Shown here: one piece after another, positions 1-64,000 of the stretch
Layout: each line of letters opens with the position of its first letter
Numbering within the stretch: the first letter of the stretch is position 1
Assembly: GCA_016788565.1 (NCBI GenBank)
Contig: JAEUSP010000135.1
Span: 1 to 64,000, forward strand
Source: Chlorobiota bacterium
GTDB taxonomy: Bacteria > Bacteroidota > Ignavibacteria > OLB7
DNA: 64,000 nucleotides
Reading direction: 5' to 3'
The notes under the pieces: generated by a model
What the model was told of the DNA's origin: nothing
The model's input: the letters and a program-made list of their open reading frames with translations, nothing else
The model's database searches: none
Translations under genes and position numbers: made by a program

Positions 1-138
1 GAACAAACCGCCATCGCCGAAATTCTCAGCGAGATGGATGCAGAAATACTTGCGTTGGAGGAGCGGCGAAAAAAAACAGCGGGGATAAAGCAGGGGATGA
101 TGCAGGAATTATTAACGGGGCGGGTGCGCTTGGTGTAA
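1..138 (+). CDS. hsdS: Type I restriction specificity subunit HsdS, C-terminal fragment
   Basis: The first 45 codons are open from base 1 and end at TAA 136-138. They encode the end of a type I restriction specificity (S) subunit, which chooses the DNA target of the HsdM/HsdR complex. The visible stretch has the charged, coiled-coil pattern AEILSEMDAEILALEERR followed by KQGMMQELLTGRVRLV. That is the usual ending of the second conserved helix of S subunits. The rest of the gene, and presumably hsdM, lies left of the window. HsdR starts 150 bp downstream on the same strand, which supports the call. Only the tail is visible, so the target-recognition domains cannot be assessed. Confidence 0.75.
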   Translation, partial: EQTAIAEILSEMDAEILALEERRKKTAGIKQGMMQELLTGRVRLV

Positions 139-287
139 CGCAGGGCCGGGCAACCCCAGCAACCGTGCTCTGCCCAGAGGGTGCTGGTGGCGGCTTGCCC
201 CACCCCCCATTTTTCTGCTCACCCCGCACCAACGTGGCAGGGTAGTTTGCTCTCAATATCCACATTCAGCATTTCCGCGGAAACACC

Positions 288-3200
288 ATGAACGAAAAGC
301 CCCGCACCGAACGCCAGACGCAGGATCGCCTAATCGGGCTGTTCACCAACAACGCGCAGCCCGATTGCTTGGGCTATCACTACTTGGGCGACTGGCACCA
401 GCGGCCCAACAACCGCGCCATCGAGCCGGAGCTGCTGCAAAAAAATCTGCAAGCGCGTGGATATTCCGATGCCCAAATTTCCGCCGCGATGCAAACGCTG
501 CAAACCGCTGCCGACCCCACCGGGACCACCCTGTACCAGGCCAACCTGCAAACCTACAAGCTGCTTCGCTACGGCATTCCGGTTCAAGTTGCCGCCGGGC
601 AACCCCACCAGACCGTCCACCTGATAGACTGGGACCGCCCGGAACGGAACGACTTTGCGCTGGCCCAAGAAGTAACGCTGAAAGGGAGCCACGAGCGCCG
701 GCCCGACATTGTGCTGTATCTGAACGGCATTGCGGTGGTGGTGATTGAGCTGAAGCGGAGTTCGGTGGAGATTGCCAACGGAGTTCGGCAGCTAATCAGC
801 AACCAGGAGGGGATTTTCAACCTGCCATTTTTTGCCACGGCCCAGCTGCTTCTGGCCGGCAGCGATTCGCAAGGGTTGCGCTACGGCACGGTGACAACGC
901 GGGAGGAGTTTTTTGTGGAATGGAAAGCGGCCCCGTTGCCACCGGGCGCGCCAATTCCGGCCGGGGCATTGCTGGACCGCCCGGTGGCCGAGTTGTGCCG
1001 GAAGGAGCGTCTGCTGGACCTGATCCACAACTTCATCATCTTCGATAACGGAATCAAGAAAGTCCCGCGCCAGCATCAATTTATTGGGGTGAAAGCCGCG
1101 CAGGAGCGGATCAGGAAGCAAGAAGGCGGGGTGATATGGCACACCCAGGGGAGCGGCAAAAGCATCCTGATGGTGTTGCTGGCAAAATGGATATTGGAGC
1201 ACGACCCCGATGGCCGGGTCCTGATCGTCACCGACCGCGACGAGTTGGATAAGCAGATTGAGGGGGTGATGAACAACGCCGGGGTGATTGGCCAAAACTC
1301 CCCTTCGCCACGGATCACCTCGCGGGCGGAACTGCTGCAAAAGCTGAAGGCCACCACCCCCCGGATGCTGTGTGCATTAATCCACAAATTCAACCCGAAG
1401 GATTTGAAAGGGGCGTTGCCGCCAATTCATGGGAAGTTCTACGTGTTTGTGGACGAATGCCACCGCACGCAAGGGGGAACGATGAACAAGCAGATGAAAC
1501 GGTGGTTGCCCACCGCGCTGTTTATCGGGTTCACCGGAACCCCGCTGTTGATAACCGACCGGCAAACCACGCGCGAAGTATTCGGGAGCTACATCCACAC
1601 CTACAAGTTCCACCAAGCCGTGGCCGATAAAGTGGTGCTGGATTTGAAATACGAAGCGCGCACGGTGCCGCAACGGATCACCTCGGCCCAGGCGATTGAA
1701 GCATATTTTGAGAAAAAAACGAAAGCCCTGAACAACTTCCAGAAAGCGGTGTTGCGCAAACGCTGGGCAACAATGCGGGAACTGATGAGCGCGCAGGAGC
1801 GGAAGCAGCGGGTGATCGCCAGCATTATCGAGGATTTCGACCTGAAGCCACGCCTAAGCAACGACCGTGGCACAGCGATGTTGGTGACAGGCGACATCTT
1901 CGACGCTTGCCATTACTACCGGCTGTTTCAGAACACCAACTTTGGCCGGTTCTGCGGCATCATCACCTCCTACGAACCGAACCACAACGCCATTTCCGGC
2001 CAGCCAGCCAACAGCGATGAACGCTACAAGTACGACACCTACACCAAGCACGTGCTGGATTCCAAGCAGACCACCACGGCGTACGAGGAGATGGCCAAGA
2101 AGCGATTTATCGAGGAGCCAGCGAACATGAAGCTGCTAATTGTGGTCAGCAAACTTCTTACCGGATTCGACGCGCCCAGCTGCACCTACATCTACCTTGA
2201 TAACGAGCTACGCGACCACAACCTGTTCCAAGCAATCTGCCGCACCAACCGGCTTGACGGCGACGACAAAGATTACGGTTACATCGTGGATTTCAAAGAG
2301 TTGTTCAAGGATGTGCAGCAGGCATTGGCGGTCTATAACTCCGACGAATTAGACGTTGACGAAGGGGATGGCGGCACAAACAACATCCAGCTAAAAGATT
2401 GGCTTGCCGAAGGGCGCGCCCAGCTGAACACCACCCGCGAGGCATTGCACTACCTGTGCCAGCCGGTGCCGCCACCCCAGGGGATTGAACAATACTTGCA
2501 CTACTTCTGTGGCAATGCCGCCAACCCAATGGCCTTAACCGACACCGAGCCGTTGCGCGTTGCTTTCTACAAAGCGGTGGCGGCGTTCGTCAGGGCCTAT
2601 GCCGAGATTGCGCCGGACTTGATAGAAGCCGGCTACACCCAAGCCGAAGCGGACGAGCTGCAACGGGAAGTCCAGTTCCAGAGCGATATCCGTTCGGCGA
2701 TTAAGCACTACTCCGGCGAAGAATTAGACCTGAAACCGTACGAGGCCGATATGCGCCACCTGCTGAACAGCTACGTGCAGGCCGATACCGCAGAATCGTT
2801 GGGGGACCTTAGCCAGCGGTCGCTGATTGAGCTTATTGTTGAAACCGGCATCCACAATGCCATTGCCGCCACGCTGAACCAGAAAGGGAATTTATCGAGC
2901 AATGCCATTGCCGAAACCATCATCAACAACGTCCGCAAAACCATCATCCGCGACCAGCTAACCGACCCCAAATTTTACGAGGAGATGGGGAAGCTGCTCG
3001 AGGACCTGATACAGCAAAGCCGGGCCGATGCCCAGGCCTATCAGGAGTTCCTCCGCAAGGCCGAGGAACTTGTGCGGCAGCTTGCGGCAAAGCAACCGGA
3101 TCACCAGATTCCCCACGTGCTTCAGGGGAAACATGAGGCAACAATCATCTTCCGCAACCTTCCGCAGATACTGGCAGCCGGGGCGGCCCAAGCAAACCTT

Positions 3201-3416
3201 GCCGCCGAACCTCAAGGCCAATACAACACCGCCGAGAAGCTGGCGCAGCTGGCACTGGAGATTGACCAAGCAATGCGTACCGAAGCGCCAGCAGACTGGA
3301 AGGGGAACCATGCCCGCGAATCGGAAGTGCAGAACGCATTGTACCGATTGCTGAACGGCAACCGTGTGGCTACCCAGCAACTGTTTGATCTGGTACAACA
3401 TCAACCGGGATACTGA
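288..3416 (+). CDS. hsdR: Type I restriction endonuclease subunit R (HsdR)
   Basis: A 1042-aa motor and nuclease subunit of a type I restriction-modification system. It translocates DNA using ATP and cleaves away from the recognition site. The N-terminal PD-ExK nuclease is intact: P139-D140, then E154-x-K156 in the IELKR motif. The helicase motor follows, with Walker A GSGKS at 288-292, a DECH box at 389-392 and a FTGTP motif III shortly after. The length is normal for HsdR. It follows the hsdS tail on the same strand, and its TGA overlaps the next ATG (TGATG), so the downstream hydrolase is translationally coupled. No frameshift or lost catalytic residue is visible, so the subunit should be functional. 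Confidence 0.95.
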   Translation: MNEKPRTERQTQDRLIGLFTNNAQPDCLGYHYLGDWHQRPNNRAIEPELLQKNLQARGYSDAQISAAMQTLQTAADPTGTTLYQANLQTYKLLRYGIPVQVAAGQPHQTVHLIDWDRPERNDFALAQEVTLKGSHERRPDIVLYLNGIAVVVIELKRSSVEIANGVRQLISNQEGIFNLPFFATAQLLLAGSDSQGLRYGTVTTREEFFVEWKAAPLPPGAPIPAGALLDRPVAELCRKERLLDLIHNFIIFDNGIKKVPRQHQFIGVKAAQERIRKQEGGVIWHTQGSGKSILMVLLAKWILEHDPDGRVLIVTDRDELDKQIEGVMNNAGVIGQNSPSPRITSRAELLQKLKATTPRMLCALIHKFNPKDLKGALPPIHGKFYVFVDECHRTQGGTMNKQMKRWLPTALFIGFTGTPLLITDRQTTREVFGSYIHTYKFHQAVADKVVLDLKYEARTVPQRITSAQAIEAYFEKKTKALNNFQKAVLRKRWATMRELMSAQERKQRVIASIIEDFDLKPRLSNDRGTAMLVTGDIFDACHYYRLFQNTNFGRFCGIITSYEPNHNAISGQPANSDERYKYDTYTKHVLDSKQTTTAYEEMAKKRFIEEPANMKLLIVVSKLLTGFDAPSCTYIYLDNELRDHNLFQAICRTNRLDGDDKDYGYIVDFKELFKDVQQALAVYNSDELDVDEGDGGTNNIQLKDWLAEGRAQLNTTREALHYLCQPVPPPQGIEQYLHYFCGNAANPMALTDTEPLRVAFYKAVAAFVRAYAEIAPDLIEAGYTQAEADELQREVQFQSDIRSAIKHYSGEELDLKPYEADMRHLLNSYVQADTAESLGDLSQRSLIELIVETGIHNAIAATLNQKGNLSSNAIAETIINNVRKTIIRDQLTDPKFYEEMGKLLEDLIQQSRADAQAYQEFLRKAEELVRQLAAKQPDHQIPHVLQGKHEATIIFRNLPQILAAGAAQANLAAEPQGQYNTAEKLAQLALEIDQAMRTEAPADWKGNHARESEVQNALYRLLNGNRVATQQLFDLVQHQPGY

Positions 3417-4117
3417 TGACCGAAACGTTAGAGCTTGGCGAGGTTGTTATTGAGCTGACCCGCAAGGCGGTTAAGAACATCCATCTTTCGGTGCATCCTC
3501 CGCTGGGTAGCGTCCGGCTGGTTGTGCCAGCCGACACACGGCCCGAAGTAGCGCGGGCGTACGTTATTTCCAAGTTAGGTTGGATTCGGGAGCGGCAAGC
3601 GGAATTTGCAGGGCAATCGCGCGAATTGCCCCGCCAGTTTGTCAGCCGCGAATCGCATTATCTGTGGGGCAAGCAGTATCTGCTTGTGGTGGAGTATCAG
3701 CAGGCAAAACCGAGCGTCAGTTTGGACCATCGGCGCATCACCCTTCGGGTTCGCCCGGGAAGCAGCCGCACCATCCGTGGGACGGTGATGCACCAGTGGC
3801 ACAAGGCTTGTCTGCACCAGGCCATTCCGCTGCTGATTGCTAAATGGGAGCCACGGTTGGGGGTGCGGGTGGCCGGCTACTTCCTGCAACGGATGAAAAC
3901 CAAATGGGGAAGCTGCAACCCACGCGCCGGCAACATCAGGCTGAACACCGAACTGGTGAAGAAGCCAAAAGACCTTCTGGAGTATGTGGTGGTCCACGAA
4001 ATGATGCACCTGCTGGAGCCAACCCACAACGAGCGGTTCATCAGCCTGATGAACCAGCATTACCCAGCATGGCGCGAAGCCAGGGCCGAACTGAACGAGC
4101 TACCGCTTGGGTCGTAG
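3416..4117 (+). CDS. YgjP-like (DUF45/M48-type) metal-dependent hydrolase
   Basis: A 233-aa protein of the YgjP/DUF45 family of putative zinc metallopeptidases. The signature HExxH lies at 194-198 (HEMMH) and a further histidine at 204 in PTHNERF completes the usual ligand set. The preceding KTKWGSCNPRAGNIRLN segment is also characteristic of the family. The start overlaps the hsdR stop codon as TGATG, so the two are co-translated. YgjP-type genes are often found beside type I restriction loci, but their role there is not established. It could process or regulate the restriction complex, which is inference only. Confidence 0.88.
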   Translation: MTETLELGEVVIELTRKAVKNIHLSVHPPLGSVRLVVPADTRPEVARAYVISKLGWIRERQAEFAGQSRELPRQFVSRESHYLWGKQYLLVVEYQQAKPSVSLDHRRITLRVRPGSSRTIRGTVMHQWHKACLHQAIPLLIAKWEPRLGVRVAGYFLQRMKTKWGSCNPRAGNIRLNTELVKKPKDLLEYVVVHEMMHLLEPTHNERFISLMNQHYPAWREARAELNELPLGS

Positions 4118-4177
4118 CCGCCGAGGTATCGAAGCCGTGTGGTGATTTGTTGGCCAACTTTTCCGCTAACCCCGAAC

Positions 4178-4214
4178 AAAAAAAAGCGGCAACTCCAAAA
4201 AAGAGTTGCCGCTT
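4178..4214 (-). terminator. Rho-independent terminator of the initiator tRNA gene
   Basis: A perfect 12-bp inverted repeat (AAGCGGCAACTC / GAGTTGCCGCTT, arms 4184-4195 and 4203-4214) has a 7-nt loop. On the minus strand it is followed by a run of T (A-run at 4178-4185 on the plus strand). It lies immediately downstream of the minus-strand tRNA gene. The plus-strand side lacks a T-run, so it probably stops only minus-strand transcription. Confidence 0.85.
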
Positions 4215-4218
4215 GTAG

Positions 4219-4291
<73 letters not shown>

Positions 4292-4422
4292 ATGTCAAAT
4301 GCCTTTCGGTTGGGCGCGTTGCCCGCTGAAAGGACTGCAAACATACGCCCAGCCGTAGGCCACCGCAAGCTATTTGATAGTTTTTCACATCGGAGCTGAC
4401 TGGCGGTGGGGTCGGCTTTGGC

Positions 4423-5136
4423 TTACTCCTCTATCATCGCTTCAACTTCATCGTTCGCCTCGATCCCCAGCAGCAGCAACTTGCCGCGATCCAGCAATGC
4501 CGTGCGGTAGGGTTTCAGCAGTGTCGCCTCGGCGGTGTCAATCGCTCCCGATGCACGAAGCGAATCGGTGCGGCGGTAGAACTTGGCAACTTCCCCTTCC
4601 GGCATGGTCCCCTGGGCAACGGTGCTGTCGGTGAATGTTTCGCGGAGCAACGCACGCACTGCCGAATCAACATCGGCTTTGGTGATGCCAGCGGCGGCCA
4701 CCGCCCGCTCCTTTATCCAAAGGTATTCCCCCCAGGAGCAGTTCTGCTGGTTCAGCGCGGCCACCACCCCGCGCCGAAGCGATAGGGGAAGCAGCCGAAC
4801 CTGAAGCACAAGATTCATCCCTTTTCCAACTTCTTTCATCACTCCATCATCCCCCGATCCCACCCCCTTGATGCTGGCCAAGAAGTTGGAAAGAAGCGCG
4901 TTGCTGGAATCAACAACTGCAAGCAGGGTTGCCAGATGTTGCGGCGCCAGATGGGCGGTGTCGGTTGGCGGGGCGGTGTGGTTGCGCACCTGTGCGCGCA
5001 CGCTGTCCAGATTCTCGTACGGCTGAAGCTCGGCGGGAACGTCGGCCAACTGATTGACGAAGTTGTAGAAAAAATATCCCCCCACCCCAAGCAGAAGCAT
5101 TGCCACCATCAGGCCAATCACGCAACCTCGGTTCAT
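4423..5136 (-). CDS. Membrane-anchored hypothetical protein co-transcribed with ftsY
   Basis: A 237-aa protein of unrecognised family. The N-terminus carries one hydrophobic segment (about residues 6-28, with VIGLMVAMLLLGVGGYFFYN), so it is probably anchored in the inner membrane with most of the chain outside the cytoplasm. The remainder is mostly helical, with no catalytic motif that I can see. The start codon overlaps the ftsY stop as ATGA (5133-5136), so it is translated coupled to FtsY. That suggests a function at the membrane, but no specific role can be assigned. Confidence 0.75.
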   Translation of the reverse strand: MNRGCVIGLMVAMLLLGVGGYFFYNFVNQLADVPAELQPYENLDSVRAQVRNHTAPPTDTAHLAPQHLATLLAVVDSSNALLSNFLASIKGVGSGDDGVMKEVGKGMNLVLQVRLLPLSLRRGVVAALNQQNCSWGEYLWIKERAVAAAGITKADVDSAVRALLRETFTDSTVAQGTMPEGEVAKFYRRTDSLRASGAIDTAEATLLKPYRTALLDRGKLLLLGIEANDEVEAMIEE

Positions 5137-6173
5137 TCCTCTTTCACCTCCTCGGTTTCCTCGAAGGCGAACAGTGCCTCGGCAAACTCATCCACGTTGA
5201 ACGGCTGCAAGTCATCAATCCGCTCGCCAACGCCAATGTACCGCACCGGCATACTCAGTTCGTTGGCAATGGCAATCACTACTCCACCTTTTGCGGTTCC
5301 GTCTAACTTCGTCAGCACCAGCCCGGTTATCTCCACCGCTTTGGTGAACTCCTTCGCTTGCTGGATTGCGTTTTGGCCAGTGGTGGCATCAAGCACCAGG
5401 AAGACTTCGTCGGGGGCGTGTTCGCGGATTTTTTTCATCACGCGGGACATTTTCTGAAGCTCCTGCATCAGGTTGCTTTTGGTGTGAAGCCGCCCTGCCG
5501 TGTCAATAATCACCACATCGGCCCCGCGCGAAACGGCTGCCTGCAAGGTATCGAACGCAACCGCTGCGGGGTCGGCCCCCTGGCCTTGCCCGATGATCTC
5601 CACACCGGCGCGCTCGGCCCACACCTCCAACTGCTCGTTGGCGGCGGCGCGGAAGGTGTCGGCAGCGCCAATCAGGACTTTCAGCCCGGCGTTGCGGTAG
5701 TTGTAGGCCAGCTTGCCGATGGTGGTGGTTTTGCCAACACCGTTTACGCCAACCACCATGATGACGTGCGGACGTTTCTCTTCCGGGATGCTGAACAGGC
5801 GGTCGTTGTCGGCCGAAGGGGAGCGTTTCAGCAGCGCGCTGATCTCTTCGCGCAGCAGCCGGCTAAGGTCGCTTGCTTCTTTGAACCCTTCGGCTTTCAC
5901 GCGGTCGCGAAGGCGGTCGCTGATTTGAATTGTGGTGTCGGCACCAACATCGGCCATGATGAGCGATTCTTCCAGCTCGTCCAACAGCGCGTCGTCAATC
6001 TTCCGCCCCTGGCGTGCGGCAACGCCGATTTTTTCGGCCAGCCCTTCGCGAGTTTTGGCCAGGCCTTCTTTCAGGCGGTCGTACCGGAGGTTATCAACGG
6101 TTTCGCGGATTGAGGTTTTGGTCTCCTCAATCGCTTCTTTCACCTTGCTTTTTAGTTTGTCGAACAATCCCAT
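5133..6173 (-). CDS. ftsY: Signal recognition particle receptor FtsY
   Basis: A 346-aa SRP-type GTPase that docks the signal recognition particle with ribosome-nascent chains at the inner membrane. An N-terminal helical N domain precedes the G domain. The P-loop GVNGVGKTTT lies around residues 141-150, followed by DTFRAAA, DTAGR and TKLDG, the normal SRP GTPase motifs. The acidic A domain found in some FtsY proteins is essentially absent, giving the short form common outside Gammaproteobacteria. It is the first gene of a minus-strand pair with the membrane protein at 4423. No Shine-Dalgarno sequence is apparent upstream. Confidence 0.97.
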   Translation of the reverse strand: MGLFDKLKSKVKEAIEETKTSIRETVDNLRYDRLKEGLAKTREGLAEKIGVAARQGRKIDDALLDELEESLIMADVGADTTIQISDRLRDRVKAEGFKEASDLSRLLREEISALLKRSPSADNDRLFSIPEEKRPHVIMVVGVNGVGKTTTIGKLAYNYRNAGLKVLIGAADTFRAAANEQLEVWAERAGVEIIGQGQGADPAAVAFDTLQAAVSRGADVVIIDTAGRLHTKSNLMQELQKMSRVMKKIREHAPDEVFLVLDATTGQNAIQQAKEFTKAVEITGLVLTKLDGTAKGGVVIAIANELSMPVRYIGVGERIDDLQPFNVDEFAEALFAFEETEEVKEE

Positions 6174-6374
6174 GGCATCCCTTTGAAGCTGTGTTGAACA
6201 AAAATTTTTATCTGGCTACGGCTATCGTGCAAAACGTGAGTTGAACCACCGAACCCTTACTCCCCAAAGTTTTGGGAAAAAGGAGGGAGGAAATAGGAAG
6301 TAGGAAATAGCATCAAGAGCGGATGTCCGCGACCCTCCTGCTGAAGCAAAGGGCAATGAAAAACCAACTTCTGC

Positions 6375-6421
6375 CCACTAGCCACTGACTACTGACCACT
6401 GACCACTGACTACTGACTACT
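6375..6421. repeat. Short tandem CCACTGACTA/CCACTGACCA repeat at the pgsA 3' end
   Basis: About 45 bp of near-perfect 10-bp repeats (variants of CACTGACTAC and CACTGACCAC) between ftsY and pgsA. On the minus strand the repeat follows a run of nine G and supplies the TAG stop codon of pgsA (6417-6419). The same decamer recurs near 54160-54245 and 57620-57722. The rest of 6174-6374 shows no gene or clear signal. Confidence 0.85.
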
Positions 6422-6974
6422 CCCCCCCCCACTGCCTCACCACCCGAACAGCATACAGCGTAAGCGAGATAGCCAGCAACAGCAGCGCGGTTCCCGCCAT
6501 GATGTCAATCAGCGTTGTGGATGCCCCGGCAACAATCGCCAGCAGGGTCCCCGACAGCACCAGCACCGCAATTTTTCCCGGGTAGTTGGAAGGAAGCACC
6601 ACCCCGGTGCGCCGCTCGAACAGTATCCCGCCAACAAGGATCAGCAGGTCGCGGCCAAGCACAACCAGCACAAACCAGAGGGGGAGCATCCCCTGCATCA
6701 GCATGATGACCACCACAACCCCCACATACACTTTGTCGGCCAGCGGGTCAAGGATTTTGCCGAGGTCGGAAATTTCATTCCGTTTGCGCGCAAGCCAGCC
6801 ATCAAGCACATCGGTGAGTGCCGAGAGGATGAAGAGCGCGATGGTGGCAAGCCGCATTCCTGAAGCCAATGTGAACCACGTGGGAATCACCAGCAGCATC
6901 CGAAGCGCGCTTAATCCGTTCGAGAGTGTCCAGCGCAAGTTCAGCCCTGGCGGCGATTCGGCGTTTGTGTTCAT
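6417..6974 (-). CDS. pgsA: CDP-diacylglycerol--glycerol-3-phosphate 3-phosphatidyltransferase (PgsA-like)
   Basis: A 185-aa integral membrane CDP-alcohol phosphatidyltransferase. It likely makes phosphatidylglycerol phosphate, the committed step to anionic phospholipids. The family signature is perfect: D58-G59-x2-A62-R63-x8-G72-x3-D76-x3-D80, providing the metal and CDP site. About five membrane segments are visible. The ATG at 6974 is chosen because it begins the conserved domain and follows a TAAGTTTG box by 6 nt; the open frame extends far upstream, but that part is the antisense of pta. The C-terminus reads WGGE and its last codon and stop come from a G-tract plus decamer repeat. A related alcohol such as serine or inositol as acceptor cannot be excluded. 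Confidence 0.88.
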
Positions 6975-6980
6975 TGCGGG

Positions 6981-6988
6981 CAAACTTA
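6981..6988 (-). promoter_or_regulatory. Putative -7 promoter element (TAAGTTTG) of pgsA
   Basis: On the minus strand the sequence TAAGTTTG is followed by six bases and then the pgsA ATG. It fits the Bacteroidota sigma-factor -7 consensus TANNTTTG. The distance implies a leaderless or near-leaderless mRNA. No clear -33 TTTG is seen. A mirror-image copy serves the divergent pta gene about 90 bp away. Confidence 0.5.
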
Positions 6989-7076
6989 CAAAACTGCTTG
7001 CGCGGCGGCCACCCGATAGCCCCCGCCGTTTCCATTTTGTACCGACTGCCACGCCCTGCTTCAGGGGGCGGCTGTG

Positions 7077-7084
7077 TACTTTTG
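7077..7084 (+). promoter_or_regulatory. Putative -7 promoter element (TACTTTTG) of pta
   Basis: TACTTTTG lies five bases before the pta ATG at 7090, matching TANNTTTG. With the equivalent box for pgsA it makes a compact divergent promoter region of about 115 bp. Transcription would begin at or next to the start codon. A -33 element at normal spacing is not evident, so this rests on the -7 box and its repeated placement. Confidence 0.5.
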
Positions 7085-7089
7085 CGGGC

Positions 7090-8082
7090 ATGAGTTCATA
7101 CCCGGAATTACTGCTCCGTTTCCGCAACCAAGCGGCCCAGCAGCCAGCCCGCATCGCCCTTCCCGATGCCCACGATGAGCGGACCATCCGCGCCGCACGA
7201 ATCCTTGCCGACCAGCAGATTGCCCAGTCGGTGCTTGTTGGTGCGGAGTCAAACATCAGCCAACAAGCCGCCAGCTTGGGGATTTCGCTGGATGGAGTTG
7301 CGATTGTTGAGCCGGAACATCACCCACGTTTTTTTGAATTTGCCGAAGCCTTCCACCAAGCGCGCCAGCACAAAGGGGTAACGCCAGAAATTGCGCAAAC
7401 AATGCTGCGGCAACCGCTGTACGCCGCCGCAATGTTGGTGCGGTCCGGCGATTGCGCCGGGTGCGTTGCTGGCTCGCTTAGCACCACCGGCGACGTTCTG
7501 CGCGCAGCAATCCAGGTGATTGGGTTGCAGCCCGGAATCTCGGTGGTCTCCTCCTTCTTCCTGATTGTTTTCCCCGACCGCACCTACGCCTTTGCCGATG
7601 GCGCGGTGATGCCAAACCCCACCAGCCACCAGCTTGCCGACATTGCGCTGGCCACCGCCGCCAACTACCACACATTGATCGGGATTGAGCCGCGTGTTGC
7701 GTTCCTAAGTTTCAGCACGAAGGGGAGTGCCGAACATCCCGATGTGGAGAAGATGCAGCAAGCATTCCAGCTTGCCAGCCAGAAGGCTCCGGCAGGGCTG
7801 GTGATGGATGGCGAGCTTCAGCTTGACGCGGCCATTGTTCCAGGCGTTGCCGCGCGAAAAGCCCCCAACTCACCCGTTGCCGGCCAAGCCAACGTCCTGA
7901 TTTTCCCCGATCTTGATGCGGGAAATATCGCCTACAAAATGGCGCAGCGGATGGCCGGCGCGCTGGCAATCGGCCCAATCGTGCAAGGGCTGTCCAAGCC
8001 AATGTTCGATTTGTCGAGGGGGTGTTCGGTGGATGATATTGTTGATGTTGCGGCAATCTGCGCTATCACGGCGCGGGGGTAG
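7090..8082 (+). CDS. pta: Phosphate acetyltransferase-type acyltransferase
   Basis: A 330-aa protein of the phosphate acetyl/butyryltransferase family, which interconverts acetyl-CoA and acetyl phosphate. It corresponds to the short single-domain Pta. Recognisable family segments are the N-terminal [14 protein letters not shown], the central [20 protein letters not shown], and the [15 protein letters not shown] and [13 protein letters not shown] stretches near the C-terminus. The start at 7090 follows a TACTTTTG box and matches the usual N-terminus; the frame stays open upstream through pgsA antisense sequence. No acetate kinase gene lies next to it. Phosphate butyryltransferase activity is a possible alternative. 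Confidence 0.9.
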
Positions 8083-8180
8083 TTCGTTGTGTGTGTGTGT
8101 GGTGAAAGCACAGAGAGGTGAGTACGAAGTTCTTATGCTGCCCCTCAACATCAACCTCCCACTATTTCAGCACAGAAGTT

Positions 8181-8702
8181 ATGAATCAGCGATTGAGAGT
8201 TTTGGTTGTTGCAATCGCGATTGTTGCCAGCATTGTTGCCAGCATTGCTGCCAGCACCGCAACGTTGCACGCACAACCCCGCATTGAAAGTTTCGGGTTT
8301 GGGCTGATGCTTGGCGAGCCAACCGGTGTCACCCTGAAAGGGGGATTAAGCGGCAACAACGCTTGGGATGCCATGATTGGCACATCATGGCTTGGCAACC
8401 TGACGCTTGGCGCGGGCTACCTTTGGAATGCCAACGTCTTCAACTCCAACAAAGCGGGGTTGTACTTCGGGCTTGGCGGGGTGGTCGGGATCGGACGCGG
8501 GAACAGCATCTACATCAAGGATAGGAAAGAGGATGAGGATGAGGAGGCCACAGGGATTGGTGCGCGTGGCGTGGTTGGGTTCAACACCATCCCGTTCCGT
8601 TCACCAGTGGAGTTTTTTGCTGAGCTTGATCCCATCGTTGTGCTGGCTCCATCACCAGGCGTTAGCTTTATGGCCGCCATTGGTGTGCGCTACTACCCGT
8701 AA
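8181..8702 (+). CDS. Secreted outer-membrane beta-barrel-like protein
   Basis: A 173-aa protein with a clear signal peptide (MNQRLRV, a hydrophobic core containing VASIVASIAAS, cleavage near HAQP). The mature chain is rich in alternating glycine/aromatic strands such as GFGLMLGEPTGVTLKGG and YFGLGGVVGIG, and ends in RYYP. These are hallmarks of a small outer-membrane barrel. A negatively charged loop (KDRKEDEDEE) sits around residue 115. The ATG at 8181 is preferred over an upstream GTG because it opens the signal peptide. Function unknown. The signal-peptide DNA has a short tandem GTTGCCAGCATT repeat. Confidence 0.7.
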   Translation: MNQRLRVLVVAIAIVASIVASIAASTATLHAQPRIESFGFGLMLGEPTGVTLKGGLSGNNAWDAMIGTSWLGNLTLGAGYLWNANVFNSNKAGLYFGLGGVVGIGRGNSIYIKDRKEDEDEEATGIGARGVVGFNTIPFRSPVEFFAELDPIVVLAPSPGVSFMAAIGVRYYP

Positions 8703-8744
8703 TTATTCTTGCAGCATATTCTGCTCCATCTCACTTCCTCAACT

Positions 8745-9638
8745 GTGAATCCAATAACCATCTCCGGCTTTTCATTTGTGCGCAACGCACGGAAGTTTGA
8801 TTTCCCCCTGGTGGAGTCGCTCCGCTCGCTGCTGCCATTGTGCGATGAACTTGTTGTGGCCGTTGGTGCGGGCCAGGACGACACGCTGGAGATGATCCGG
8901 GCGATTGGCGACGAGCGCATCCGAATCGTGGAAACCGTCTGGGACGACACGCTTCGCGAAGGGGGGCGCGTGCTGGCGCAGCAAACCAACATTGCCCTTG
9001 CCGAGTGCCGTGGCGATTGGTGCATCTATCTGCAGGCCGATGAGGTGATTCACGAAGAGGACCACCAACTGCTGCGCCAAACAATCCAGCAAGCCAACGG
9101 CGACCCAAAGGTGGAGGCGTTGCTGATGCGGTACATCCATTTTTACGGAACCTACGATTACGTTGGCGCGGGTCGCCAGTGGTATCGTCGCGAAATCCGT
9201 GCGGTGCGGAACACCCGCTCCGTCACCTCATGGGGCGATGCCCAGGGCTTCCGCAAACTGCTCCCTTCCGGCCAGGACGCGCTGCTGCAAGCGCGGCAAA
9301 CCGAGGTCCGAATCTTTCACTACGGGTGGGTCCGCCCGCCCCAAGTGCAAGCAAGCAAACAGCGGAACAACAGCCGGATGTGGCACAGCGATGAATGGGT
9401 GGAAAAGAACGTGGCCCAAACCGAGAACTTCAGCTACGACGGAGCGTTCGAGCTGCGCCCGTTTACCGGAACTCACCCCAGCTTCATGCAGCAACGGATT
9501 GCCAACCACCGGCAACTCCATTGGACGTTCGACCCCACCCGCACACGCCCCCGCCCCTTGCGTGTTCGGATCACCGATTGGATTGAACGGCACACCGGCT
9601 GGCGCATTGGTGAGTATCGAAATTTTGTGGAGGTGTGA
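8745..9638 (+). CDS. Family 2-like glycosyltransferase
   Basis: A 297-aa GT-A-type glycosyltransferase, probably acting in the cytoplasm on surface polysaccharide or lipid-linked sugars. It begins ITISGFSFVRNARKFDFP, followed by DELVVAVGAGQDDT and the acidic motif YLQADEVIH around residues 100-108, which replaces the canonical DxD as nucleotide-sugar/metal site. The C-terminal part, with FHYGWVRPP and WTFDPTRTRPRPLR, is typical of related Bacteroidota proteins. GTG at 8745 is chosen because the conserved domain starts there; a TTG at 8709 is also in frame. The Nudix gene starts 9 bp downstream. Donor and acceptor are unknown. Confidence 0.78.
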   Translation: MNPITISGFSFVRNARKFDFPLVESLRSLLPLCDELVVAVGAGQDDTLEMIRAIGDERIRIVETVWDDTLREGGRVLAQQTNIALAECRGDWCIYLQADEVIHEEDHQLLRQTIQQANGDPKVEALLMRYIHFYGTYDYVGAGRQWYRREIRAVRNTRSVTSWGDAQGFRKLLPSGQDALLQARQTEVRIFHYGWVRPPQVQASKQRNNSRMWHSDEWVEKNVAQTENFSYDGAFELRPFTGTHPSFMQQRIANHRQLHWTFDPTRTRPRPLRVRITDWIERHTGWRIGEYRNFVEV

Positions 9639-9647
9639 GTAAAAGCC

Positions 9648-10106
9648 ATGAAAGGAACCGTCACCGTCAGCGCAGCCGTAATCCAGCAAGGGAACGTGCT
9701 GCTGGTGCAAGAAGGGAAAGAATGGTGCCGTGGGCAATGGAGCTTGCCCGGCGGAAGGCTGGAAGAACACGAAAGCCTTGCCGATGCAGTTGTGCGGGAA
9801 ATGCAAGAAGAGACAGGGCTGCTGATACGCCCCACCGGACTGACCCGCGTGCTTCGCTACACCAGCCAGCGCGGGTTTCACGTTATCCGTTTTAATTTTG
9901 TGGCCGAACTGCTTGGCGGTGAACTCCGCACCGATGGAGCCGAAATTCTTGCTTGCGATTGGCACAACCTTACCGGGCTTATCGCCAACCCGGAAATGCT
10001 GGATTTGCGCACGCCAGAAATCGCCCAAGCAATTTTTCGCGACCTTCACGCAGGGCCAATTTTTCCGCTTGAAACCGTGCTGGATGCGTTTGCAATCCAG
10101 AAATAA
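9648..10106 (+). CDS. Nudix hydrolase
   Basis: A 152-aa hydrolase of nucleoside diphosphates linked to another moiety. The complete Nudix box lies at residues 36-58 (G36-x5-E, then RExxEE-x-G), with the catalytic glutamates in REMQEETGL. The remainder resembles the ADP-ribose/NTP pyrophosphatase branch, but the substrate cannot be told from sequence. A possible ribosome site, GGAGGTG, lies at the end of the preceding gene. Gene spacing (9 bp) suggests co-transcription with the glycosyltransferase. Another Nudix gene lies at 53493-53960 and is not closely similar. Confidence 0.9.
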
Positions 10107-10149
10107 CAGCACAGATCATTTCCCAAAAAAACAATCTATCCAAAACGCC

Positions 10150-11169
10150 ATGCCATACACGCCAGATAAAAAGATCATCATCAACGACGTTACTCTGCGC
10201 GACGGAATGCACGCGATTGCCCACCAATACACCGTCCAACAAATGGTGGATATTGCCCGAAAAATAGATGAGGCAAAGGTGGATTTAATTGAGGTTTCGC
10301 ACGGGGATGGCTTGAACGGGAACTCCATTAATTACGGGTTTTCGGCACACACCGAAATAGAGTATCTGCAGGCGGTAAAAGCGGAGCTGAAGCACGCAAA
10401 ACTTGCCGCGCTGCTGCTGCCAGGAATCGGCACGATTGAGGATATGGAGATGGCGCGCGAAGCGGGCGTGGACACCATCCGCATTGCCACCCACTGCACC
10501 GAAGCCGACATTGCCGCGCAGCATATTTCCAAAGCACGCGAAATGGGATTTGACGTTGTTGGCTTTTTAATGATGGCCCACATGACACCCACCGCGCAAC
10601 TTGTGGAGCAAGCAAAACTGATGGAACGCTACGGGGCGCACTGCGTTTACGTCACCGACTCGGCAGGGGCGTTGCTGATGGAGGAAACGCGGGAGCGGAT
10701 CACGGCGTTCAACAATGAGTTGGGGTGCGAAGTTGGCTTCCACAATCACAACAATTTGGGGTTGGGGGTGGCCAACACCATCATCGCAATCCAGTGCGGT
10801 GCCGACCGCGTTGATGCCTCGCTTGCTGGCATGGGGGCCGGTGCCGGAAATTGTCCGTTGGAGGTGTTGATTGCCGTCACCGACCGGATGAAAATCCGCA
10901 CCGATGTGGAACTCTATCCGCTGATTGACGCTGCCGATGGAATTGTTCGCCCGTTGCAACGCCGCCCCGTCCAAACCGATGGCAACGCGCTGATGCTGGG
11001 ATTTGCGGGGGTCTATTCTTCCTTCCTGCTTCACACCGAGCGCGCCGCCCAGCGGTTCGGCGTTGATAGCCGCGATATCCTTCGCGAGCTTGGCCGCCGC
11101 CGGATGGTGGGAGGGCAGGAGGATATGATTGTGGACGTGGCGTTGGATTTATTGAAGGGGGAAGAATAG
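10150..11169 (+). CDS. 4-hydroxy-2-oxovalerate aldolase-like DRE-TIM metallolyase
   Basis: A 339-aa TIM-barrel aldolase of the MhpE/DmpG/BphI group. Known members cleave 4-hydroxy-2-oxovalerate to pyruvate and acetaldehyde. The N-terminal metal motif reads [17 protein letters not shown], where DmpG has DGSHAIRHQ, and the metal histidines are in GFHNHNNLG. The C-terminal helical extension involved in dehydrogenase contact is present. The ATG at 10150 opens the conserved domain. No acetaldehyde dehydrogenase, hydratase or ring-cleavage gene is nearby, so it is separated from its usual meta-cleavage operon. A different aldol substrate is plausible, as is the missing partner lying elsewhere. Confidence 0.87.
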
Positions 11170-11368
11170 CAAATCCATAAAACTCCTTCCGCTCATGCTC
11201 AGTGCTTCGTGGTTCTTGGTCGAAGCCTCCTTGCCGAAGCCCCGGATCCGTCGGGGTGATGACGGGGGCAAGGTTTGGGATACTCTAAACAAGTGCGTAT
11301 CGAGCGATGCGGCAAGCCTACAAAAACAGGGCATAGATTATGGCTACCGATTCTTCCCAATAGCGCAC
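11170..11368. other. Convergent intergenic region with a palindromic-repeat fragment
   Basis: The spacer between the aldolase and the VWA protein carries, at 11227-11263, an end fragment of the long palindromic repeat that is arrayed at 26473-27310. It reads CTCCTTG, then a GTCGGGG-type core, then TGATGAC. It also holds a CTCATGCTCAGTG stretch related to sequence beside that array. No gene or strong terminator is seen. Confidence 0.6.
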
Positions 11369-14300
11369 CTACCACACCTTCACAAAACTAACCACCGGCA
11401 GTACCGGGATTGATGGAGCTTCCGATTCCCCGGTGGTGATGCCCACAACGGCTACCCCCATATCCAACGCCCAGCTGTGGCCAAACCAACGTGCGGTGGC
11501 CATAATCGGCAGGTAGCCTAACGTTTCCATGCTGAGAAACTCAGCCGCGATTTTCCACCGCTTGCCAACCCGGTAATCGCCGCCGCCGCTGATAATCAGC
11601 GCGTTCCGGTCGAACGTGCCGCCGATGCCGTTGGTGATATGCTGCTTGGAAGCATACGCCCCCGTTAGTGTGAAACGGCTGTCGTCGTCGCCGTAGCTTA
11701 CCGCAAGGTAGGGAATGCCGACGGTGATTTGCGATTCCAGACTTTCGGTCACGTCTTGGTCGTAGATGCTTCGCGCCCACTGGTAGCCGCCGGCAATGTT
11801 CAGCCGCTGGGTGAGCGGCAGCCCCGCTTTTATTCCCGCCGAGTACGCCCCGTACATTGTGCCGTTCAACCCAAACCAATCATCGGGAAGCGGAACGCCA
11901 CCGCCGGCAAGCACCATCACGTTATCAGTGATGGAGTAGCCCGCAATCAACCCCAGCAGATCGTAGCTTCCCACAAACCCATCCCCCCCTTTTGGCAGGA
12001 TTGCGTTCGGCGCGGCAATGGTGCGGAACGTTGTGGGATCAACATACTCTTCGGCAATGCCCGGCGTTTCTGGCTCCTCAATTTCGGTGGTGATTCCGCT
12101 GCCGAACAGCCGTGCGGTTACGTCGCTGCTGTCGTCGGCACGGAAGGTGAGCCGGGTGCTGGTGCGCCCGCCACGGATTGGGGCAAACCGAAGCTCCATC
12201 CGGTGGCCGCTGTTGGGGGGAATGGTGAACCGCCCGCCACCATCAACCACGCTGAACTGTGTGGTGTCGGGGCCGGTGAATTGGCTGCTGGTGATGGTCA
12301 GCGGGGTGGTGGTAAGGTTGCGAATCATCACCGGAACCACGGTGTCGCGGCGGGAACCAACCGGCACGTCGCCGAAGTCAATTTCCGGCATCTCAATCGC
12401 CAAATCTTCCCGAATCCCTTCCCCTTCCAACGCCTGGATTAGCTCCTTCCCGCCAGCCATAATATGAATGTTTGCCCCACGCAACCCACGCGCCGACGGG
12501 CGGAACCGAAGCTCCATCGAATGATTTTCCCCCGGCGCAACGGTGAACGGTGGGATTCCGCTGACGATGCCAAACTCACGCGCGTTCGGCCCGGTAATCC
12601 AGATGGAGTCCACCAGGAACGGAACTGCCCCGGCGTTGCGGATCATGTTCGGCACCACACGGTCGGTGATGGAGCCAATCCGCCGCCGTCCAAAATTCAC
12701 CCCGGTGGAAAGTGGGTCGGTGTCCAGAATTGCCCAGAGTGAGTCGGAACGATCTTCCTGCAACCGAAGCACGCCAACGGTGCGGACGATCAGGTTGGCA
12801 TCTTCGCTGGAAGCAATCCGCGCTCCATCGGGGCTGAACGCCGCGAACGACATCTGCGAACTCCAACGATTGCTGGACATCCTTCTTCCGGTGGCCACAT
12901 CCCAGATATTCACGCTTCCATCTACGGTCACGATATGCTGGCCGTCGGGGCTGAAGTTTGCGTAGCCAACGGAGCTGCGGGCGCGGAACTCCTTGCCGTC
13001 GCGGTCGAAATTCATCTCACGAATTTTTGCCCCGGTGCGGAAGTTGAACAGCGTGGGAACCACCTCTGTGCCATGCCAGATCAGCAGGCTTTCGCCGTCG
13101 GGAGCAAACAGTGCGCGAAGGTAGGAAGCCCCGTAGCGTTTGCCGGCGCGGATTTTCTGGACTGGCGCGCCGGTGACGGCGTTGAAAATCCGCACGGTGT
13201 CGTCGGTGGTGACGCTGGCAATCCATTGGGCGTCGGGGCTGAAGGTTGCGGCCTCGGTTTTGCGGGCGTGTTTGATTTTCTGGAGCTGTGTTCCGCTGGC
13301 GGCATCCCACACCCGCACCGCGCTGTCGGGGCCGGCGGTCAGGATTCGTGTTCCGTCGCTGCTGAAAATTGCGGAGGTGACAATCTCGCCGTTTTGCGGC
13401 GCGCCAAAGGCCCTCAGTTTCCGTCCGCTGGAAAGGTCGAACAGGGTTGGCGTGTAGTTCTCATCCATCAGCAACAGCTTGCTTCCGTCGGGGCTGAAGG
13501 CGGGGTTGGGGGTAACGTCGCCTTCGCTGCTGGCGGAGTTCCACCGCTCGGTTTTGTTGAACGGTTTCCCTTTGAACTTGGCGACCTCGCGCCCGCTGGC
13601 CATATCCCACACACTCACCTGATTTCCTTCGGCGGCGGTCAGGGCCAGCTTGCCGTTTGGGCTGAACTCCACGTAGTAAGCGCGCGCCGGGCGGGTTCCG
13701 TTCATCCCCACCGAGATTGTCCTGATTTTCTTCCCGGTTGCAACGTCCCACACCGGAACCACACCGCTCCAGCTTGCCCCGGCAACCGTTGTTCCATCGG
13801 GGCTGAAGGCGTTGGTGAGGATGAACTCACCCGCTCCGGTCAGTCGCATTCCGGTGTCGGCGGCGGCGGTTGCTGCGGTGTCAATTTCGGCCACGCGCGC
13901 CAGGCAGCGTTCGCTTGGTGTTGCTGGCACTTTCCAGCGGAAGCTGCCGCCGGATGTTTTCTCGATGATCGTTTTCCAGGTTGTTCCGGCATCGGTGCTG
14001 TACTCCAGCTGCACGGCGGTTTCTGGCGCAACTCCATCCCAGGCAATCGTTGCTTCCGAGCCAGCAATAAACCGTTCGCCTCCGTTCGGGCGTATCAGCC
14101 GGATGCTTGGTTCGGGCCTTGCACGGTTTCCGGCCGAAGCAAACAGGATTGCCCCAGCGCAGGCATCGCTGGTGATGGACCAACGCGCAAAACGGTAGGC
14201 GGTGTCGGTTGGTGTGTAGCGGATAGTCAGCTCGCGGCTGCTTCCGGCCGGGATGGTGAACGGGGTTGCGGGGGCATCCACTTGGAACTGGCTCATCGAA

Positions 14301-15355
14301 GTCATCAGGGTGATTCCGGTCACGGTGACATCGCGCCCAACGGCGTGAAGCTCCACCTCCTTTTTTTCCACCTCTCCAACCTTCACCGCGCCAAACTCCA
14401 CCGCTGGGGGAAGCAAGTCCAAACGCGGGACACTGAGCGGGGGGGCCTCGTAGTGGAGTGTGGCGGCAAGCCCTGCGGCGGGGACTTCCAGGATGACGTT
14501 CCGGCTCACGTCGCAATCGGGAATGCTCTGCCACGTAACCTGGCACGGCTGGCCGCCAAGCGCACGGTACTGAATGGCCCGATAGACCGCTTGGGCCTGG
14601 GGAACCGTGGTGACGTATTCGTAGAACTCACCCCCGGTTGCGCGGGAGATATTTTTCAGGATGTCGGGCGCGGGCATCCCCAGCGTGACGCAGAAAATGG
14701 CGGCGTTGTTGGCTTGCGCCAGCTCGATAATCTTCTTCTGGTCGCCACCGCCAAGCCCGTCGGTCAGGAAGATCACCACGCGGCGGTGTTTCCCGTTTGC
14801 AGCCACCACCAAACCGCCTGCTGGTGGGTTTCGCAATCCGGCATCGTACTCGGTTCCCCCTTGCGGTTTCAGCGAGGCGATTGCGGCTGCCAGGTCGGTG
14901 CGATCGCGGGTGAAGTCGCGGATAATTTGGCCGTACTGGTCGAACGTCGTCAGGGCACACTCGCTTGCTCCGGCGGGAAGCCCTTCCACCCAGGCGCGGG
15001 CGGCGGCTTTTGCAAGCTCCATGTTGGGTGTTCCGGCGCGCCCATCGGGAGTGTTGGCCATCGAGCCGGAAACGTCAATCGTCAGGACGGAGGAGAGCGC
15101 ATCTACCGGCGTTGGGCTGGGGCAATCAACGGAACTCACGCGGCGTTCGGCCCCATTTTCGCGGACGCGGATTGCGCGCTCGTTCATGTTAGGCAACGGC
15201 TTCCCGGTGGAGTCCAGCAGATAGACTTTTGCGCTGATGGTGGGGTAGTTGCTGGCATCAAGGCTGGAGACAACTAATTGTTGGGCGGCAAGTTCGCCAA
15301 AGCAAAAGGCAAGAAGAGCCAGCAGCAAAGCGGAGCGGATCAGTGAGCTTTTCAT
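11369..15355 (-). CDS. Giant secreted VWA/WD40-type beta-propeller/Ig-like protein with C-terminal barrel-like region
   Basis: A 1328-aa exported protein. Start 15355 opens a signal peptide (MKSSLIRSALLLALLAFCFG, cleavage near ELAAQ). A von Willebrand A domain spans about 85-285 with an intact MIDAS (DVSGS near 93, later TDGLGGG). Then come an ASH/choice-of-anchor Ig-like domain (about 318-392), an FN3-like domain starting RPNGGERF (about 415-485), and a WD40-type propeller (about 508-865) with repeated FSPDG and VWD-ATG motifs. Two more ASH-like domains lie at about 885-1080. The final 210 residues are glycine/aromatic-rich and resemble an outer-membrane barrel. Combining a eukaryote-like propeller with a VWA domain and barrel suggests surface display and binding. 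Function unknown; no operon partner is evident. Confidence 0.85.
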   Translation of the reverse strand: MKSSLIRSALLLALLAFCFGELAAQQLVVSSLDASNYPTISAKVYLLDSTGKPLPNMNERAIRVRENGAERRVSSVDCPSPTPVDALSSVLTIDVSGSMANTPDGRAGTPNMELAKAAARAWVEGLPAGASECALTTFDQYGQIIRDFTRDRTDLAAAIASLKPQGGTEYDAGLRNPPAGGLVVAANGKHRRVVIFLTDGLGGGDQKKIIELAQANNAAIFCVTLGMPAPDILKNISRATGGEFYEYVTTVPQAQAVYRAIQYRALGGQPCQVTWQSIPDCDVSRNVILEVPAAGLAATLHYEAPPLSVPRLDLLPPAVEFGAVKVGEVEKKEVELHAVGRDVTVTGITLMTSMSQFQVDAPATPFTIPAGSSRELTIRYTPTDTAYRFARWSITSDACAGAILFASAGNRARPEPSIRLIRPNGGERFIAGSEATIAWDGVAPETAVQLEYSTDAGTTWKTIIEKTSGGSFRWKVPATPSERCLARVAEIDTAATAAADTGMRLTGAGEFILTNAFSPDGTTVAGASWSGVVPVWDVATGKKIRTISVGMNGTRPARAYYVEFSPNGKLALTAAEGNQVSVWDMASGREVAKFKGKPFNKTERWNSASSEGDVTPNPAFSPDGSKLLLMDENYTPTLFDLSSGRKLRAFGAPQNGEIVTSAIFSSDGTRILTAGPDSAVRVWDAASGTQLQKIKHARKTEAATFSPDAQWIASVTTDDTVRIFNAVTGAPVQKIRAGKRYGASYLRALFAPDGESLLIWHGTEVVPTLFNFRTGAKIREMNFDRDGKEFRARSSVGYANFSPDGQHIVTVDGSVNIWDVATGRRMSSNRWSSQMSFAAFSPDGARIASSEDANLIVRTVGVLRLQEDRSDSLWAILDTDPLSTGVNFGRRRIGSITDRVVPNMIRNAGAVPFLVDSIWITGPNAREFGIVSGIPPFTVAPGENHSMELRFRPSARGLRGANIHIMAGGKELIQALEGEGIREDLAIEMPEIDFGDVPVGSRRDTVVPVMIRNLTTTPLTITSSQFTGPDTTQFSVVDGGGRFTIPPNSGHRMELRFAPIRGGRTSTRLTFRADDSSDVTARLFGSGITTEIEEPETPGIAEEYVDPTTFRTIAAPNAILPKGGDGFVGSYDLLGLIAGYSITDNVMVLAGGGVPLPDDWFGLNGTMYGAYSAGIKAGLPLTQRLNIAGGYQWARSIYDQDVTESLESQITVGIPYLAVSYGDDDSRFTLTGAYASKQHITNGIGGTFDRNALIISGGGDYRVGKRWKIAAEFLSMETLGYLPIMATARWFGHSWALDMGVAVVGITTGESEAPSIPVLPVVSFVKVW

Positions 15356-15575
15356 CAGCAGATGGGATTCCAAAACGATTGCGTGTGCGTGTTTCCCCGA
15401 AAGATGCGACGATAACATGAGATGGGAAACAGGGGAGCGATGTATTTTCGGGAAGAAGGAGTCAGTGGTCAGTTGCAACAAAGAGGAGGGAGAGGAGGCG
15501 AGGCTGCATCCAAGATCACACAATCCATAATAAGCGATATTCGATTACCTCTTTCATTCAACTCCATCCAACTCT
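15356..15575. other. Divergent spacer upstream of the four-gene cassette
   Basis: About 220 bp separate the divergent VWA gene and the first gene of the cassette. It should hold both promoters. I see an AT-richer stretch just before 15576 (AATAAGCGATATTCGATTA) but no good TANNTTYGC box, unlike many housekeeping genes here. No repeat, tRNA or gene is visible. Confidence 0.5.
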
Positions 15576-16877
15576 ATGCCTTTCTTCACCGAGATTGATT
15601 CCCGCGCCGCGATCAAAGGCTCGCGCGATCCACTTGGCTATCAACCTGTGTGGGCTGCGTTTGGCCGGCAGGTTGTTGGCAACCTGACCACCGTCACAAC
15701 TTCCGTTCGCAACTTTACAACGTTGATGCTTGGCCTCTACTTCGCCGATCGTGCGATTGCCGCTGGCAAGTGTAGCGAGGCCGACAGGGTGAATGCCTTC
15801 CTGAAGTTCGAGCAACTTGCTGCCTACAGCCGCCATGCCTACAGTGGTGCTGACCAAACATCCGAGAGACCTCGCGGGTCTCAGCGCGTTCAGTATAACC
15901 TGGCAGAAGGAGACGGAACCGTGCGGATATCGGCAAAGCAGGAGCACCAGATACTCAGTTCGCAGAAAACCTACGGCCTGTGGGGACTATTCATGGTTGC
16001 CTCGCGCCAAAGCGGGCTTGTTGAGCAAGGCGAAAACCGCCTGACGAATCTGGCGAAGGAGTTCATCGAGGAGAACTATCTGCCACGTCTGGAGTTCGAG
16101 GGGAACCGCAACGGAAGCCAGATTATCCGATACCTTGAAAGGTATCTGGAGTTTACGCCGAAAGGGAAGCAGCAAGCACTTGGGCGGAAGCTATCAGAGG
16201 TGCTGCATGGGACGTTCACCGAGCAAGAACGCAAGTTCTACAATCAGGCGTTGGTGTATGGCCAAGCACCGGAATGCGACCACACGGACGGACGCCAGGA
16301 GCGACTGTGGCAAACCATTGTGAGGGTGAACAACGATAAGCGAGCAGGGTGGACCCAGCCCTTCGGGTATGGCGAGCTTATCACTGTCCGCGACGATGCA
16401 GAAGCAAGGGGCGATCAATCCTTGGCTAATGCGCTTGATAGCATCAGCATCGTTGAGCCAGTGCTTGCTTCCTCGGCAATGCTCTTCAGCTTCTTACTGC
16501 TGCATGACAATGCGGACATAGATATGGTGGTGTCTGATGTGCGCAAGCAATGGGGAAGGGCGGGCCTTCGGCACTTGCAAGCCGATAAGCTGGCAGCCCT
16601 TCAGATTACCGCTGTATCCAAGATCAACCAGCTTACGCAACAGCTTCATGCTGGCGACTACGCCGGGGCAATCCATACCCTGCTGGCATTGAATGCCGAG
16701 GTGATGAAATCACGCGGTGGTGCGCCGTGGGTTACCATGAACAAAGGCAGACTGAAAGTCCAACTCCGCGAAGAATCGGGCTGGCTGCCGGAGCGTGCCG
16801 ATCTGCCGGGTCTCTGGCAAAACACCTATTTCATCAACAGCCTTAAGTGGGTTGGCAAAACACTCAATTGCCCATGA
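15576..16877 (+). CDS. Unrecognised 433-aa protein, first gene of the PLD/helicase cassette
   Basis: A soluble 433-aa protein with no signal peptide or membrane segment, and no catalytic motif that I recognise. The N-terminus has a distinctive pattern: SRDPLG, then W-x-x-FGR, then TTVTTSVRNF and YFADRA (residues about 14-60). By memory this spacing faintly recalls DUF6361-type proteins (DELG, then TxxxTRxRYF), which occur with PLD/helicase genes in some defence systems; this is a weak impression. The C-terminal third includes GDYAGAIHTLL and a conserved-looking VTMNKGRLKVQL. Its stop overlaps the next start as ATGA (16874-16877), indicating coupling. Hand GC counts here (about 52%) are below the 60-63% of flanking genes. 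Confidence 0.8.
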   Translation: MPFFTEIDSRAAIKGSRDPLGYQPVWAAFGRQVVGNLTTVTTSVRNFTTLMLGLYFADRAIAAGKCSEADRVNAFLKFEQLAAYSRHAYSGADQTSERPRGSQRVQYNLAEGDGTVRISAKQEHQILSSQKTYGLWGLFMVASRQSGLVEQGENRLTNLAKEFIEENYLPRLEFEGNRNGSQIIRYLERYLEFTPKGKQQALGRKLSEVLHGTFTEQERKFYNQALVYGQAPECDHTDGRQERLWQTIVRVNNDKRAGWTQPFGYGELITVRDDAEARGDQSLANALDSISIVEPVLASSAMLFSFLLLHDNADIDMVVSDVRKQWGRAGLRHLQADKLAALQITAVSKINQLTQQLHAGDYAGAIHTLLALNAEVMKSRGGAPWVTMNKGRLKVQLREESGWLPERADLPGLWQNTYFINSLKWVGKTLNCP

Positions 16878-18958
16878 GCATCAGTATTCCAACACAAGTG
16901 CTGGCCGATGCCTTGCATGACAGAATCAAGGGGCGCTCTGTGCGCGAGGCGGTGTTCACAACCTTCAGCTTCGATCCAGGGTTCTTCGAGAAGGAAATCC
17001 TGCCGATCCTCTTCGATCAATCATTCTCGCATATGCCCGATATCCGATTGCAGCAGCTGGAGAAAGCGTTGCGGGGCATACCACATGTGGCGGTCTATTT
17101 CGACCGCGGACATCTGCAGGATAACGACCCCCCAAAACTGGATGTGCAGCGGTTCCCGATGTCGCGCAGACAGGGCTACTTCCATCCCAAACTTGCGCTG
17201 ATTCTTGTTGAGGATGCCAAGAATAACCCCGCTTCGCGATCACTGATTGTTGGGGTCTTCTCTGCCAATCTTACACAGAGTGGTTGGTGGGAAAATCTTG
17301 AGTGTGGGGAGATACTGGAGGCTACCGAAGGGAAGCCCTGTTCGTTCAAGGATGATCTGCTGGGCATCTGCAATCTGCTGCGCAGCTCCGATACCGCAGG
17401 CCGCGATCACGCAGCATTGGATGCAATCCAGGCGTTCGTGAAGCAGCTTGATGAGACAACGCCACGTTCGCCCAAACGCATGCTTCATCCAAGGTTGTTT
17501 TACGGCGACGAGACGTTGGGTCAGTTCCTTGCATCGCACCTTCAGCTGCGGCCCGGGGTGTACAACCTTGAGATTATCTCACCCTATTTTGAATCCAGCG
17601 AATCACCGGAAGCGCTCAAACGGTTGATAGACTGCATCCAACCGAGGGAGACTCGCATATTTCTGCCGACCAACGATGCCGGGGAAGGACTCTACTCGGA
17701 GAAATATTCCCAGGCAATCCAGCAGTATCGGCAAGTAGCCTGGGGGCGATTGCCGTGGCAGTTGCTGCAGCGCGGCGCGGCCACCAGCAACCAGAGTGCC
17801 AAACGGTTTGTTCACGCAAAGCTGTACCGGCTCTGGAGCCGATCCGAAGGGCACGAATACCTTCTGGTTGGCTCGCCCAACATGACATTGGCGGCGCACG
17901 GTACCTTCAAAAGCGGCAATGTAGAGGTGGCCGCGTTGATTGACCTGGGGAGGGGCAGAAAACCAAGTTTCTGGCTTGATAAAATTCCCGATCACGATGT
18001 CCCGAAGCCAGCTGATGATCGGGAACCGGATGGTAGTGACGAGGTCGAGGAATCGCAAGTTCCCCCCATTGCCATCAGGTATGATTGGAAACGCAAGAAG
18101 GCCAACTATTACTGGGAATCAGGCTCGCCGCCGGAATGGGTAGAACTCTCCTTCGGCCAAGTGCTGCAGATTACGTTGCGCCGTATCACTGCCGGCCAGT
18201 GGCAAGACATGCCAGCCGAGGCGAGCGAGACCTTGCAACGCCTGCTGAATACCACTGCATTCCTGTACGCCACAAGCAGCGACGGCAAGTCAGGCACGAT
18301 CGTGGTTGAGGAATCGGGCATGGAGCAGAAGCCAACATTGCAATCAACACTTACCGCCAGTGAAATCTTTCGCTCTTGGTCATTGCTCACGCCCGATCAA
18401 GAGGGAGATACAACAGCTGGCACGAGGAAGGGTACCGGAAACTTGGTAATCCGCCCGCGACCACGGAACGTTGAGAGCTTTTTCGATCATTTTGCTGGCA
18501 TCTTCCATGCGTTTGCAAAGCTGGAGAAGTACGTCATCGAGGCCATCGCTTCAGGCAATTACAAGAATGCGAACTATCGTTTGTTTGGCAAGCAATACGA
18601 CTCGCTGCCGACGCTAATTGCCATTCTGAACACGGACAAGGATACCCAACCGGAGCGGGTCGAAGCGAAGGAGTCTGACCTTGTGGCGCGGTACGTCACA
18701 CTGCTGACCGCCAAGCAAGTAGTGGATCGGTTACAGCAACGAGGCAAGATACTGAAGGACCGAAAGGAGGCCAAAGCGTGGAAGGCATTCGTGGATGAAC
18801 AGAGCAAAGAGTTCGGTAGCCTGAAACGGCAGCTGAATCCGATCATAGCCCGCATCCGGAAGTCATTCAGCTTCGACACTGCTGAGGAACGCAAGGAATT
18901 TTTCAAGTGGTTCGATCATTGGTTCCTGAAAGATATGTCACCGACGGAGGAAGCATGA
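16874..18958 (+). CDS. Phospholipase-D-like protein of the putative defence cassette
   Basis: A 694-aa protein with two phospholipase-D half sites. The first is H104-P-K106 followed by SANLT (N132 region); the second is H314-A-K316 followed by G333-S-P-N336. HxK with a downstream GSxN is the PLD superfamily pattern, used by nucleases as well as lipases. The classical distal aspartate of HKD is not evident in either site, as in several restriction-type PLD proteins. The C-terminal half is helical and charged and unrecognised. No signal peptide is present, so it acts in the cytoplasm. The ATG at 16874 (ATGA overlap) is preferred over an upstream in-frame start. It overlaps the helicase start by ATGA too. 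A DNA-cleaving effector is the likely role. Confidence 0.83.
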   Translation: MSISIPTQVLADALHDRIKGRSVREAVFTTFSFDPGFFEKEILPILFDQSFSHMPDIRLQQLEKALRGIPHVAVYFDRGHLQDNDPPKLDVQRFPMSRRQGYFHPKLALILVEDAKNNPASRSLIVGVFSANLTQSGWWENLECGEILEATEGKPCSFKDDLLGICNLLRSSDTAGRDHAALDAIQAFVKQLDETTPRSPKRMLHPRLFYGDETLGQFLASHLQLRPGVYNLEIISPYFESSESPEALKRLIDCIQPRETRIFLPTNDAGEGLYSEKYSQAIQQYRQVAWGRLPWQLLQRGAATSNQSAKRFVHAKLYRLWSRSEGHEYLLVGSPNMTLAAHGTFKSGNVEVAALIDLGRGRKPSFWLDKIPDHDVPKPADDREPDGSDEVEESQVPPIAIRYDWKRKKANYYWESGSPPEWVELSFGQVLQITLRRITAGQWQDMPAEASETLQRLLNTTAFLYATSSDGKSGTIVVEESGMEQKPTLQSTLTASEIFRSWSLLTPDQEGDTTAGTRKGTGNLVIRPRPRNVESFFDHFAGIFHAFAKLEKYVIEAIASGNYKNANYRLFGKQYDSLPTLIAILNTDKDTQPERVEAKESDLVARYVTLLTAKQVVDRLQQRGKILKDRKEAKAWKAFVDEQSKEFGSLKRQLNPIIARIRKSFSFDTAEERKEFFKWFDHWFLKDMSPTEEA

Positions 18959-21900
18959 ATCGCATTGATAGGATTGATAGAATAGACATCTCAGTTGCCG
19001 AAGGTCTGATAGATTTTAGCCGTGGCATGATTTCCGGGGGGCTGGCCCACGAACAACTCAGGGGCGCGGTTGCCATCCACAACATACTTGCCGAAAAGGG
19101 CTTCGCCTACCTTGCCGACGAAGTAGGCATGGGCAAAACCTACGTGGCGCTGGGTGCTGTTGGGCTTCTGCGATTCTTCAATCCGGGGATGCGTATCCTG
19201 TTCATTGCCCCGCGCGACAACATCCAGACAAAGTGGATCAAGGAGCTGTACAACTTCACGCGCAACAACTGGCTGAACCAAGATCAACGAGTGAAAAGTG
19301 TGCAGAATCTTCCGGTGGTGTCGGCCATTAAGTGCAATAACTTGGAGCAGTGGGGGCGCGAAATAGTTCGCAATCCCAACTGTGATGCGTTCCTGCGGAT
19401 GCCCAGCTTCAGCCTATCGCTATCGGGTCAAAGCGATTCGTGGGTCGGCAAGCGCGATCGGCTTATGAGGCTTGTGCCGAATGTTGCGAAAGCATCGCTT
19501 AGCCTTGCAAGCAAGGAGGAATTCAAGCGCAATTATGCGCGCGCGTTGAACACGATCCTTCCCGAATATGATCTGGTTGTTATTGACGAAGCCCATAACC
19601 TGAAGCATGGCCGCGAAGGAACGGCTTCGCGTAATCAGATACTGGCCGGGGTGCTTGGCATTGATGACGAAACAGACCTCAAGGCATTCCCCGGTTACGG
19701 GGGGCGTTGCAAGCGTGTGTTGCTCCTGTCGGCAACCCCGCTGGAAACCGACTACGCAGAACTTTGGCATCAGCTTGATCTGTTTGGTTATGGCCAAAAC
19801 GTTGCAGATCTGAAGCAGCCGGAGTATGATGATGCGAAGAAGCGCGAACTGATTGGCCAGTTCATGGTGCGGCGCATAACATCGCTTCAGATTGGCGGGA
19901 AACCTCACACGAAAAATATGTACCGCCGTGAGTGGCGCGGCGGCGGCTGCCTGGAGTTTGACAAGCCGATTGATATCCCCAGCAAGCACCAGCAGTTAAT
20001 CGTTGCCCTTATTCAAAAAAAAGTGTCCGAGGTGCTGAACAGCGCTCGATTCAACGCCAGCTTCCAGATTGGATTGCTCTCTTCGTTCGAGAGCTTCGCT
20101 GAAACTGTAAAGAGCAAGCACAAGGCCAAACCCGACGATGAAGGAGCGTTCGATGGCGACCAAACCCAGGACACCGCCGAGCGCGAAGGCATTGATACGG
20201 GCAACGTCACTGCAATTGCGCAATCGTACCGAACAACATTCGGCAAACCGCTCCCCCACCCGAAGATGGACGCAGTTGTTGCAAGCCTAAAAGATGCGTT
20301 CCGGACCAGGCAGAAGGCACTGATCTTTGTTCGGCGGATTAAAAGCGTTGATGAGCTACAGGCCAAACTCTGTCTGGAGTATGATGAATGGATCCGCACG
20401 TATATCGAAACCCTTCTGCCCGACTCACTTTCAGAGGAGTTTGAAAAAGTCTGGGCCAGGTATCAGGCCGATCGCCGGCCCGATGCAAAGCCGCAAACGC
20501 TGGGGGTGGATGAAGAGCGCGAAACCGACACCACCTACGATGATGAACCTGCCGAATCCCCATCCGACGACGATGCCGGCGGCAACGACACGTTCTTCTC
20601 ATGGTTCTTTCGTGGTAATGGGCCGAGGGGCGTTCTCTCTGGGGCGGCCTTCCGCAAGAACCGTTTGCAAGGGGAAGGCTCGGCCTACACGACGTTCTTT
20701 GAGGATAATTATCTGCTGGCCTTGCTGGGGCGGACCCGTAACCCACTTGACGCACTGGCCACGGCGTTGGGCCGGGAGGTAGAGGATGTTCGCAGGGAAT
20801 TACGATCGCTTGCCGCCTCGGCATTCGAGCATCGGACGCGCCGGAAAAAATATCCGCGTTTTCACCTGTTCCATGCCTACCAAGTGGCGGGGCTAACACT
20901 GCTTGCGGGCCACGCAAACCAGTTTCAACAGGAAGCCAAAATCATTCTGAATGCCCGATACGGCCAACGCCGACCCTATCTGCTGGCGCAGGTGGCGGCT
21001 ACCTTTCCGGCTGCGGATGAGTACATCGGCGAGAAGACGTTCTTCACAGAGCTTCGTGAAAGAGCAGGGCTTTGCAAGGAGATATGGCTTGTGCCGAATC
21101 GCATCAGGCACAACGGCGCGGCACACGAGCAGGAAATGGATGATTTCCGCAATCGTGAACAACGCCGCGAACTGCTTGCCTCCGTAGTCCGATTGGGGCA
21201 TCCGTTGATGACGCTTTGGGCACTGCTTGTGGCCCAGCTTGGGACGATGAAGCTGGGTGCACAGCAACCGAGAAGCAATGACCGAAGCGAAGTGCTTATC
21301 AACATTTTTCTTGAACACCTTGAGCGTGAACGGCAGGAATCAATCACCACCAAACAACCGCTGCACACTGCCTACAGTGAACTGCACGATGTGGCGCAGT
21401 GCTTTGATCTTTTACTGAACACTACCTTCCCTGAAGTACGACAACAACAGAGGAGGTTGGCAGAACTACCCGCAGACTATGCAAAAGTCCTTGGTGCCCA
21501 GACACCAGTGTGCGGAATGCACGGAGGGGTCAACGCCACGCTGGTAAAGCAATTCAGGATGCCGGGCTATCCAATTATTATGATTTCCACAGACGTGCTT
21601 CAGGAAGGGGAGGACCTGCACACGTTCTGCTCGCGCATCATCCATTACGGGATCAGCTGGACATCATCGGCGATGGAGCAAAGAACCGGGCGGATAGACC
21701 GCGTTAACTCACTGACGCATCGCTGTCTGGAAGCAATCGCCGATTCTGCTTCGCCCTCGGATTCCCTGCAAGCGTACTATCCCTACCTTCGTGATTCGGT
21801 GGAAGTGCTACAAGTGAATCGGGTGTTTGAACGAATGAATGAGTTCTTGCGCAAAACACATATTCTGGGGGAAAACGAAGTCACCAGCAAGCGCATCAAC

Positions 21901-22581
21901 ACGGATCAGGAATCCGCCCGCCAGTGGAAGATACCAGAGCAGATACTCAGTCCGCTGAAATCAGCGTTTGAAATACACGATGGCCACTTGAGCGGCAGAA
22001 AGAGGGAGGTGCAATCCGTGGTTCGGCGCGTTGAGGCCGTGGTGCAACACTTGCAGGACGTTCGTGCCGGGCTTGATGGCTGCTTGCGCATTGACTGGGA
22101 ACCTCAATCCGATCGTTCAGCGTTGTATGGCACGGCGTATTGCTCAGCCAACGCTACGCAGTTGGTGGAACCATCGGTAAAACAGGATCAGCAAGCAGTC
22201 CGCCGCCAGCCATTTGCGCTCTACCTCCGCTCCGCTCGGTACAGTGGCGATGTGATACTGCTTCATGCAATCAGCCCCGTCGGTAAACTTGTGACGGATC
22301 CGCAAACCCTTGCTGAATTGATGCAGTACAAGGCAGTTCTCGACGGAGCAAAAGTCTGTTTGGTACCAGAGGGGGTGAACAGCTATTCCATCACGGTTGA
22401 AGGCGATATCCGGTTCGATCCAACAACTACACAGCTGGAAGAGGTTATAGACCTGCTGACACGTGTTGCCATCTCCGCCGACCGCATCGAGCGCGAGAAA
22501 ATGGGGAAAGATGCTCACTTTAATGAATTCGGAGATGACCTAACAAAGGAGGGGCGCAATGCAGATGATGGAAAAAATTGA
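18955..22581 (+). CDS. SNF2-type superfamily 2 helicase with large insertion in the second RecA lobe
   Basis: A 1208-aa DNA translocase/helicase. Walker A is DEVGMGKT with K61-T62, motif II is DEAH at 211-214, motif III is LLLSATP near 258, and motif VI is Q909-R-T-G-R913. Motifs IV-V appear as GMHGGVNATLV and STDVLQEGEDL. Between the beginning of lobe 2 (KALIFVRR, about 450) and those motifs lies an insertion of about 350 residues. It includes an acidic stretch near 525-560 (PAESPSDDDAGGND) and is unlike ordinary SNF2 proteins. The translated N-terminus starts MNRIDRIDRIDI, a short in-frame repeat. The start overlaps the PLD gene by ATGA. It probably moves along or remodels DNA for the PLD partner; DrmD-like or restriction-like roles are possible. 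Confidence 0.88.
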   Translation: MNRIDRIDRIDISVAEGLIDFSRGMISGGLAHEQLRGAVAIHNILAEKGFAYLADEVGMGKTYVALGAVGLLRFFNPGMRILFIAPRDNIQTKWIKELYNFTRNNWLNQDQRVKSVQNLPVVSAIKCNNLEQWGREIVRNPNCDAFLRMPSFSLSLSGQSDSWVGKRDRLMRLVPNVAKASLSLASKEEFKRNYARALNTILPEYDLVVIDEAHNLKHGREGTASRNQILAGVLGIDDETDLKAFPGYGGRCKRVLLLSATPLETDYAELWHQLDLFGYGQNVADLKQPEYDDAKKRELIGQFMVRRITSLQIGGKPHTKNMYRREWRGGGCLEFDKPIDIPSKHQQLIVALIQKKVSEVLNSARFNASFQIGLLSSFESFAETVKSKHKAKPDDEGAFDGDQTQDTAEREGIDTGNVTAIAQSYRTTFGKPLPHPKMDAVVASLKDAFRTRQKALIFVRRIKSVDELQAKLCLEYDEWIRTYIETLLPDSLSEEFEKVWARYQADRRPDAKPQTLGVDEERETDTTYDDEPAESPSDDDAGGNDTFFSWFFRGNGPRGVLSGAAFRKNRLQGEGSAYTTFFEDNYLLALLGRTRNPLDALATALGREVEDVRRELRSLAASAFEHRTRRKKYPRFHLFHAYQVAGLTLLAGHANQFQQEAKIILNARYGQRRPYLLAQVAATFPAADEYIGEKTFFTELRERAGLCKEIWLVPNRIRHNGAAHEQEMDDFRNREQRRELLASVVRLGHPLMTLWALLVAQLGTMKLGAQQPRSNDRSEVLINIFLEHLERERQESITTKQPLHTAYSELHDVAQCFDLLLNTTFPEVRQQQRRLAELPADYAKVLGAQTPVCGMHGGVNATLVKQFRMPGYPIIMISTDVLQEGEDLHTFCSRIIHYGISWTSSAMEQRTGRIDRVNSLTHRCLEAIADSASPSDSLQAYYPYLRDSVEVLQVNRVFERMNEFLRKTHILGENEVTSKRINTDQESARQWKIPEQILSPLKSAFEIHDGHLSGRKREVQSVVRRVEAVVQHLQDVRAGLDGCLRIDWEPQSDRSALYGTAYCSANATQLVEPSVKQDQQAVRRQPFALYLRSARYSGDVILLHAISPVGKLVTDPQTLAELMQYKAVLDGAKVCLVPEGVNSYSITVEGDIRFDPTTTQLEEVIDLLTRVAISADRIEREKMGKDAHFNEFGDDLTKEGRNADDGKN

Positions 22582-22984
22582 AAATATGCTCGGCTCCAAG
22601 CCGATTACGTTGGATGGTGGTGTAACGATAACCCGCCAGCCAACTACCCGCCAGTCAAACAGGGTGATGATTCAGTTCAGCAATGGACGGAAGCGGGTTG
22701 TTCACTACCGTTGCAACGGCGACATGATTCGATTTTGGTCTGTGTGCGTCGCCTCGCATCTTGCACGCAACCTCAATAATGGTTGGCTAGCGGAACAGCT
22801 TCTTGCACGCAATCGCGTCGTTGATGTGGTTGGCTTCACGCTTGCACCCAAGGGCGGAATCGAAGCTGAGTTTGCTCAGCGCGCCACAACCTTGCAGCGT
22901 GATGAACTGTTATTCTATCTGATCCTTATCGCCCGCGAGGCCGATCGTTTCGCGGAGTATGTAACGCAGAAGGATCGGGAGTAA
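22559..22984 (+). CDS. Unrecognised 141-aa protein ending the cassette
   Basis: A small 141-aa protein overlapping the helicase 3' end by 23 bp. It has one of the few strong ribosome sites in the window (AGGAGG at about 22547-22552, 6 nt before ATG 22559); ATGs at 22565 and 22568 are alternatives. No domain is recognised. The N-terminal half is beta-rich (DGGVTITRQP, RVMIQFSNGRKRVVHY). The C-terminal half is helical with acidic and basic residues (LQRDELLFYLILIAREADRF). No membrane segment is present. Position and overlap argue that it belongs to the same system, as accessory or regulatory component. An antitoxin-like or adaptor role is speculation. Confidence 0.72.
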   Translation: MQMMEKIENMLGSKPITLDGGVTITRQPTTRQSNRVMIQFSNGRKRVVHYRCNGDMIRFWSVCVASHLARNLNNGWLAEQLLARNRVVDVVGFTLAPKGGIEAEFAQRATTLQRDELLFYLILIAREADRFAEYVTQKDRE

Positions 22985-23024
22985 GATGCTCCTTACTCTA
23001 CATTCGACATTCCCAACAGTTTTC

Positions 23025-24119
23025 ATGCTTACAACACCACAACTGATTGCCCTAAACTCACTTCCTGGGATCACCTCGGCGGCGGTGCGGAGGTTGGTGG
23101 AGACGGGGGAAGATTTCCAGACGATTGCGAACGCCCCGCCGGAGGACTTGGCCGCCGAAGGGCTACGAAGTGCGGCGATTGCGGGAATGGCGAACATGGA
23201 GTTGCTGCTTCGGCAAGCCGAATCGCAGGTTCAGCGGGCGGCGCAGTTTGGCGGCGGGATTATCCATTTCTGGAGCGACGACTACCCCGCACGGCTCCGC
23301 CAGATTTACGCGCCACCGATCATCCTCTACCTGCATGGCACTTTGCTGCCGGAAGATGACCGCTCGATTGCCATTGTTGGAACGCGCGCGGCCACGATGT
23401 ACGGGCGATTGAGCGCCGAAAAATATGCCGAAGAATTTTGCGCAAGCGGCGTGACGGTGGTTAGCGGGCTTGCGCGCGGAATAGACCAGTACGCCCACGC
23501 CGCCGCACTCCGCACCAGCGGCAGAACAATCGCCGTGATTGCCAGTGGGTTGGATGAAATTTCGCCAAGCCTATCGGCACAGATGGCGCGGAAAATTGCC
23601 GAGCGTGGGGTGGTGATTAGCGAGTACCCGTTTGGCGTGAAAGCAATCCCCGCGTACTTCCCGCAGCGGAACAGAATTATCAGCGGAATGACGGCAGCGA
23701 CGGTGGTGGTGGAGAGCGACCAGAAAGGGGGAGCGATGATTACCGCCAGCTTTGCGTTGGATCAAAGCCGCGAGGTGTTCGCGCTTCCCGGGCCGATTTC
23801 CTCGCCGAAAAGCCGCGGCACCAACGGCCTTATCCGCACCGACCGTGCGCGGCTGACCCAATCGCCGGTTGATGTTCTGGACGCGCTGGGCTACCACATC
23901 CCAACCGCTGCGGCAAACAACTTCAGCAGCGAACCGCCCGCCGATCTCACCCTGTTTGAGCGTGCCATTTTCGACTCCCTTGACGGCGAACCCCGCCACG
24001 TTGACACCCTCTGCGAATCCACCGGCCTCACCAGCAGCGAAGCCCTTGTGGCATTGCTTGCGTTGGAGTTCAAAGGGCTGGCAAGGCAGATGGCGGGGAA
24101 GATGTTTTTGCGGCGGTGA
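23025..24119 (+). CDS. dprA: DNA processing protein DprA (Smf)
   Basis: A 364-aa DprA/Smf protein, which loads RecA on incoming single-stranded DNA in natural transformation. An N-terminal helix-hairpin-helix-like region (LNSLPGITSAAVRRL) precedes the Rossmann-like core with IAIVGTRAATMYGR, SGLARGIDQYAH, PQRNRIISGM and VVVESDQKGGAM. A winged-helix-like C-terminal domain ends in FKGLARQMAGKMFLRR. ATG at 23025 is preferred over 22986 because the bases between resemble intergenic CATTCGACATTC repeat rather than coding DNA. The stop codon is followed directly by six G and a GAATGTC repeat. It lies 40 bp after the helicase cassette, on the same strand, but is probably an independent housekeeping gene. 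Confidence 0.93.
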   Translation: MLTTPQLIALNSLPGITSAAVRRLVETGEDFQTIANAPPEDLAAEGLRSAAIAGMANMELLLRQAESQVQRAAQFGGGIIHFWSDDYPARLRQIYAPPIILYLHGTLLPEDDRSIAIVGTRAATMYGRLSAEKYAEEFCASGVTVVSGLARGIDQYAHAAALRTSGRTIAVIASGLDEISPSLSAQMARKIAERGVVISEYPFGVKAIPAYFPQRNRIISGMTAATVVVESDQKGGAMITASFALDQSREVFALPGPISSPKSRGTNGLIRTDRARLTQSPVDVLDALGYHIPTAAANNFSSEPPADLTLFERAIFDSLDGEPRHVDTLCESTGLTSSEALVALLALEFKGLARQMAGKMFLRR

Positions 24120-24260
24120 GGGGGGAATGTCGAATGTCGGATGTCGAATGCCGGATTTTGGAGTTGCCCGCGAAGCTCACCAGAGCGTAGCAGGGGGGCG
24201 CGAGTTCGGCGGTGGCAGCTTCAAAATCTTTCACCCTTCCCATCTCACTCTTCACTCTTC
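24120..24260. repeat. Composite intergenic repeat after dprA
   Basis: Directly after the dprA stop codon, six G lead into GAATGTCGAATGTCGG, then a 35-bp block containing GCGAAGCTCACCAGAGCG and AGCAGGGGGGCG, then CACTCTTCACTCTTC. The middle block reappears at about 54090-54125 with the other two motifs again beside it, in different order. No gene is apparent up to the cyclase start. Confidence 0.8.
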
Positions 24261-24323
24261 AACTCCCCCTCCTTATTTTGCCAGCCACAAAAGAAAGAAG
24301 TTTCTGTTCTCCAATCCAACACC

Positions 24324-26447
24324 ATGGCCAATCCCGACACAGCCCTCGCCGAACTCCGCGCCGCCGTAGCCGCCGCCACCACCCCCACCGACCGCGCCAA
24401 CGCACTGAACCAGCTTGCCGAAGAGTTAGGGAAGCAAAGCCACTACCCCGAAACCCTTGCCGCAGCCGAGGAAGCCTACGTTCTTGCCCAGCAAGCCGAA
24501 GCCCCGGCAGCAGAAGCTACGGCGTTGTGGTTGCAGGGGGTGGTGCATTTGTGGAAAGGGGAGTATGGCGAGGCGTTGCGGCTATTGGAGGAATCACAGA
24601 CGCTCTACGAAAAGATTGGGGAGCGTTCCGGGGTGGCTCGTGTTACCGGGTACATCGGGATTGTGTACGAAAGCCTTGGGGAGTATGGGAAGTCGTTGGA
24701 GTATTTCACCCGTGCGATTGCTCTGTATGAAGAGCTTGGTGAGCGTTCCGGGGTGGCTCGTGTTACCGCGAGCATCGGGATTGTGTACAAAAACCTTGGG
24801 GAGCATGGGAAGGCGTTGGAGCATTACACCCGTGCGCTTGCCTTGCTGGAAGAGCTTGGGAATCGTTCCGGGGTGGCGATTGTTACCGGGAACATCGGGA
24901 CTGTGTACGAAAGCCTTGGGGAGTATGGGAAGTCGTTGGAGCATTTCACCCGTGCGATGGCTTTGCATGAAGAGCTTGGCGATCGTTCCGGTGTTGCCAG
25001 TGTTACCGTGAACATCGGGATTGTGTACGAACAACTTGGGAAGTATGGGAAGTCGTTGGAGCATTACACCCGTGCGCTTGCTTTGCATGAAGAGCTTGGC
25101 GAGCGTTCCGGTGTGGCGATTGTTACCGTGAACATCGGGATTGTGTACGGAAGCCTTTCGGAGCACGGGAAGTCGTTGGAGTATTTCACCCGTGCGATGG
25201 CTTTGTCTGAAGAGCTTGGCGATCGTTCCGGTGTGGCGAATGCTACCGGGAACATCGGGACTGTGTACGAAAGCCTTGGGGAGTATGTAAAGTCGTTGGA
25301 GTATTTCACCCGTGCGCTTGAGCTGTATGAAGAGCTTGGCCAGCGTTCCGGTGTGGCGATTGTTACCGGGAACATCGGGAATGTGTACAAGAATCTTGGG
25401 GAGCATGGGAAGTCGTTGGAGTATTACACCCGTGCGATTGCCTTGCATGAAGAGCTTGGGGAACGTTCTAGGGTGGCTCTTGTTACCGGGAACATCGGTT
25501 CACTCTACGCTCAGAAAGAGTTCGCCGAGTACAACCCCACCAAAGCCGAAGAACTCCTCGGGCAGGCAATCACCCTCAACCAAGAATTAGGAACGAAGAA
25601 AAATCTTTACGAAAGCCACGAAGCCTTAGCCAACCTCTATTCCCAAGAAAACCGCTGGGAAGAAGCTCTCCAGCAGTACAAAAAATACCACGAGGCCTAC
25701 GGCGAGGTTCACACCGAGGAGGCACTGAAGAAGGCAGCACAAGTTGAGCAACAACGTCAGGTTGCCGAGATGGAGAAGCGCATTGCCATCGAACGCGCCC
25801 GCGCCAAAGCCACCGAGGAGCTTCTCCACAAAACCTTGCCCCCAACCATCGCCAACCGGATCATCGCCGGCGAGCAACAGATTGCCGACCGCTTCGATTC
25901 CGCCAGCGTGTTGTTCGCTGATGTCGTCGGCTTCACCCCGATGACCGCGCAGATGCCCGCCAGCGCGGTGTTGGAGTTCATGAACTTCGTCTTCGCTCAC
26001 TTCGACGAGATAGCCGCCAAGCATGGCTGCGAGCGAATCAAGACAATCGGCGACGGCTACATGGCCGTCTGCGGCGCGCCAGTGGAGTGCGAGGATCACG
26101 CCGAGCGAATCGCGAGGATGGCGATGGAGATGCTGGTGGATGTGAAGCTGCCAGCAAGCATCACCGAGCACCTGCCGCCCAACACAGAGTTTGAGATACG
26201 GATTGGACTTCACACTGGAGGCATCACCGGCGGAGTGATTGGCGTTGGCAAACTGGCCTACGACATTTACGGCGACACCGTAAACACGGCCAGCCGGATG
26301 GAGAGCCACGGCGAAGCGGGGAAGGTTCATGTGAGTGACGAGTTTGCAAGTGCCGTTGGAAGCAGCTTCAGTTTTACGGAGCGTGGGGAGATGGAGGTAA
26401 AAGGGAAGGGAGTGCTGCGGACGTATTTTTTGGAGGTGGTGGAGTAG
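24324..26447 (+). CDS. TPR-repeat adenylate cyclase (class III)
   Basis: A 707-aa soluble protein joining tandem TPR repeats to a class III cyclase domain. Start ATG 24324 gives MANPDTALAEL. Residues about 96-392 hold more than seven 40-residue TPR units, nearly identical in DNA as well as protein. A coiled linker (about 470-510) precedes the catalytic domain. Metal aspartates are D533 (LFADVVGF) and D577 (IGDGY). The adenine-selecting pair K573 and D647 is present, and transition-state N654 and R658 occur in VNTASRM. All catalytic residues are therefore intact and ATP should be the substrate. No signal peptide or receptor domain exists, so TPR-protein binding probably controls cAMP production. 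It is monocistronic. Confidence 0.93.
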   Translation: MANPDTALAELRAAVAAATTPTDRANALNQLAEELGKQSHYPETLAAAEEAYVLAQQAEAPAAEATALWLQGVVHLWKGEYGEALRLLEESQTLYEKIGERSGVARVTGYIGIVYESLGEYGKSLEYFTRAIALYEELGERSGVARVTASIGIVYKNLGEHGKALEHYTRALALLEELGNRSGVAIVTGNIGTVYESLGEYGKSLEHFTRAMALHEELGDRSGVASVTVNIGIVYEQLGKYGKSLEHYTRALALHEELGERSGVAIVTVNIGIVYGSLSEHGKSLEYFTRAMALSEELGDRSGVANATGNIGTVYESLGEYVKSLEYFTRALELYEELGQRSGVAIVTGNIGNVYKNLGEHGKSLEYYTRAIALHEELGERSRVALVTGNIGSLYAQKEFAEYNPTKAEELLGQAITLNQELGTKKNLYESHEALANLYSQENRWEEALQQYKKYHEAYGEVHTEEALKKAAQVEQQRQVAEMEKRIAIERARAKATEELLHKTLPPTIANRIIAGEQQIADRFDSASVLFADVVGFTPMTAQMPASAVLEFMNFVFAHFDEIAAKHGCERIKTIGDGYMAVCGAPVECEDHAERIARMAMEMLVDVKLPASITEHLPPNTEFEIRIGLHTGGITGGVIGVGKLAYDIYGDTVNTASRMESHGEAGKVHVSDEFASAVGSSFSFTERGEMEVKGKGVLRTYFLEVVE
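24609..25500 (+). repeat. Homogenised 120-bp tandem coding repeats (TPR units)
   Basis: Seven full 120-bp units plus a partial one, in phase with the reading frame, encode the TPR domains. Each unit contains invariant stretches such as TCGTTGGAGTATTTCACCCG and AACATCGGGA at fixed position. Period is exactly 120 bp with no indels. Differences are scattered substitutions, indicating recent expansion or gene conversion. Confidence 0.95.
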
Positions 26448-26472
26448 CATCGCTTGGCCCCCCGTCATCGCC

Positions 26473-27310
26473 GTCATCGCGAGGAGTCTTCGACGAAGCG
26501 ATCTCGCGGGTTTCTGGGAAGTCATCGGACACCGTGCTGGCCGCGAGATCGCCACGTCGCTCAACGCTCCTCGCGATGACGAATGGAGCATTTGCGAAAC
26601 TCACGCGCCGTCATCGCGAGGAGTCTTCGACGAAGCGATCTCGCGGGTTTCTGGGAAGTCATTGGACACACTGCCAGCCGCGGGATCGCCACGTCGCTAA
26701 GCGCTCCTTGTCGAAGACCCCGACCCGTCGGGGCGATGACGAAGGGTCGCCGTTCGGAGGCTCCGCTCATACTTCGGCGGGGCTCAGCATGAGCGGAGGG
26801 CGGGGTTCGGAGGTGGGATCAGATAGATTTTTCGGAACGCACATCACCGACATCGCCCCCGTCATCGCGAGGAGTCTTCGACGAAGCGATCTCGCGAGTT
26901 TCTGGGAAGTCATCGGACACCGTGCTGGCCGCGAGATCGCCACGTCGCTCAACGCTCCTTGTCGAAGACCCCGACCTGTCGGGGCGATGACGAATGGAGC
27001 ATTTGCGAAACTCACGCGCTGTCATCGCGAGGAGTCTTCGACGAAGCGATCTCGCGGGTTTCTGGGAAGTCATCGGACACCGTGCTGGCCGCAGGATCGC
27101 CACGTCGCTCAACGCTCCTCGCGATGACGAATGGAGCATTTGCGAAACTCACGCGCTGTCATCGCGAGGAGTCTTCGACGAAGCGATCCCTCGCGTTTCT
27201 GGGAAGCCATCGGACACACTGCCAGCCGCGAGATGGGCTTCGCCGCTGCTTCGCGGTGCCACGTCGCTCAACACTCCTTGTCGAAGACCCCGACCTGTCG
27301 GGGCGATGAC
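26473..27310. repeat. Array of five long palindromic repeats
   Basis: Five units at 26473-26580, 26610-26740, 26861-26991, 27021-27128 and 27158-27310 fill most of the 980-bp gap after the cyclase gene. Each begins GTCATCGCGAGGAGTCTTCG. Each ends either CTCCTCGCGATGAC, a perfect 14-bp inverted repeat of the start, or with a variant GTCGGGGCGATGAC end. The arms also pair internally (GCGATCTCGCGG with CCGCGAGATCGC), so each unit can form a long hairpin around a TTTCTGGGAAGTCATCGG core. Three junctions share the same 29-bp linker GAATGGAGCATTTGCGAAAC plus nine bases. Sequence of the type GCTCATACTTCG and CTCAGCATGAGCGG adjoins two units. No coding gene is seen. Confidence 0.9.
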
Positions 27311-27427
27311 GATGCTTCGCCATCCGGTGGCTCCGCTCATACTTCGACGGTGCTCAGCATGAGCGGGGATGCTGTTCGGTGGCTTTGGGACAACAATCAT
27401 AGATGAGCCGCAGATTTTTATTCTCCC

Positions 27428-30400
27428 TCACTTCACCACCATCATCCCCCGCGTCATTGCCCAATCGCCGCTGAGTAGGCGGTAGTAGTACAGGCCGGAG
27501 GGGTGCGCGCTGGCATTCCAGGTTACGGTGTAGCGTCCGGCGGCAAGGTGCTCGTTGATCAGCAATGCAACCCGCCCCCCAACTCCATCCAACACTTCCA
27601 ACCGCGTGGGGCCATCCAGCCCAAGCGAGAAGGTGATGTCGGTGAGTGGGTTGAACGGGTTCGGGTGGTTCTGGTCCAGCGCGTAGTTGTTGGTGGTTAG
27701 CTCGATTAACCGCAGGTTCAGCCCGCAAATGGAGTCTATCCGAACCGCGCCGGGATCGGTGACAACGCTTAGGCAATCCCCGATTGGCGAAAGAATGCTG
27801 AACGGCAACGGCGAGCTGCTGTTGGCCCCTACATACCCAACTAATTGGATTCCCATCAGCGCGCCACTTCCCGCCAACGGCACGCCAGTGGAGGACGAAA
27901 GGAAGTAGGTGGCTTCCCCCTTTTTGTGGTCTTTCTGGATGCTGTCAATCTTCCATCCCTCCAACAATCTTCCTTGCAACAACGGGGCATTGGCGCGCAG
28001 GAATGTGGGGTCGTAGCTCAGCCTGATTGCAATGCTGGTCAGCTTCAGCGGGTCGGTTGCCGAATCGGCCATCACTTCCACAACAACGGTGTTCCCAACT
28101 CCCACTTGGTACTCCTTCCCGATATGGAGCCGCACCGTTTTGGGGGCAACAACCACCAAAGCTGAGTCGTGCGCTTGGCAGCCGTTTGCATCGGTGACGG
28201 TAAGGCGGTAGAGCGTGGTGCTGTCGGGGGCGGCAAACGGGGCGGGGCAGTCGGCGCAGGATAATCCCGTCGCTGGTTCCCACCGATACTCCACCGGCGT
28301 TGTCGCCGAAGCCGTTGCCGTAATCTGTCCCGAACAAAACAGCGTGTCGGGGGCAACCGCCACCGTTGGCTTGGGAACAACCAGGACCGTCACGGTATCG
28401 CTGCCGCCGCAGGGGAGAAGTGAGCGGACGGTGTAGAGTTGCGTGCTGCCGGGCCGCGCCCAGGGGTTGGGGCAATCGGTGCAGCTGAGGCCGGTTGCCG
28501 GGGTCCACTGCAACGGCCTGCTTGCGTTCACGCTTAGTTGAACACTATCGCCAGCGCAAAGCGGCGGAACTGGCGGGGCATCAATGCTGCTTGGCGAAAC
28601 AATGCTGACCGTGACCGACGCGCTATCGGTGCAACCGGCGGCGTTGGTGGCAACCACCTTCCATGTTGTGGTTGCGGTTGGCGTTGCCACCACCGTGGCG
28701 CAGGTGTCGCAATCCAAACCGGCCGATGGAGTCCACCGCAGCCGCATTGGGCGCGGCAGCCCAGCCGAATCGGCGATTGCGTTCAGCGGAAGACTTCCGC
28801 CGGCACAGATGGAGGTGTCGCGGGTTAGGCGAACTGTTGGTGGCGGAACCACCGTCACCAACACGGTATCCTCGGCTGTTTGCCGGCAAGCCGGATCGCC
28901 TTGCCCGGTGACGATGTAGGCCGTTGTGGTTGTTGGGCGTGCTGTTGGATTTGGGCAGTCGGTGCAGCTTAATCCGGTTGCTGGCCGCCAGGTGTAGGCC
29001 ACCCCGCCGGAGGCCCGCAACTGCGCCGCGCCGCCAACACACAGCGTGGTATCACTGCTGGCAACAATCGTTGGGCGCGCCGTCACGAAGACCGTCACCG
29101 AATCGGTTCCGGTGCAGCCAAAGCCATCGGTGATGGTGACGTGATAGGTGGTTGTGGATGTTGGCCGGGCAATCGGATTGGGGCAGGCGGTGCAGTTCAA
29201 TCCGGCGGCTGGCGACCATGCGAACAGCGTGCCGCCGGTGGCCTGCAAGTTCGCCGAAGCCCCATTGCAGATGTACTGATCCTCCCCCGCCTCAACAGCA
29301 AGGGGGCGGAACGCAGGCACGGTGATTTCGGTGACAAGCGAATCGCGCGGGCAGCCAGCGTACAGCCGGACGGTGTAGTTGCCGGCCGCAGCGTAGCGAT
29401 GCCGAGGGTTCAGTTCGGTTGAGGTTCCCCCATCGCCAAAATCCCAGAATCGTTCTTTTGTGATCGGCGCGCCATCGTCCCAAATGCAAATTTCGGAGGC
29501 ATCGTGAAACTGGACCACGCCGCAAGTCGTGGTGTCGTAGCGGAATTGCAGCAGCTGGTAGGGTTTGAATTTCAACAGCACCGGCTGATCCTCAAGTCCA
29601 TTATCCCTCTCGTTCCCTTTTCGGGGCTGGAACGCGCCGGGCGTTGTGGGAAAATCGGGGGAGTGGCTGGTCATGCCGATAATTGCTTCCACGTTGCAAC
29701 TATCACCCATCAGCCGGATTCGTGCGCGGCCATAATCGGCAAGGCTGCCGTAGTCGTTGTTTTGCCCGCCGATCATGGTGGAGTACATCAGCCGGCTGGC
29801 GGTTGGATTTAGCTTGGTCAGAAATAAGTCAAAACCCCCGCGATTTAATTGGTCGTAAGCACACTCGGAAATTGGGAAAAATGTCGGCTCAAAATTCCCG
29901 TTGGAAAATGTGCAGCCAACAACAAAGATATTTTCCGATTTATCTAACGCCACGGTATTTCCACGGTCGGTATTAAAGCCACCTAACAATGAAGAAAATT
30001 GAACGCCAGAAAGATCAGCACGGAAGCAGGTGACGTAGCTATCGGAGCGGAGCGTGTCGCCGGGGCGTGTGTTGAACGTGCGGTCGAATGCCCCAGCCGT
30101 GGTAAGGAAATCGGGGGATGATGTTGTGCCGGTAATAATTGGCTGGCCGGCGGAATTTAGCGTCATCCCCTGCCCAAAATCATCCCCCGCGCCGCCAAAA
30201 TATGTGGATGCCAAAATCTGCGAGCCATCATTGCTCAACCGAAAAAGAGCGATGTCCAAATTTCCGGCAGAAATATCTTGGGCCGCACCGGCGGTTAGTG
30301 GAAAATCGGGAGAAAATGTGTTCCCCAACACAATCGCTTCATCGGAATTATTCACCGCAATATCCAGCGCGTAATCAACATCGCTTCCTCCAACAAGCGT

Positions 30401-31813
30401 GGAATAGAGTACGGTTAGTGCTTCGGCATTCAGCACGGTCACAAAAATATCGGTGGTGTCCAACGTGCGGTCGTGGGCACCGGGGGTGGTGGGATAATTT
30501 TGGGAAATTGTTTGCCCAGTAATGAATAATTCCCCCCGGCTATTCAGAGCGGCGCGGTCGAAAAATTCGGAGCTATCGCCGCCGAAATAGGTTGAGTAGA
30601 TCAGCGAGTCTCCATCCCGACTGAGCTTCACGGCAAAGCCATCCCAATCGCCAGCGTTGTAATCTTGAATTGGCGTGGGATCGAGCGTGACCGGGAAATC
30701 GGTGCTGAAGGTGCTACCAACAATGTAGGCTTCGCCGGAGGGATTCACGTTAATGGAAGTTGCTTCATCCTGATGTGACCCCCCTAAATATGTTGAGTAC
30801 ACCAACGAGCGTCCATCTGGGGTCATCTTAAAAACGTAGGCATCCATTAACGCCCCGTTAAAGGTCTCATCATACGACCCCGAAACGGTTGGGAACCGCT
30901 CGGTGTACCACCCCACGCCGTAGATATAGCCAAGCGCGTCCACATCAATATCACGCATGTAGCCTTCGATTAAAAACCCCTGCGTTGCGCTTGGCCCGCC
31001 GATAAATGTGGACCATGCCAGCATTGTGGGATCAATAATCAACGGAAGGTCGCGGCGGAAACTGCTGTTGGCCGCGAACCCGTAGGTGGTGTCGTTCCAA
31101 AGGATGAAGCGGGTTGGGACCTCCACGTGCGCGCCCTCAATCACCTGGTAGGCGTAGGGGCGTTGCTCAATCAGCGTCCCCCAATCGGTGGCGATTTCCA
31201 AATCGCCAGCGTTGTTGATTCGTAGCCCGTTAATTCCTCGGCACTCCATTTTCACATCACCCAACTGCCCGCCGGGGCGGACGATGCAATCGTATTTCAG
31301 TGCGCGCCCGGTGCCGTAGTAGCACAGGTCAATGTTGGGATAAAGCTCGCGATACCAAAGCTGCTCATGCTGGCGTACACCAGCCACCGCCCGCCCAGCA
31401 CGGAAGTAATTTGCTTTCCCGGGCAACAGGTTCTGGGCCTGAATACTTGGCGCGGGGGATGCACCTTGAAAATGGATGCTCCACTGCAAACCCTCAACAG
31501 TTGGAGGTGTGTGTTCGGAAAAATTTTCTGGTGGGGTGAGTGACTGCTTGGCTGCCCGCGTGAAAAGGAATCCAACTCCATTTCGCCCGAATGTGGCTTG
31601 CGCGGTGTTGGTTGTGGTTTGGTACAGCGTTGCTGAATCCCACTGGCCGTTGTTCTGCCGAAACCCCAGCGGAAGGTCGCCCAACCGCGCCGCAACGAAT
31701 TCCCGATTCAGTCTGCTCTGTTCTGGTGGAGTAGATATTTGCGCCGCCACGCTTCCGCAGCAGAAAATTGCCAGCAGCGCAAGCAAAAGTTGGTGGTAGG
31801 GGAGGCGTGTCAT
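27428..31813 (-). CDS. T9SS-secreted multidomain adhesin-like protein (SBBP, PKD, Ig-like repeats, cohesin-like)
   Basis: A secreted protein of about 1461 aa. The signal peptide is MTRLPYHQLLLALLAIFCC with cleavage near VAAQ; upstream ATGs (31828, 31834, 31843) are alternative starts. An N-terminal region is followed by SBBP-type repeats (about 260-720) with recurrent YSTYLGGS and DFPVT motifs. A PKD domain carries FWDFGDGG near 786. Five Ig-like repeats (about 840-1224) share GL-S/N-C-x-x-C. A cohesin-like domain (about 1230-1370) precedes a C-terminal type IX sorting domain (about 1372-1461) with NHPNPFNP and PSGLYYYRL. It should be exported through the outer membrane by the type IX system and attached to or shed from the surface. 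An adhesive or polymer-binding role is inferred from domains. It is monocistronic. Confidence 0.92.
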   Translation of the reverse strand: MTRLPYHQLLLALLAIFCCGSVAAQISTPPEQSRLNREFVAARLGDLPLGFRQNNGQWDSATLYQTTTNTAQATFGRNGVGFLFTRAAKQSLTPPENFSEHTPPTVEGLQWSIHFQGASPAPSIQAQNLLPGKANYFRAGRAVAGVRQHEQLWYRELYPNIDLCYYGTGRALKYDCIVRPGGQLGDVKMECRGINGLRINNAGDLEIATDWGTLIEQRPYAYQVIEGAHVEVPTRFILWNDTTYGFAANSSFRRDLPLIIDPTMLAWSTFIGGPSATQGFLIEGYMRDIDVDALGYIYGVGWYTERFPTVSGSYDETFNGALMDAYVFKMTPDGRSLVYSTYLGGSHQDEATSINVNPSGEAYIVGSTFSTDFPVTLDPTPIQDYNAGDWDGFAVKLSRDGDSLIYSTYFGGDSSEFFDRAALNSRGELFITGQTISQNYPTTPGAHDRTLDTTDIFVTVLNAEALTVLYSTLVGGSDVDYALDIAVNNSDEAIVLGNTFSPDFPLTAGAAQDISAGNLDIALFRLSNDGSQILASTYFGGAGDDFGQGMTLNSAGQPIITGTTSSPDFLTTAGAFDRTFNTRPGDTLRSDSYVTCFRADLSGVQFSSLLGGFNTDRGNTVALDKSENIFVVGCTFSNGNFEPTFFPISECAYDQLNRGGFDLFLTKLNPTASRLMYSTMIGGQNNDYGSLADYGRARIRLMGDSCNVEAIIGMTSHSPDFPTTPGAFQPRKGNERDNGLEDQPVLLKFKPYQLLQFRYDTTTCGVVQFHDASEICIWDDGAPITKERFWDFGDGGTSTELNPRHRYAAAGNYTVRLYAGCPRDSLVTEITVPAFRPLAVEAGEDQYICNGASANLQATGGTLFAWSPAAGLNCTACPNPIARPTSTTTYHVTITDGFGCTGTDSVTVFVTARPTIVASSDTTLCVGGAAQLRASGGVAYTWRPATGLSCTDCPNPTARPTTTTAYIVTGQGDPACRQTAEDTVLVTVVPPPTVRLTRDTSICAGGSLPLNAIADSAGLPRPMRLRWTPSAGLDCDTCATVVATPTATTTWKVVATNAAGCTDSASVTVSIVSPSSIDAPPVPPLCAGDSVQLSVNASRPLQWTPATGLSCTDCPNPWARPGSTQLYTVRSLLPCGGSDTVTVLVVPKPTVAVAPDTLFCSGQITATASATTPVEYRWEPATGLSCADCPAPFAAPDSTTLYRLTVTDANGCQAHDSALVVVAPKTVRLHIGKEYQVGVGNTVVVEVMADSATDPLKLTSIAIRLSYDPTFLRANAPLLQGRLLEGWKIDSIQKDHKKGEATYFLSSSTGVPLAGSGALMGIQLVGYVGANSSSPLPFSILSPIGDCLSVVTDPGAVRIDSICGLNLRLIELTTNNYALDQNHPNPFNPLTDITFSLGLDGPTRLEVLDGVGGRVALLINEHLAAGRYTVTWNASAHPSGLYYYRLLSGDWAMTRGMMVVK

Positions 31814-31894
31814 CGGGAGTAGTATCATGTTCATCGTGTGCATCAACGGTTGGTCCGGCTGGGCGAATTGGTTTGCGGGCCGCAACGTGGCTGC

Positions 31895-31903
31895 GCAATA
31901 GTA
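31895..31903 (-). promoter_or_regulatory. Possible -7 element (TACTATTGC) of the adhesin gene
   Basis: On the minus strand TACTATTGC lies 60-80 bp before the candidate start codons of the adhesin. It differs from TANNTTYGC at one position. It is a weaker match than the pgsA and pta boxes and is given only because the motif recurs. Confidence 0.3.
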
Positions 31904-31950
31904 GCAAAAGGGGAGTTGTTATGCCATAGCCAAGTTGGTGATGAAAGAAG

Positions 31951-31980
31951 AAAGGGATGATCTTTTTGGATCATCCCTTT
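31951..31980. terminator. Strong hairpin terminator between adhesin and anti-sigma genes
   Basis: A perfect 12-bp inverted repeat (AAAGGGATGATC / GATCATCCCTTT) encloses a TTTTTG loop. Reading from the minus strand, the hairpin is followed by pyrimidine-rich CTTTCTTCTTTC; reading from the plus strand it ends in TTTT. It probably terminates the minus-strand sigma/anti-sigma operon. Confidence 0.7.
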
Positions 31981-32052
31981 TCGTGAAAGATGCTGTTGGG
32001 GATTGTGCTGCCCTCTCTTCTTCCCGATCCCTGATCCCCGAAAAAGAGAAAG

Positions 32053-32082
32053 AACCACAGAGACACAGAGAGCACAGAGGGG
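32053..32082. repeat. CACAGAG-type repeat, single copy
   Basis: The stretch CCACAGAGACACAGAGAG continuing into CACAGAGG matches the repeats at 45506-45596, where the motif occurs as an inverted pair. Purine-rich DNA flanks it on both sides. Confidence 0.7.
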
Positions 32083-32094
32083 GAGAAAGAGAGT

Positions 32095-32210
32095 TATACT
32101 CGGCGCAAATTGGTTTGCGAAACTCTACTCAGCTAGGTGCGCTATGGATTCCCGCTTTCGCGGGAATGACAGTGATTGAGTTTTTCGCAAACCACTCTGT
32201 TTGGAGTATA
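32095..32210. repeat. 116-bp imperfect palindrome (MITE-like)
   Basis: The element begins TATACTC and ends GAGTATA. Internal arms GGTTTGCGAAA and TTTCGCAAACC pair, with a central hairpin ATTCCCGCTTTCGCGGGAAT. It is distinct in sequence from the array at 26473-27310. No protein is encoded. It lies downstream of the anti-sigma factor gene. Confidence 0.7.
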
Positions 32211-32243
32211 GACTGAGCCGCAGAGTGTTGATAATCTTTGCCC

Positions 32244-33206
32244 TCACGTTCTCATTTTTCCCAGGACGTACATTGCTCCGGTTGGTGCGGGCATTCCGCC
32301 GCGGGGTTCAAGGGTGATGGCGAAGGCTTCGGCTTGGTTGATATTTTTCATGTGATGCACGGCTTCCGGCTGGTCGTTCAGGTCGAACACACCGGCATCA
32401 ATCGGTTTGCCATCGGCCAGTGCCCATAATTGATATTGCTTGTCGTCCGGTGGCGCCGGAAGCCCTTCAACGCTTAGGGCTATGCTTCCTGTTGCCGGGT
32501 TCCAATAGACCATGGCGATTGCGTTGGGGGCCGCCTCAAGCCCGGCAAGGGTCACAACTTGGTTTTGGGGATTCTTCAATTGCACAACATCGGCCACCAC
32601 ACGGTTCATCTGGTTTTTCAGCGTGTTGTATTCCTGCACAAGCTGCTGGTTCCGGTTGATGCTGTGGGCCAAATCCTCCTTCGTGTTTTGCCACTGATAG
32701 CCCATGTAGGCGGCGGCCCCAACCCCCAGCAGCGCAAAAACGATGGAGGCCGCCAGCAAGTATCTGCGCGATGCCGGGGCAACCGCTGGCGTGGCTGCGG
32801 CCGGGGGATACAGCTTCACAACATTCGCCGGTTTTGCGGGTGGTTCCGGCACCGGTTTTGACATCACTTCTGAAAATGGGAGAACTGGCGGCGGCGGTTC
32901 AACAGGGGCGGGGGGGAGCGGAATGATAACTCCAGCACCGGATGTTGGTTGGGCCGGGACATCATCCCAAACAAGCCCTTCTTCGGCGGCAATGGTTTGC
33001 AGGATGCTGCTTTTCAGTTCCGGGCGCGGCGCAATCTGGCCGCTGGTGGCCAATGCCTCCAAGGCTTCGTAGATGCTGGCAATCTCTTGTCGGACTTGCG
33101 GATGCTGTTGTGCCATTGCTTCCACTTCCTGTGCTTCTGCGGCCGATAGTCCCCCCATCGCATACAGTTCCAGCACGCCGGACGTTATGTATTCCTCGAT
33201 ATTCAA
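32244..33206 (-). CDS. Anti-sigma factor, RskA-like
   Basis: A 320-aa single-pass membrane protein. The N-terminal cytoplasmic part contains the ECF-binding helices (YITSGVLELYAMGGLSAAEA and LEALA). It is followed by a proline-rich linker, a transmembrane segment near 148-168 (YLLAASIVFALLGVGAAAYM) and a periplasmic anti-sigma-K type domain ending GAMYVLGKMRT. The periplasmic portion includes YQLWALADGKPIDAGVF, a signature of RskA C-terminal domains. It lies 42 bp downstream of the ECF sigma gene on the same strand, and the pair should form a stress- or redox-responsive switch. The expected zinc motif of ZAS anti-sigmas is absent, as usual for the RskA class. Confidence 0.9.
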   Translation of the reverse strand: MNIEEYITSGVLELYAMGGLSAAEAQEVEAMAQQHPQVRQEIASIYEALEALATSGQIAPRPELKSSILQTIAAEEGLVWDDVPAQPTSGAGVIIPLPPAPVEPPPPVLPFSEVMSKPVPEPPAKPANVVKLYPPAAATPAVAPASRRYLLAASIVFALLGVGAAAYMGYQWQNTKEDLAHSINRNQQLVQEYNTLKNQMNRVVADVVQLKNPQNQVVTLAGLEAAPNAIAMVYWNPATGSIALSVEGLPAPPDDKQYQLWALADGKPIDAGVFDLNDQPEAVHHMKNINQAEAFAITLEPRGGMPAPTGAMYVLGKMRT

Positions 33207-33248
33207 CGTGATCTCAAGCTGGTGTGTGATATGGGCTGTTCATGGTTT

Positions 33249-33806
33249 TCAGTTGGCGTTCATAAGCTCTCGTAGGCGTATCAGCGCGCTGCGGACGCGG
33301 GTTTTCACCGTGCCAAGCGGTATCCCCAACTCATCGGCGGCCTCACTTTGGGTGAAGCCCTGATAGTAGATCAGGTCAACTAATTGCTGCTGGTCTGGCT
33401 TTAGCCTCAGCACAAACTCCCGCAGGCCGATGACCTCGGGATTGTAGCTAATGCTCTGCTGGCGGTCAATTTCACCTACGAGATTCTCAATCGAACGGTT
33501 TGTTTTGCGCTGGCGGTGCTCGCTGGAACGGAGTTTATCCAACGCGGAGTTACGGGCGATATTCAGCATCCAGGTGAAAAGCGTCCCCCGTGAGTTGTCG
33601 TACGATTCGGCGTTCTTCCAAATTTTGATGAAGGTCTCTTGCAGCACATCCTCGGCCATTTCCTCAATCTGGACAATGCGCACAATCACCCCGTACAATG
33701 CTGCCGAGTAGCGATCATACAGCACCCCAAAGGCGCGGCGGTCGCGCTGGCGCAGCTGCAACGCCAGCAGTTCAACATCGAAAGTGATATCGTTAGAAGT
33801 GGACAA
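33249..33806 (-). CDS. ECF RNA polymerase sigma factor (SigK-like)
   Basis: A 185-aa extracytoplasmic-function sigma factor. Region 2 contains FGVLYDRYSAALYGVIVRI and AEDVLQETFIKIW, used for -10 melting. Region 4 holds the helix-turn-helix FTQSEAADELGIPLGTVKTRV that reads the -35 element. It pairs with the RskA-like anti-sigma immediately downstream. The start appears to be TTG at 33806; no in-frame ATG lies near the N-terminus. A TACGATTG stretch overlaps the start, which could be part of its own promoter. It resembles the SigK group, but the regulon cannot be inferred. Confidence 0.93.
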   Translation of the reverse strand: MSTSNDITFDVELLALQLRQRDRRAFGVLYDRYSAALYGVIVRIVQIEEMAEDVLQETFIKIWKNAESYDNSRGTLFTWMLNIARNSALDKLRSSEHRQRKTNRSIENLVGEIDRQQSISYNPEVIGLREFVLRLKPDQQQLVDLIYYQGFTQSEAADELGIPLGTVKTRVRSALIRLRELMNAN

Positions 33807-33886
33807 TCGTAGCGGAGGTTGTTGGCTGTTTGTCAGTGTTCAGTGGCCAGCGGGTTCGGCGGCCAGTGGCCGGTTATCCCAATTCC

Positions 33887-33930
33887 AAATTTCACTCTTC
33901 ACTCTTCACATTTCACTCTTCATTCGTTCC
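33887..33930. repeat. CACTCTTCA (GAAGAGTGAA) short tandem repeat at the HAD gene 3' end
   Basis: About 40 bp of imperfect CACTCTTCA and CATTTCACTCTTC units (TTTCACTCTTCACTCTTCAC) lie between the ECF sigma and the HAD gene. They supply the last codons and stop of the HAD gene. The family also occurs near 53967-54025 and 57550-57590. Confidence 0.8.
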
Positions 33931-34655
33931 CACACCGCCGGTATCTCCTCCCAGTGCCTGATAACCGCGTCGGCAGCGGACTTGGTTCCGTCGTCGGCGT
34001 ATTTGTGGGGGATGTGGTTGCCACGGTACAGCACTGCTTTCATCCCAACCCCTTTCGCGCCGCGAATGTCGGTCCGCTCGATGTCGCCGATATGTAGCGA
34101 GCGGGCCAAATCGCCCCCCAATGGCTCCACCGCCCGCCGGAACGCATCGGGGTGTGGTTTTGCAACGCCGCTTTCGTCGCTGAAAATAAAATTGCTGAAA
34201 TAACTGGCAATCCCTTGTTGCTCCATCAGCGAACGCAACACTTGGCCCGGGGAAAATGCTGTGTCGGAAATAACGGCCAGCGGTGCGCGTGCGGCCAAAA
34301 ACGCCAAAGCATCGCGCACGCCAGGAAGCAATGCAGGAGGATTGCTCAACACGCCGTTGGCAAAGGTGTGTGTCACCTCGGCAACCGCTTCATCGGGGAG
34401 CGTCAGGTCCAGCCGTCGGCAGATTTCCTCCACCATCTCGCGCGAGTTTGGGGTGCGGTGGTTGTTCAGCCAGTGGTGGTCGAAGTACTCCCAGATGCTG
34501 CGGAACGCCGCATCTACTTCCTCAATATCCCGAAAGTGCCCGGCATCGTTGATGGCTTGGCGCAGCGCGGTTTGGCGTTCCTCGTTCCGCTGCGGTCCGC
34601 CGCTGTCGTCGAATAACGTTTGCCAAAAATCAATCGTGATAATGGTGGAAGGCAT
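33906..34655 (-). CDS. HAD-superfamily hydrolase with DFW motif I
   Basis: A 249-aa haloacid-dehalogenase-fold hydrolase. Motif I is IITIDFWQTLFDD. The nucleophile Asp is present, but the second acidic position that acts as general acid in phosphatases is tryptophan. Motif II is VISDTAFS, motif III includes the conserved lysine in ESGVAKPHPDAF, and motif IV is HIGDIERTDIRGA. The ATG at 34655 starts the domain. The last codons (MKSEM, stop) come from a GAAGAGTGAA repeat. It is likely a phosphatase or dehalogenase-like enzyme of unknown substrate. It lies 37 bp downstream of pdxJ on the same strand. Confidence 0.85.
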   Translation of the reverse strand: MPSTIITIDFWQTLFDDSGGPQRNEERQTALRQAINDAGHFRDIEEVDAAFRSIWEYFDHHWLNNHRTPNSREMVEEICRRLDLTLPDEAVAEVTHTFANGVLSNPPALLPGVRDALAFLAARAPLAVISDTAFSPGQVLRSLMEQQGIASYFSNFIFSDESGVAKPHPDAFRRAVEPLGGDLARSLHIGDIERTDIRGAKGVGMKAVLYRGNHIPHKYADDGTKSAADAVIRHWEEIPAVWERMKSEM

Positions 34656-34692
34656 ACTTGAGAATGGATACTTGGGAATGGATACTTGGCGG

Positions 34693-35427
34693 TTAGTTGG
34701 TGTTGATGGCTTCCAGATATTGGCGCACGGTTTCTGGCAATCCGAACTCCAACGCATCGGCAATCAGGGCGTGGCCAATCGAGACTTCCAGCACGTTGGG
34801 GACCGCCGAAAGGAACAGCGGCAAGTTTTGGCGGTTCAGATCGTGACCGGCGTTCACCCCTAATCCCAGTGTGCTGGCAAGCCGTGCGGCTTCGGCGTAA
34901 TCGCTCACCGCAAGTTCCCCGTTCCCTTCGGCAAAGGCGGCGGCGTAGGGTTCGGTGTAGAGTTCAATCCGGTCGGCTCCAATGTTGGCAGCGCGTTCAA
35001 TTTGTTCGGGGATTGGATCCATGAACAGGCTAACGCGGCAGCCGTAGCTTTTCAGCGTTTGGATGATTTCCCGCAAGCGTTCTTCCTCGGCAATCACATC
35101 CCAGCCGTGGTCGCTGGTGAAGGCATCGGGGCTGTCGGGGACCAGCGTGCATTGCGTTGGCCGGATTTGCTGCACAAGCTCCATGTAGCCATGAAACGGG
35201 TTCCCTTCAATGTTGAACTCCACCGCTGGCCAATCGTTCAGCAGTGTGGCAAGGTCAAGAACATCGCTGGTTCGGATGTGGCGTTGGTCGGGGCGGGGGT
35301 GAACGGTGAGGCCGTGGACCCCGGCGGTAAGGCAAAGTTGCGCGGCGTGAAGGATGCTTGGAATGCCAAGCGTTCGGGTGTTCCGCAGGGTTGCAACTTT
35401 GTTCAGGTTGACGCTCAGTTTGGTCAT
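34693..35427 (-). CDS. pdxJ: Pyridoxine 5'-phosphate synthase PdxJ
   Basis: A 244-aa TIM-barrel enzyme that condenses 1-deoxyxylulose 5-phosphate with 3-amino-2-oxopropyl phosphate to pyridoxine 5'-phosphate. Family segments are KLSVNLNKVATLRNTR, HPRPDQRHI, EFNIEG, CTLVPD, VSLFMDP and GVNAGHDLN followed by EVSIGHALI. The start at 35427 (MTKLSV) directly follows a TATATTCGC box with only three more bases, so the mRNA may be leaderless. HAD phosphatase follows at 37 bp on the same strand. Other vitamin B6 genes are not in the window. Confidence 0.97.
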   Translation of the reverse strand: MTKLSVNLNKVATLRNTRTLGIPSILHAAQLCLTAGVHGLTVHPRPDQRHIRTSDVLDLATLLNDWPAVEFNIEGNPFHGYMELVQQIRPTQCTLVPDSPDAFTSDHGWDVIAEEERLREIIQTLKSYGCRVSLFMDPIPEQIERAANIGADRIELYTEPYAAAFAEGNGELAVSDYAEAARLASTLGLGVNAGHDLNRQNLPLFLSAVPNVLEVSIGHALIADALEFGLPETVRQYLEAINTN

Positions 35428-35430
35428 GGC

Positions 35431-35439
35431 GCGAATATA
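35431..35439 (-). promoter_or_regulatory. Putative -7 element (TATATTCGC) of pdxJ
   Basis: Read on the minus strand, TATATTCGC is followed by GCC and the ATG of pdxJ. It matches TANNTTYGC, the form shared by several genes in the window, and sits at the same short distance from the start codon as the pgsA and pta boxes. Confidence 0.45.
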
Positions 35440-35615
35440 CAACCGGAGCACTCACCCGCTTTGCTTCTTGGTGGTCTGGAGAATCTTTTCGATGTTGCCC
35501 TCGATACTGGAATCAGCACTGCGTCGGCTTGCGCTGGTGGCACTGTTGGTTGCAGTTCTTCCATCATGCAGATGACTTCCATCAATCTCACACACTCATC
35601 AATCCAACTCCAACT

Positions 35616-36599
35616 ATGGCACTGATTACTGCCCCGCTTGATCTTGGCGACATCTTCGACAAGACGGTAAAACTGATCGGCAAAACCGCACGGCGCACGG
35701 TCATCGTTGCGTCCGTCATCATCTTGCCGCTGACGATTGTTGTGGCACTGGTTGGCAGCAGCATCATGCAAGATTTTTCGGCAACAATGCTTGCTTCAGC
35801 GAACATGGAGGAAGCTGGCCGCACCCTCTCCGAATCGGAAGCGCGTGCTGTGGCTACCTCCTTTCTCAGCATTCTACCGATGCTTCTTGGTGTTGGTGCG
35901 CTGTTTATGATTGGCGTAACTGCTGCCGAATCAGCAATCATCCGCATTAACTGCAACGAAGTGGATGGCGGAGACATGACCTGGCGCGAAGCGGTGAACA
36001 CCGCATTCGGCGGCGCGATGTGGCGGCTGATTGGCCAACGGATTCTGCTTGTGTTGGCGTTCTTCGGGATGTACTTGGTGGCAATACTTCCTGTAGCTAT
36101 TTCACCATTCCTCCTGCTCCTTTCAATCCCCGCGCTGTTTGCGGGGGGTGCTTGGATATGGACCCGCTGGCTGTTTGCGCCACAAGCGATCGTCAACGAA
36201 GAGAGCGGGGTGGTGGACTCCATGGGGCGCAGTGGCGATTTGGTGAGCGGGCAATTTCTGCGGGTGTTCGGCATTGGGTTTCTGCTGGCGATTATCACCA
36301 GCATCGCCATCTCCATCGTCTCCACGCCGATTCAGATGCTTGCGATGTCGGGATTCTGGAGTCAGTATATGGACCTGGTGACTGCCGATCCTCGCAACTC
36401 CTCCGAACAGCTTCGGGCAATGGCCGCGCTCTTTTCTGGAATGGGGCCGGGGATCGGAATCAGCATCGGCATTCAAACAATTTTTACGCTGATGGTGCAG
36501 CCTTCCTACCAAGTGGTGATGTACTACGACGCTTGCGCCCGCCGTGGCGAGTTGGCCGAAGCCGGATATGATGAACATGACGCTCCTCTGCTACCATAA
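35616..36599 (+). CDS. Multi-pass membrane protein (glycerophosphodiester-phosphodiesterase-membrane-domain-like)
   Basis: A 327-aa integral membrane protein with about six hydrophobic segments. The N-terminal pattern PLDLGDIFDKTVKLIGKTARR and the later WTRWLFAPQAIVNEESGVVDSMGRSGDLV are characteristic of proteins annotated as glycerophosphoryl diester phosphodiesterase membrane domain or DUF975-like. No catalytic site is visible. The chain ends in a short charged tail. A CPBP protease gene begins 14 bp downstream on the same strand, suggesting joint transcription. Function is unknown; a role in membrane homeostasis is only a guess. Confidence 0.75.
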   Translation: MALITAPLDLGDIFDKTVKLIGKTARRTVIVASVIILPLTIVVALVGSSIMQDFSATMLASANMEEAGRTLSESEARAVATSFLSILPMLLGVGALFMIGVTAAESAIIRINCNEVDGGDMTWREAVNTAFGGAMWRLIGQRILLVLAFFGMYLVAILPVAISPFLLLLSIPALFAGGAWIWTRWLFAPQAIVNEESGVVDSMGRSGDLVSGQFLRVFGIGFLLAIITSIAISIVSTPIQMLAMSGFWSQYMDLVTADPRNSSEQLRAMAALFSGMGPGIGISIGIQTIFTLMVQPSYQVVMYYDACARRGELAEAGYDEHDAPLLP

Positions 36600-36613
36600 A
36601 CTCATCCCCTTGC

Positions 36614-37642
36614 ATGAACACCGACCCACCCGACAACCAGCTTCCGCTTTTTCCCGACTTGCCAGCCGATGTGAAAGCATCGGCTGCCAAACCCAGCATT
36701 CTTCCTGATGCTGGCGACGCTCCGCGCCCAGAATTAGATGGAACCTGGGAGCGCAAACATCGGAGCCCCATCACCGCGGCGGTGGTGGGGATGTTGCTGA
36801 TCGGCTTGATCTACATCGTTGGCCAAGTGGTGCTGATTGTCCCGGCAGTGATTGCCCAGTTGATAGATGCCCCCAACTCCACAGCCGAGTTGGAGACTGC
36901 CGAAATTTTCATGTTGATCCGCACCCCGCTGCTTGTTGCCCTGACGATTTCGCAATATCTGTTCATGGCACTTCCGGCGTGGTTGCTGGCGCGCCGCTGG
37001 CACGTTGGCAAGCTGGGGAGCGTGGCCGGCTACGTCCGCCTGCGCGCTGCCGATTGGCGTGTGGTGGTGCTAACTCCACTACTCACGATTGCCTTTATTC
37101 CCCCCGCCAACTACCTCTCGCAACTCTTCATGGAATGGCTTGGGATGCCGGCCGACTCCATGAAAGAATTGGAGGCGTTGTTCACAGCAAGCTCCTTCCC
37201 AGAGTTGCTGCTGCTCAGTTTTGTGATTGCCATCACCCCGGCCATTTGCGAAGAAATTTTCTTCCGTGGATACGTGCAGCGGACGTTCCAGCGGGCCATT
37301 GGTGCGCGAAGCATTTGGGTTACTGGGGTGCTGTTCGGGCTGTTCCATTTCCAACCGGTTAGCCTGCCAACCCTTGCGCTGATGGGGATTCTGCTGGGCT
37401 ATCTGTACCACCGCACCCAAAGCCTGCTCCCCAGCATGATTGCCCATTTCACCAACAACTTCATGGTGCTGTTGCTGCTGTACCTTGCCCAAGCAAATCC
37501 TGAGTTGATGGGAGCATCGGAGGAGTTCTCCCTCCCGGTGGTGCTTATCAGCGGGGTGGTTTGTGTTCTGCTGTTGGGGGTGGTGCATCGGCTGACGGGG
37601 GGAATGTCGAATGCCGAATGTCGAGTGCCGAATGAAGAGTGA
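36614..37642 (+). CDS. CPBP family intramembrane metalloprotease
   Basis: A 342-aa membrane protein of the CPBP/Abi (Rce1-like) family. Motif 1 is CEEIFFRGYVQR (near residues 212-223), motif 2 is GLFHFQ and motif 3 is HFTNNF. Together they give the glutamates and histidines of the glutamic intramembrane protease site. Seven or so membrane segments flank them. The N-terminus is a hydrophilic extension of about 55 residues. The last 14 or so residues (MSNAECRVPNEE) are translated from a GAATGTC repeat, and the true ancestral end was probably the LTGG region. Natural substrates are unknown; such proteins sometimes function in bacteriocin immunity. Confidence 0.88.
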   Translation: MNTDPPDNQLPLFPDLPADVKASAAKPSILPDAGDAPRPELDGTWERKHRSPITAAVVGMLLIGLIYIVGQVVLIVPAVIAQLIDAPNSTAELETAEIFMLIRTPLLVALTISQYLFMALPAWLLARRWHVGKLGSVAGYVRLRAADWRVVVLTPLLTIAFIPPANYLSQLFMEWLGMPADSMKELEALFTASSFPELLLLSFVIAITPAICEEIFFRGYVQRTFQRAIGARSIWVTGVLFGLFHFQPVSLPTLALMGILLGYLYHRTQSLLPSMIAHFTNNFMVLLLLYLAQANPELMGASEEFSLPVVLISGVVCVLLLGVVHRLTGGMSNAECRVPNEE

Positions 37643-37847
37643 GAAGGTAGGAATGCCGAATGTCGAATGTCGAATGTCGAATGCCGAATGCCGAATGTCG
37701 AATGCCGAATGTCGAATGCCGAATGTCGAGTGGCGAATCAAGAGTGAGAAGGTAGGAATGTCGAATGCCGAATGTCGAGTGGCGAATCAAGAGTGAGGAG
37801 GTAGGAATGCCGAATGCCGAATGCCGAATGGGGAATGAAGAACGACT
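37602..37847. repeat. GAATGYC heptamer tandem repeats with spacer blocks
   Basis: From within the CPBP gene end, a GAATGTC/GAATGCC heptamer (and GAGTGCC variants) is repeated in tandem. It is interrupted by a near-identical block (GAAGAGTGAGAAGGTAGG and close variants) at three places. The repeat begins after GACGGGGGG, resembling the dprA and xerD repeat junctions. It ends next to a palindromic repeat. Confidence 0.9.
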
Positions 37848-37950
37848 GTCATCGTCACGACGGGTTGGGGGCTTCGACGCGAAGCACCCCGATGCAGCGG
37901 CGCAAACCCGTCTGGCGGGATTCTGGGAAAACATCGGCCACCCCAGCCCG
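37848..37950. repeat. Diverged member of the palindromic repeat family
   Basis: It begins GTCATCGTCACGACGGGTTG and contains CTTCGACGCGAAG and TTCTGGGAAAACATCGG, matching the core and left arm of the array at 26473-27310 with many changes. The remainder, up to the promoter box at 37985, holds nothing identifiable. Confidence 0.6.
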
Positions 37951-37984
37951 CCAAACGGCCACCCCTGCTTCCTCTTTCATCCAT

Positions 37985-37993
37985 TATCTTCGC
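37985..37993 (+). promoter_or_regulatory. Putative -7 element (TATCTTCGC) for the gnd-zwf-pgl operon
   Basis: TATCTTCGC fits TANNTTYGC and lies about 43 bp before the gnd ATG. A short AAC-rich leader (CAACCAACAACAACTCC) follows. No Shine-Dalgarno sequence is evident. Confidence 0.4.
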
Positions 37994-38035
37994 ACATCGC
38001 AAAAATCAACCAACAACAACTCCAGGATACGACAG

Positions 38036-38950
38036 ATGGATATTGCAATGATCGGGTTAGGGAAGATGGGGGCGTTTATGACCGAACGCTTGTTGAACGG
38101 CGGACACCGTGTGGTGGGTTATGACCACAACCCCGAAGCGGTAGCGCGTGTGGTTGCAAAAGGGGCCGTGGGGGCCGCCTCGTTGCCGGAAGCCGTTGCC
38201 GCGCTTGAGCCGGCACGCATCGTTTGGATGATGGTTCCGGCTGGCGACCCCGTGGATCAAACTATTGCCGCGCTGATGCCGCTGCTTCACGCCGGCGATA
38301 TTCTGATTGATGGCGGCAACAGCTACTACAAGGACTCCATCCGCCGCGCGGCCACCGTTGGCCAGCACGGAATCCACTACGTTGATTGCGGAACCAGCGG
38401 CGGTGTCTGGGGCCTTGCCGAAGGCTACAGCCTGATGATCGGCGGCGATGAATCGGCGCTGGTGAAATGCGCCCCAATCTTCGAAACCCTTGCTCCCGAT
38501 CCCGAACGCGGCTGGGGGCGGGTTGGCCCGGTGGGGGCTGGGCACTTCGTGAAGATGATCCACAACGGCATTGAGTACGGCATGATGCAAGCCTTCGCCG
38601 AGGGCTTCTCGATTATGAAACACAAAACGGAGTTCCATCTGGACTTGCAGGAGATTGCTGAAATCTGGCGGCACGGAAGCGTGGTCCGCTCCTGGCTGCT
38701 GGACCTGACGGCGCGGGCGTTGGAAGGGGGAACATCGCTGGAAAATATCCGCCCCTGGGTCAGCGATTCCGGCGAAGGACGCTGGACCGTTGCCGAAGCG
38801 ATTGACCTGAACGTCCCCGCCCCGGTCATTACTCACTCACTGCTGCAACGCCTCCGCTCGCGCGATGAAGAATCCTACGCCGACCGCCTGCTTGCGGTGA
38901 TGCGCGAACAGTTCGGCGGCCATGCCGTGAAACGCGAGGAGGGGGCCTGA
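38036..38950 (+). CDS. gnd: 6-phosphogluconate dehydrogenase (decarboxylating, short form)
   Basis: A 304-aa short-form enzyme of the NAD-preferring GndA/YqeC type. It oxidises 6-phosphogluconate to ribulose 5-phosphate and CO2. An N-terminal Rossmann motif (AMIGLGKMG, residues 4-12) precedes DGGNSYYKDS, DCGTSGGVWG and the catalytic KMIHNGIEYG region. The normal long 6PGDH is about 470 aa; this shorter version lacks the extra C-terminal helices. ATG 38036 is chosen because the frame upstream is repeat DNA. The stop overlaps zwf as TGATG, giving a coupled operon with zwf and pgl: together the oxidative pentose phosphate branch. Confidence 0.95.
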   Translation: MDIAMIGLGKMGAFMTERLLNGGHRVVGYDHNPEAVARVVAKGAVGAASLPEAVAALEPARIVWMMVPAGDPVDQTIAALMPLLHAGDILIDGGNSYYKDSIRRAATVGQHGIHYVDCGTSGGVWGLAEGYSLMIGGDESALVKCAPIFETLAPDPERGWGRVGPVGAGHFVKMIHNGIEYGMMQAFAEGFSIMKHKTEFHLDLQEIAEIWRHGSVVRSWLLDLTARALEGGTSLENIRPWVSDSGEGRWTVAEAIDLNVPAPVITHSLLQRLRSRDEESYADRLLAVMREQFGGHAVKREEGA

Positions 38951-40407
38951 TGAAAGTCAGCGTCGAGCCACATCTGTTCGTCATTTTTGGTGCCACCGGC
39001 GACCTGATGCACCGGAAACTTCTTCCCGCACTCTATCGGCTTGTCACCGGCGGGCACCTCACAAAAAAGTGTGTGATACTTGGCGTTGCCCGCACCGATC
39101 AGGACGACGCAGCATTCCGCCAGCAAGCCCAGCAGACGTTGCTGGATGCCGGCTTCCTCACCGAAGACACCGCCAACAAGTGGATGCAAGAAAACCTCCA
39201 CTACCTTCCGATGATGACCAGCAGCCCAGACGAGTTTGCCGCGCTGGCAGCAAAAATTGAGGCGGTGGAACGCGAGCATGAGCTTGCCGGAAACCGCATC
39301 TTCTACCTTGCGCTCCCTCCGTCGGCGTTCCCCACCACCATTGAAGCGTTGGGGAGCGTTGGCCTGAACAAAAGCGCAGGCTGGACCCGCTTGGTGATTG
39401 AAAAACCGTTTGGCAGGGACCTTGCTTCTGCGCGCGAGCTGAACAACTTGGTTCACCACCATTTCGATGAATCGCAGGTCTATCGAATTGACCACTACTT
39501 GGGGAAGGAGACGGTGCAGAACTTGCTTTTCTTCCGCTTCGCCAACGTGATGTTTGAATCGCTCTGGAACCGCGACCGCATCCACAGCGTGCAGATTACA
39601 GTGGCCGAAGATTTGGGGGTGGAGCACCGCGCCGGATATTACGAGACCGCCGGGGCATTCCGCGACATGATCCAAAACCACGTCACCCAGCTGATGACGT
39701 TGGTGGCAATGGAGCCTCCGGTTGGCTTCAATGCCGACGACATCCGCGAGGAGAAGGTGCAGGTGCTGCGGTCAATCGCGCCAATCAAGCCGGGGGATTT
39801 TGTGTTTGGCCAGTACGCCGCCGGAAAGGTTGGCCCCAGCGCGGTGATCGGCTACCGCGATGAAGAAAAAGTTGATCCCGAATCCATCACCGAAACGTTT
39901 GTGGCGTTGCGGTTAGAGGTAGCAAACTGGCGGTGGCAAGGGGTCCCGTTCTACATCCGCACCGGGAAGCGTTTGCAACGGCGGGTCAGCCAGATTGTGG
40001 TGAATTTCCGCAAGCCGCCGGTGTCGCTCTTCCGCCCGTTCCAGGGGGAAGATTCCTCCATCCATTCCAACAAACTGGTGATCTCCATCCAACCGGATGA
40101 AGGCTTCGATCTCCATTTCGAGGTGAAGGCCCCGGGGGAGACCAAAGTGGAAACGCAGCGGCTGCGGCATCGCTACAGCGACACGTTCACCAACATCCCC
40201 GACGGCTACCAAACGCTGCTGTTCGATGTGATACTTGGTGACCAAACGTTGTTTGTGCGTGCCGATGAAGTGGAGGCTTCGTGGAAGCTCTATCGTCCGT
40301 TGCTGGAAAATCCCCCCGCGCCGCACCCGTACTGGGCGGGGTCGTGGGGGCCAACCGAAGCGGAAAAACTGATTGTCCACAGCGACGATCATTGGCGGGT
40401 GATCTGA
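38950..40407 (+). CDS. zwf: Glucose-6-phosphate 1-dehydrogenase
   Basis: A 485-aa enzyme that oxidises glucose 6-phosphate to 6-phosphogluconolactone with NAD(P). The coenzyme motif FGATGDLMHRKLLPALY is at the N-terminus. The substrate motif RIDHYLGKE lies at 179-187, with catalytic and binding residues intact, and IEKPFGRDLASA precedes it. Length is typical. It is coupled to both neighbours by TGATG overlaps (38948-38952 and 40405-40409), so Gnd, Zwf and Pgl should be made together. No partner such as OpcA is present. Confidence 0.98.
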   Translation: MKVSVEPHLFVIFGATGDLMHRKLLPALYRLVTGGHLTKKCVILGVARTDQDDAAFRQQAQQTLLDAGFLTEDTANKWMQENLHYLPMMTSSPDEFAALAAKIEAVEREHELAGNRIFYLALPPSAFPTTIEALGSVGLNKSAGWTRLVIEKPFGRDLASARELNNLVHHHFDESQVYRIDHYLGKETVQNLLFFRFANVMFESLWNRDRIHSVQITVAEDLGVEHRAGYYETAGAFRDMIQNHVTQLMTLVAMEPPVGFNADDIREEKVQVLRSIAPIKPGDFVFGQYAAGKVGPSAVIGYRDEEKVDPESITETFVALRLEVANWRWQGVPFYIRTGKRLQRRVSQIVVNFRKPPVSLFRPFQGEDSSIHSNKLVISIQPDEGFDLHFEVKAPGETKVETQRLRHRYSDTFTNIPDGYQTLLFDVILGDQTLFVRADEVEASWKLYRPLLENPPAPHPYWAGSWGPTEAEKLIVHSDDHWRVI

Positions 40408-41150
40408 TGGCCACACCCACCAGCAACCTTCGCATCTTCCCCGCTCCCGACCAACTCTGCAGGGCCGCTGCGGCGCAGATTGCCCTGATGATTTCGGGAC
40501 ATCAAGGCCAGCGATTTCGGCTGGCGCTTTCCGGCGGGCGCACCCCCGAACTGCTGTACCGAATCTTGGCAACGGAGTACGCAGCGGCAATCCCCTGGGG
40601 GAAGGTGGAGTTGTTCTGGGGTGACGAACGCTACGTCCCGCACGACCACCCTGCAAGCAATGCCGCGATGGTGCAGCGCAGTCTGCTGGATCACATCAAT
40701 ATTCCGGCTAACCAGGTTCATCCTATTCCAACCGGGGCGGGAAATCCGGCAAGCGATGCCGCCGCCTACCAGCAAACCTTGCAAGCGTGCGCCGAAACAG
40801 AAGGCGAGCTTCTACGGTTTGATCTGCTTCTGCTGGGGATGGGGGATGATGGCCACACGGCATCGCTCTTCCCCGGCGGCGATTGGCTTGCCGAGCGAGC
40901 GGCGTGGGCCGTGGCAAGCCGCGCTCCTGTTCCGCCGCACGGCCGCATCACACTCACTTTCCCGATGCTCAACGCCGCGCACCACACCATGATTCTGGTA
41001 ACGGGCGAAGCAAAGCAGCAGGTTCTGCAGAAAATTTTTGCAAACCCCACCGCCGCCGCTTCGCGCTACCCGATTGCCATGATTGACCCGCAAGGGGAAG
41101 TTCATTGGCTGGTGGATTCGGCAGCGTGGCCCGAAGCAGCGCACCGATAA
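40407..41150 (+). CDS. pgl: 6-phosphogluconolactonase (DevB type)
   Basis: A 247-aa lactonase of the glucosamine-6-phosphate isomerase-like fold, hydrolysing 6-phosphogluconolactone made by Zwf. Hallmarks are RLALSGGRTPELLYRIL, VELFWGDERYVPHDHPASN and LLLGMGDDGHTASLFPG. The start overlaps the zwf stop as TGATG; the frame extends further upstream but only through zwf. It is the last gene of the operon. Length is ordinary for DevB proteins. There is no sign of a fused domain. Confidence 0.96.
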   Translation: MATPTSNLRIFPAPDQLCRAAAAQIALMISGHQGQRFRLALSGGRTPELLYRILATEYAAAIPWGKVELFWGDERYVPHDHPASNAAMVQRSLLDHINIPANQVHPIPTGAGNPASDAAAYQQTLQACAETEGELLRFDLLLLGMGDDGHTASLFPGGDWLAERAAWAVASRAPVPPHGRITLTFPMLNAAHHTMILVTGEAKQQVLQKIFANPTAAASRYPIAMIDPQGEVHWLVDSAAWPEAAHR

Positions 41151-41167
41151 TCTTCCGCGACATTCCG

Positions 41168-41176
41168 TAAGTTCGC
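41168..41176 (+). promoter_or_regulatory. Putative -7 element (TAAGTTCGC) for the DUF1573 lipoprotein
   Basis: TAAGTTCGC lies 41 bp before the ATG at 41218 and matches TANNTTYGC. It closely resembles the pgsA box (TAAGTTTGC). Confidence 0.4.
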
Positions 41177-41217
41177 GGCATCATTCTGGAAACATAACCT
41201 TCAATACACATACCGAT

Positions 41218-41952
41218 ATGCGAATCACGCTTGCGCAACTGCGCCTTCCTTTGCTTCTTCTGGCCGCCACCGCACTGCCGCTGCTTGGCGGCTGCCAGGA
41301 AAAACCCCTTAAGGCCGCTGGCCCGCCCAAAATTGAGATTGTTGGCGGCGAGTTAGTGGATTGGGGGCGGACCGCACCAGGGAAACTGAAGCGAACCGTC
41401 AGCATCGTCAACACCGGCGGCGACACCCTGAAAATTAGCAAGGTTCAGCCAAGCTGTGGTTGCACCACGGCTCCATTAAGCAAAGAGAAATTGCTCCCCG
41501 GCGACACGGCTTCGTTGGATATTACTCTAGATACCCCAACCCACGCCGGCGAAGCCAGCAAGACTATCACCATCATGTCGAACGACTCACTTCGGCCAAC
41601 GGTGCTGCTGCGATTGAAGGCGTTTATTGTTCGCGAAATTGTGGCCTCGCCCGATTTCTTTCCGGCAATTGGCGACGTAAAACCGGGCCAAGAAGGGACA
41701 ACAGAAATTGAGCTGCTGAACACCGCCGAAACTCCCATCACTATTCAGCCGCCAACGCTTGGCGATGTGCCGGAAATGTTGGTGAGGTTTGAAATGACCG
41801 CGCCGGTGGTGATCCCGCCAGGGGAAAAAGTGAAAGTGGTTGCCCATGCAAAACCATTAAAAGCCGGGATGAGCAGCGGTGAGGTGATTTTCAAAACCGA
41901 TAGCAAAATAAATCCCGAAGTGAAAGTGCGAATCACCTGCAACGCAGGGTAG
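41218..41952 (+). CDS. DUF1573-type lipoprotein
   Basis: A 244-aa exported lipoprotein. Its signal peptide ends in a lipobox, LLGGCQ, so it should be lipid-anchored. The mature part has two Ig-like DUF1573 units: the first contains NTGGDTLKISKVQPSCGCTT, the second ends in VRITCNAG. The CGC motif in the first is typical of these periplasmic proteins in Bacteroidota. The function of the family is unknown; binding of cell-envelope partners is only speculation. It is followed by a strong hairpin. Confidence 0.87.
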   Translation: MRITLAQLRLPLLLLAATALPLLGGCQEKPLKAAGPPKIEIVGGELVDWGRTAPGKLKRTVSIVNTGGDTLKISKVQPSCGCTTAPLSKEKLLPGDTASLDITLDTPTHAGEASKTITIMSNDSLRPTVLLRLKAFIVREIVASPDFFPAIGDVKPGQEGTTEIELLNTAETPITIQPPTLGDVPEMLVRFEMTAPVVIPPGEKVKVVAHAKPLKAGMSSGEVIFKTDSKINPEVKVRITCNAG

Positions 41953-41967
41953 TTGTTGATGCCAGAC

Positions 41968-42002
41968 ATTGTTGGAGCAGAAATTATTTCTGCTCCAACA
42001 AT
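41968..42002. terminator. 16-bp perfect hairpin after the DUF1573 gene
   Basis: ATTGTTGGAGCAGAAA and its exact complement TTTCTGCTCCAACAAT are separated by three bases. It begins 15 bp after the stop codon. A long U-tract is lacking, so intrinsic termination may be weak, but a stabilising or terminating role fits its position. Confidence 0.6.
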
Positions 42003-42066
42003 GCAAAAAGTGCACAAAAACAGCGCGAAAACTCCACTCCTTCCACGAACCTACATAAACAGAGCA

Positions 42067-42501
42067 ATGCCGCTTCGCTGGTTAGTCATTCTTCACGTTC
42101 TTGGTGCCACAATTTGGGTGGGTGGTCACTTGATTCTTGCAATTCGGTATCTCCCGAAAGCATTGAAAGCAAAGGATATTACTCCAATCGTCAATTTCGA
42201 GCAGCACTACGAAGCATTGGGGATACCGGCATTATTTCTTCAGATCATCACCGGTATCTGGATGGCTTCTGTTTATCAAATCAAATGGTTTTCTTTCGAG
42301 ACCGTGCAGTATTCCATCATCAATATCAAGTTGATTTTATTGATAACCACTCTTCTACTGGCTCTTCATGTTCGCATTTTTATTCTTCCAGAATTATCTC
42401 CAAAAAAATTACCGTTGCTGGCTTTGCATATTGTTCTGGTGACGGTGATTGCTGTGGCAATGCTCTATCTTGGCCTCTCGTTCCGCTTGGGACTGTCTTG
42501 A
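42067..42501 (+). CDS. CopD-like small membrane protein
   Basis: A 144-aa integral membrane protein with four hydrophobic helices. The N-terminal LRWLVILHVLGATIWVGGHLIL and the spacing of H8 and H19 resemble CopD/DUF2269-type proteins that bind heme or copper. A copper or redox role is possible but not demonstrated here. ATG 42067 starts the first membrane helix; an upstream open frame crosses the preceding hairpin and is unlikely to be translated. Its codons are less GC-rich than those of its neighbours. No other copper-resistance gene is next to it. Confidence 0.72.
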   Translation: MPLRWLVILHVLGATIWVGGHLILAIRYLPKALKAKDITPIVNFEQHYEALGIPALFLQIITGIWMASVYQIKWFSFETVQYSIINIKLILLITTLLLALHVRIFILPELSPKKLPLLALHIVLVTVIAVAMLYLGLSFRLGLS

Positions 42502-42622
42502 AAAAAAATGAGTGAAAGATGAATTTCTGACTTCATCCGAAATTTGCAGCGGTGAACTAATTGCTGATTTTCTGCTTCATCCGAAAAAATAAACAGGTTT
42601 TCATAACCACGGATTGATCAGT

Positions 42623-43261
42623 ATGCTCGAGGTCTATTGGGGGTGCTTGGTTGGGGGAATGCTTTTCTCGGTGGTTTCGCTGTTGGGCATTCGTGGCGGG
42701 CATGGCGGGCACGCGCTGAAAGGTGCTTCTGCGCTGAAAGGCGTTCACACGCTGAAAGGGGCGCATCATCTGCTTTCGCACGGGGTGCACCACGGGGTAG
42801 CTCATGCTGGCGGCCATGCTCATCACGGCCATGCTCACCACACATCGTTCCTGAACCCGACTACGCTTATCCCTGGAATTGCGGCGTTTGGTGGCGGTGG
42901 AATTTTGCTGGCCACGTACACCACGCTAACCGTTGGCCCACAAATCACGTTGGCGGTATGCGCTGCAATCCTGATGTCGGTGCTGGTCCATTTTCTGTTT
43001 GTCCGCCCGATGGATCGGGCCGAAAGTTCGGTTGCTTTCAGCATCCACGATTGCGTGGGCCACACAGGAATTATCACCGTCCCGGTGCCGGAACATGGGC
43101 ATGGGCAAATCATGCTGAACATGGGGGGAAGCAACACCGTGCAGATTGCTGCCAGCTTCGACCAGTCACCGTTGCCGAAGGCCTCGGAAGCAGTGGTGGT
43201 GGAAGTCCGCGATGGCATTCTGTACGTCGCAAAATTTTCCGAAGAATCATCCGCCAGCTGA
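42623..43261 (+). CDS. NfeD-like membrane protein with histidine-rich loop
   Basis: A 212-aa protein related to the next gene. An N-terminal helix (VYWGCLVGGMLFSVVSLLG) is followed by a loop of residues 27-73 with fifteen histidines, including HAHHGHAHH, and ALKG-like repeats. Two more helices and a C-terminal OB-fold-like domain (VGHTGIITVPVPEHGHGQIML) follow. NfeD partners stabilise or organise flotillins. Its start at ATG 42623 is preferred to the in-frame TTG at 42614. The histidine-rich insertion is missing in the paralogue and could bind metal. It lies upstream of the second NfeD gene and flotillin on the same strand. Confidence 0.82.
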   Translation: MLEVYWGCLVGGMLFSVVSLLGIRGGHGGHALKGASALKGVHTLKGAHHLLSHGVHHGVAHAGGHAHHGHAHHTSFLNPTTLIPGIAAFGGGGILLATYTTLTVGPQITLAVCAAILMSVLVHFLFVRPMDRAESSVAFSIHDCVGHTGIITVPVPEHGHGQIMLNMGGSNTVQIAASFDQSPLPKASEAVVVEVRDGILYVAKFSEESSAS

Positions 43262-43308
43262 CGGCGCAAGCACGATCATCAAACGCCAGCCCCCCTCCGG
43301 AAAAAACT

Positions 43309-43824
43309 ATGCTTGAACTCTATTGGATTTGCCTTGTTGTCGGTGGCCTGTTTGCGCTGGTTACTCTGGTTTTCGGTCAAGCCCTGGACCTTGACGGACT
43401 GCTGGATATTGAAGGGGGCGATTTCCTGAACACAACCACAATCGCTGCCTTCGTTATCTGCTTTGGTGGGGCTGGGGTTTTGCTGGCAACCTATTCCACG
43501 CTTGGCGTGGCGGCGGTGTTGGCCATTGGTGGCGGCGCGGCGTTGGTGGGGGCAACGGCTATCCAATTCTTGTACGTCCGCCCGATGCAGCGGGCCGAGC
43601 GTTCGGTGGCGTTTTCGGTGAAGGAGCTTGTTGGCCAAACTGCCCAGGTCACTATCCCAATTCCAGCCGAGGGTTACGGCGAAGTGATGCTGCAAATTGG
43701 TGGCGGAAATGTCTGCCAAATTGCTCGAAGCGGCGATGGAAATCAAATCCCCACCGGTGCTCGGGTGGTGGTGATTGAATCAGTCCCCGATTCGGTATCG
43801 GTGATTCCGTTCCAAGACTCATAA
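43309..43824 (+). CDS. NfeD-like membrane protein
   Basis: A 171-aa paralogue of the preceding protein. Both begin with MLE-x-YW and share the FVRPMxRAESSVAFS-like pattern (here YVRPMQRAERSVAFSV) before the OB-fold-like C-terminal domain (VGQTAQVTIPIPAEGYGEVML). Three membrane helices precede it. There is no histidine-rich segment. ATG 43309 begins the conserved domain; the longer upstream frame is an antiphase reading through the previous gene. A flotillin gene follows 29 bp downstream. The set probably forms one membrane-microdomain module. Confidence 0.85.
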   Translation: MLELYWICLVVGGLFALVTLVFGQALDLDGLLDIEGGDFLNTTTIAAFVICFGGAGVLLATYSTLGVAAVLAIGGGAALVGATAIQFLYVRPMQRAERSVAFSVKELVGQTAQVTIPIPAEGYGEVMLQIGGGNVCQIARSGDGNQIPTGARVVVIESVPDSVSVIPFQDS

Positions 43825-43853
43825 CTCACACATCTATCCCGGAGAAAACTCAG

Positions 43854-45347
43854 ATGGAACTCCCAATGTACCTTGTCGTTCCGGCAATCGTGGTGGCGGC
43901 GGTGCTGTTTTTGCTGATGGCATTTTCCTCACGCTACAAAACCGTTAGCCCCGACGAAGCCTTGATTGTCACCGGCGCGGCCCTTACCGGAAGCAACGTG
44001 GTGGAGGACGCAAGCGGGCGGAAAATCAAAATTGTTCGTGGCGGCGGCGCGTTCATTTTGCCGGTGTTTCAGCGATTCGAAAAACTCTCATTGCTGACCC
44101 ACAAGCTGGAGATACGAACGCCGGAGGTCGTCTATACTTCGCAAGGTGTCCCGATCCTTGCCGATGGCGTGGCAATCGTGAAAGTTGGAAGCTCGGTGGA
44201 AGATGTTGCCACCGCTGCCGAGCAGTTCCTCACCAAGCCGACCGAGGCCCTAGAGGCCGAAGCGCGCGAAGTGTTGGAAGGGCATTTGCGGGCAATCATG
44301 GGGGCCATGACGGTGGAAGAAGTCTATCGCCACCGCGACAAGTTCGCCCAGGAAATACAAGGCGTTGCGGCGTTGGATCTGAAGAAAATGGGTTTGCAGA
44401 TTGTGGCCTTCACCATCAAAGATGTTCGCGACCCGCACGGCTACTTGGAAGCATTGGGGAAGCCACGCATTGCCGCAGTGAAACGGGAAGCCGAAATCGC
44501 CGAAGCCCAAGCCTACCGCGATGCCCGCGTCCAGAAAGCTGTGGCCGATGAAGAAGCATTGAAAGCTGAACTTCTGCGCGACACCCGCGTTGCCGAAGCC
44601 AACAAGGAGAAGGAGCTTCAGATTGCCACCTTCAAGCGGGAACAGGACACCGCAAAGGCCGAAGCCGACCAGGCCTACTTCATCCAAGAAGCCCGCTCCA
44701 AGCAGGCCGTCACCGAAAACCAGATGCAGGTGGAGCTAACCCGCAAGGAACGTGAGATTGAGCTGGAGGAGAAGGAAATCCGCCGGCGAGCCAACCAGTA
44801 CGATGCCGAAGTGAAAAAGAAAGCCGATGCCGAACGCTACGCCATCGAGCAAAGTGCAGAGGCAACAAAGCTCCGCCAAATGCGCGAAGCCGAAGCCTTG
44901 CAGTACCGGATTGAGGCCGAGGCGCGCGCAAAAGCCGAGCAACAACGGCTTGAAGGTTTGGCGCAAGCCGATGCCGACCGCGCACGCGGAACCGCACAAG
45001 CCGACGTGATCCGGCTGAAAGGTTTGGCCGAAGCCGAAGCCAAGCAAAAATTGGCCGAAGCGTTCGAGAAGTTTGGGCAAGCCGCCGTGCTGGATATTCT
45101 GGTGAGAATGATGCCAGAGCTTGCCGGGCGCATCGCCGAACCGTTAGGCAACATTGACAAGCTGACCGTGGTGGATACCGGCAACGGCGATGGGGCAACC
45201 CGCGTCAGCAACTACGTCACATCGCTGATGTCCACGGCTCCCGAAATGCTGAAAAGCGTTGCGGGGATTGACGTGCAAGAACTGATCCGCCGCTTCACAG
45301 CGCGCGCGGTGGAAGCCGGAAACGGGGAAGAGGTGAAAGAGGCGTGA
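43854..45347 (+). CDS. Flotillin-like SPFH protein (YqiK type)
   Basis: A 497-aa membrane-microdomain scaffold. An N-terminal hydrophobic hairpin (VVPAIVVAAVLFLLMAFSS) anchors an SPFH/PHB domain (about 30-200). A long helical coiled-coil rich in Glu-Ala and Arg (about 205-400) follows, then a C-terminal domain with DKLTVVDTGNG. The coiled-coil includes repeating AEAxA units typical of flotillins. A GGAG sequence nine bases before ATG 43854 may serve as ribosome site. Two NfeD-like genes immediately upstream support the assignment, since NfeD and flotillin genes are commonly adjacent. A strong terminator follows. Confidence 0.93.
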   Translation: MELPMYLVVPAIVVAAVLFLLMAFSSRYKTVSPDEALIVTGAALTGSNVVEDASGRKIKIVRGGGAFILPVFQRFEKLSLLTHKLEIRTPEVVYTSQGVPILADGVAIVKVGSSVEDVATAAEQFLTKPTEALEAEAREVLEGHLRAIMGAMTVEEVYRHRDKFAQEIQGVAALDLKKMGLQIVAFTIKDVRDPHGYLEALGKPRIAAVKREAEIAEAQAYRDARVQKAVADEEALKAELLRDTRVAEANKEKELQIATFKREQDTAKAEADQAYFIQEARSKQAVTENQMQVELTRKEREIELEEKEIRRRANQYDAEVKKKADAERYAIEQSAEATKLRQMREAEALQYRIEAEARAKAEQQRLEGLAQADADRARGTAQADVIRLKGLAEAEAKQKLAEAFEKFGQAAVLDILVRMMPELAGRIAEPLGNIDKLTVVDTGNGDGATRVSNYVTSLMSTAPEMLKSVAGIDVQELIRRFTARAVEAGNGEEVKEA

Positions 45348-45389
45348 GAGAGAAAAAATGAGTTGAAAAACTCAGTCGCAAGCGTTCAT

Positions 45390-45427
45390 CATTTGGGCCA
45401 GAATATTTTTCTGGCCCAAATGTTTTT
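45390..45427 (+). terminator. Rho-independent terminator after the flotillin gene
   Basis: CATTTGGGCCAGAA and TTCTGGCCCAAATG form a perfect 14-bp stem with a 5-nt loop, followed by TTTTT. It ends the NfeD-flotillin transcription unit. Confidence 0.9.
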
Positions 45428-45505
45428 GGCTCATCTATAAGTGAGCAAGCAAAAGAAGTAGAGTGTGTAGCTGATATCAGGATTGCACTGGCCTCTCTTC
45501 TTCCC

Positions 45506-45596
45506 CCGGCTCTGTGTCCTCTGTGTCTCTGTGGTTTTTCCTCTTCAGAAGCGAAGAAGAAAATGAACCACAGAGACACAGAGAGCACAGAGGGAA
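45506..45596. repeat. CACAGAG-type inverted repeat
   Basis: The left arm contains CCTCTGTGTCTCTGTGG and the right arm CCACAGAGACACAGAGAG, giving a large stem with a purine-rich loop including GAAGCGAAGAAGAAAATG. Related single sequence occurs at 32053. Together with the terminator it accounts for the 360-bp gap before the beta-lactamase gene; the remainder is purine-rich and unassigned. Confidence 0.85.
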
Positions 45597-45707
45597 GAAA
45601 GAGAGGGGAAGAAAAAGAGGGGAGGAAAGGGAGATGGAGGATCGCTGCACGCTAACAATAGTCGCCTCATATTTTTTCCAAGAATAACCTCCAACAAAAC
45701 AAACACC

Positions 45708-46598
45708 ATGCGGTTTTCCATTTTTCTGGTTGCGGCATTTGCGGGGTTGCTGGCTTGCGATCGGCAGCCAGCCCCCGGCGTTCCCGCTTTGCGTGATTCG
45801 GCGGCAACAGCAGTTCAGGCGATTGATTCCGGAGTCAGCAACGCCGCCCCTGTGGAAATTGAACGCCCTGAGTTGGCGCGGTATTTCCAGCAAGTTGCTG
45901 CCGATTCTGGTGCGTTCGTGCTGCTTGATCTTTCAGCAAACCAGATCATCCGTTGCAACCCAATCCGCTGCGCCACCGGTTTTTTGCCAGCCTCCACGTT
46001 CAAAATTTTCAACGCATTAGTGGGGTTTGAAACTGGCGTTGCCCCCGACACTAATTTCACGCTGCAATGGGATAGCGTTCGGCGTTCCATCCCAAATTGG
46101 AACCACGACCAAAACATTGCCGAGGCGTTCCGCAACTCCACCGTGTGGTTTTATCAGGAGCTTGCGCGGCGCATTGGCCAACAGCGGATGCAGGAGTGGG
46201 TATCGCGCGAAGGCTACGGGAATCGGAACATTAACGGGGGGATAGATCAGTTCTGGTTGACGGGTGAGCTACGCATTTCCCCCAACCAGCAAGTGGAGTT
46301 TTTGCGGCGATTATTTCAGGGGAACCTCAGCTTCTCCAAACGGACAACAGAGATGGTACAACAGATGATGCTGCGGCGCGACACGTTGGGGTATCGCCTG
46401 CGGGCAAAGACTGGTTGGGGGAGGATGGGCGACCGGCAAATCGGCTGGATTGTTGGCTGGATTGAGCGGCCGCAAGGGGCTGCAATGTTTGCGCTGAATC
46501 TTGAAAGCCGCGACCCCAACTACCCAATGGTGAAAGCACGGATGGAGGTTCTGAACGGCATCCTGAAAGAAGTAGCGATCCTCCCAAAAGCGTGGTGA
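45708..46598 (+). CDS. Class D (OXA-type) beta-lactamase, lipoprotein
   Basis: A 296-aa serine beta-lactamase. The signal peptide ends AGLLAC, a lipobox, so it is probably lipid-anchored. Class D motifs are complete: S96-T-F-K99, S144-T-V146, Y170-G-N172, K234-T-G236 and a WxxG tract (FWLTGELRIS). The lysine of STFK is the carbamylated base in this class. Homologues act in the periplasm against beta-lactams. An extra segment of about 30 residues precedes the catalytic domain. The GC content and codons look native rather than plasmid-derived. No integron features are evident. The xerD gene downstream is convergent. Confidence 0.93.
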   Translation: MRFSIFLVAAFAGLLACDRQPAPGVPALRDSAATAVQAIDSGVSNAAPVEIERPELARYFQQVAADSGAFVLLDLSANQIIRCNPIRCATGFLPASTFKIFNALVGFETGVAPDTNFTLQWDSVRRSIPNWNHDQNIAEAFRNSTVWFYQELARRIGQQRMQEWVSREGYGNRNINGGIDQFWLTGELRISPNQQVEFLRRLFQGNLSFSKRTTEMVQQMMLRRDTLGYRLRAKTGWGRMGDRQIGWIVGWIERPQGAAMFALNLESRDPNYPMVKARMEVLNGILKEVAILPKAW

Positions 46599-46656
46599 TG
46601 TTCGCAGGCATTCGCTGATCCCGCCGCTAACTTCCATTCGACATTCGACATCCCCC

Positions 46657-47586
46657 TCACCCCCGCGGGTGGAACGTCCGGTGGACTTCGCGCAGATATT
46701 CGCGATCAACGTGGGTGTAAATCTGGGTGGTGACGATGTGCTGGTGGCCTAACATCTCCTGCACCGCACGCAAATCGGCTCCCCCTTCCAGCAGGTGTGT
46801 TGCAAACGAATGCCGAAACGTGTGGGGGTGAACATCCGCTTCCACCTTTGCCAGCGCGGCATATTTTTTTGCCATCACCCAGATTGCATTTCGGCTAAGT
46901 GGACCCCCGCGTGAGTTCAGAAACAGCACGTCGTTCGTGCTGCGTCCGGGTTGGATTAGTTGGGTGCGGGCAACGGCGCGGTAGCGGGTAATCCATTCTT
47001 GTGCGGGGCGGCCAATCGGGGCCAGCCGCTCCTTGTTCCCCTTGCCAATAATCCGCACCAGCGAATGCTGGAACAGCAGCTGCGAAATCGTCAGGGTGCG
47101 AAGCTCGCTTACCCGCATTCCGGTGGCGTACAGCGTCTCCAGAATTGCACGGTCGCGAACCCCGTAGGGGATGCCCGATTCGGTTACGTCGGGGGCGTTC
47201 AGGATGGCCTCCACTTGTGGCAGCGAAAGCACATCGGGAAGGCTGCGGCGTTTTTTCGGTTGGGCGATCATCTCCGAGGCATCGCTTTTTACCTCCTCCT
47301 CGGTCATCGCAAATTTATGCAGCCCCCGAATCGCCGAGATTGCACGCGCCACCGATGTTGGCGCAAGCCCAGTTCCCACAAGCTGTGCAACGTGGTTTCG
47401 GATATGCGCGCTTTGTGCTTCGGCAAGTTTGTTCACGCCAAGCCCGGTAAGCTGTTGCAGGTATCGCCGCACGTCGCGCTTGTAGGCCGCCAACGTGTGT
47501 TCCGATGACCCTTTCTCCAGCAACAGAAACTCCTCGTAGCGTTCCAGCAAAAGCTCTAACGGGCGGCTGATTGCTTGTTGGTTCAT
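46657..47586 (-). CDS. xerD: Tyrosine recombinase XerC/XerD
   Basis: A 309-aa site-specific recombinase of the Xer type, resolving chromosome dimers at dif during division. Catalytic residues are all present: R158, K182, H255, R258, H281 and Y290 (nucleophile). The N-terminal SAM-like domain (ELLLERYEEFLLLEKG) is normal. ATG 47586 is selected just downstream of the nth stop codon; an open frame through nth is not plausible. The stop codon is followed directly by five G and an ATGTCGAATG repeat. It could be either of XerC/XerD; XerD-like sequence is slightly favoured. The nearby OXA gene is not evidence for an integron. Confidence 0.95.
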   Translation of the reverse strand: MNQQAISRPLELLLERYEEFLLLEKGSSEHTLAAYKRDVRRYLQQLTGLGVNKLAEAQSAHIRNHVAQLVGTGLAPTSVARAISAIRGLHKFAMTEEEVKSDASEMIAQPKKRRSLPDVLSLPQVEAILNAPDVTESGIPYGVRDRAILETLYATGMRVSELRTLTISQLLFQHSLVRIIGKGNKERLAPIGRPAQEWITRYRAVARTQLIQPGRSTNDVLFLNSRGGPLSRNAIWVMAKKYAALAKVEADVHPHTFRHSFATHLLEGGADLRAVQEMLGHQHIVTTQIYTHVDREYLREVHRTFHPRG

Positions 47587-47591
47587 CACCA

Positions 47592-48239
47592 TCATAATGA
47601 TCTTGAAGGGCAAAACTGGCTCACCGGGCAAGCCGAACAATTTGGGCGGCGGGCAATGCAGATTGCGCGGCCATGCTCGGCAATCAGGTGGCTGAACCTT
47701 ACCCATTTTCCCCGATCAATCACCTTCATCAACTGCGCCTCAATTTTTTCTGGATCATCGGAATCGGCCAGCCGCAGCAGGTTGCTGATCCGCTTGACGT
47801 GAGTATCCACCACCACGCCGGGGGTGCCGAAGCAATGCCCCAACAGAACGTTCGCTGTCTTCCGGCCAACGCCGGGAAGCCGCAGTAATTCTTCCATTGT
47901 GCCGGGCACTTCGCCGCCGAATTCTTCGGCCAATATCCCGCACGCATTGCGGATGGAGCGGGCCTTGTTTCGGTAAAATCCTGTGCTGAAAATTGCTTGC
48001 TCCAGCTCTTCAATCGGCGCATCCAGAAACGCTTGCGGCGTGGGGAATTTCTGGAACAACGCGGGTGTCACCATGTTCACACGGGCATCGGTGCACTGCG
48101 CCGAAAGGATGGTGGCAATCAATAATTGAAACGGCGTTTGGTAGTGCAACGCAATCTCGGCACCGGGGTGCTCCCGCTCAAGAATATCCACAATGTGGGC
48201 GGCGCGCTTGCGCTTGCTTTGCAACGATTCGGCTGGCAT
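47592..48239 (-). CDS. nth: Endonuclease III (DNA glycosylase/AP lyase)
   Basis: A 215-aa base-excision repair enzyme removing oxidised pyrimidines. A helix-hairpin-helix motif (LPGVGRKTANVLLGHCFG) is followed by the catalytic aspartate in VVVDTHVKR. A [4Fe-4S] cluster is ligated by C194, C201, C204 and C210 (C-x6-C-x2-C-x5-C). Length is standard. It lies 5 bp upstream of xerD on the same strand, so they are probably co-transcribed. The stop codon is TGA at 47592-47594. Confidence 0.97.
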   Translation of the reverse strand: MPAESLQSKRKRAAHIVDILEREHPGAEIALHYQTPFQLLIATILSAQCTDARVNMVTPALFQKFPTPQAFLDAPIEELEQAIFSTGFYRNKARSIRNACGILAEEFGGEVPGTMEELLRLPGVGRKTANVLLGHCFGTPGVVVDTHVKRISNLLRLADSDDPEKIEAQLMKVIDRGKWVRFSHLIAEHGRAICIARRPNCSACPVSQFCPSRSL

Positions 48240-48348
48240 GGAAGAGGGGGGAGTTAATGGATAATTGAGGATTTTTATTTGGTGGTTGTTTACGCCAAAT
48301 AAAGTGATTTGCGAAAATCAGGGGATCGTTCTCTCAAACTCAGGCCTC

Positions 48349-48479
48349 GTCATCGCCCCGACGGGTCGGGGTCTGCGACAAGGAGCGATCAGCGACGTGG
48401 CGATTCCGCGTGTGGCAGTGTGCCCGATGTCCTCTCAGCCACACGCGAGATCGCTTCGTCGAAGACTCCTCGCGATGAC
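48349..48479 (-). repeat. Inverted copy of the long palindromic repeat
   Basis: Between nth and malQ, 131 bp match the units at 26473-27310 in opposite orientation. The end reads AGACTCCTCGCGATGAC and the other end GTCATCGCCCCGACGGGTCGG, with the same arms but a different core. It shows the element is dispersed, not only arrayed. The rest of the gap 48240-48530 contains no gene or clear signal. Confidence 0.85.
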
Positions 48480-48530
48480 GAAGGGGTGATATCGTTTCAG
48501 TGAACGCATTCTGACGATAGCAACCCACGT

Positions 48531-50018
48531 TCATTGGGGCGCAAGCCTTCCGAAGGTTTCGGTTAGCTCGCGCAGCCGCTCGGCGATGTGTGGGGTCAGG
48601 GCATTCGGTTCCATCCGCCAATTCCAGTTTCCATCTTGGCTTCCGGGGATGTTCATTCTGCCGTCGGAATCAAGCTCCAGCAAATCCTGCACCGGAAAGA
48701 TTGCGGTGTTGGCAATGGAGGCGAATGCCAGCCGAATCAGGTCCCAGCCGATATGGTCGCCGCGATGACCCAGATAGTGCTGGGCAAACCGTTTTGATTT
48801 CCGCTCCAGCGCCGCCCACCAGCCGTGGGCTGTGTCGTTGTCGTGGGTTCCGGTGTAGGCCACGCAGTTCGGCGTGGTGAAATTGTGAGGAAGGTATTGG
48901 TTGCCGGAATCGCTGAACGCAAACTGCATCACCTTCATCCCGGGAAGCTGGAAGCGGTCGCGCAGGGCCTCCACTTCGGGGGTAATCAGCCCTAAATCTT
49001 CGGCGATAATTGCGGGATGCCCAAAGGCTTTTTGCAACGCCCGGAACAACGCCGCGCCGGGGCCGGGAACCCACCGCCCGTTGATTGCTGTCGCCTCGGT
49101 TGCGGGTATTTCCCAGTATGCTTGGAACCCCCGGAAGTGGTCAATCCGGACAACATCGTACAGCCCGAACGCGGCGCGCAGGCGTTCTATCCACCAGCCG
49201 TAGCCTTCCTGTTTCATCCGCTCCCAGCGGTACAGCGGGTTCCCCCAGCGTTGCCCTGTGGTGCTGAAGTAATCGGGGGGAACGCCAGCAATCACGGTTG
49301 GCGCGCCAGCCTCATCCAGCGTGAACAACCGCTGGTTGGCCCAGACATCGGCGCTGTTGTGATCAACAAAAATTGGAAGGTCGCCAATCAGCCCAATGCC
49401 CCGCGCGGTGGCTTCGGCACGCAATGCCGCAAACTGGCGGAAGAAAAGGTACTGCAAGAAGGTGTGGTAGCCGACCTGTTGCCGCAGCTGTTTTTTTGCG
49501 GCTGCAATCGCGGCGGGTTGGCGGCGTGCAATGCCTGGTTCCCAGCTGTTCCACGGCTGGCCTTTGTGCTGATCGAACAGCGCGGCAAACAGCGCGTAGT
49601 CATCCAGCCAAAAAGCGTTCCGCTGGGCGAACTCCTCCAGGTCACTTCCCGCGCGGAATTTCTGGTAGGCCGCATGGAACAACGCGCCCCACTGCTTGCT
49701 CACCTCCTGGAAATTCACCCGACCAACCGGAGTTTCGGGAATGGAGTCAAGAAGCGATTGCGGCAAATATCCTTCGCTGGCCATCCATTCGGGGCTAATC
49801 AGCAGCGGGTTGCCGGCAAACGCCGAAAGGGATTGATAGGGGGAGTTGGTGTATCCCGGCGGGGTCAGCGGAAGCATCTGCCACAGCGATTGCCCCGCGG
49901 CCGCAAGGAAGTCAAGAAAGCTGGTGGATTCCGGGCCGAAGCCGCCAATGCCGTACCGCCCGGGAAGCGAGCTTGGATGGAGTAAAATTCCGCTGGAGCG
50001 TTGGGTAAGAATTGCCAC
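48531..50018 (-). CDS. malQ: 4-alpha-glucanotransferase (MalQ)
   Basis: A 495-aa GH77 amylomaltase that transfers alpha-1,4-glucan chains, acting on maltodextrins or glycogen in the cytoplasm. The N-terminus RSSGILLHPSSLPGRYGIGG, GDLPIFVDHNSADVW, the nucleophile region VRIDHFRGFQAYWEIP, the acid/base EDLG and GTHDNDTAHGWW are all normal. GTG 50018 avoids overlap with the DinB gene, with TTG 50027 as an alternative. No other starch or glycogen genes are near. Whether it acts in glycogen breakdown or maltose use cannot be decided here. Confidence 0.94.
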   Translation of the reverse strand: MAILTQRSSGILLHPSSLPGRYGIGGFGPESTSFLDFLAAAGQSLWQMLPLTPPGYTNSPYQSLSAFAGNPLLISPEWMASEGYLPQSLLDSIPETPVGRVNFQEVSKQWGALFHAAYQKFRAGSDLEEFAQRNAFWLDDYALFAALFDQHKGQPWNSWEPGIARRQPAAIAAAKKQLRQQVGYHTFLQYLFFRQFAALRAEATARGIGLIGDLPIFVDHNSADVWANQRLFTLDEAGAPTVIAGVPPDYFSTTGQRWGNPLYRWERMKQEGYGWWIERLRAAFGLYDVVRIDHFRGFQAYWEIPATEATAINGRWVPGPGAALFRALQKAFGHPAIIAEDLGLITPEVEALRDRFQLPGMKVMQFAFSDSGNQYLPHNFTTPNCVAYTGTHDNDTAHGWWAALERKSKRFAQHYLGHRGDHIGWDLIRLAFASIANTAIFPVQDLLELDSDGRMNIPGSQDGNWNWRMEPNALTPHIAERLRELTETFGRLAPQ

Positions 50019-50019
50019 G

Positions 50020-50502
50020 TTAATCAAGTGCTCCGGTTCGTGCGGCTTGGATGAAATCGGTGTAGGCCGGTGTGTGCCCGGCTTGCTTCAGCAGAACGTT
50101 TATTTGCCCGCGATGATACGCCGCGTGAGCAATCAAGTGAGTAAGAATATCCCCCACACTGCTGGTGAATCCTTCCCCCTTGCTGTTGATGTAGATCACC
50201 GGTTGCGCCAACGTTTCGGTGGAAAGGGGTGCAAGAAATTCTTCCCACAATGCTTCCGATTTCTGAAGCTCGGCGCGGCACTGCTGCAAAGTGAATGTTG
50301 GCCACACTGGCATCGGAAGCTCGGTCTGCTGGATGCGCGCCAGCCAAAGCCGTTGCGCGGCAACGATGTGGTTCATCAGCGCAAGCGCACGTTCGGGGAT
50401 TCCGTCGGGGATGCTGGCGGCATCACCCAGGGATTCCGCCGTTGCGCGGTTTGCCCACCATTCATACTGGAAGGTGCGGCGGATGTGAGCGGGTAGATTC
50501 AT
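50020..50502 (-). CDS. DinB-like four-helix-bundle protein
   Basis: A 160-aa protein of the DinB/YfiT-like superfamily of metal-binding four-helix bundles. It has the pattern WANRATAESL in the first helix, a central MNHIVAAQRLW and the C-terminal HLIAHAAYHRGQINVLL; the three histidines likely bind metal. Some members are thiol transferases, but this one cannot be assigned. ATG 50502 opens the conserved domain. The stop is one base before the malQ GTG start, so both probably share a transcript. Confidence 0.85.
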   Translation of the reverse strand: MNLPAHIRRTFQYEWWANRATAESLGDAASIPDGIPERALALMNHIVAAQRLWLARIQQTELPMPVWPTFTLQQCRAELQKSEALWEEFLAPLSTETLAQPVIYINSKGEGFTSSVGDILTHLIAHAAYHRGQINVLLKQAGHTPAYTDFIQAARTGALD

Positions 50503-50567
50503 TGAGGATAGAGTAAAAATCGGGGATTGTGTTGGCAATGGCTCCGTTGGCCATTCCATCATCTCTG

Positions 50568-51440
50568 TCATCTCTGTTTTGGAGAAACAGCAATCCGGTG
50601 ACGGCGGAATTTTTTCTTTTTCTTTCGATTGCCAGTGCGGCGATAACTCTGTTTCCGTTCGGTTTTTTTGGCCACGTTTTGCGTGGGGTTCTGGTTGGAG
50701 GTCTGTTGCTGGGGGGCTGTTGCTGCGGCCAGCTCAGTCCTTCCCTTCGTTCCCCCTTTTTTCGGCTTCTTCGCGGCGGCTGCGATTGCCGGTTGCTCCA
50801 CCAGCCGTGGCGACTCAATCGGCTGAAGCCCGATGACTGGATGAAGTGCCAGCCGATTTTCGGCCCTCCATTGTTCGTGGTTCAGGGCTTCGTACAATCC
50901 AACACCCGTCACGGCCACCAGCATCGGCAATCCCAGGCTATCGGCTGGCGGGCCAACGGTGGCGCGTATCCACTGGCGGGTTGCGCGGTAGGTGGCTGCG
51001 TGTGGTGTGGCCGCAATTTCGGGGCAGTCGGGGTCGGGGATTAATGCCGGCATCGCGCGGTTTGTTGCGGGGTCGCGCAGGTACAGCCGGAAATTGCCAT
51101 CGTTATCAAGGCGGTAGCCGCAGAGCAAAGCATCCACCGAGTAGATGTTCCGCTCGTACGGTTGGCGCGGCATAAACTCATCGGCCACCACCGTTGGCAG
51201 TTGGCCAAGATTCCCGATGCTGGTGAGCGTGGCACGGCTGAAGTTTATCATGGCCGTGTCGTCGTCGCTCAAAATTTTTTGCTCCCACCGTTCCCGCCCA
51301 CACTGCCGCACCACACTCCCACTTTGCTTGGCCGGTTGTGCCAACAGAAACTGCGCTGGCAGCAGTGCGATTGCCAACAGTGCGATTGCCAACAGCTCGA
51401 TTGCCAGCGGTTTCATTATGGCGTTCCACGTTGCTTGCAT
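50568..51440 (-). CDS. Secreted hypothetical protein with basic tail
   Basis: A 290-aa exported protein of unknown family. The ATG at 51440 is selected because an AGGAG sequence lies about eight bases before it. The signal peptide contains a 15-nt tandem repeat giving AIELLAIALLAIALL. The mature part includes paired cysteines (RQCGRERW and PDPDCPEI) and TYRATRQWIRATVGPP. The last 60 residues are very lysine/arginine-rich, with RKKKKKFRRHR. Basic C-terminal tails like this bind polyanions such as nucleic acids or polysaccharide, but this is not demonstrated. No operon partner is obvious. Confidence 0.75.
   Translation of the reverse strand: MQATWNAIMKPLAIELLAIALLAIALLPAQFLLAQPAKQSGSVVRQCGRERWEQKILSDDDTAMINFSRATLTSIGNLGQLPTVVADEFMPRQPYERNIYSVDALLCGYRLDNDGNFRLYLRDPATNRAMPALIPDPDCPEIAATPHAATYRATRQWIRATVGPPADSLGLPMLVAVTGVGLYEALNHEQWRAENRLALHPVIGLQPIESPRLVEQPAIAAAAKKPKKGGTKGRTELAAATAPQQQTSNQNPTQNVAKKTERKQSYRRTGNRKKKKKFRRHRIAVSPKQR
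51366..51410 (-). repeat. Three 15-bp tandem repeats in a signal-peptide coding region
   Basis: Units TGCGATTGCCAACAG occur twice, then a third variant CTCGATTGCCAGCGG. They are in frame and encode successive five-residue hydrophobic blocks of the signal peptide. Length variation here would alter signal-peptide hydrophobicity. Confidence 0.85.
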
Positions 51441-51582
51441 AAGCCCTCTCCTGCTACACCCGGTAGCGTTGGAATGTCCATCGGAATATCCATGAGGATA
51501 TCTGCGGGGCGGGGGAGAGAAATTACTCTTCCCAGTGATTCCCGCAAGCCTGGCGCAATCGGGCCTCACGGCTTGCTCGGAA

Positions 51583-51960
51583 TCACGACTGCTCGTGAAG
51601 CTCCTCGCGCACCAACATCAGGATTGCGGGATGCGGGACAATCACATACCGCTCCTCGTCGTACTCCACCTCAATCGCTTCGTTCCGCAGGAAAAGGGCG
51701 TAGTCACCTTCTTGGGCTTGCAGCGGCATGTACCGGAGCAAATCCCGTTGCGGTGCCCAGGGTTCATCATCGTTGTAGTTGGGATTGGGGATGGGGTATC
51801 CGGGCCCGACTTTGATGATATGGCCAGTTTGAATTTTTTCACGGTCGGCAACGCCGGGGGGAAGGAACAGCCCGTGTGGCGTGCGGTCGCTCTCGTTCTC
51901 CAAGCGAATCAACACACGATCCCCCACAACAAGGATTGTCCGTTCTTTGCGAATCATCAT
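51583..51960 (-). CDS. GroES-like co-chaperonin family protein
   Basis: A 125-aa Cpn10-fold protein. The N-terminal strand VVGDRVLIRLENESDRTPHGLFLPPGVADREK and GHIIKVGPG match the GroES core and mobile loop. An insertion of about 25 residues with PIPNPNYNDDEPWAPQRDLL precedes the GDYALFLRNEAIEVEY strand, and it continues YVIVPHPAILMLV. It is longer than classical GroES (about 97 aa) and no groL gene is adjacent, so it may be an alternative or specialised co-chaperonin. ATG 51960 begins MMIRKERT. Function is inferred by fold similarity. Confidence 0.82.
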   Translation of the reverse strand: MMIRKERTILVVGDRVLIRLENESDRTPHGLFLPPGVADREKIQTGHIIKVGPGYPIPNPNYNDDEPWAPQRDLLRYMPLQAQEGDYALFLRNEAIEVEYDEERYVIVPHPAILMLVREELHEQS

Positions 51961-52012
51961 GCGGCTGATACTGGGTTAAAAATTGGTAGAAATGTACTGG
52001 TCAATTTCGGAT

Positions 52013-52744
52013 TCAATTCCGGAACCGCCCGTGCCGCAGCAGCGACGCGCTGGCAAGCTCTATCCGTGTCAGCAGTGCCGTGCGGCGTTGGATGCGCCGT
52101 TTCAGCTCGTCCATTCGTGCGGTGATGTGGGCTGCATCGGCAAGGTAGCGCGCAAGGCGTAGCGGGGGGTGGTTCTGAAGCTCGGAAATCCGCTTGTGCC
52201 ATTCTTTCTCCTCGGCTTCCCCCAGCCGTTCGCGCCGCGCAATGGAAAGAAGCGGTTGCACCATCTCATGGAGTTCGGTTAATGTGCCCACATCCAGCCG
52301 CCCGTAGGCATCGCAGGCAAGGGTCAAGGTTTCCTGGTGGCGGCGGCGGCGGGTGGTGTCTTCAATCCCCACAATGGCTTCGGCGATATCGGCCAGCAAG
52401 CAGTAGCATTCCCGCTCCTGTTCGGCCTGGTAGCGGAACTCCTTTGCCGAACGGGTTGCCACCCGCAGTTCCTCCAATTCTTGATACTCGCGCGCGGCGG
52501 CCTCATGTGCGGCGTGCCGGATCAGCCGCTCCGTTTCTGGCACGATTGGCTGGCTTCCCGCAAACAATTGATTCAGCAAACGCACAAGATGCCCAGTGGC
52601 CACAATCTCCGCCCGAAGTGCCAGCAAATCGTACTCCAAATCCCCAAAGATTCGGTAGTACCGCCGCGCAATCTCCGGCCCCACAAACCGCACGGTTCGG
52701 GTGTAGATCAGTAAGGGATCGCAGAGTAGTGAGGCTAACGGCAT
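52013..52744 (-). CDS. Hypothetical helical protein
   Basis: A 243-aa protein without recognised domain. It is almost entirely helical and charged, with heptad-like stretches such as EEKEWHKRISELQ and MDELKRRIQRRTALLTRIEL. Predicted coiled-coil is likely, with no membrane segment. ATG 52744 follows TTATCTTGCCCC, similar to the short TANNTT-G-C boxes of other genes and only four or five bases away. Nothing in the neighbouring GroES-like or PH-like genes gives a firm function. Confidence 0.72.
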   Translation of the reverse strand: MPLASLLCDPLLIYTRTVRFVGPEIARRYYRIFGDLEYDLLALRAEIVATGHLVRLLNQLFAGSQPIVPETERLIRHAAHEAAAREYQELEELRVATRSAKEFRYQAEQERECYCLLADIAEAIVGIEDTTRRRRHQETLTLACDAYGRLDVGTLTELHEMVQPLLSIARRERLGEAEEKEWHKRISELQNHPPLRLARYLADAAHITARMDELKRRIQRRTALLTRIELASASLLRHGRFRN

Positions 52745-52854
52745 GGGGCAAGATAATGGGCAAAACAGAATGGCGAAAGCAAGCGGTGAACGAGAGCGGT
52801 GAACGTGGAAAAGCTGAAAGGCTGGTGCACGCCCGCAAGAGTGAAAAAATGGAG

Positions 52855-53325
52855 TTACTCACCCGTGGGCGAGGCGGCGCGCACAATCGTGCGAAGCGTT
52901 TCGAACTCCAGTTGGTCGTTGGTGATTTTGATGTTGGTGGGGCGTATCACCCCTTCCTTCCCCCGGTTGGAAAGGTGCAAGATCACATACGGCTGGCGGT
53001 TGCGAATGCGGCTTGGGGTCAGTGAAAACTCTTCTTCACGGAACTCGGTTACGTCATCCCACCGAAGCTCGCGCCCGCGCTGAAAGATGTTTTTGTACCG
53101 AACGCCATCGTTATCCACCTGCACCCAATGAACCCCGCTGAGTTGCCACACAGAAATGAGAAACACGCCAATCCAGAAGGAGAGCGGGCCGATGGCAAGC
53201 CCCGGGGCAATAGGGGTGATGACAATCCCAAAAACGGAAAACAGCAACGTCACCCCCCAGATGACCAGCAGGGTCTTCTTCGGCGGAAAGATGCGCGGTT
53301 CCTCAAGGACGGATAAACGCGGCAT
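52855..53325 (-). CDS. Two-helix membrane protein with PH-like domain
   Basis: A 156-aa protein. Two adjacent membrane helices (about 19-39 and 43-63) are followed by a beta-rich soluble domain (VQVDNDGVRYKNIF, LRWDDVTEFREEEFSL, PYVILHL). The layout matches bacterial PH-like membrane proteins of unknown function. ATG 53325 begins MPRLSVLEEPRIF. No motif allows a biochemical function. There is no clear operon link: it is 110 bp from the preceding gene. Confidence 0.75.
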   Translation of the reverse strand: MPRLSVLEEPRIFPPKKTLLVIWGVTLLFSVFGIVITPIAPGLAIGPLSFWIGVFLISVWQLSGVHWVQVDNDGVRYKNIFQRGRELRWDDVTEFREEEFSLTPSRIRNRQPYVILHLSNRGKEGVIRPTNIKITNDQLEFETLRTIVRAASPTGE

Positions 53326-53492
53326 AACTGAGTTAGTGCGGTTGCTTTGATTGGTGTTCGGTTGCCACTCTGGTGTTCACCGTGCGGCAGGTTCGGCGGA
53401 TGCAAGCCAATGGTTGCAAATCCCCCGGCGAAAATAACAGCCTTGCGAATCAATCCAATCGGTTTGTTGGCTTGGTTGGTTCCAGAAAGAAG

Positions 53493-53960
53493 TTAGCGGC
53501 CACGTTGGCCGATTCCCGCTTGCACAAGGATTCGCACATGCTCCGGCATCGGCAACCCGGCAAGCTCCGATTCCGAAAAGTAGCGCGCTTCGGTGATCTC
53601 CTCGCCATCGGGCCGAATCTGGCCCGCAACAACGCGGCAGCGATACGCCACAGCCAGATAGACGGTGCGGTCTCCATTCGGATACTCCACCAGAAACTCC
53701 GGCCCGCTGAACACCCCAAGTAACTGCTCAACCTCCACCGTCAATCCGGTCTCTTCGTGAACTTCGCGGATCACCGCTTCTTCCGGTGTTTCAAAGGGGT
53801 CAATCGCTCCGCCAATCGTTCCCCACACCTGCCGGTCAGTGTGGAACGCCAGCAAAATTTCTCCCGCTGTGTTGGTGATAATCGCGCTCACCGAAGGAAC
53901 CAGCAGCAACCGGTTCCCAACACGTTCACGAAGCGATTGCAAGTAGGGGGATATGGGCAT
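53493..53960 (-). CDS. Nudix hydrolase
   Basis: A 155-aa Nudix enzyme. The box GGAIDPFETPEEAVIREVHE continuing into ETGL has all catalytic glutamates. The N-terminus LLLVPSVSAIITNTAGEILLAF forms the first strands, and the chain ends VQAGIGQRGR. ATG 53960 is selected because the sequence upstream is low-complexity GAAGAGTGAA repeat and not coding. The substrate is unknown; family members degrade nucleotide sugars, ADP-ribose or oxidised nucleotides. It differs from the enzyme at 9648. Confidence 0.9.
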   Translation of the reverse strand: MPISPYLQSLRERVGNRLLLVPSVSAIITNTAGEILLAFHTDRQVWGTIGGAIDPFETPEEAVIREVHEETGLTVEVEQLLGVFSGPEFLVEYPNGDRTVYLAVAYRCRVVAGQIRPDGEEITEARYFSESELAGLPMPEHVRILVQAGIGQRGR

Positions 53961-54253
53961 GGGAATGTTGAAGAGTGAAGAGTGAAGAGTGAAGAGTGAA
54001 GAGTGAAGAGTGAAGAGTGAAAAGTGAAAGAGAAAGAGAAAGAGCCGGTAGACTTCCTCTGCATCTTTTTCCCCCCAGAATTGGGGGGACGCGAAGCTCG
54101 CCAGAGCGAAGCAGGGGGGCGAGAAATGTCGAATGCCAAATGTCGAATTGGTTCTTGCCACTGACCACTGACCAGCGATGAGAACGGTCGAATGTCGAAT
54201 GCCAAATGGATTCTTGCCACTGACCACTGACCACTGACCAGCAATGAGCAATG
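53961..54253. repeat. Composite tandem-repeat region
   Basis: It contains about five copies of the decamer GAAGAGTGAA (53967-54025). Then comes a block shared with 24160-24200 (GCGAAGCTCGCCAGAGCG and AGCAGGGGGGCG). It is followed by two copies of a composite of GTCGAATGCCAAATG and TTCTTGCCACTGACCACTGACC (54121-54250). Three repeat families are here joined in one 290-bp interval between two minus-strand genes. No gene was found. Confidence 0.92.
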
Positions 54254-54294
54254 TCGAATCGAACTTGGCAGCACCGTGCAGTGGACGCGACGCG

Positions 54295-54873
54295 CTACGT
54301 CTCATCCTCGGTAAGCCATTGCTCGTGGATGGGGGAGCGGTAGTCGGCCATCTGCTCCAGAAGGTCGTTCAGGTGGGGCGACACCATCAGCAGTGCGCGA
54401 TGTTCCCCCCGCAGAAAGCCTTGCGCAACGGCGGAGTCCAGAAATTGCAGGAAGCCATCGAAGTAGCCGTCAACGTTCAGCACGGCGCACGGTTTGTGGT
54501 GGATTCCAAGCTGCGCCCAGGTGAGGATTTCGCAAAGCTCATCCAGCGTTCCAAAGCCCCCGGGAAGCGCGATAAATCCATCGGCAAGGGTGGCCATCAG
54601 CGACTTCCGCTCGTGCATCGTGTGAACAATCCGAAGGTCGCTGATGCCGGTGTGGCCTAACTCCTTCACGAACAGCGATTGTGGAATCACCCCAAGAACT
54701 TCGCCGCCCCCCGCCAGCACCGCATCGGCCAGTTCCCCCATCAGCCCAACGTTTCCGCCGCCATACACCAGCCCGATTCCCCGCGCCGCAAGCTGTTGGC
54801 CAAGATTGCGCGCAGCATCGGCGTAGCGGGAATGATAACCGTGGCTTGAGCCACAAAACACACAAATACGCAT
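54295..54873 (-). CDS. LOG family protein (cytokinin-activating-like phosphoribohydrolase)
   Basis: A 192-aa Rossmann-like protein of the LOG/TIGR00730 family. The motifs GGGNVGLMG, the HERK sequence at 87-90 and the hallmark PGGFGTLDE at 104-112 are intact. Plant LOG enzymes and bacterial homologues cleave ribose 5-phosphate from nucleotide-like substrates, and this is the likely reaction. ATG 54873 starts at MRICVFCGSS, the usual N-terminus. The in vivo substrate in bacteria is uncertain. Confidence 0.93.
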   Translation of the reverse strand: MRICVFCGSSHGYHSRYADAARNLGQQLAARGIGLVYGGGNVGLMGELADAVLAGGGEVLGVIPQSLFVKELGHTGISDLRIVHTMHERKSLMATLADGFIALPGGFGTLDELCEILTWAQLGIHHKPCAVLNVDGYFDGFLQFLDSAVAQGFLRGEHRALLMVSPHLNDLLEQMADYRSPIHEQWLTEDET

Positions 54874-55069
54874 GGTTGTTGGGAATCGGGAATGTGAGGT
54901 TTTGGGAATTGGTTGATTGAGACTGCTTCACAAAATACGATGCCATCTATTCCGCCCGATACGCCAACCTTAATTTGCCTGCCGGGTGCGCTGCCAGAAA
55001 CTGTCACGTTCTACGTTGCCATCTTTCCGTTATTTCTTCCACCGAGTGCTTCATCCAAGATTTGCCAGC

Positions 55070-57571
55070 GTGACTTCTTCGCTTCCCATCCAGCCGATTC
55101 TTCCCGAACTCTGTGCTGCGTTGCACCGCCACAACAATCTGGTGTTGCAAGCGCCCCCGGGTGCGGGAAAAACCACCTGCGTGCCGCTGGCACTGTTGCG
55201 GCAAGAATGGCTGCAAGGTAAAAACATCATCATGCTGGAGCCGCGCCGCATTGCTGCTCGCACCGCCGCGCGCCGCATGGCCGCAATGCTTGGCCAAAGC
55301 GTTGGGCACACCGTTGGCTACCGCACCCGAACCGACACCGCCGTTGGCCCAACAACGCGGGTTCAGGTTGTCACCGAAGGGGTGCTGGCGCGGATGTTGC
55401 AATCGGACCCAGCACTGGAGGCGTTCGGCGTTGTGATCTTCGATGAATTTCACGAGCGGAGCGTCCATGCCGATTTGGGGCTTGCGCTGGCGTTGCAATC
55501 GCAAAGCCTTCTGCGCCCCGATCTCCGCATCTTGGTGATGTCGGCAACACTGGATGGCCAAGCGGTGGCGCGGCTGCTTGGCGATGCCCCAATCATCACC
55601 AGCGAAGGACGCAGTTTTGCGGTGGAGACAATCCACCTGGAAAAACGTGCCGAACAACGGCTGGAGCAGACGGTGGCCGCAACCGTTGTTCGGGCCTTGC
55701 GCCATGCCGAGGGGGACCTGCTTGTGTTCCTTCCTGGGGTTGCCGAAATCCGGCGGGTGGAAAGTGTGCTGAGCCAGAGTAACCTTCCCGGCAACGTTTT
55801 GATTGCTCCGCTGCATGGCAATCTTCCGCAGGAGTTGCAGGATCGCGCAATCCAACCGGCCCCGGCTGGCAAACGGAAAGTTGTGCTCTCCACCTCCATT
55901 GCCGAAACCAGCCTGACGATTGAAGGAGTGCGGGGGGTGATTGATAGTGGGCTGATGCGTGTCCCGCGATTTTCCCCCCGCAACGGGATGTCGCGGCTGG
56001 AAACAATCGCCGTAACCCGCGCCGCCGCCGACCAACGGCGCGGGCGCGCCGGGCGCGTTGCCGAAGGCCGCTGCTACCGGCTGTGGACCCTTGCCGATGA
56101 TGCTGCGCTGATCCCCCATTCCCCTCCCGAAATCCTTGATGCCGACCTTCTTCCGTTGGCGTTGGAGCTTGCCGAGTGGGGCGTTCACAATCCGGCGGAA
56201 CTTCGTTGGATAGATGCTCCGCCGGCGGCAGCATTTGCCCAAGCGCGCCAACTGCTGGCCGATCTTGGCGCGCTGCACGGGGGGAACATCACCCCGCACG
56301 GCAAGCAGATGGCGCGGCTGCCGCTGCACCCCCGTTTGGCCCACATGGTGCTGAAAGGGATGGAGCTTGCCGAGGGCGCGACGGCCTGCTTGTTGGCGGT
56401 GTTGCTGTCGGAGCGTGACGTGCTGCGGGGCGATGATGCCACGGCTCACGATGCCGACCTTCGGTTGCGGGTGGAAGCTCTGCAGGGGGATTTCGGGGCT
56501 GGGCGAATTGGCCGCAACGTGCAATCCACCATCCGCACGGCAACGCAACGCCTGCGCCGCCAGCTTGGGCTGGCCGATGAATCGGTGAACGTGGATGCTT
56601 GTGGCCTGTTGCTCAGTTTTGCCTTCCCCGACCGAATCGGAATGCGGCGCGCCGGAACCGAAGGGCGTTTCCTGCTTCGCAACGGCAACGGCGCAAGGCT
56701 GGACCCACACCAGACGCTGGCACGCGCCGATTTTCTTGTTGCCACCCAGCTGGATGGTGAGCGGGCCGAAAGCCGAATCTTCCTTGCCGCACCGGTCACG
56801 ATGGAGGAAATCGAGGAGCACCACGCGGAGCAAATTGAAGAGGAAGAGGTAGTGGAATGGGAGGCCAGCACTGAATCCGTTCGGGCCGTAGCAAGAAGGC
56901 GGTTGGGGGGGATCACGCTTCGCCAGCAACCGATCCCGAACCCATCGCCCCAGCAGATTGCGCTGGCGTTGGCCGATGCCGTTGCCGCCCAGGAACTGCG
57001 CCCGCTTCCGTGGTCCGGCGGGGCGCGACGGTTGCAGCAGCGATTGCTGTTTTTGCGCCAACTGGACCCCTCCATTCCTGATGTTTCCGATGCTGCGTTG
57101 CGGCTGTCGGTTCGCGGGTGGCTGGTTCCGCATCTGCAGGGATTGCGGCGGCAGAGTGAGTTGGGGAAACTGAATTTGGAGGCGATACTGAGCAGCGTTA
57201 TTCCGTGGGAACTTCAGCGGCGGCTGGATTCCGAGGCCCCAACCCACATCACCGTCCCAAGCGGTTCGCGCATCCCAATTGATTACTCCAACCCGGACGA
57301 CCCGGTGTTGGCGGTGCGATTGCAGGAGATGTTCGGTTGCGCCGAAACGCCGCGCATTGCCGGGGGAAGGATACCACTCACGTTGCATCTACTCTCCCCG
57401 GCGGGACGGCCAGTGCAGGTCACGCGGGACCTTGCGGGATTTTGGCGGGGCAGCTACTTCGATGTCCGCCGCGACCTGCGTGGCCGCTACCCCAAACATC
57501 ACTGGCCCGAAGACCCGATGCAAGCCCAGCCAACCAACAGAGCAAAACGAAGAGTGAAGAGTGAAGAGTGA
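55070..57571 (+). CDS. hrpB: ATP-dependent RNA helicase HrpB
   Basis: An 833-aa DEAH-type helicase. GTG 55070 is chosen since SLPIQPILPEL is the conserved N-terminus. A GATTTGCCAGC sequence just before it is a variant of the -7 box seen at other genes. Walker A PPGAGKTT is near 30-37, the DEFHER motif near 124-129, SATLDG follows, and the motif VI RRGRAGRVAEG is intact. A HA2/OB region and an HrpB-specific C-terminal domain reach RYPKHHWPEDP. The last residues RVKSEE are derived from a GAAGAGTGAA repeat that supplies the TGA stop. Its RNA substrate in bacteria is poorly known. Confidence 0.95.
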   Translation: MTSSLPIQPILPELCAALHRHNNLVLQAPPGAGKTTCVPLALLRQEWLQGKNIIMLEPRRIAARTAARRMAAMLGQSVGHTVGYRTRTDTAVGPTTRVQVVTEGVLARMLQSDPALEAFGVVIFDEFHERSVHADLGLALALQSQSLLRPDLRILVMSATLDGQAVARLLGDAPIITSEGRSFAVETIHLEKRAEQRLEQTVAATVVRALRHAEGDLLVFLPGVAEIRRVESVLSQSNLPGNVLIAPLHGNLPQELQDRAIQPAPAGKRKVVLSTSIAETSLTIEGVRGVIDSGLMRVPRFSPRNGMSRLETIAVTRAAADQRRGRAGRVAEGRCYRLWTLADDAALIPHSPPEILDADLLPLALELAEWGVHNPAELRWIDAPPAAAFAQARQLLADLGALHGGNITPHGKQMARLPLHPRLAHMVLKGMELAEGATACLLAVLLSERDVLRGDDATAHDADLRLRVEALQGDFGAGRIGRNVQSTIRTATQRLRRQLGLADESVNVDACGLLLSFAFPDRIGMRRAGTEGRFLLRNGNGARLDPHQTLARADFLVATQLDGERAESRIFLAAPVTMEEIEEHHAEQIEEEEVVEWEASTESVRAVARRRLGGITLRQQPIPNPSPQQIALALADAVAAQELRPLPWSGGARRLQQRLLFLRQLDPSIPDVSDAALRLSVRGWLVPHLQGLRRQSELGKLNLEAILSSVIPWELQRRLDSEAPTHITVPSGSRIPIDYSNPDDPVLAVRLQEMFGCAETPRIAGGRIPLTLHLLSPAGRPVQVTRDLAGFWRGSYFDVRRDLRGRYPKHHWPEDPMQAQPTNRAKRRVKSEE

Positions 57572-57722
57572 AGAGTGAAGAGTGAAGAGTGAAAGAACCG
57601 GTAGCCTTCGTCTGCATTTGAGTTCTTGCCACTGACCACTGACCACTGACCACTGACCACTGACCACTAACCACTGACTACTGACCACTGACCACTGACC
57701 ACTAACCACTGACCACTGACCA
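57550..57722. repeat. Decamer repeats after hrpB
   Basis: Starting in the last codons of hrpB, GAAGAGTGAA units (57550-57590) lead to a spacer with GAGTTCTTGCCACTGACC. Tandem CCACTGACCA/CCACTAACCA decamers then run to 57722. The order resembles the 53961-54253 interval. The final bases lead into a promoter box at 57756. Confidence 0.92.
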
Positions 57723-57755
57723 ACAACCCCAAACAATTTGTCCCCGATTGTCTGT

Positions 57756-57764
57756 TACCTTTGC
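57756..57764 (+). promoter_or_regulatory. Putative promoter -7 element (TACCTTTGC)
   Basis: TACCTTTGC matches TANNTTTG exactly. A TTTG at 57737-57740 lies 15 bp before it, shorter than the usual -33 spacing. It precedes the barrel protein at 57857 by about 95 bp. Confidence 0.45.
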
Positions 57765-57856
57765 GCGTTCATTGCTTTGGTGTATCACTATCGTGGGTAG
57801 TTGGGTTATTGTGGTACTTCCCGGTTCTGCATCGGTAACTTCTTCAAATGCTTTGT

Positions 57857-58663
57857 ATGAAACACCTCTCATGTTTGCTGGCGGTTCTGCTTCTGTCCTA
57901 CTCTGCAGCTGCCCAGGATACTCAATCTCCTGCGGTGGCCGATTCCGCAACCATTGTTCCGATGGATACCGTGATCTTTGGCAGCAAGCTGACGGCGATT
58001 GCTGGCGGGGCGTTTCCCGTTGGGGAGTATGCCGAAACAACCGGTGGCCACCCAGGGTTTGCCACAACCGGATTTTTGGCTGGGATAGAGTACACCGTTC
58101 ATGCCGATTCGCTTGCGCTGCTGGTCTCGCCCGGGTGGATTTCCACACTGCTGGTTTCGGTGAACGGCTCGGATCAATCAGGGGTGCAGGATGCGTTGTT
58201 GCAGGAGTTCAATATCCCCCCCGAAGCCAACGCCACGGTGGAGGCTGGCTCGTGGATTACCGCATCGGTGATGACTGGGTTCGAGGGGACTTACCAACTT
58301 GCCCGCAACTGGAGCCTGGGGTTGCAATCGCAATTTGGGTTTGTGGTGGGAAGCAGTTCGTTGGTGAAGTTAGCTTCGGAGCGTGGCGCAATCACGCAGA
58401 ACTCCTCCATCGCGGCGGCCCCGTGCTTCTCGGCTGGGATTGCGGCAACGATGTTGAACCAGTTCACGCTTGGGATCCGCTACCACAGCGCAACCATCAC
58501 CTACGACATCCGCACCATCAACCCGGATGGAACCAGCAATGCCGTGTACTACGGCCAACCTTCCAACCTCCTCTCGCTCTATCTGGGCTATACCTTCGCC
58601 ACCTTCCGCCACCAATCGGTGCGGTTTGCGGAGGAGAGTGCCGGGGAGCAAAATCTTGAGTGA
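57857..58663 (+). CDS. Secreted outer-membrane barrel-like protein
   Basis: A 268-aa protein. The signal peptide is MKHLSCLLAVLLLSYSAAAQ, and an ATG nine bases upstream at 57848 is an alternative start. The mature protein has alternating strands typical of beta-barrel porin-like proteins (GVFxG-like spacing, LALLVSPGWISTLL, LGLQSQFGFVVGSSS, LYLGYTFATFRH). No specific family is recognised. A nucleosidase gene starts 75 bp downstream. Its function is likely structural or transport-related in the outer membrane. Confidence 0.72.
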   Translation: MKHLSCLLAVLLLSYSAAAQDTQSPAVADSATIVPMDTVIFGSKLTAIAGGAFPVGEYAETTGGHPGFATTGFLAGIEYTVHADSLALLVSPGWISTLLVSVNGSDQSGVQDALLQEFNIPPEANATVEAGSWITASVMTGFEGTYQLARNWSLGLQSQFGFVVGSSSLVKLASERGAITQNSSIAAAPCFSAGIAATMLNQFTLGIRYHSATITYDIRTINPDGTSNAVYYGQPSNLLSLYLGYTFATFRHQSVRFAEESAGEQNLE

Positions 58664-58737
58664 GGCCACCGAACCACAAAGCCGCACGCACACCTTTCTC
58701 TCCCAAGCCTACTCACCAACAAACCAACCGCCAGCCA

Positions 58738-59334
58738 ATGTCCCGCCTTCTGCTATTTTCGTCCGGCCTTGAACGCGACGCAGCTTTTCCGAATGGAGTT
58801 CCTGATTCGCTCTGGAGCGATGTTGCCGGCGTTGGGCTGGCCGACGCAGCCGCCGGAACGTCACGGATTGTGGCGCGCCACACGCCAAGCTCCATCTTGT
58901 TCGTCGGAACGTGCGGCGCGTATCCGGCAAGCGGTTTCCAGATTGGCCAGTTGGTGCTTGCCCGCGCCGTCCGGCTTGGCGCGGGGGATGTTGCCGCCGG
59001 GGCAATGCGAATCCCAGGATTGATGCCCCAGCCAATTTTTACCGATGCCGATTTGACCGATCAACTCCGCCGCCAACTATCAACGCCGCCAGCCGATGCC
59101 GAAGTGATCTGCACGCTGGGGATCACCGAATCGGAATCGCTGGCGCGGCAGCTGGAGTCGGGCGTGCCACATCGCGTGGAAAATCTTGAAGCCTATCCCG
59201 TGCTTCGCGCTGCCAACGGTATCCCCACAGCGATTCTGCTTGGCATTACCAACATCGTTGGGCCAAACGGCGGAAGGGAGTGGAAGGAAAATTTTCGCGC
59301 GGTGATGCAGGCCGCTGTCCACGCAATTCTTTGA
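58738..59334 (+). CDS. Nucleoside phosphorylase/nucleosidase superfamily protein
   Basis: A 198-aa protein of the purine nucleoside phosphorylase/MTA nucleosidase fold. It has the glycine-rich FVGTCGAYPAS region, the catalytic-type E148-N-L-E151 (VENLEA) and a late ITNIVGPNG where MqnB and MTAN carry a (S/D)N-type motif. Futalosine hydrolase (MqnB) of the alternative menaquinone route is a candidate, since a radical SAM enzyme follows, but the motif is not decisive. ATG 58738 opens the conserved N-terminus. The next gene begins 16 bp downstream, suggesting joint expression. Confidence 0.75.
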   Translation: MSRLLLFSSGLERDAAFPNGVPDSLWSDVAGVGLADAAAGTSRIVARHTPSSILFVGTCGAYPASGFQIGQLVLARAVRLGAGDVAAGAMRIPGLMPQPIFTDADLTDQLRRQLSTPPADAEVICTLGITESESLARQLESGVPHRVENLEAYPVLRAANGIPTAILLGITNIVGPNGGREWKENFRAVMQAAVHAIL

Positions 59335-59350
59335 ATCGAAAACTCTACGT

Positions 59351-60685
59351 ATGACTACTTCCGAAACCACACACGTGATGATTGCCGAACTGGAACGGAT
59401 GTTCGATGCCTTCCCCGATCTGCCCCGCGAAGCAATCATCAAGCAGGACATCCTTCGGGTTGGGTTGGCGTTCGACGAAAACGCGCTTGCGGTGGCCAGC
59501 GGCTACAAGCCAAAAGATTACTTCATCTTCTCGTTCGACCTTGTTCCGCTGAAGGAGATGCAGCACCACGAAGCCTACCGCTCGCCGGAAGAAATTCGGA
59601 TGACCGGCGGGGTCTATCAGCTTCAGCCCACCATCGTTTCGGTTCGGGTCAATCCCGATTCCCCCTACCGTGTGCAGCTTCACGAAGGCCGCCTTGCCTT
59701 GCTGTGCGAAGGGGTTCACCTTGCCGATTTGGAGTTCCCACCAATCCCCGCCTACTACGCCCACAGCCTGAGCAGCGGGAAGAAAATTTCCGAGATAGCC
59801 CCGGCAATCGAGTGGGGGTATCTGATCTACCTCACCGCCTATCGCCTGTGCCAGTACTGGGGGAAAAGTGAGGAATGCCGGTTCTGCGACCTGAACGAAA
59901 ACTACCGCCAACAAAAAGCGCAAGGCCGGGAATACACCGCCGTGAAAACGATTGATGACATTGTGGAAGCAATGGCGCTCATCAACCAACACGACACCGT
60001 TTCCAAAGCCTACACCGTTACCGGCGGAAGCATCACGTCGTCGTTGCAGGGGATGAAAGAAGGGGAGTGGTACGCCCGATACGCCGAAGCGATTGAGTCG
60101 CGATTTCCCGGACGGTGGATTCCCAAAGCGGTGGTGCAGGCGTTGCCAAAAGATGAAGCCCAGATGCTTCGCGATGCCGGCTACCGGATTTATCATCCCA
60201 ACTACGAGGTCTGGTCGCCGGAGCTGTTCCCCTGGATTTGCCCGGGGAAGGAACGCTACGTTGGCCGCGACGAATGGATAAAACGGATTGTGGATGCCGC
60301 CGAAATTTTTGGTCCAGAACGGGTGATCCCGAATTTTGTTGGCGGCGTGGAAATGGCCCAACCGCACGGCTTCACCGATATTGAGCGCGCCATTGCATCC
60401 ACCACCGAAGGGCTGGATTATTTTATGAGCCGTGGGATCATTCCAAGATTTACCACCTGGTGCCCCGAACCAACCTCCGATCTTGGCCGCCAGGATGGGC
60501 CGCCGTTGGAGTATTTCGTGAAGCTGCTGCTGGCGTGGCGCACCACGTTCGAACACTACAACCTTCCGGCCCCGCCGGGCTACGGCCGCCCGGGCGTTGG
60601 CAATGCCGAGTTTTCCGTCAGTGCCTTCATGGATGTTATCCGCCTTGACCGCCTGCCGAAAGGGAGGGAGGTGGCGGAGGTGTGA
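59351..60685 (+). CDS. Radical SAM protein with C-x8-C-x2-C cluster motif
   Basis: A 444-aa enzyme of the radical SAM superfamily. The cluster cysteines are C167, C176 and C179 (CQYWGKSEECRFCDLNEN), giving C-x8-C-x2-C instead of the common C-x3-C-x2-C. Downstream, VTGGSITS may bind SAM as the GGE-like motif. The remainder has barrel-like segments (VIPNFVGGVEMAQPHG, RFTTWCPEPTSD). Two further cysteines (WICPG and TWCPE) are conserved-looking. It cannot be assigned to a known reaction. Placement 16 bp after a nucleosidase suggests a linked cofactor or nucleotide pathway. It is not MqnC/MqnE by motif. Confidence 0.8.
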   Translation: MTTSETTHVMIAELERMFDAFPDLPREAIIKQDILRVGLAFDENALAVASGYKPKDYFIFSFDLVPLKEMQHHEAYRSPEEIRMTGGVYQLQPTIVSVRVNPDSPYRVQLHEGRLALLCEGVHLADLEFPPIPAYYAHSLSSGKKISEIAPAIEWGYLIYLTAYRLCQYWGKSEECRFCDLNENYRQQKAQGREYTAVKTIDDIVEAMALINQHDTVSKAYTVTGGSITSSLQGMKEGEWYARYAEAIESRFPGRWIPKAVVQALPKDEAQMLRDAGYRIYHPNYEVWSPELFPWICPGKERYVGRDEWIKRIVDAAEIFGPERVIPNFVGGVEMAQPHGFTDIERAIASTTEGLDYFMSRGIIPRFTTWCPEPTSDLGRQDGPPLEYFVKLLLAWRTTFEHYNLPAPPGYGRPGVGNAEFSVSAFMDVIRLDRLPKGREVAEV

Positions 60686-60743
60686 GTTCCGAACAACCGT
60701 ATTTCTAAAACTACAAGGCCGCCGCTGGCGTGCCGACCAACCG

Positions 60744-61505
60744 ATGAACCTACCGTCACTTTCTAACTCACTTTCCAAGCTGATCCGCTCGCTGCATCGC
60801 CGCAAGGGGCGGAACCAGCAGGGGGCGTTTCTGGCCGAAGGGGAGCGGTTGATACGTGAGATGGCAGAGCATCCCGCAGAGGTGGAGTTCCTGTTTGGAG
60901 TTGAGGAAAAGGCGGAGTGGCTGCAAGAAACCTTCGGCACGCGGTTCCCAATTCACCGCGTTAGTTGGGGGAATGATTCGTTGTTTGCAACCGAGAACGC
61001 CCAGGGGGTTGGTGCGGTTGTGAAAATCCCGGAACCGATACCGTTACAGCAAGCCTTCGCCGAACCGAAACCGTGGCTGTACCTTGATGCTCTTGCCGAC
61101 CCCGGAAATGTTGGAACGATCATCCGCACCGCTGCATGGTTTGGGTGGGGTGGGGTGATGTTGGGGGAATCCACCGCCGATCTCTACAATCCCAAAACGG
61201 TGCGTGCCACAATGGGGGCACTGTTCACCCTTCCAATCTGCACCGATGTCGCCGTTGCCCAGCTTGCCCAATCGGGCCGCCCGCTGGTTGCGCTGGATGG
61301 AAACGGAGCCACGCAGCTTGGCCAAACCGCGCTTCCGTTGGATGGGATATTTGTGGTTGGGAACGAGGCGCACGGCATCAGCGAACAAGTGCGCCAACGG
61401 GCAACGCTGGTGCGGATTCCGGGAATCGGGGCCGTGGAATCGCTGAACGCCGCAATGGCAAGCTCCATCCTGTGCTACGAACTATTCCGCCAGCAATCGT
61501 CCTGA
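60744..61505 (+). CDS. SpoU/TrmH-family RNA 2'-O-methyltransferase
   Basis: A 253-aa SPOUT methyltransferase for rRNA or tRNA ribose methylation. An N-terminal RNA-binding domain (SKLIRSLHRRKGRNQQGAF) precedes the SPOUT core. Motif 1 is DPGNVGTIIRTA, motif 2 is VVGNEAHGIS and motif 3 is IPGIGAVESLNAAMASS. ATG 60744 begins the standard N-terminus. The target nucleotide is unknown. The 3' end overlaps the converging phosphoesterase gene by 24 bp. It may follow the radical SAM gene in one transcript (58 bp gap). Confidence 0.92.
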   Translation: MNLPSLSNSLSKLIRSLHRRKGRNQQGAFLAEGERLIREMAEHPAEVEFLFGVEEKAEWLQETFGTRFPIHRVSWGNDSLFATENAQGVGAVVKIPEPIPLQQAFAEPKPWLYLDALADPGNVGTIIRTAAWFGWGGVMLGESTADLYNPKTVRATMGALFTLPICTDVAVAQLAQSGRPLVALDGNGATQLGQTALPLDGIFVVGNEAHGISEQVRQRATLVRIPGIGAVESLNAAMASSILCYELFRQQSS

Positions 61506-62666
61506 TTCGTCAATCTGGAATCTCTTTGCTCCCCCCATCGGCAGCTCGGTTCCGTCGGCAGCGTTGATAAACCGAAGCATCAGTGTTCCGCTGGCGAACT
61601 CACCAACCATAAATCCCCCCGCGCTTGCCCCCCGCTCCTGTTCGGTGTTGATCGGGTGAGTAAACTCGCTGGGGGGATTGGGGGATTTCACCGGCTCACG
61701 CTTTGCCCCCGCGCCGCTGATGGCAAACACTTTTGGGCAGTTGTCGCAAACCCGTTCGGGGTAGTTCAGCAGTTGCAGGCTGTGGTCGTGGCCGGCCATC
61801 ATCAGCTGCACCCGCGCACCGCTTCGGTTGATGATTGCAAACAGGGTGTCGGTGTAGGCTTGGTATTCCTGGGTGCAGTTATCCTGATTGCTCAGAAACT
61901 CAAACACCCCGCGGTACGGGTCATCCCCTTCGTGTAGGCAGTTCCCCACGTATCCCACTCTTCGTTCCTGTGGCAACCACCGCCGCCAACCTCCATGCTC
62001 CCCCACAGTAAATGGCGAGTGGTGGGTTGCAATGATTCGCCATTTTACCCCGGCTGCGGTTGCCGAGCGGCGCAGCAGGCGTTCAAGGCTGTCGAAGATC
62101 ACCCCGCAGTTACTCACCCCAACAGCAAGCGGCAATCCGGAATCGAACAGGATGAACTCCACCGTGTCGCGCGTGCCTTCGGCAATGGCGCGGCGGATGC
62201 TGGCCGGGTGGCCGTAATGGTAGGTCCATTCGGGGATTTGCGCGGCGTAGATATTCCCTTGCTTGCAACTGTTCATCGGGATTGGGCCAACGGTTCGGCA
62301 GTAGTAGTCGTGGTTGCCAGCAATTGCGTGGACGTTTTGCTTCCCCAGGCTTTTCAGCAACCCTGCGTGTGGGCCAAGAACGTCGGCAATCAGTTTCGTG
62401 CGTTCGGGTTCGGGTTGGTTCAGCCCAATCGGGTAGAAATTATCCCCCAAAAACAGCAGTAATCCCAACGGCTTCCCCTGCTGGCGCAAGGTGTTGCTCC
62501 ACTGGCTCATCCCTTTTGCGCAGCCATCCAGCACCGGCCCGGCTTCGCCGGCATCGCCAATGGCAAAGAAGGTGAGCGGTTGCTGGGCCGCCAGCAGGCA
62601 GGGGAAGAGCAGAAGGGAAAAAAGTGAGAGGAGAGGAGGGAAGAACTGCATATTTTGCGTGGGCAT
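61482..62666 (-). CDS. Secreted calcineurin-like metallophosphoesterase
   Basis: A 394-aa exported phosphoesterase. The signal peptide includes FFPPLLSLFSLLLFPCLLAAQ. ATG 62666 is selected; 62651 or 62684 are also possible. Metallophosphatase motifs are GDAGE, GDNFYP, GNHDYY, THHSP and GHDHS, in the expected order, giving a two-metal active site. It is similar in arrangement to secreted purple-acid-type phosphatases. A C-terminal region (GFMVGEFASGTLMLRFINA) ends near the stop. The natural substrate is unknown. It converges on the SpoU gene. Confidence 0.88.
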   Translation of the reverse strand: MPTQNMQFFPPLLSLFSLLLFPCLLAAQQPLTFFAIGDAGEAGPVLDGCAKGMSQWSNTLRQQGKPLGLLLFLGDNFYPIGLNQPEPERTKLIADVLGPHAGLLKSLGKQNVHAIAGNHDYYCRTVGPIPMNSCKQGNIYAAQIPEWTYHYGHPASIRRAIAEGTRDTVEFILFDSGLPLAVGVSNCGVIFDSLERLLRRSATAAGVKWRIIATHHSPFTVGEHGGWRRWLPQERRVGYVGNCLHEGDDPYRGVFEFLSNQDNCTQEYQAYTDTLFAIINRSGARVQLMMAGHDHSLQLLNYPERVCDNCPKVFAISGAGAKREPVKSPNPPSEFTHPINTEQERGASAGGFMVGEFASGTLMLRFINAADGTELPMGGAKRFQIDESGRLLAE

Positions 62667-62828
62667 AGCTACGGCTTGGTTCATTGTGCAGCGGGGAATA
62701 TCGTGCAGGCCATCCGCTTCTGATGTGAGCAAGTGTTGTTGGCCAAGATTGCCGGAAAGTACGGGGAACCCTGCCGACCAGTTTGGCTCTAAGCCTTCCG
62801 CAGCCATTTCGGCAACCCTTATTCGGCA

Positions 62829-63434
62829 ATGACGCAACTCACGGACGAGGAATTGATTCGGCAGACCCTTGAGGGGAAGCAGCACGCTTTTGCCGAGCTG
62901 GTTCGCCGTTACGAACGCCGGGTTTCCGTCACGATCAGGTCGGTGATTGGCGAGATTCCGCAGGATGAAACGGCCGACATCGCCCAAGATATTTTCGTGC
63001 TGGTGTTCCGGGCGTTGGGGTCGTTCCGTGGCGAGTCGCAGTTCAGCACGTGGCTAACACGGATAGCGTTGCGCCACTGCTACCGCGAATCAAAACGCCG
63101 CAAACGGAAAGGGGCATTGTTCGTGCGGTTCGGGTTTGGCAACAACGACGACGACCGCGAACCCCCCGAAGAACGCTTTGCCGGAACATCCAAAACTGAC
63201 GCGCCAATCATTGCCGAAGAACGAAAAACAGCGGTGATGGAGGCCTTGAAAAAATTGCCGGAAGAGTTCCGAACCGTGCTGGTGCTTCGGATTGTGGAAG
63301 AGATGTCGGTGGAGGAAGTTGCCGAGATGCTGGGGATTTCCACCGGAACCGTGAAGTCACGGCTCTTCCGAGCAAAAGATAAAATGAGGGAACTGCTTGC
63401 AGGCCAAGATGTAGAAGTGGCAATAGATGCATGA
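62829..63434 (+). CDS. ECF RNA polymerase sigma factor (RpoE-like)
   Basis: A 201-aa ECF sigma factor. Region 2 contains FAELVRRYERRVSVTIRSVIG and TADIAQDIFVLVFRALGSF. Region 4 contains the helix-turn-helix MSVEEVAEMLGISTGTVKSRL. The linker is longer and more charged than in SigK-type factors (EPPEERFAGTSKTD). Two small genes follow on the same strand: a membrane protein and a periplasmic protein, forming a candidate sigma/anti-sigma/sensor operon. It is a separate system from the one at 33249. Confidence 0.93.
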   Translation: MTQLTDEELIRQTLEGKQHAFAELVRRYERRVSVTIRSVIGEIPQDETADIAQDIFVLVFRALGSFRGESQFSTWLTRIALRHCYRESKRRKRKGALFVRFGFGNNDDDREPPEERFAGTSKTDAPIIAEERKTAVMEALKKLPEEFRTVLVLRIVEEMSVEEVAEMLGISTGTVKSRLFRAKDKMRELLAGQDVEVAIDA

Positions 63435-63487
63435 GGCCAGTAACCGACTCCCGACAACCGAAACCCGACAACCGATTCCCGATAACC

Positions 63488-63757
63488 ATGTCACGCGAGA
63501 ACATTGAACAGATCATGCGCCAATCGTACGCGCCGCAGCTTCCATACGGGTTTGCCGAACGTGTGGCCCGTTTGGTGATGTCGCCGGAAGGGAAATCCAC
63601 GGTGTGGGATGCGCTGCTCAATTTCTCGCCGCGAATAAGTTTGGCACTGGGTGCGGCGGCCACCGTCTTGTTGGTGCTTGGCTTCACGGGGTCCGGCCCA
63701 CACATCATTGATGCGATTGACCAATTCAGCACACTTAGCTCAATTCTACCATTCTGA
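63488..63757 (+). CDS. Small membrane protein, possible anti-sigma factor
   Basis: An 89-aa protein. The N-terminal 45 residues are soluble (ENIEQIMRQSYAPQLPYGFAERVARLV) and a single membrane helix follows near 54-70 (LALGAAATVLLVLGFTG). This organisation fits a minimal anti-sigma factor for the ECF gene immediately upstream, with cytoplasmic N-terminus binding sigma, but no signature is visible. ATG 63488 follows a short imperfect repeat region (CCGACAACCGAAACCCGACA). Its stop overlaps the next start as TGATG. Confidence 0.7.
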   Translation: MSRENIEQIMRQSYAPQLPYGFAERVARLVMSPEGKSTVWDALLNFSPRISLALGAAATVLLVLGFTGSGPHIIDAIDQFSTLSSILPF

Positions 63758-64000
63758 TGACCACGCGCACCAAAGCCATCTTCAGCCTTTCGTCAGTCTT
63801 CCTGATTGGATTGATCTGCGGCGGCGCGATTGTGGGCCTTGTGATCCGCGACCGCATCCGCGATGCAGAGCGGATGAAGGAGAAAGAAGGATTCTCCGAA
63901 GCATTTCTTGATCGCTTAGAGGCCACGCAGGCGCAGCGCGATTCGCTGCGGGGATCGTTGGAGCAGGCCTACGAGGAAATTCGCGCGCTGCGGAGTGCCG
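63757..64000 (+). CDS. CpxP/Spy-like periplasmic protein, 5' part only
   Basis: The first 81 codons are open to the window end. An N-terminal membrane or signal segment (FSLSSVFLIGLICGGAIVGLVI) precedes a helical domain with an LEATQAQRDSL pattern and charged heptads. This is like the LTxxQ-type periplasmic metal/stress sensor proteins (CpxP, Spy, ZraP). The start overlaps the preceding stop (TGATG), so the three genes form an operon with the ECF sigma factor. The end of the gene is outside the window. Confidence 0.65.
   Translation, partial: MTTRTKAIFSLSSVFLIGLICGGAIVGLVIRDRIRDAERMKEKEGFSEAFLDRLEATQAQRDSLRGSLEQAYEEIRALRSA

Follow-up and report, generated by a model that had tools for sequence, protein, structure and literature searches.

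The question raised by this locus is why four genes, pgsA, dprA, xerD and a CPBP gene, each end beside a tract of G residues and a short tandem repeat. The window is a 64,000-nucleotide stretch taken from contig C70 of a 4.58 Mb host genome (G000; 137 contigs, rated 100% complete). A preliminary description of it held that the four junctions are hard to explain by chance, and suggested insertion targeting, a reverse-transcription or priming mechanism, or an association with transcription ends. The features of the four junctions and of two further regions of the window are:

6384–6421, minus strand: TCAGTRG heptamer array at the pgsA 3′ end, holding the stop codon TAG (6417–6419)
6422–6430, minus strand: run of nine G (C on the plus strand) at the outer junction of the pgsA array, within the reading frame
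24120–24125, plus strand: run of six G immediately 3′ of the dprA stop codon TGA (24117–24119)
24125–24156, plus strand: GAATGTC/GAATGCC array after dprA, G-rich strand in the sense direction
37597–37602, plus strand: run of six G in the coding 3′ end of the CPBP (Rce1-like) gene, ahead of the array
37601–37841, plus strand: composite GAATGYC array of the CPBP gene with a 49-bp higher-order period, supplying the stop codon (37640–37642)
46635–46651, minus strand: two-unit GAATGTC repeat at the xerD 3′ end
46652–46656, minus strand: run of five G between the xerD stop codon TGA (46657–46659) and the repeat
53969–54259, no strand assigned: intergenic GAAGAGT arm and repeated GAATGCC...TTCTTGC...CACTGAC cassettes, the opposed arms being of different families
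57549–57722, no strand assigned: inward-facing pair of a GAAGAGT arm (57549–57593), which reaches the end of the gene at 55121–57571, and a CCACTGA arm (57629–57722)

The four junctions and the heptamer arrays

Direct reading of the sequence confirms the arrangement at pgsA, where the stop lies within a TCAGTAG array, at dprA, where the six G are followed by AATGTCGAATG, and at xerD, where the five G are followed by ATGTCGAATG, with only about two repeat units. At the CPBP gene, whose identity Pfam confirms, the six G are followed by GAATGTC and the frame passes through the repeat as described, but the TGA cited there (37594–37596, in TGACGGGGGG) is out of frame (CTG ACG GGG GGA ATG), and the true stop is the one within the repeat. 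Because the CPBP stop and the pgsA TAG both lie inside their arrays, the G-tract in these two genes precedes the stop and is in coding sequence; the order of stop, G-tract and repeat is found only at dprA and xerD. The Pfam matches identify a CDP-alcohol phosphatidyltransferase (pgsA-like; PF01066), DprA (PF02481/PF17782) and a tyrosine recombinase (xerD-like; PF00589/PF02899). The pgsA reading frame (6417–7256, minus strand) overlaps a plus-strand frame at 6586–8082, and its Pfam domain starts only at residue 109, so the true start is probably further in. The window also has a tandem 120-bp repeat at 24609–25498 (7.4 copies, 85% match) in the reading frame 24324–26447, which looks like a repeat-domain protein.

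Comparisons with chance used 0.70 Mb (703 kb) of the host genome, a hold-out of 0.23 Mb (228 kb), and two relatives. The two host samples come to ~0.93 of 4.58 Mb, about one fifth; the relatives are G001, of the same genus (779 kb sampled), and G103, a heptamer-bearing genome of another family (400 kb). Genes were called with a purpose-built codon-usage caller and not taken from a curated annotation; a bias of the caller at start codons was ruled out, as few arrays lie within called genes. The host and relative genomes are fragmented and certain contigs start or finish within arrays, and therefore long arrays are under-sampled. One example is contig C15, whose opening (L033, G000:C15:1-132) is the interior of a GAAGAGT array, so that assembly breaks at arrays and long ones are under-counted. 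G001 is the sole same-genus genome in the search for relatives, with a DprA 89% identical to that of the host, and the next named DprA relatives are Chlorobiota and Bacteroidota MAGs. We note that the congener record JADZEY010000044.1 is titled Armatimonadetes, yet its DprA relatives are Chlorobiota and Bacteroidota MAGs, and the title may be wrong.

The arrays are built from units of exactly 7 nt and are overwhelmingly intergenic, as in the class of intergenic heptanucleotide repeats (LSSR/STRR). Exact tandem pairs number 945 at period 7, 14 at period 8 and none at period 10, with one to ten arrays at each of periods 5, 6, 8 and 9, and array density is 0.996 per kb between genes and 0.017 per kb within them, a 57-fold difference. 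The commonest units are GAAGAGT, CACTGAC, GAATGTC, CAACTGA, TAATGAC and GAATGCC, and the families include TCAGTNG, GAATGYC, GAAGAGT, TCATTNG and CGGGGAT, among others. The sequence GAATGYCGAATG occurs 488 times in the host, 65 times in G001 and zero to two times in three members of the family, and a search of 296 genomes of the phylum for a 20-nt TCAGT pattern found it in 22. G103 has very long TCAGTAG/TCGGTAG arrays (L166, 14419–14630, 212 bp; L168, 5725–6077, 353 bp). Dispersed words that are not heptamers also occur, with CGCTCATGCTGAGC in 37 and CGTCGAAGTATGAG in 35 of 357 sampled intergenic regions of G000, and near relatives of CGCTCATGCTGAGC are present in G001 too. Downstream of dprA in G001 (L072) there are two copies of a dispersed hairpin-like sequence, GGTAGCCGAGCAACGCTCGGCRGTCCC, in a single intergenic region, which represents another repeat family of the genus.

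Position, G-runs and orientation at gene edges

Thirty-eight wholly intergenic arrays start 0–10 nt after a stop codon, where random placement within those regions would give 13.6; none of 2000 permutations matched this pile-up. A further 22 arrays overlap a gene 3′ end, so the repeat often supplies the stop codon. There is a milder pile-up at 5′ ends, with 24 wholly intergenic arrays ending at most 10 nt before a start codon (11.1 expected). G-runs of at least five are present at the outer junction near stops in 12 of 58 arrays, compared with 1.8 expected from array-free ends at the same offsets (p = 2e-7). A second count of 3′-end outer junctions gives 12 of 60 (1.4 expected) for runs of at least five, 21 of 60 (4.5 expected) for at least four, and 30 of 60 (10.4 expected) for at least three. 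Only short runs are enriched at the 5′-end outer junction (at least three in 10 of 33, 4.1 expected; at least four in 2 of 33, 0.8 expected).

These junction-aligned tests rule out chance G-runs at the junctions. G-runs are also not a general feature of stop codons in the lineage, their density in the first 12 nt being 2.6 per kb at array-free ends and 9.5 per kb at ends with arrays (G000). A coarser test, of G-runs between −8 and +20 of the stop, gave 8 of 65 ends with an array within 20 nt and 41 of 633 ends with none, a difference short of significance (p = 0.12); it misses upstream runs (e.g. pgsA), mixes both array orientations, and is superseded by the junction-aligned tests. Tabulated over ~0.93 Mb of the host and two relatives, the repeat starts are non-random with respect to both gene 3′ ends and G-tracts, and neither the location of arrays at gene ends nor the G-run junctions are due to chance. 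The preliminary picture of a G-tract followed by a repeat at gene 3′ ends holds as an enrichment, but long G-tracts mark a minority of 3′-end arrays, about a fifth, and arrays abut 5′ ends as well.

Orientation was scored by array family, independently of base skew. Among arrays no more than 15 nt from a stop, the G-rich strand is sense in 44 and antisense in 2; at 16–40 nt the counts are 19 and 6, and at 41–100 nt they are 27 and 26. Upstream of starts the sense and antisense counts are 0 and 18 within 15 nt, 3 and 13 at 16–40 nt, and 18 and 25 at 41–100 nt. Beyond ~40 nt from gene ends orientation is thus mixed. By a separate, skew-based score all gene-abutting arrays fit this polarity (57/57 at 3′ ends, 32/32 at 5′ ends); the hold-out alone contributes 2/2 and 3/3, too small to stand by itself, and in G103 6/6 of the 3′-end arrays fit. 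The 3′-end pattern is therefore one half of a wider polarity, in which the G-rich strand points outward, 5′ to 3′, from the gene on either side. The 3′ data are compatible with an association with transcription ends. Gene 5′ ends, however, share the outward-G polarity and have a weaker pile-up of their own, so the pattern is not exclusive to 3′ ends.

The two sides differ in their background composition. Array-free 5′ leaders already have C over G on the sense strand (outward skew 0.23–0.32 in the first 30 nt), whereas array-free 3′ ends are neutral at 0–15 nt (0.015–0.021), so that only on the 5′ side can the polarity be put down to leader composition. The 5′-side polarity may be a leader effect, and the 3′ side needs an explanation of its own. 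These observations bear on a pure filtering model, in which arrays of either orientation would form throughout the genome and be retained only if they do no harm. The near-absence of arrays from coding sequence and the mixed, neutral-looking orientation in the middle of intergenic regions are as this model predicts, but it also predicts enrichment in mid-intergenic positions, whereas it is the gene edges that are enriched, and in one orientation, and the array-free 3′ ends offer no strand preference on which a filter could act. We consider it very unlikely.

Where adjacent arrays share an intergenic region they face inward (24:3 and 13:0), and some regions are little but two opposed arms lying flush with both genes. 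Arm families pair freely in such regions, and motifs such as TCAGTTGCAAAGA and CCGGCTTTGTCTTCATTTCACTCTTC recur at the centre between the arms. A duplicated two-arm cassette is seen at G000:C35:10113-10531 (L045), an intergenic region with two near-copies of a GAAGAGT arm and a CCGATCC arm. One explanation is that existing modules of G-arm, centre and C-arm overwrite intergenic regions by recombination or gene conversion. From either end of such a cassette the G-rich strand would read inward, so any orientation of insertion would yield the observed polarity, and the G-run would be the outer end of the cassette. The inward pairs, the recurrent centres, the complete filling of some intergenic regions and the presence of runs of at least three G at both kinds of outer end are consistent with this. 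However, there are 66 single-arm regions and 15 with two arms, among array-bearing regions the two arms occur together no more often than expected by chance, and the free pairing of arm families likewise argues against fixed modules. So does the similar polarity published for unrelated heptamers of other phyla, of which those of Nostoc form few pairs (PMC4692102). Wholesale copying of cassettes thus seems unlikely.

Turnover and comparison with other heptamer repeats

Among 130 orthologous gene ends in G000 and G001, an array is present in at least one genome at 26 and in both at 3. Sharing is no more than expected by chance (p = 0.2), with gain or loss at 23 of the 26, and the arrays turn over fast. 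One example is dprA, where the array is in G000 only and the G001 orthologue is array-free. Families also differ at the same place, with TCAGTAG in G000 and GAAGGAT in G001 at the pgsA 3′ end, and GAATGTC in G000 and GAATGAC/GAATGCG in G001 at xerD. The C-terminal tail of the CPBP protein is HRLTRGNGEQDQSVSVLPSS in G001 and the repeat-encoded HRLTGGMSNAECRVPNEE in the host. The G-run is found without an array at CPBP in G001 and at C18:13500 and C29:54088 in G000, and comes together with the array at dprA and C70:78992. The G-tract is therefore present in some array-free orthologues and absent from others, and insertion targeting is no more than a candidate explanation. As regards transposon-like elements (MITE/REP), the inward-facing arms are of different families, and no target-site duplication or other insertion footprint can be seen, the intergenic sequences of the two genomes having diverged too far.

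Mycobacterial interspersed repetitive units sit at stop codons between genes, as the host arrays do, and are longer than heptamers, unlike the host arrays. Closer counterparts are the GGGAATC repeats of Xanthomonas and, in Nostoc PCC 7120, those of GGGGA(T/C)T (Rehm et al. 2015, PMC4692102). Most of them lie either 0–50 bp after a stop, where the G-rich strand is the coding one, or 0–50 bp before a start, where it is the non-coding one; every repeat that overlaps a stop codon is on the coding strand, and convergent pairs are found in Xanthomonas (PMC4692102). The host arrays are likewise G-rich on the coding strand near stops and on the non-coding strand near starts, and the polarity is thus already known; the host pattern is a broader form of a known, unexplained one. 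The Xanthomonas and Nostoc units carry G-tracts and form G-quadruplexes in vitro, and their polarity was framed through these structures (PMC4692102). In contrast, the host GAATGYC, GAAGAGT, TCAGTA/T and TCATT units lack GGG, which only the CGGGGA type has. Since units without GG (GAATGTC, GAAGAGT) follow the same polarity, quadruplexes cannot be its general cause. Further differences are that several families coexist in the host, and that 3 of 26 orthologous 3′ ends share an array, whereas 83% of Xanthomonas sites are conserved from Xcc to Xac (PMC4692102).

A second related system comprises direct repeats of TAACTGA, which occur in Beggiatoaceae, Cyanobacteria and some Bacteroidetes. Most form short sets located at start codons, and a role as translational regulators was proposed for them (MacGregor 2015, PMC4679880). 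The reverse complement, TCAGTTA, has the core (TCAGT) of the main host family, which consists of TCAGT and two variable bases, exact TAACTGA/TCAGTTA being one variant among many. TAACTGA in forward orientation just upstream of starts corresponds to the host 5′ polarity, and one set in F. litoralis that directly follows a stop is reversed, as the rule predicts; the system differs from the host arrays in that no G-tract is reported (PMC4679880). Units of 7 nt also predominate among the long simple sequence repeats (LSSRs) of Mrazek et al. (2007), for which polymerase slippage was proposed, and the account of them in PMC4679880 does not include the gene-edge polarity or G-run rule. Relative to PMC4692102 and PMC4679880, what is new here are the G-quadruplex-free families, the family differences at orthologous sites, the low conservation of sites between congeners and the separate G-run at the 3′ junction.

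The comparison also bears on selection for function, according to which sense-G arrays would end or stabilise transcripts and C-rich arrays before starts would aid translation, with only these persisting. Xanthomonas transcripts start or stop in G4-capable heptamers more often than in control repeats (PMC4692102), and the translational role proposed for TAACTGA just upstream of starts points the same way. The Xanthomonas effect, however, is independent of which strand is transcribed (PMC4692102), array RNAs in our data fold no better than shuffled sequences (z −1.6 to +2.1), and an array is kept at 3 of 26 orthologous sites, less conservation than would be expected if it served a function. Selection for hairpins or terminators is ruled out by the folding result, and we doubt that selection for 3′-end function in general accounts for the arrays.

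Origin of the arrays and its implications

The account we favour, although tentatively, is that the arrays are born by slippage and limited by coding constraint, with their orientation set at each gene edge, on the 3′ side by a step that hypothetically involves R-loops. Strand slippage by 7 nt would create and resize arrays wherever genes tolerate them, which would give fast turnover and change of family, and their pile-up at stop codons would mark the first position at which coding constraint is lifted. Upstream of starts, leaders would have to be G-poor, and an array would persist only if it is C-rich in the mRNA. RNA:DNA hybrids (R-loops) are expected to form more readily where the non-template strand is G-rich and begins with a cluster of G. 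Downstream of stops, where the transcript becomes free of ribosomes, such a strand would favour both R-loops and slippage on the strand itself, so that sense-G arrays would arise and expand there, and the G-run at the 3′ junction would be the cluster that starts the hybrid. The period-7 excess, the intergenic density, the decay of polarity, the inward arms, the neutral array-free 3′ ends, the runs of at least four G at 3′ rather than 5′ outer junctions and the turnover all argue for this account. Against it, polarity decays within ~40 nt at both gene ends and 5′ arms have short G-runs, which suggests one symmetric cause. Recurrent centre motifs (e.g. TCAGTTGCAAAGA) also count against slippage alone, since they show that modules are copied between loci, and copying of ready-made two-arm modules contributes.

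A symmetric cause would be end extension, in which intergenic breaks would be resected to the gene edges, and the 3′ ends extended with a G-run and G-rich heptamers, as at telomeres, and then joined. A single rule would yield outward-G polarity and a boundary pile-up at both gene ends, and would account for the different arm families, the initial G-runs and the replaced CPBP tail. However, a search of the host genome for a reverse transcriptase (RVT_1), as expected for retro- or telomerase-like addition, gave no match while control genomes were positive, and no Ku gene was detected in it. Moreover, long G-runs are at 3′ ends only and the centre modules are conserved. End extension is accordingly improbable, and Ku-dependent end joining is ruled out. 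The earlier suggestion of reverse transcription or priming has likewise lost ground and is unlikely, with RVT_1 undetected in a genome rated 100% complete.

More broadly, a general strand-polar process might write or expand 7-nt repeats outward from gene edges, along the G-rich strand 5′ to 3′ and often from a G-run, independently of heptamer sequence and of G-quadruplexes, in at least three bacterial phyla; we regard a process of such generality as rather improbable. Many bacterial genomes are strewn with heptamer repeats, which are commonly interpreted as G-quadruplex elements or translational regulators. The fact that unrelated, G-quadruplex-free units follow the rule, with rapid turnover at one and the same gene end, is a pointer to a common process of origin that is tied to the gene edge. 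Heptamer arrays can rewrite protein C-termini and stop codons, and the orientation rule is a simple one that can be tested in any heptamer-rich genome.
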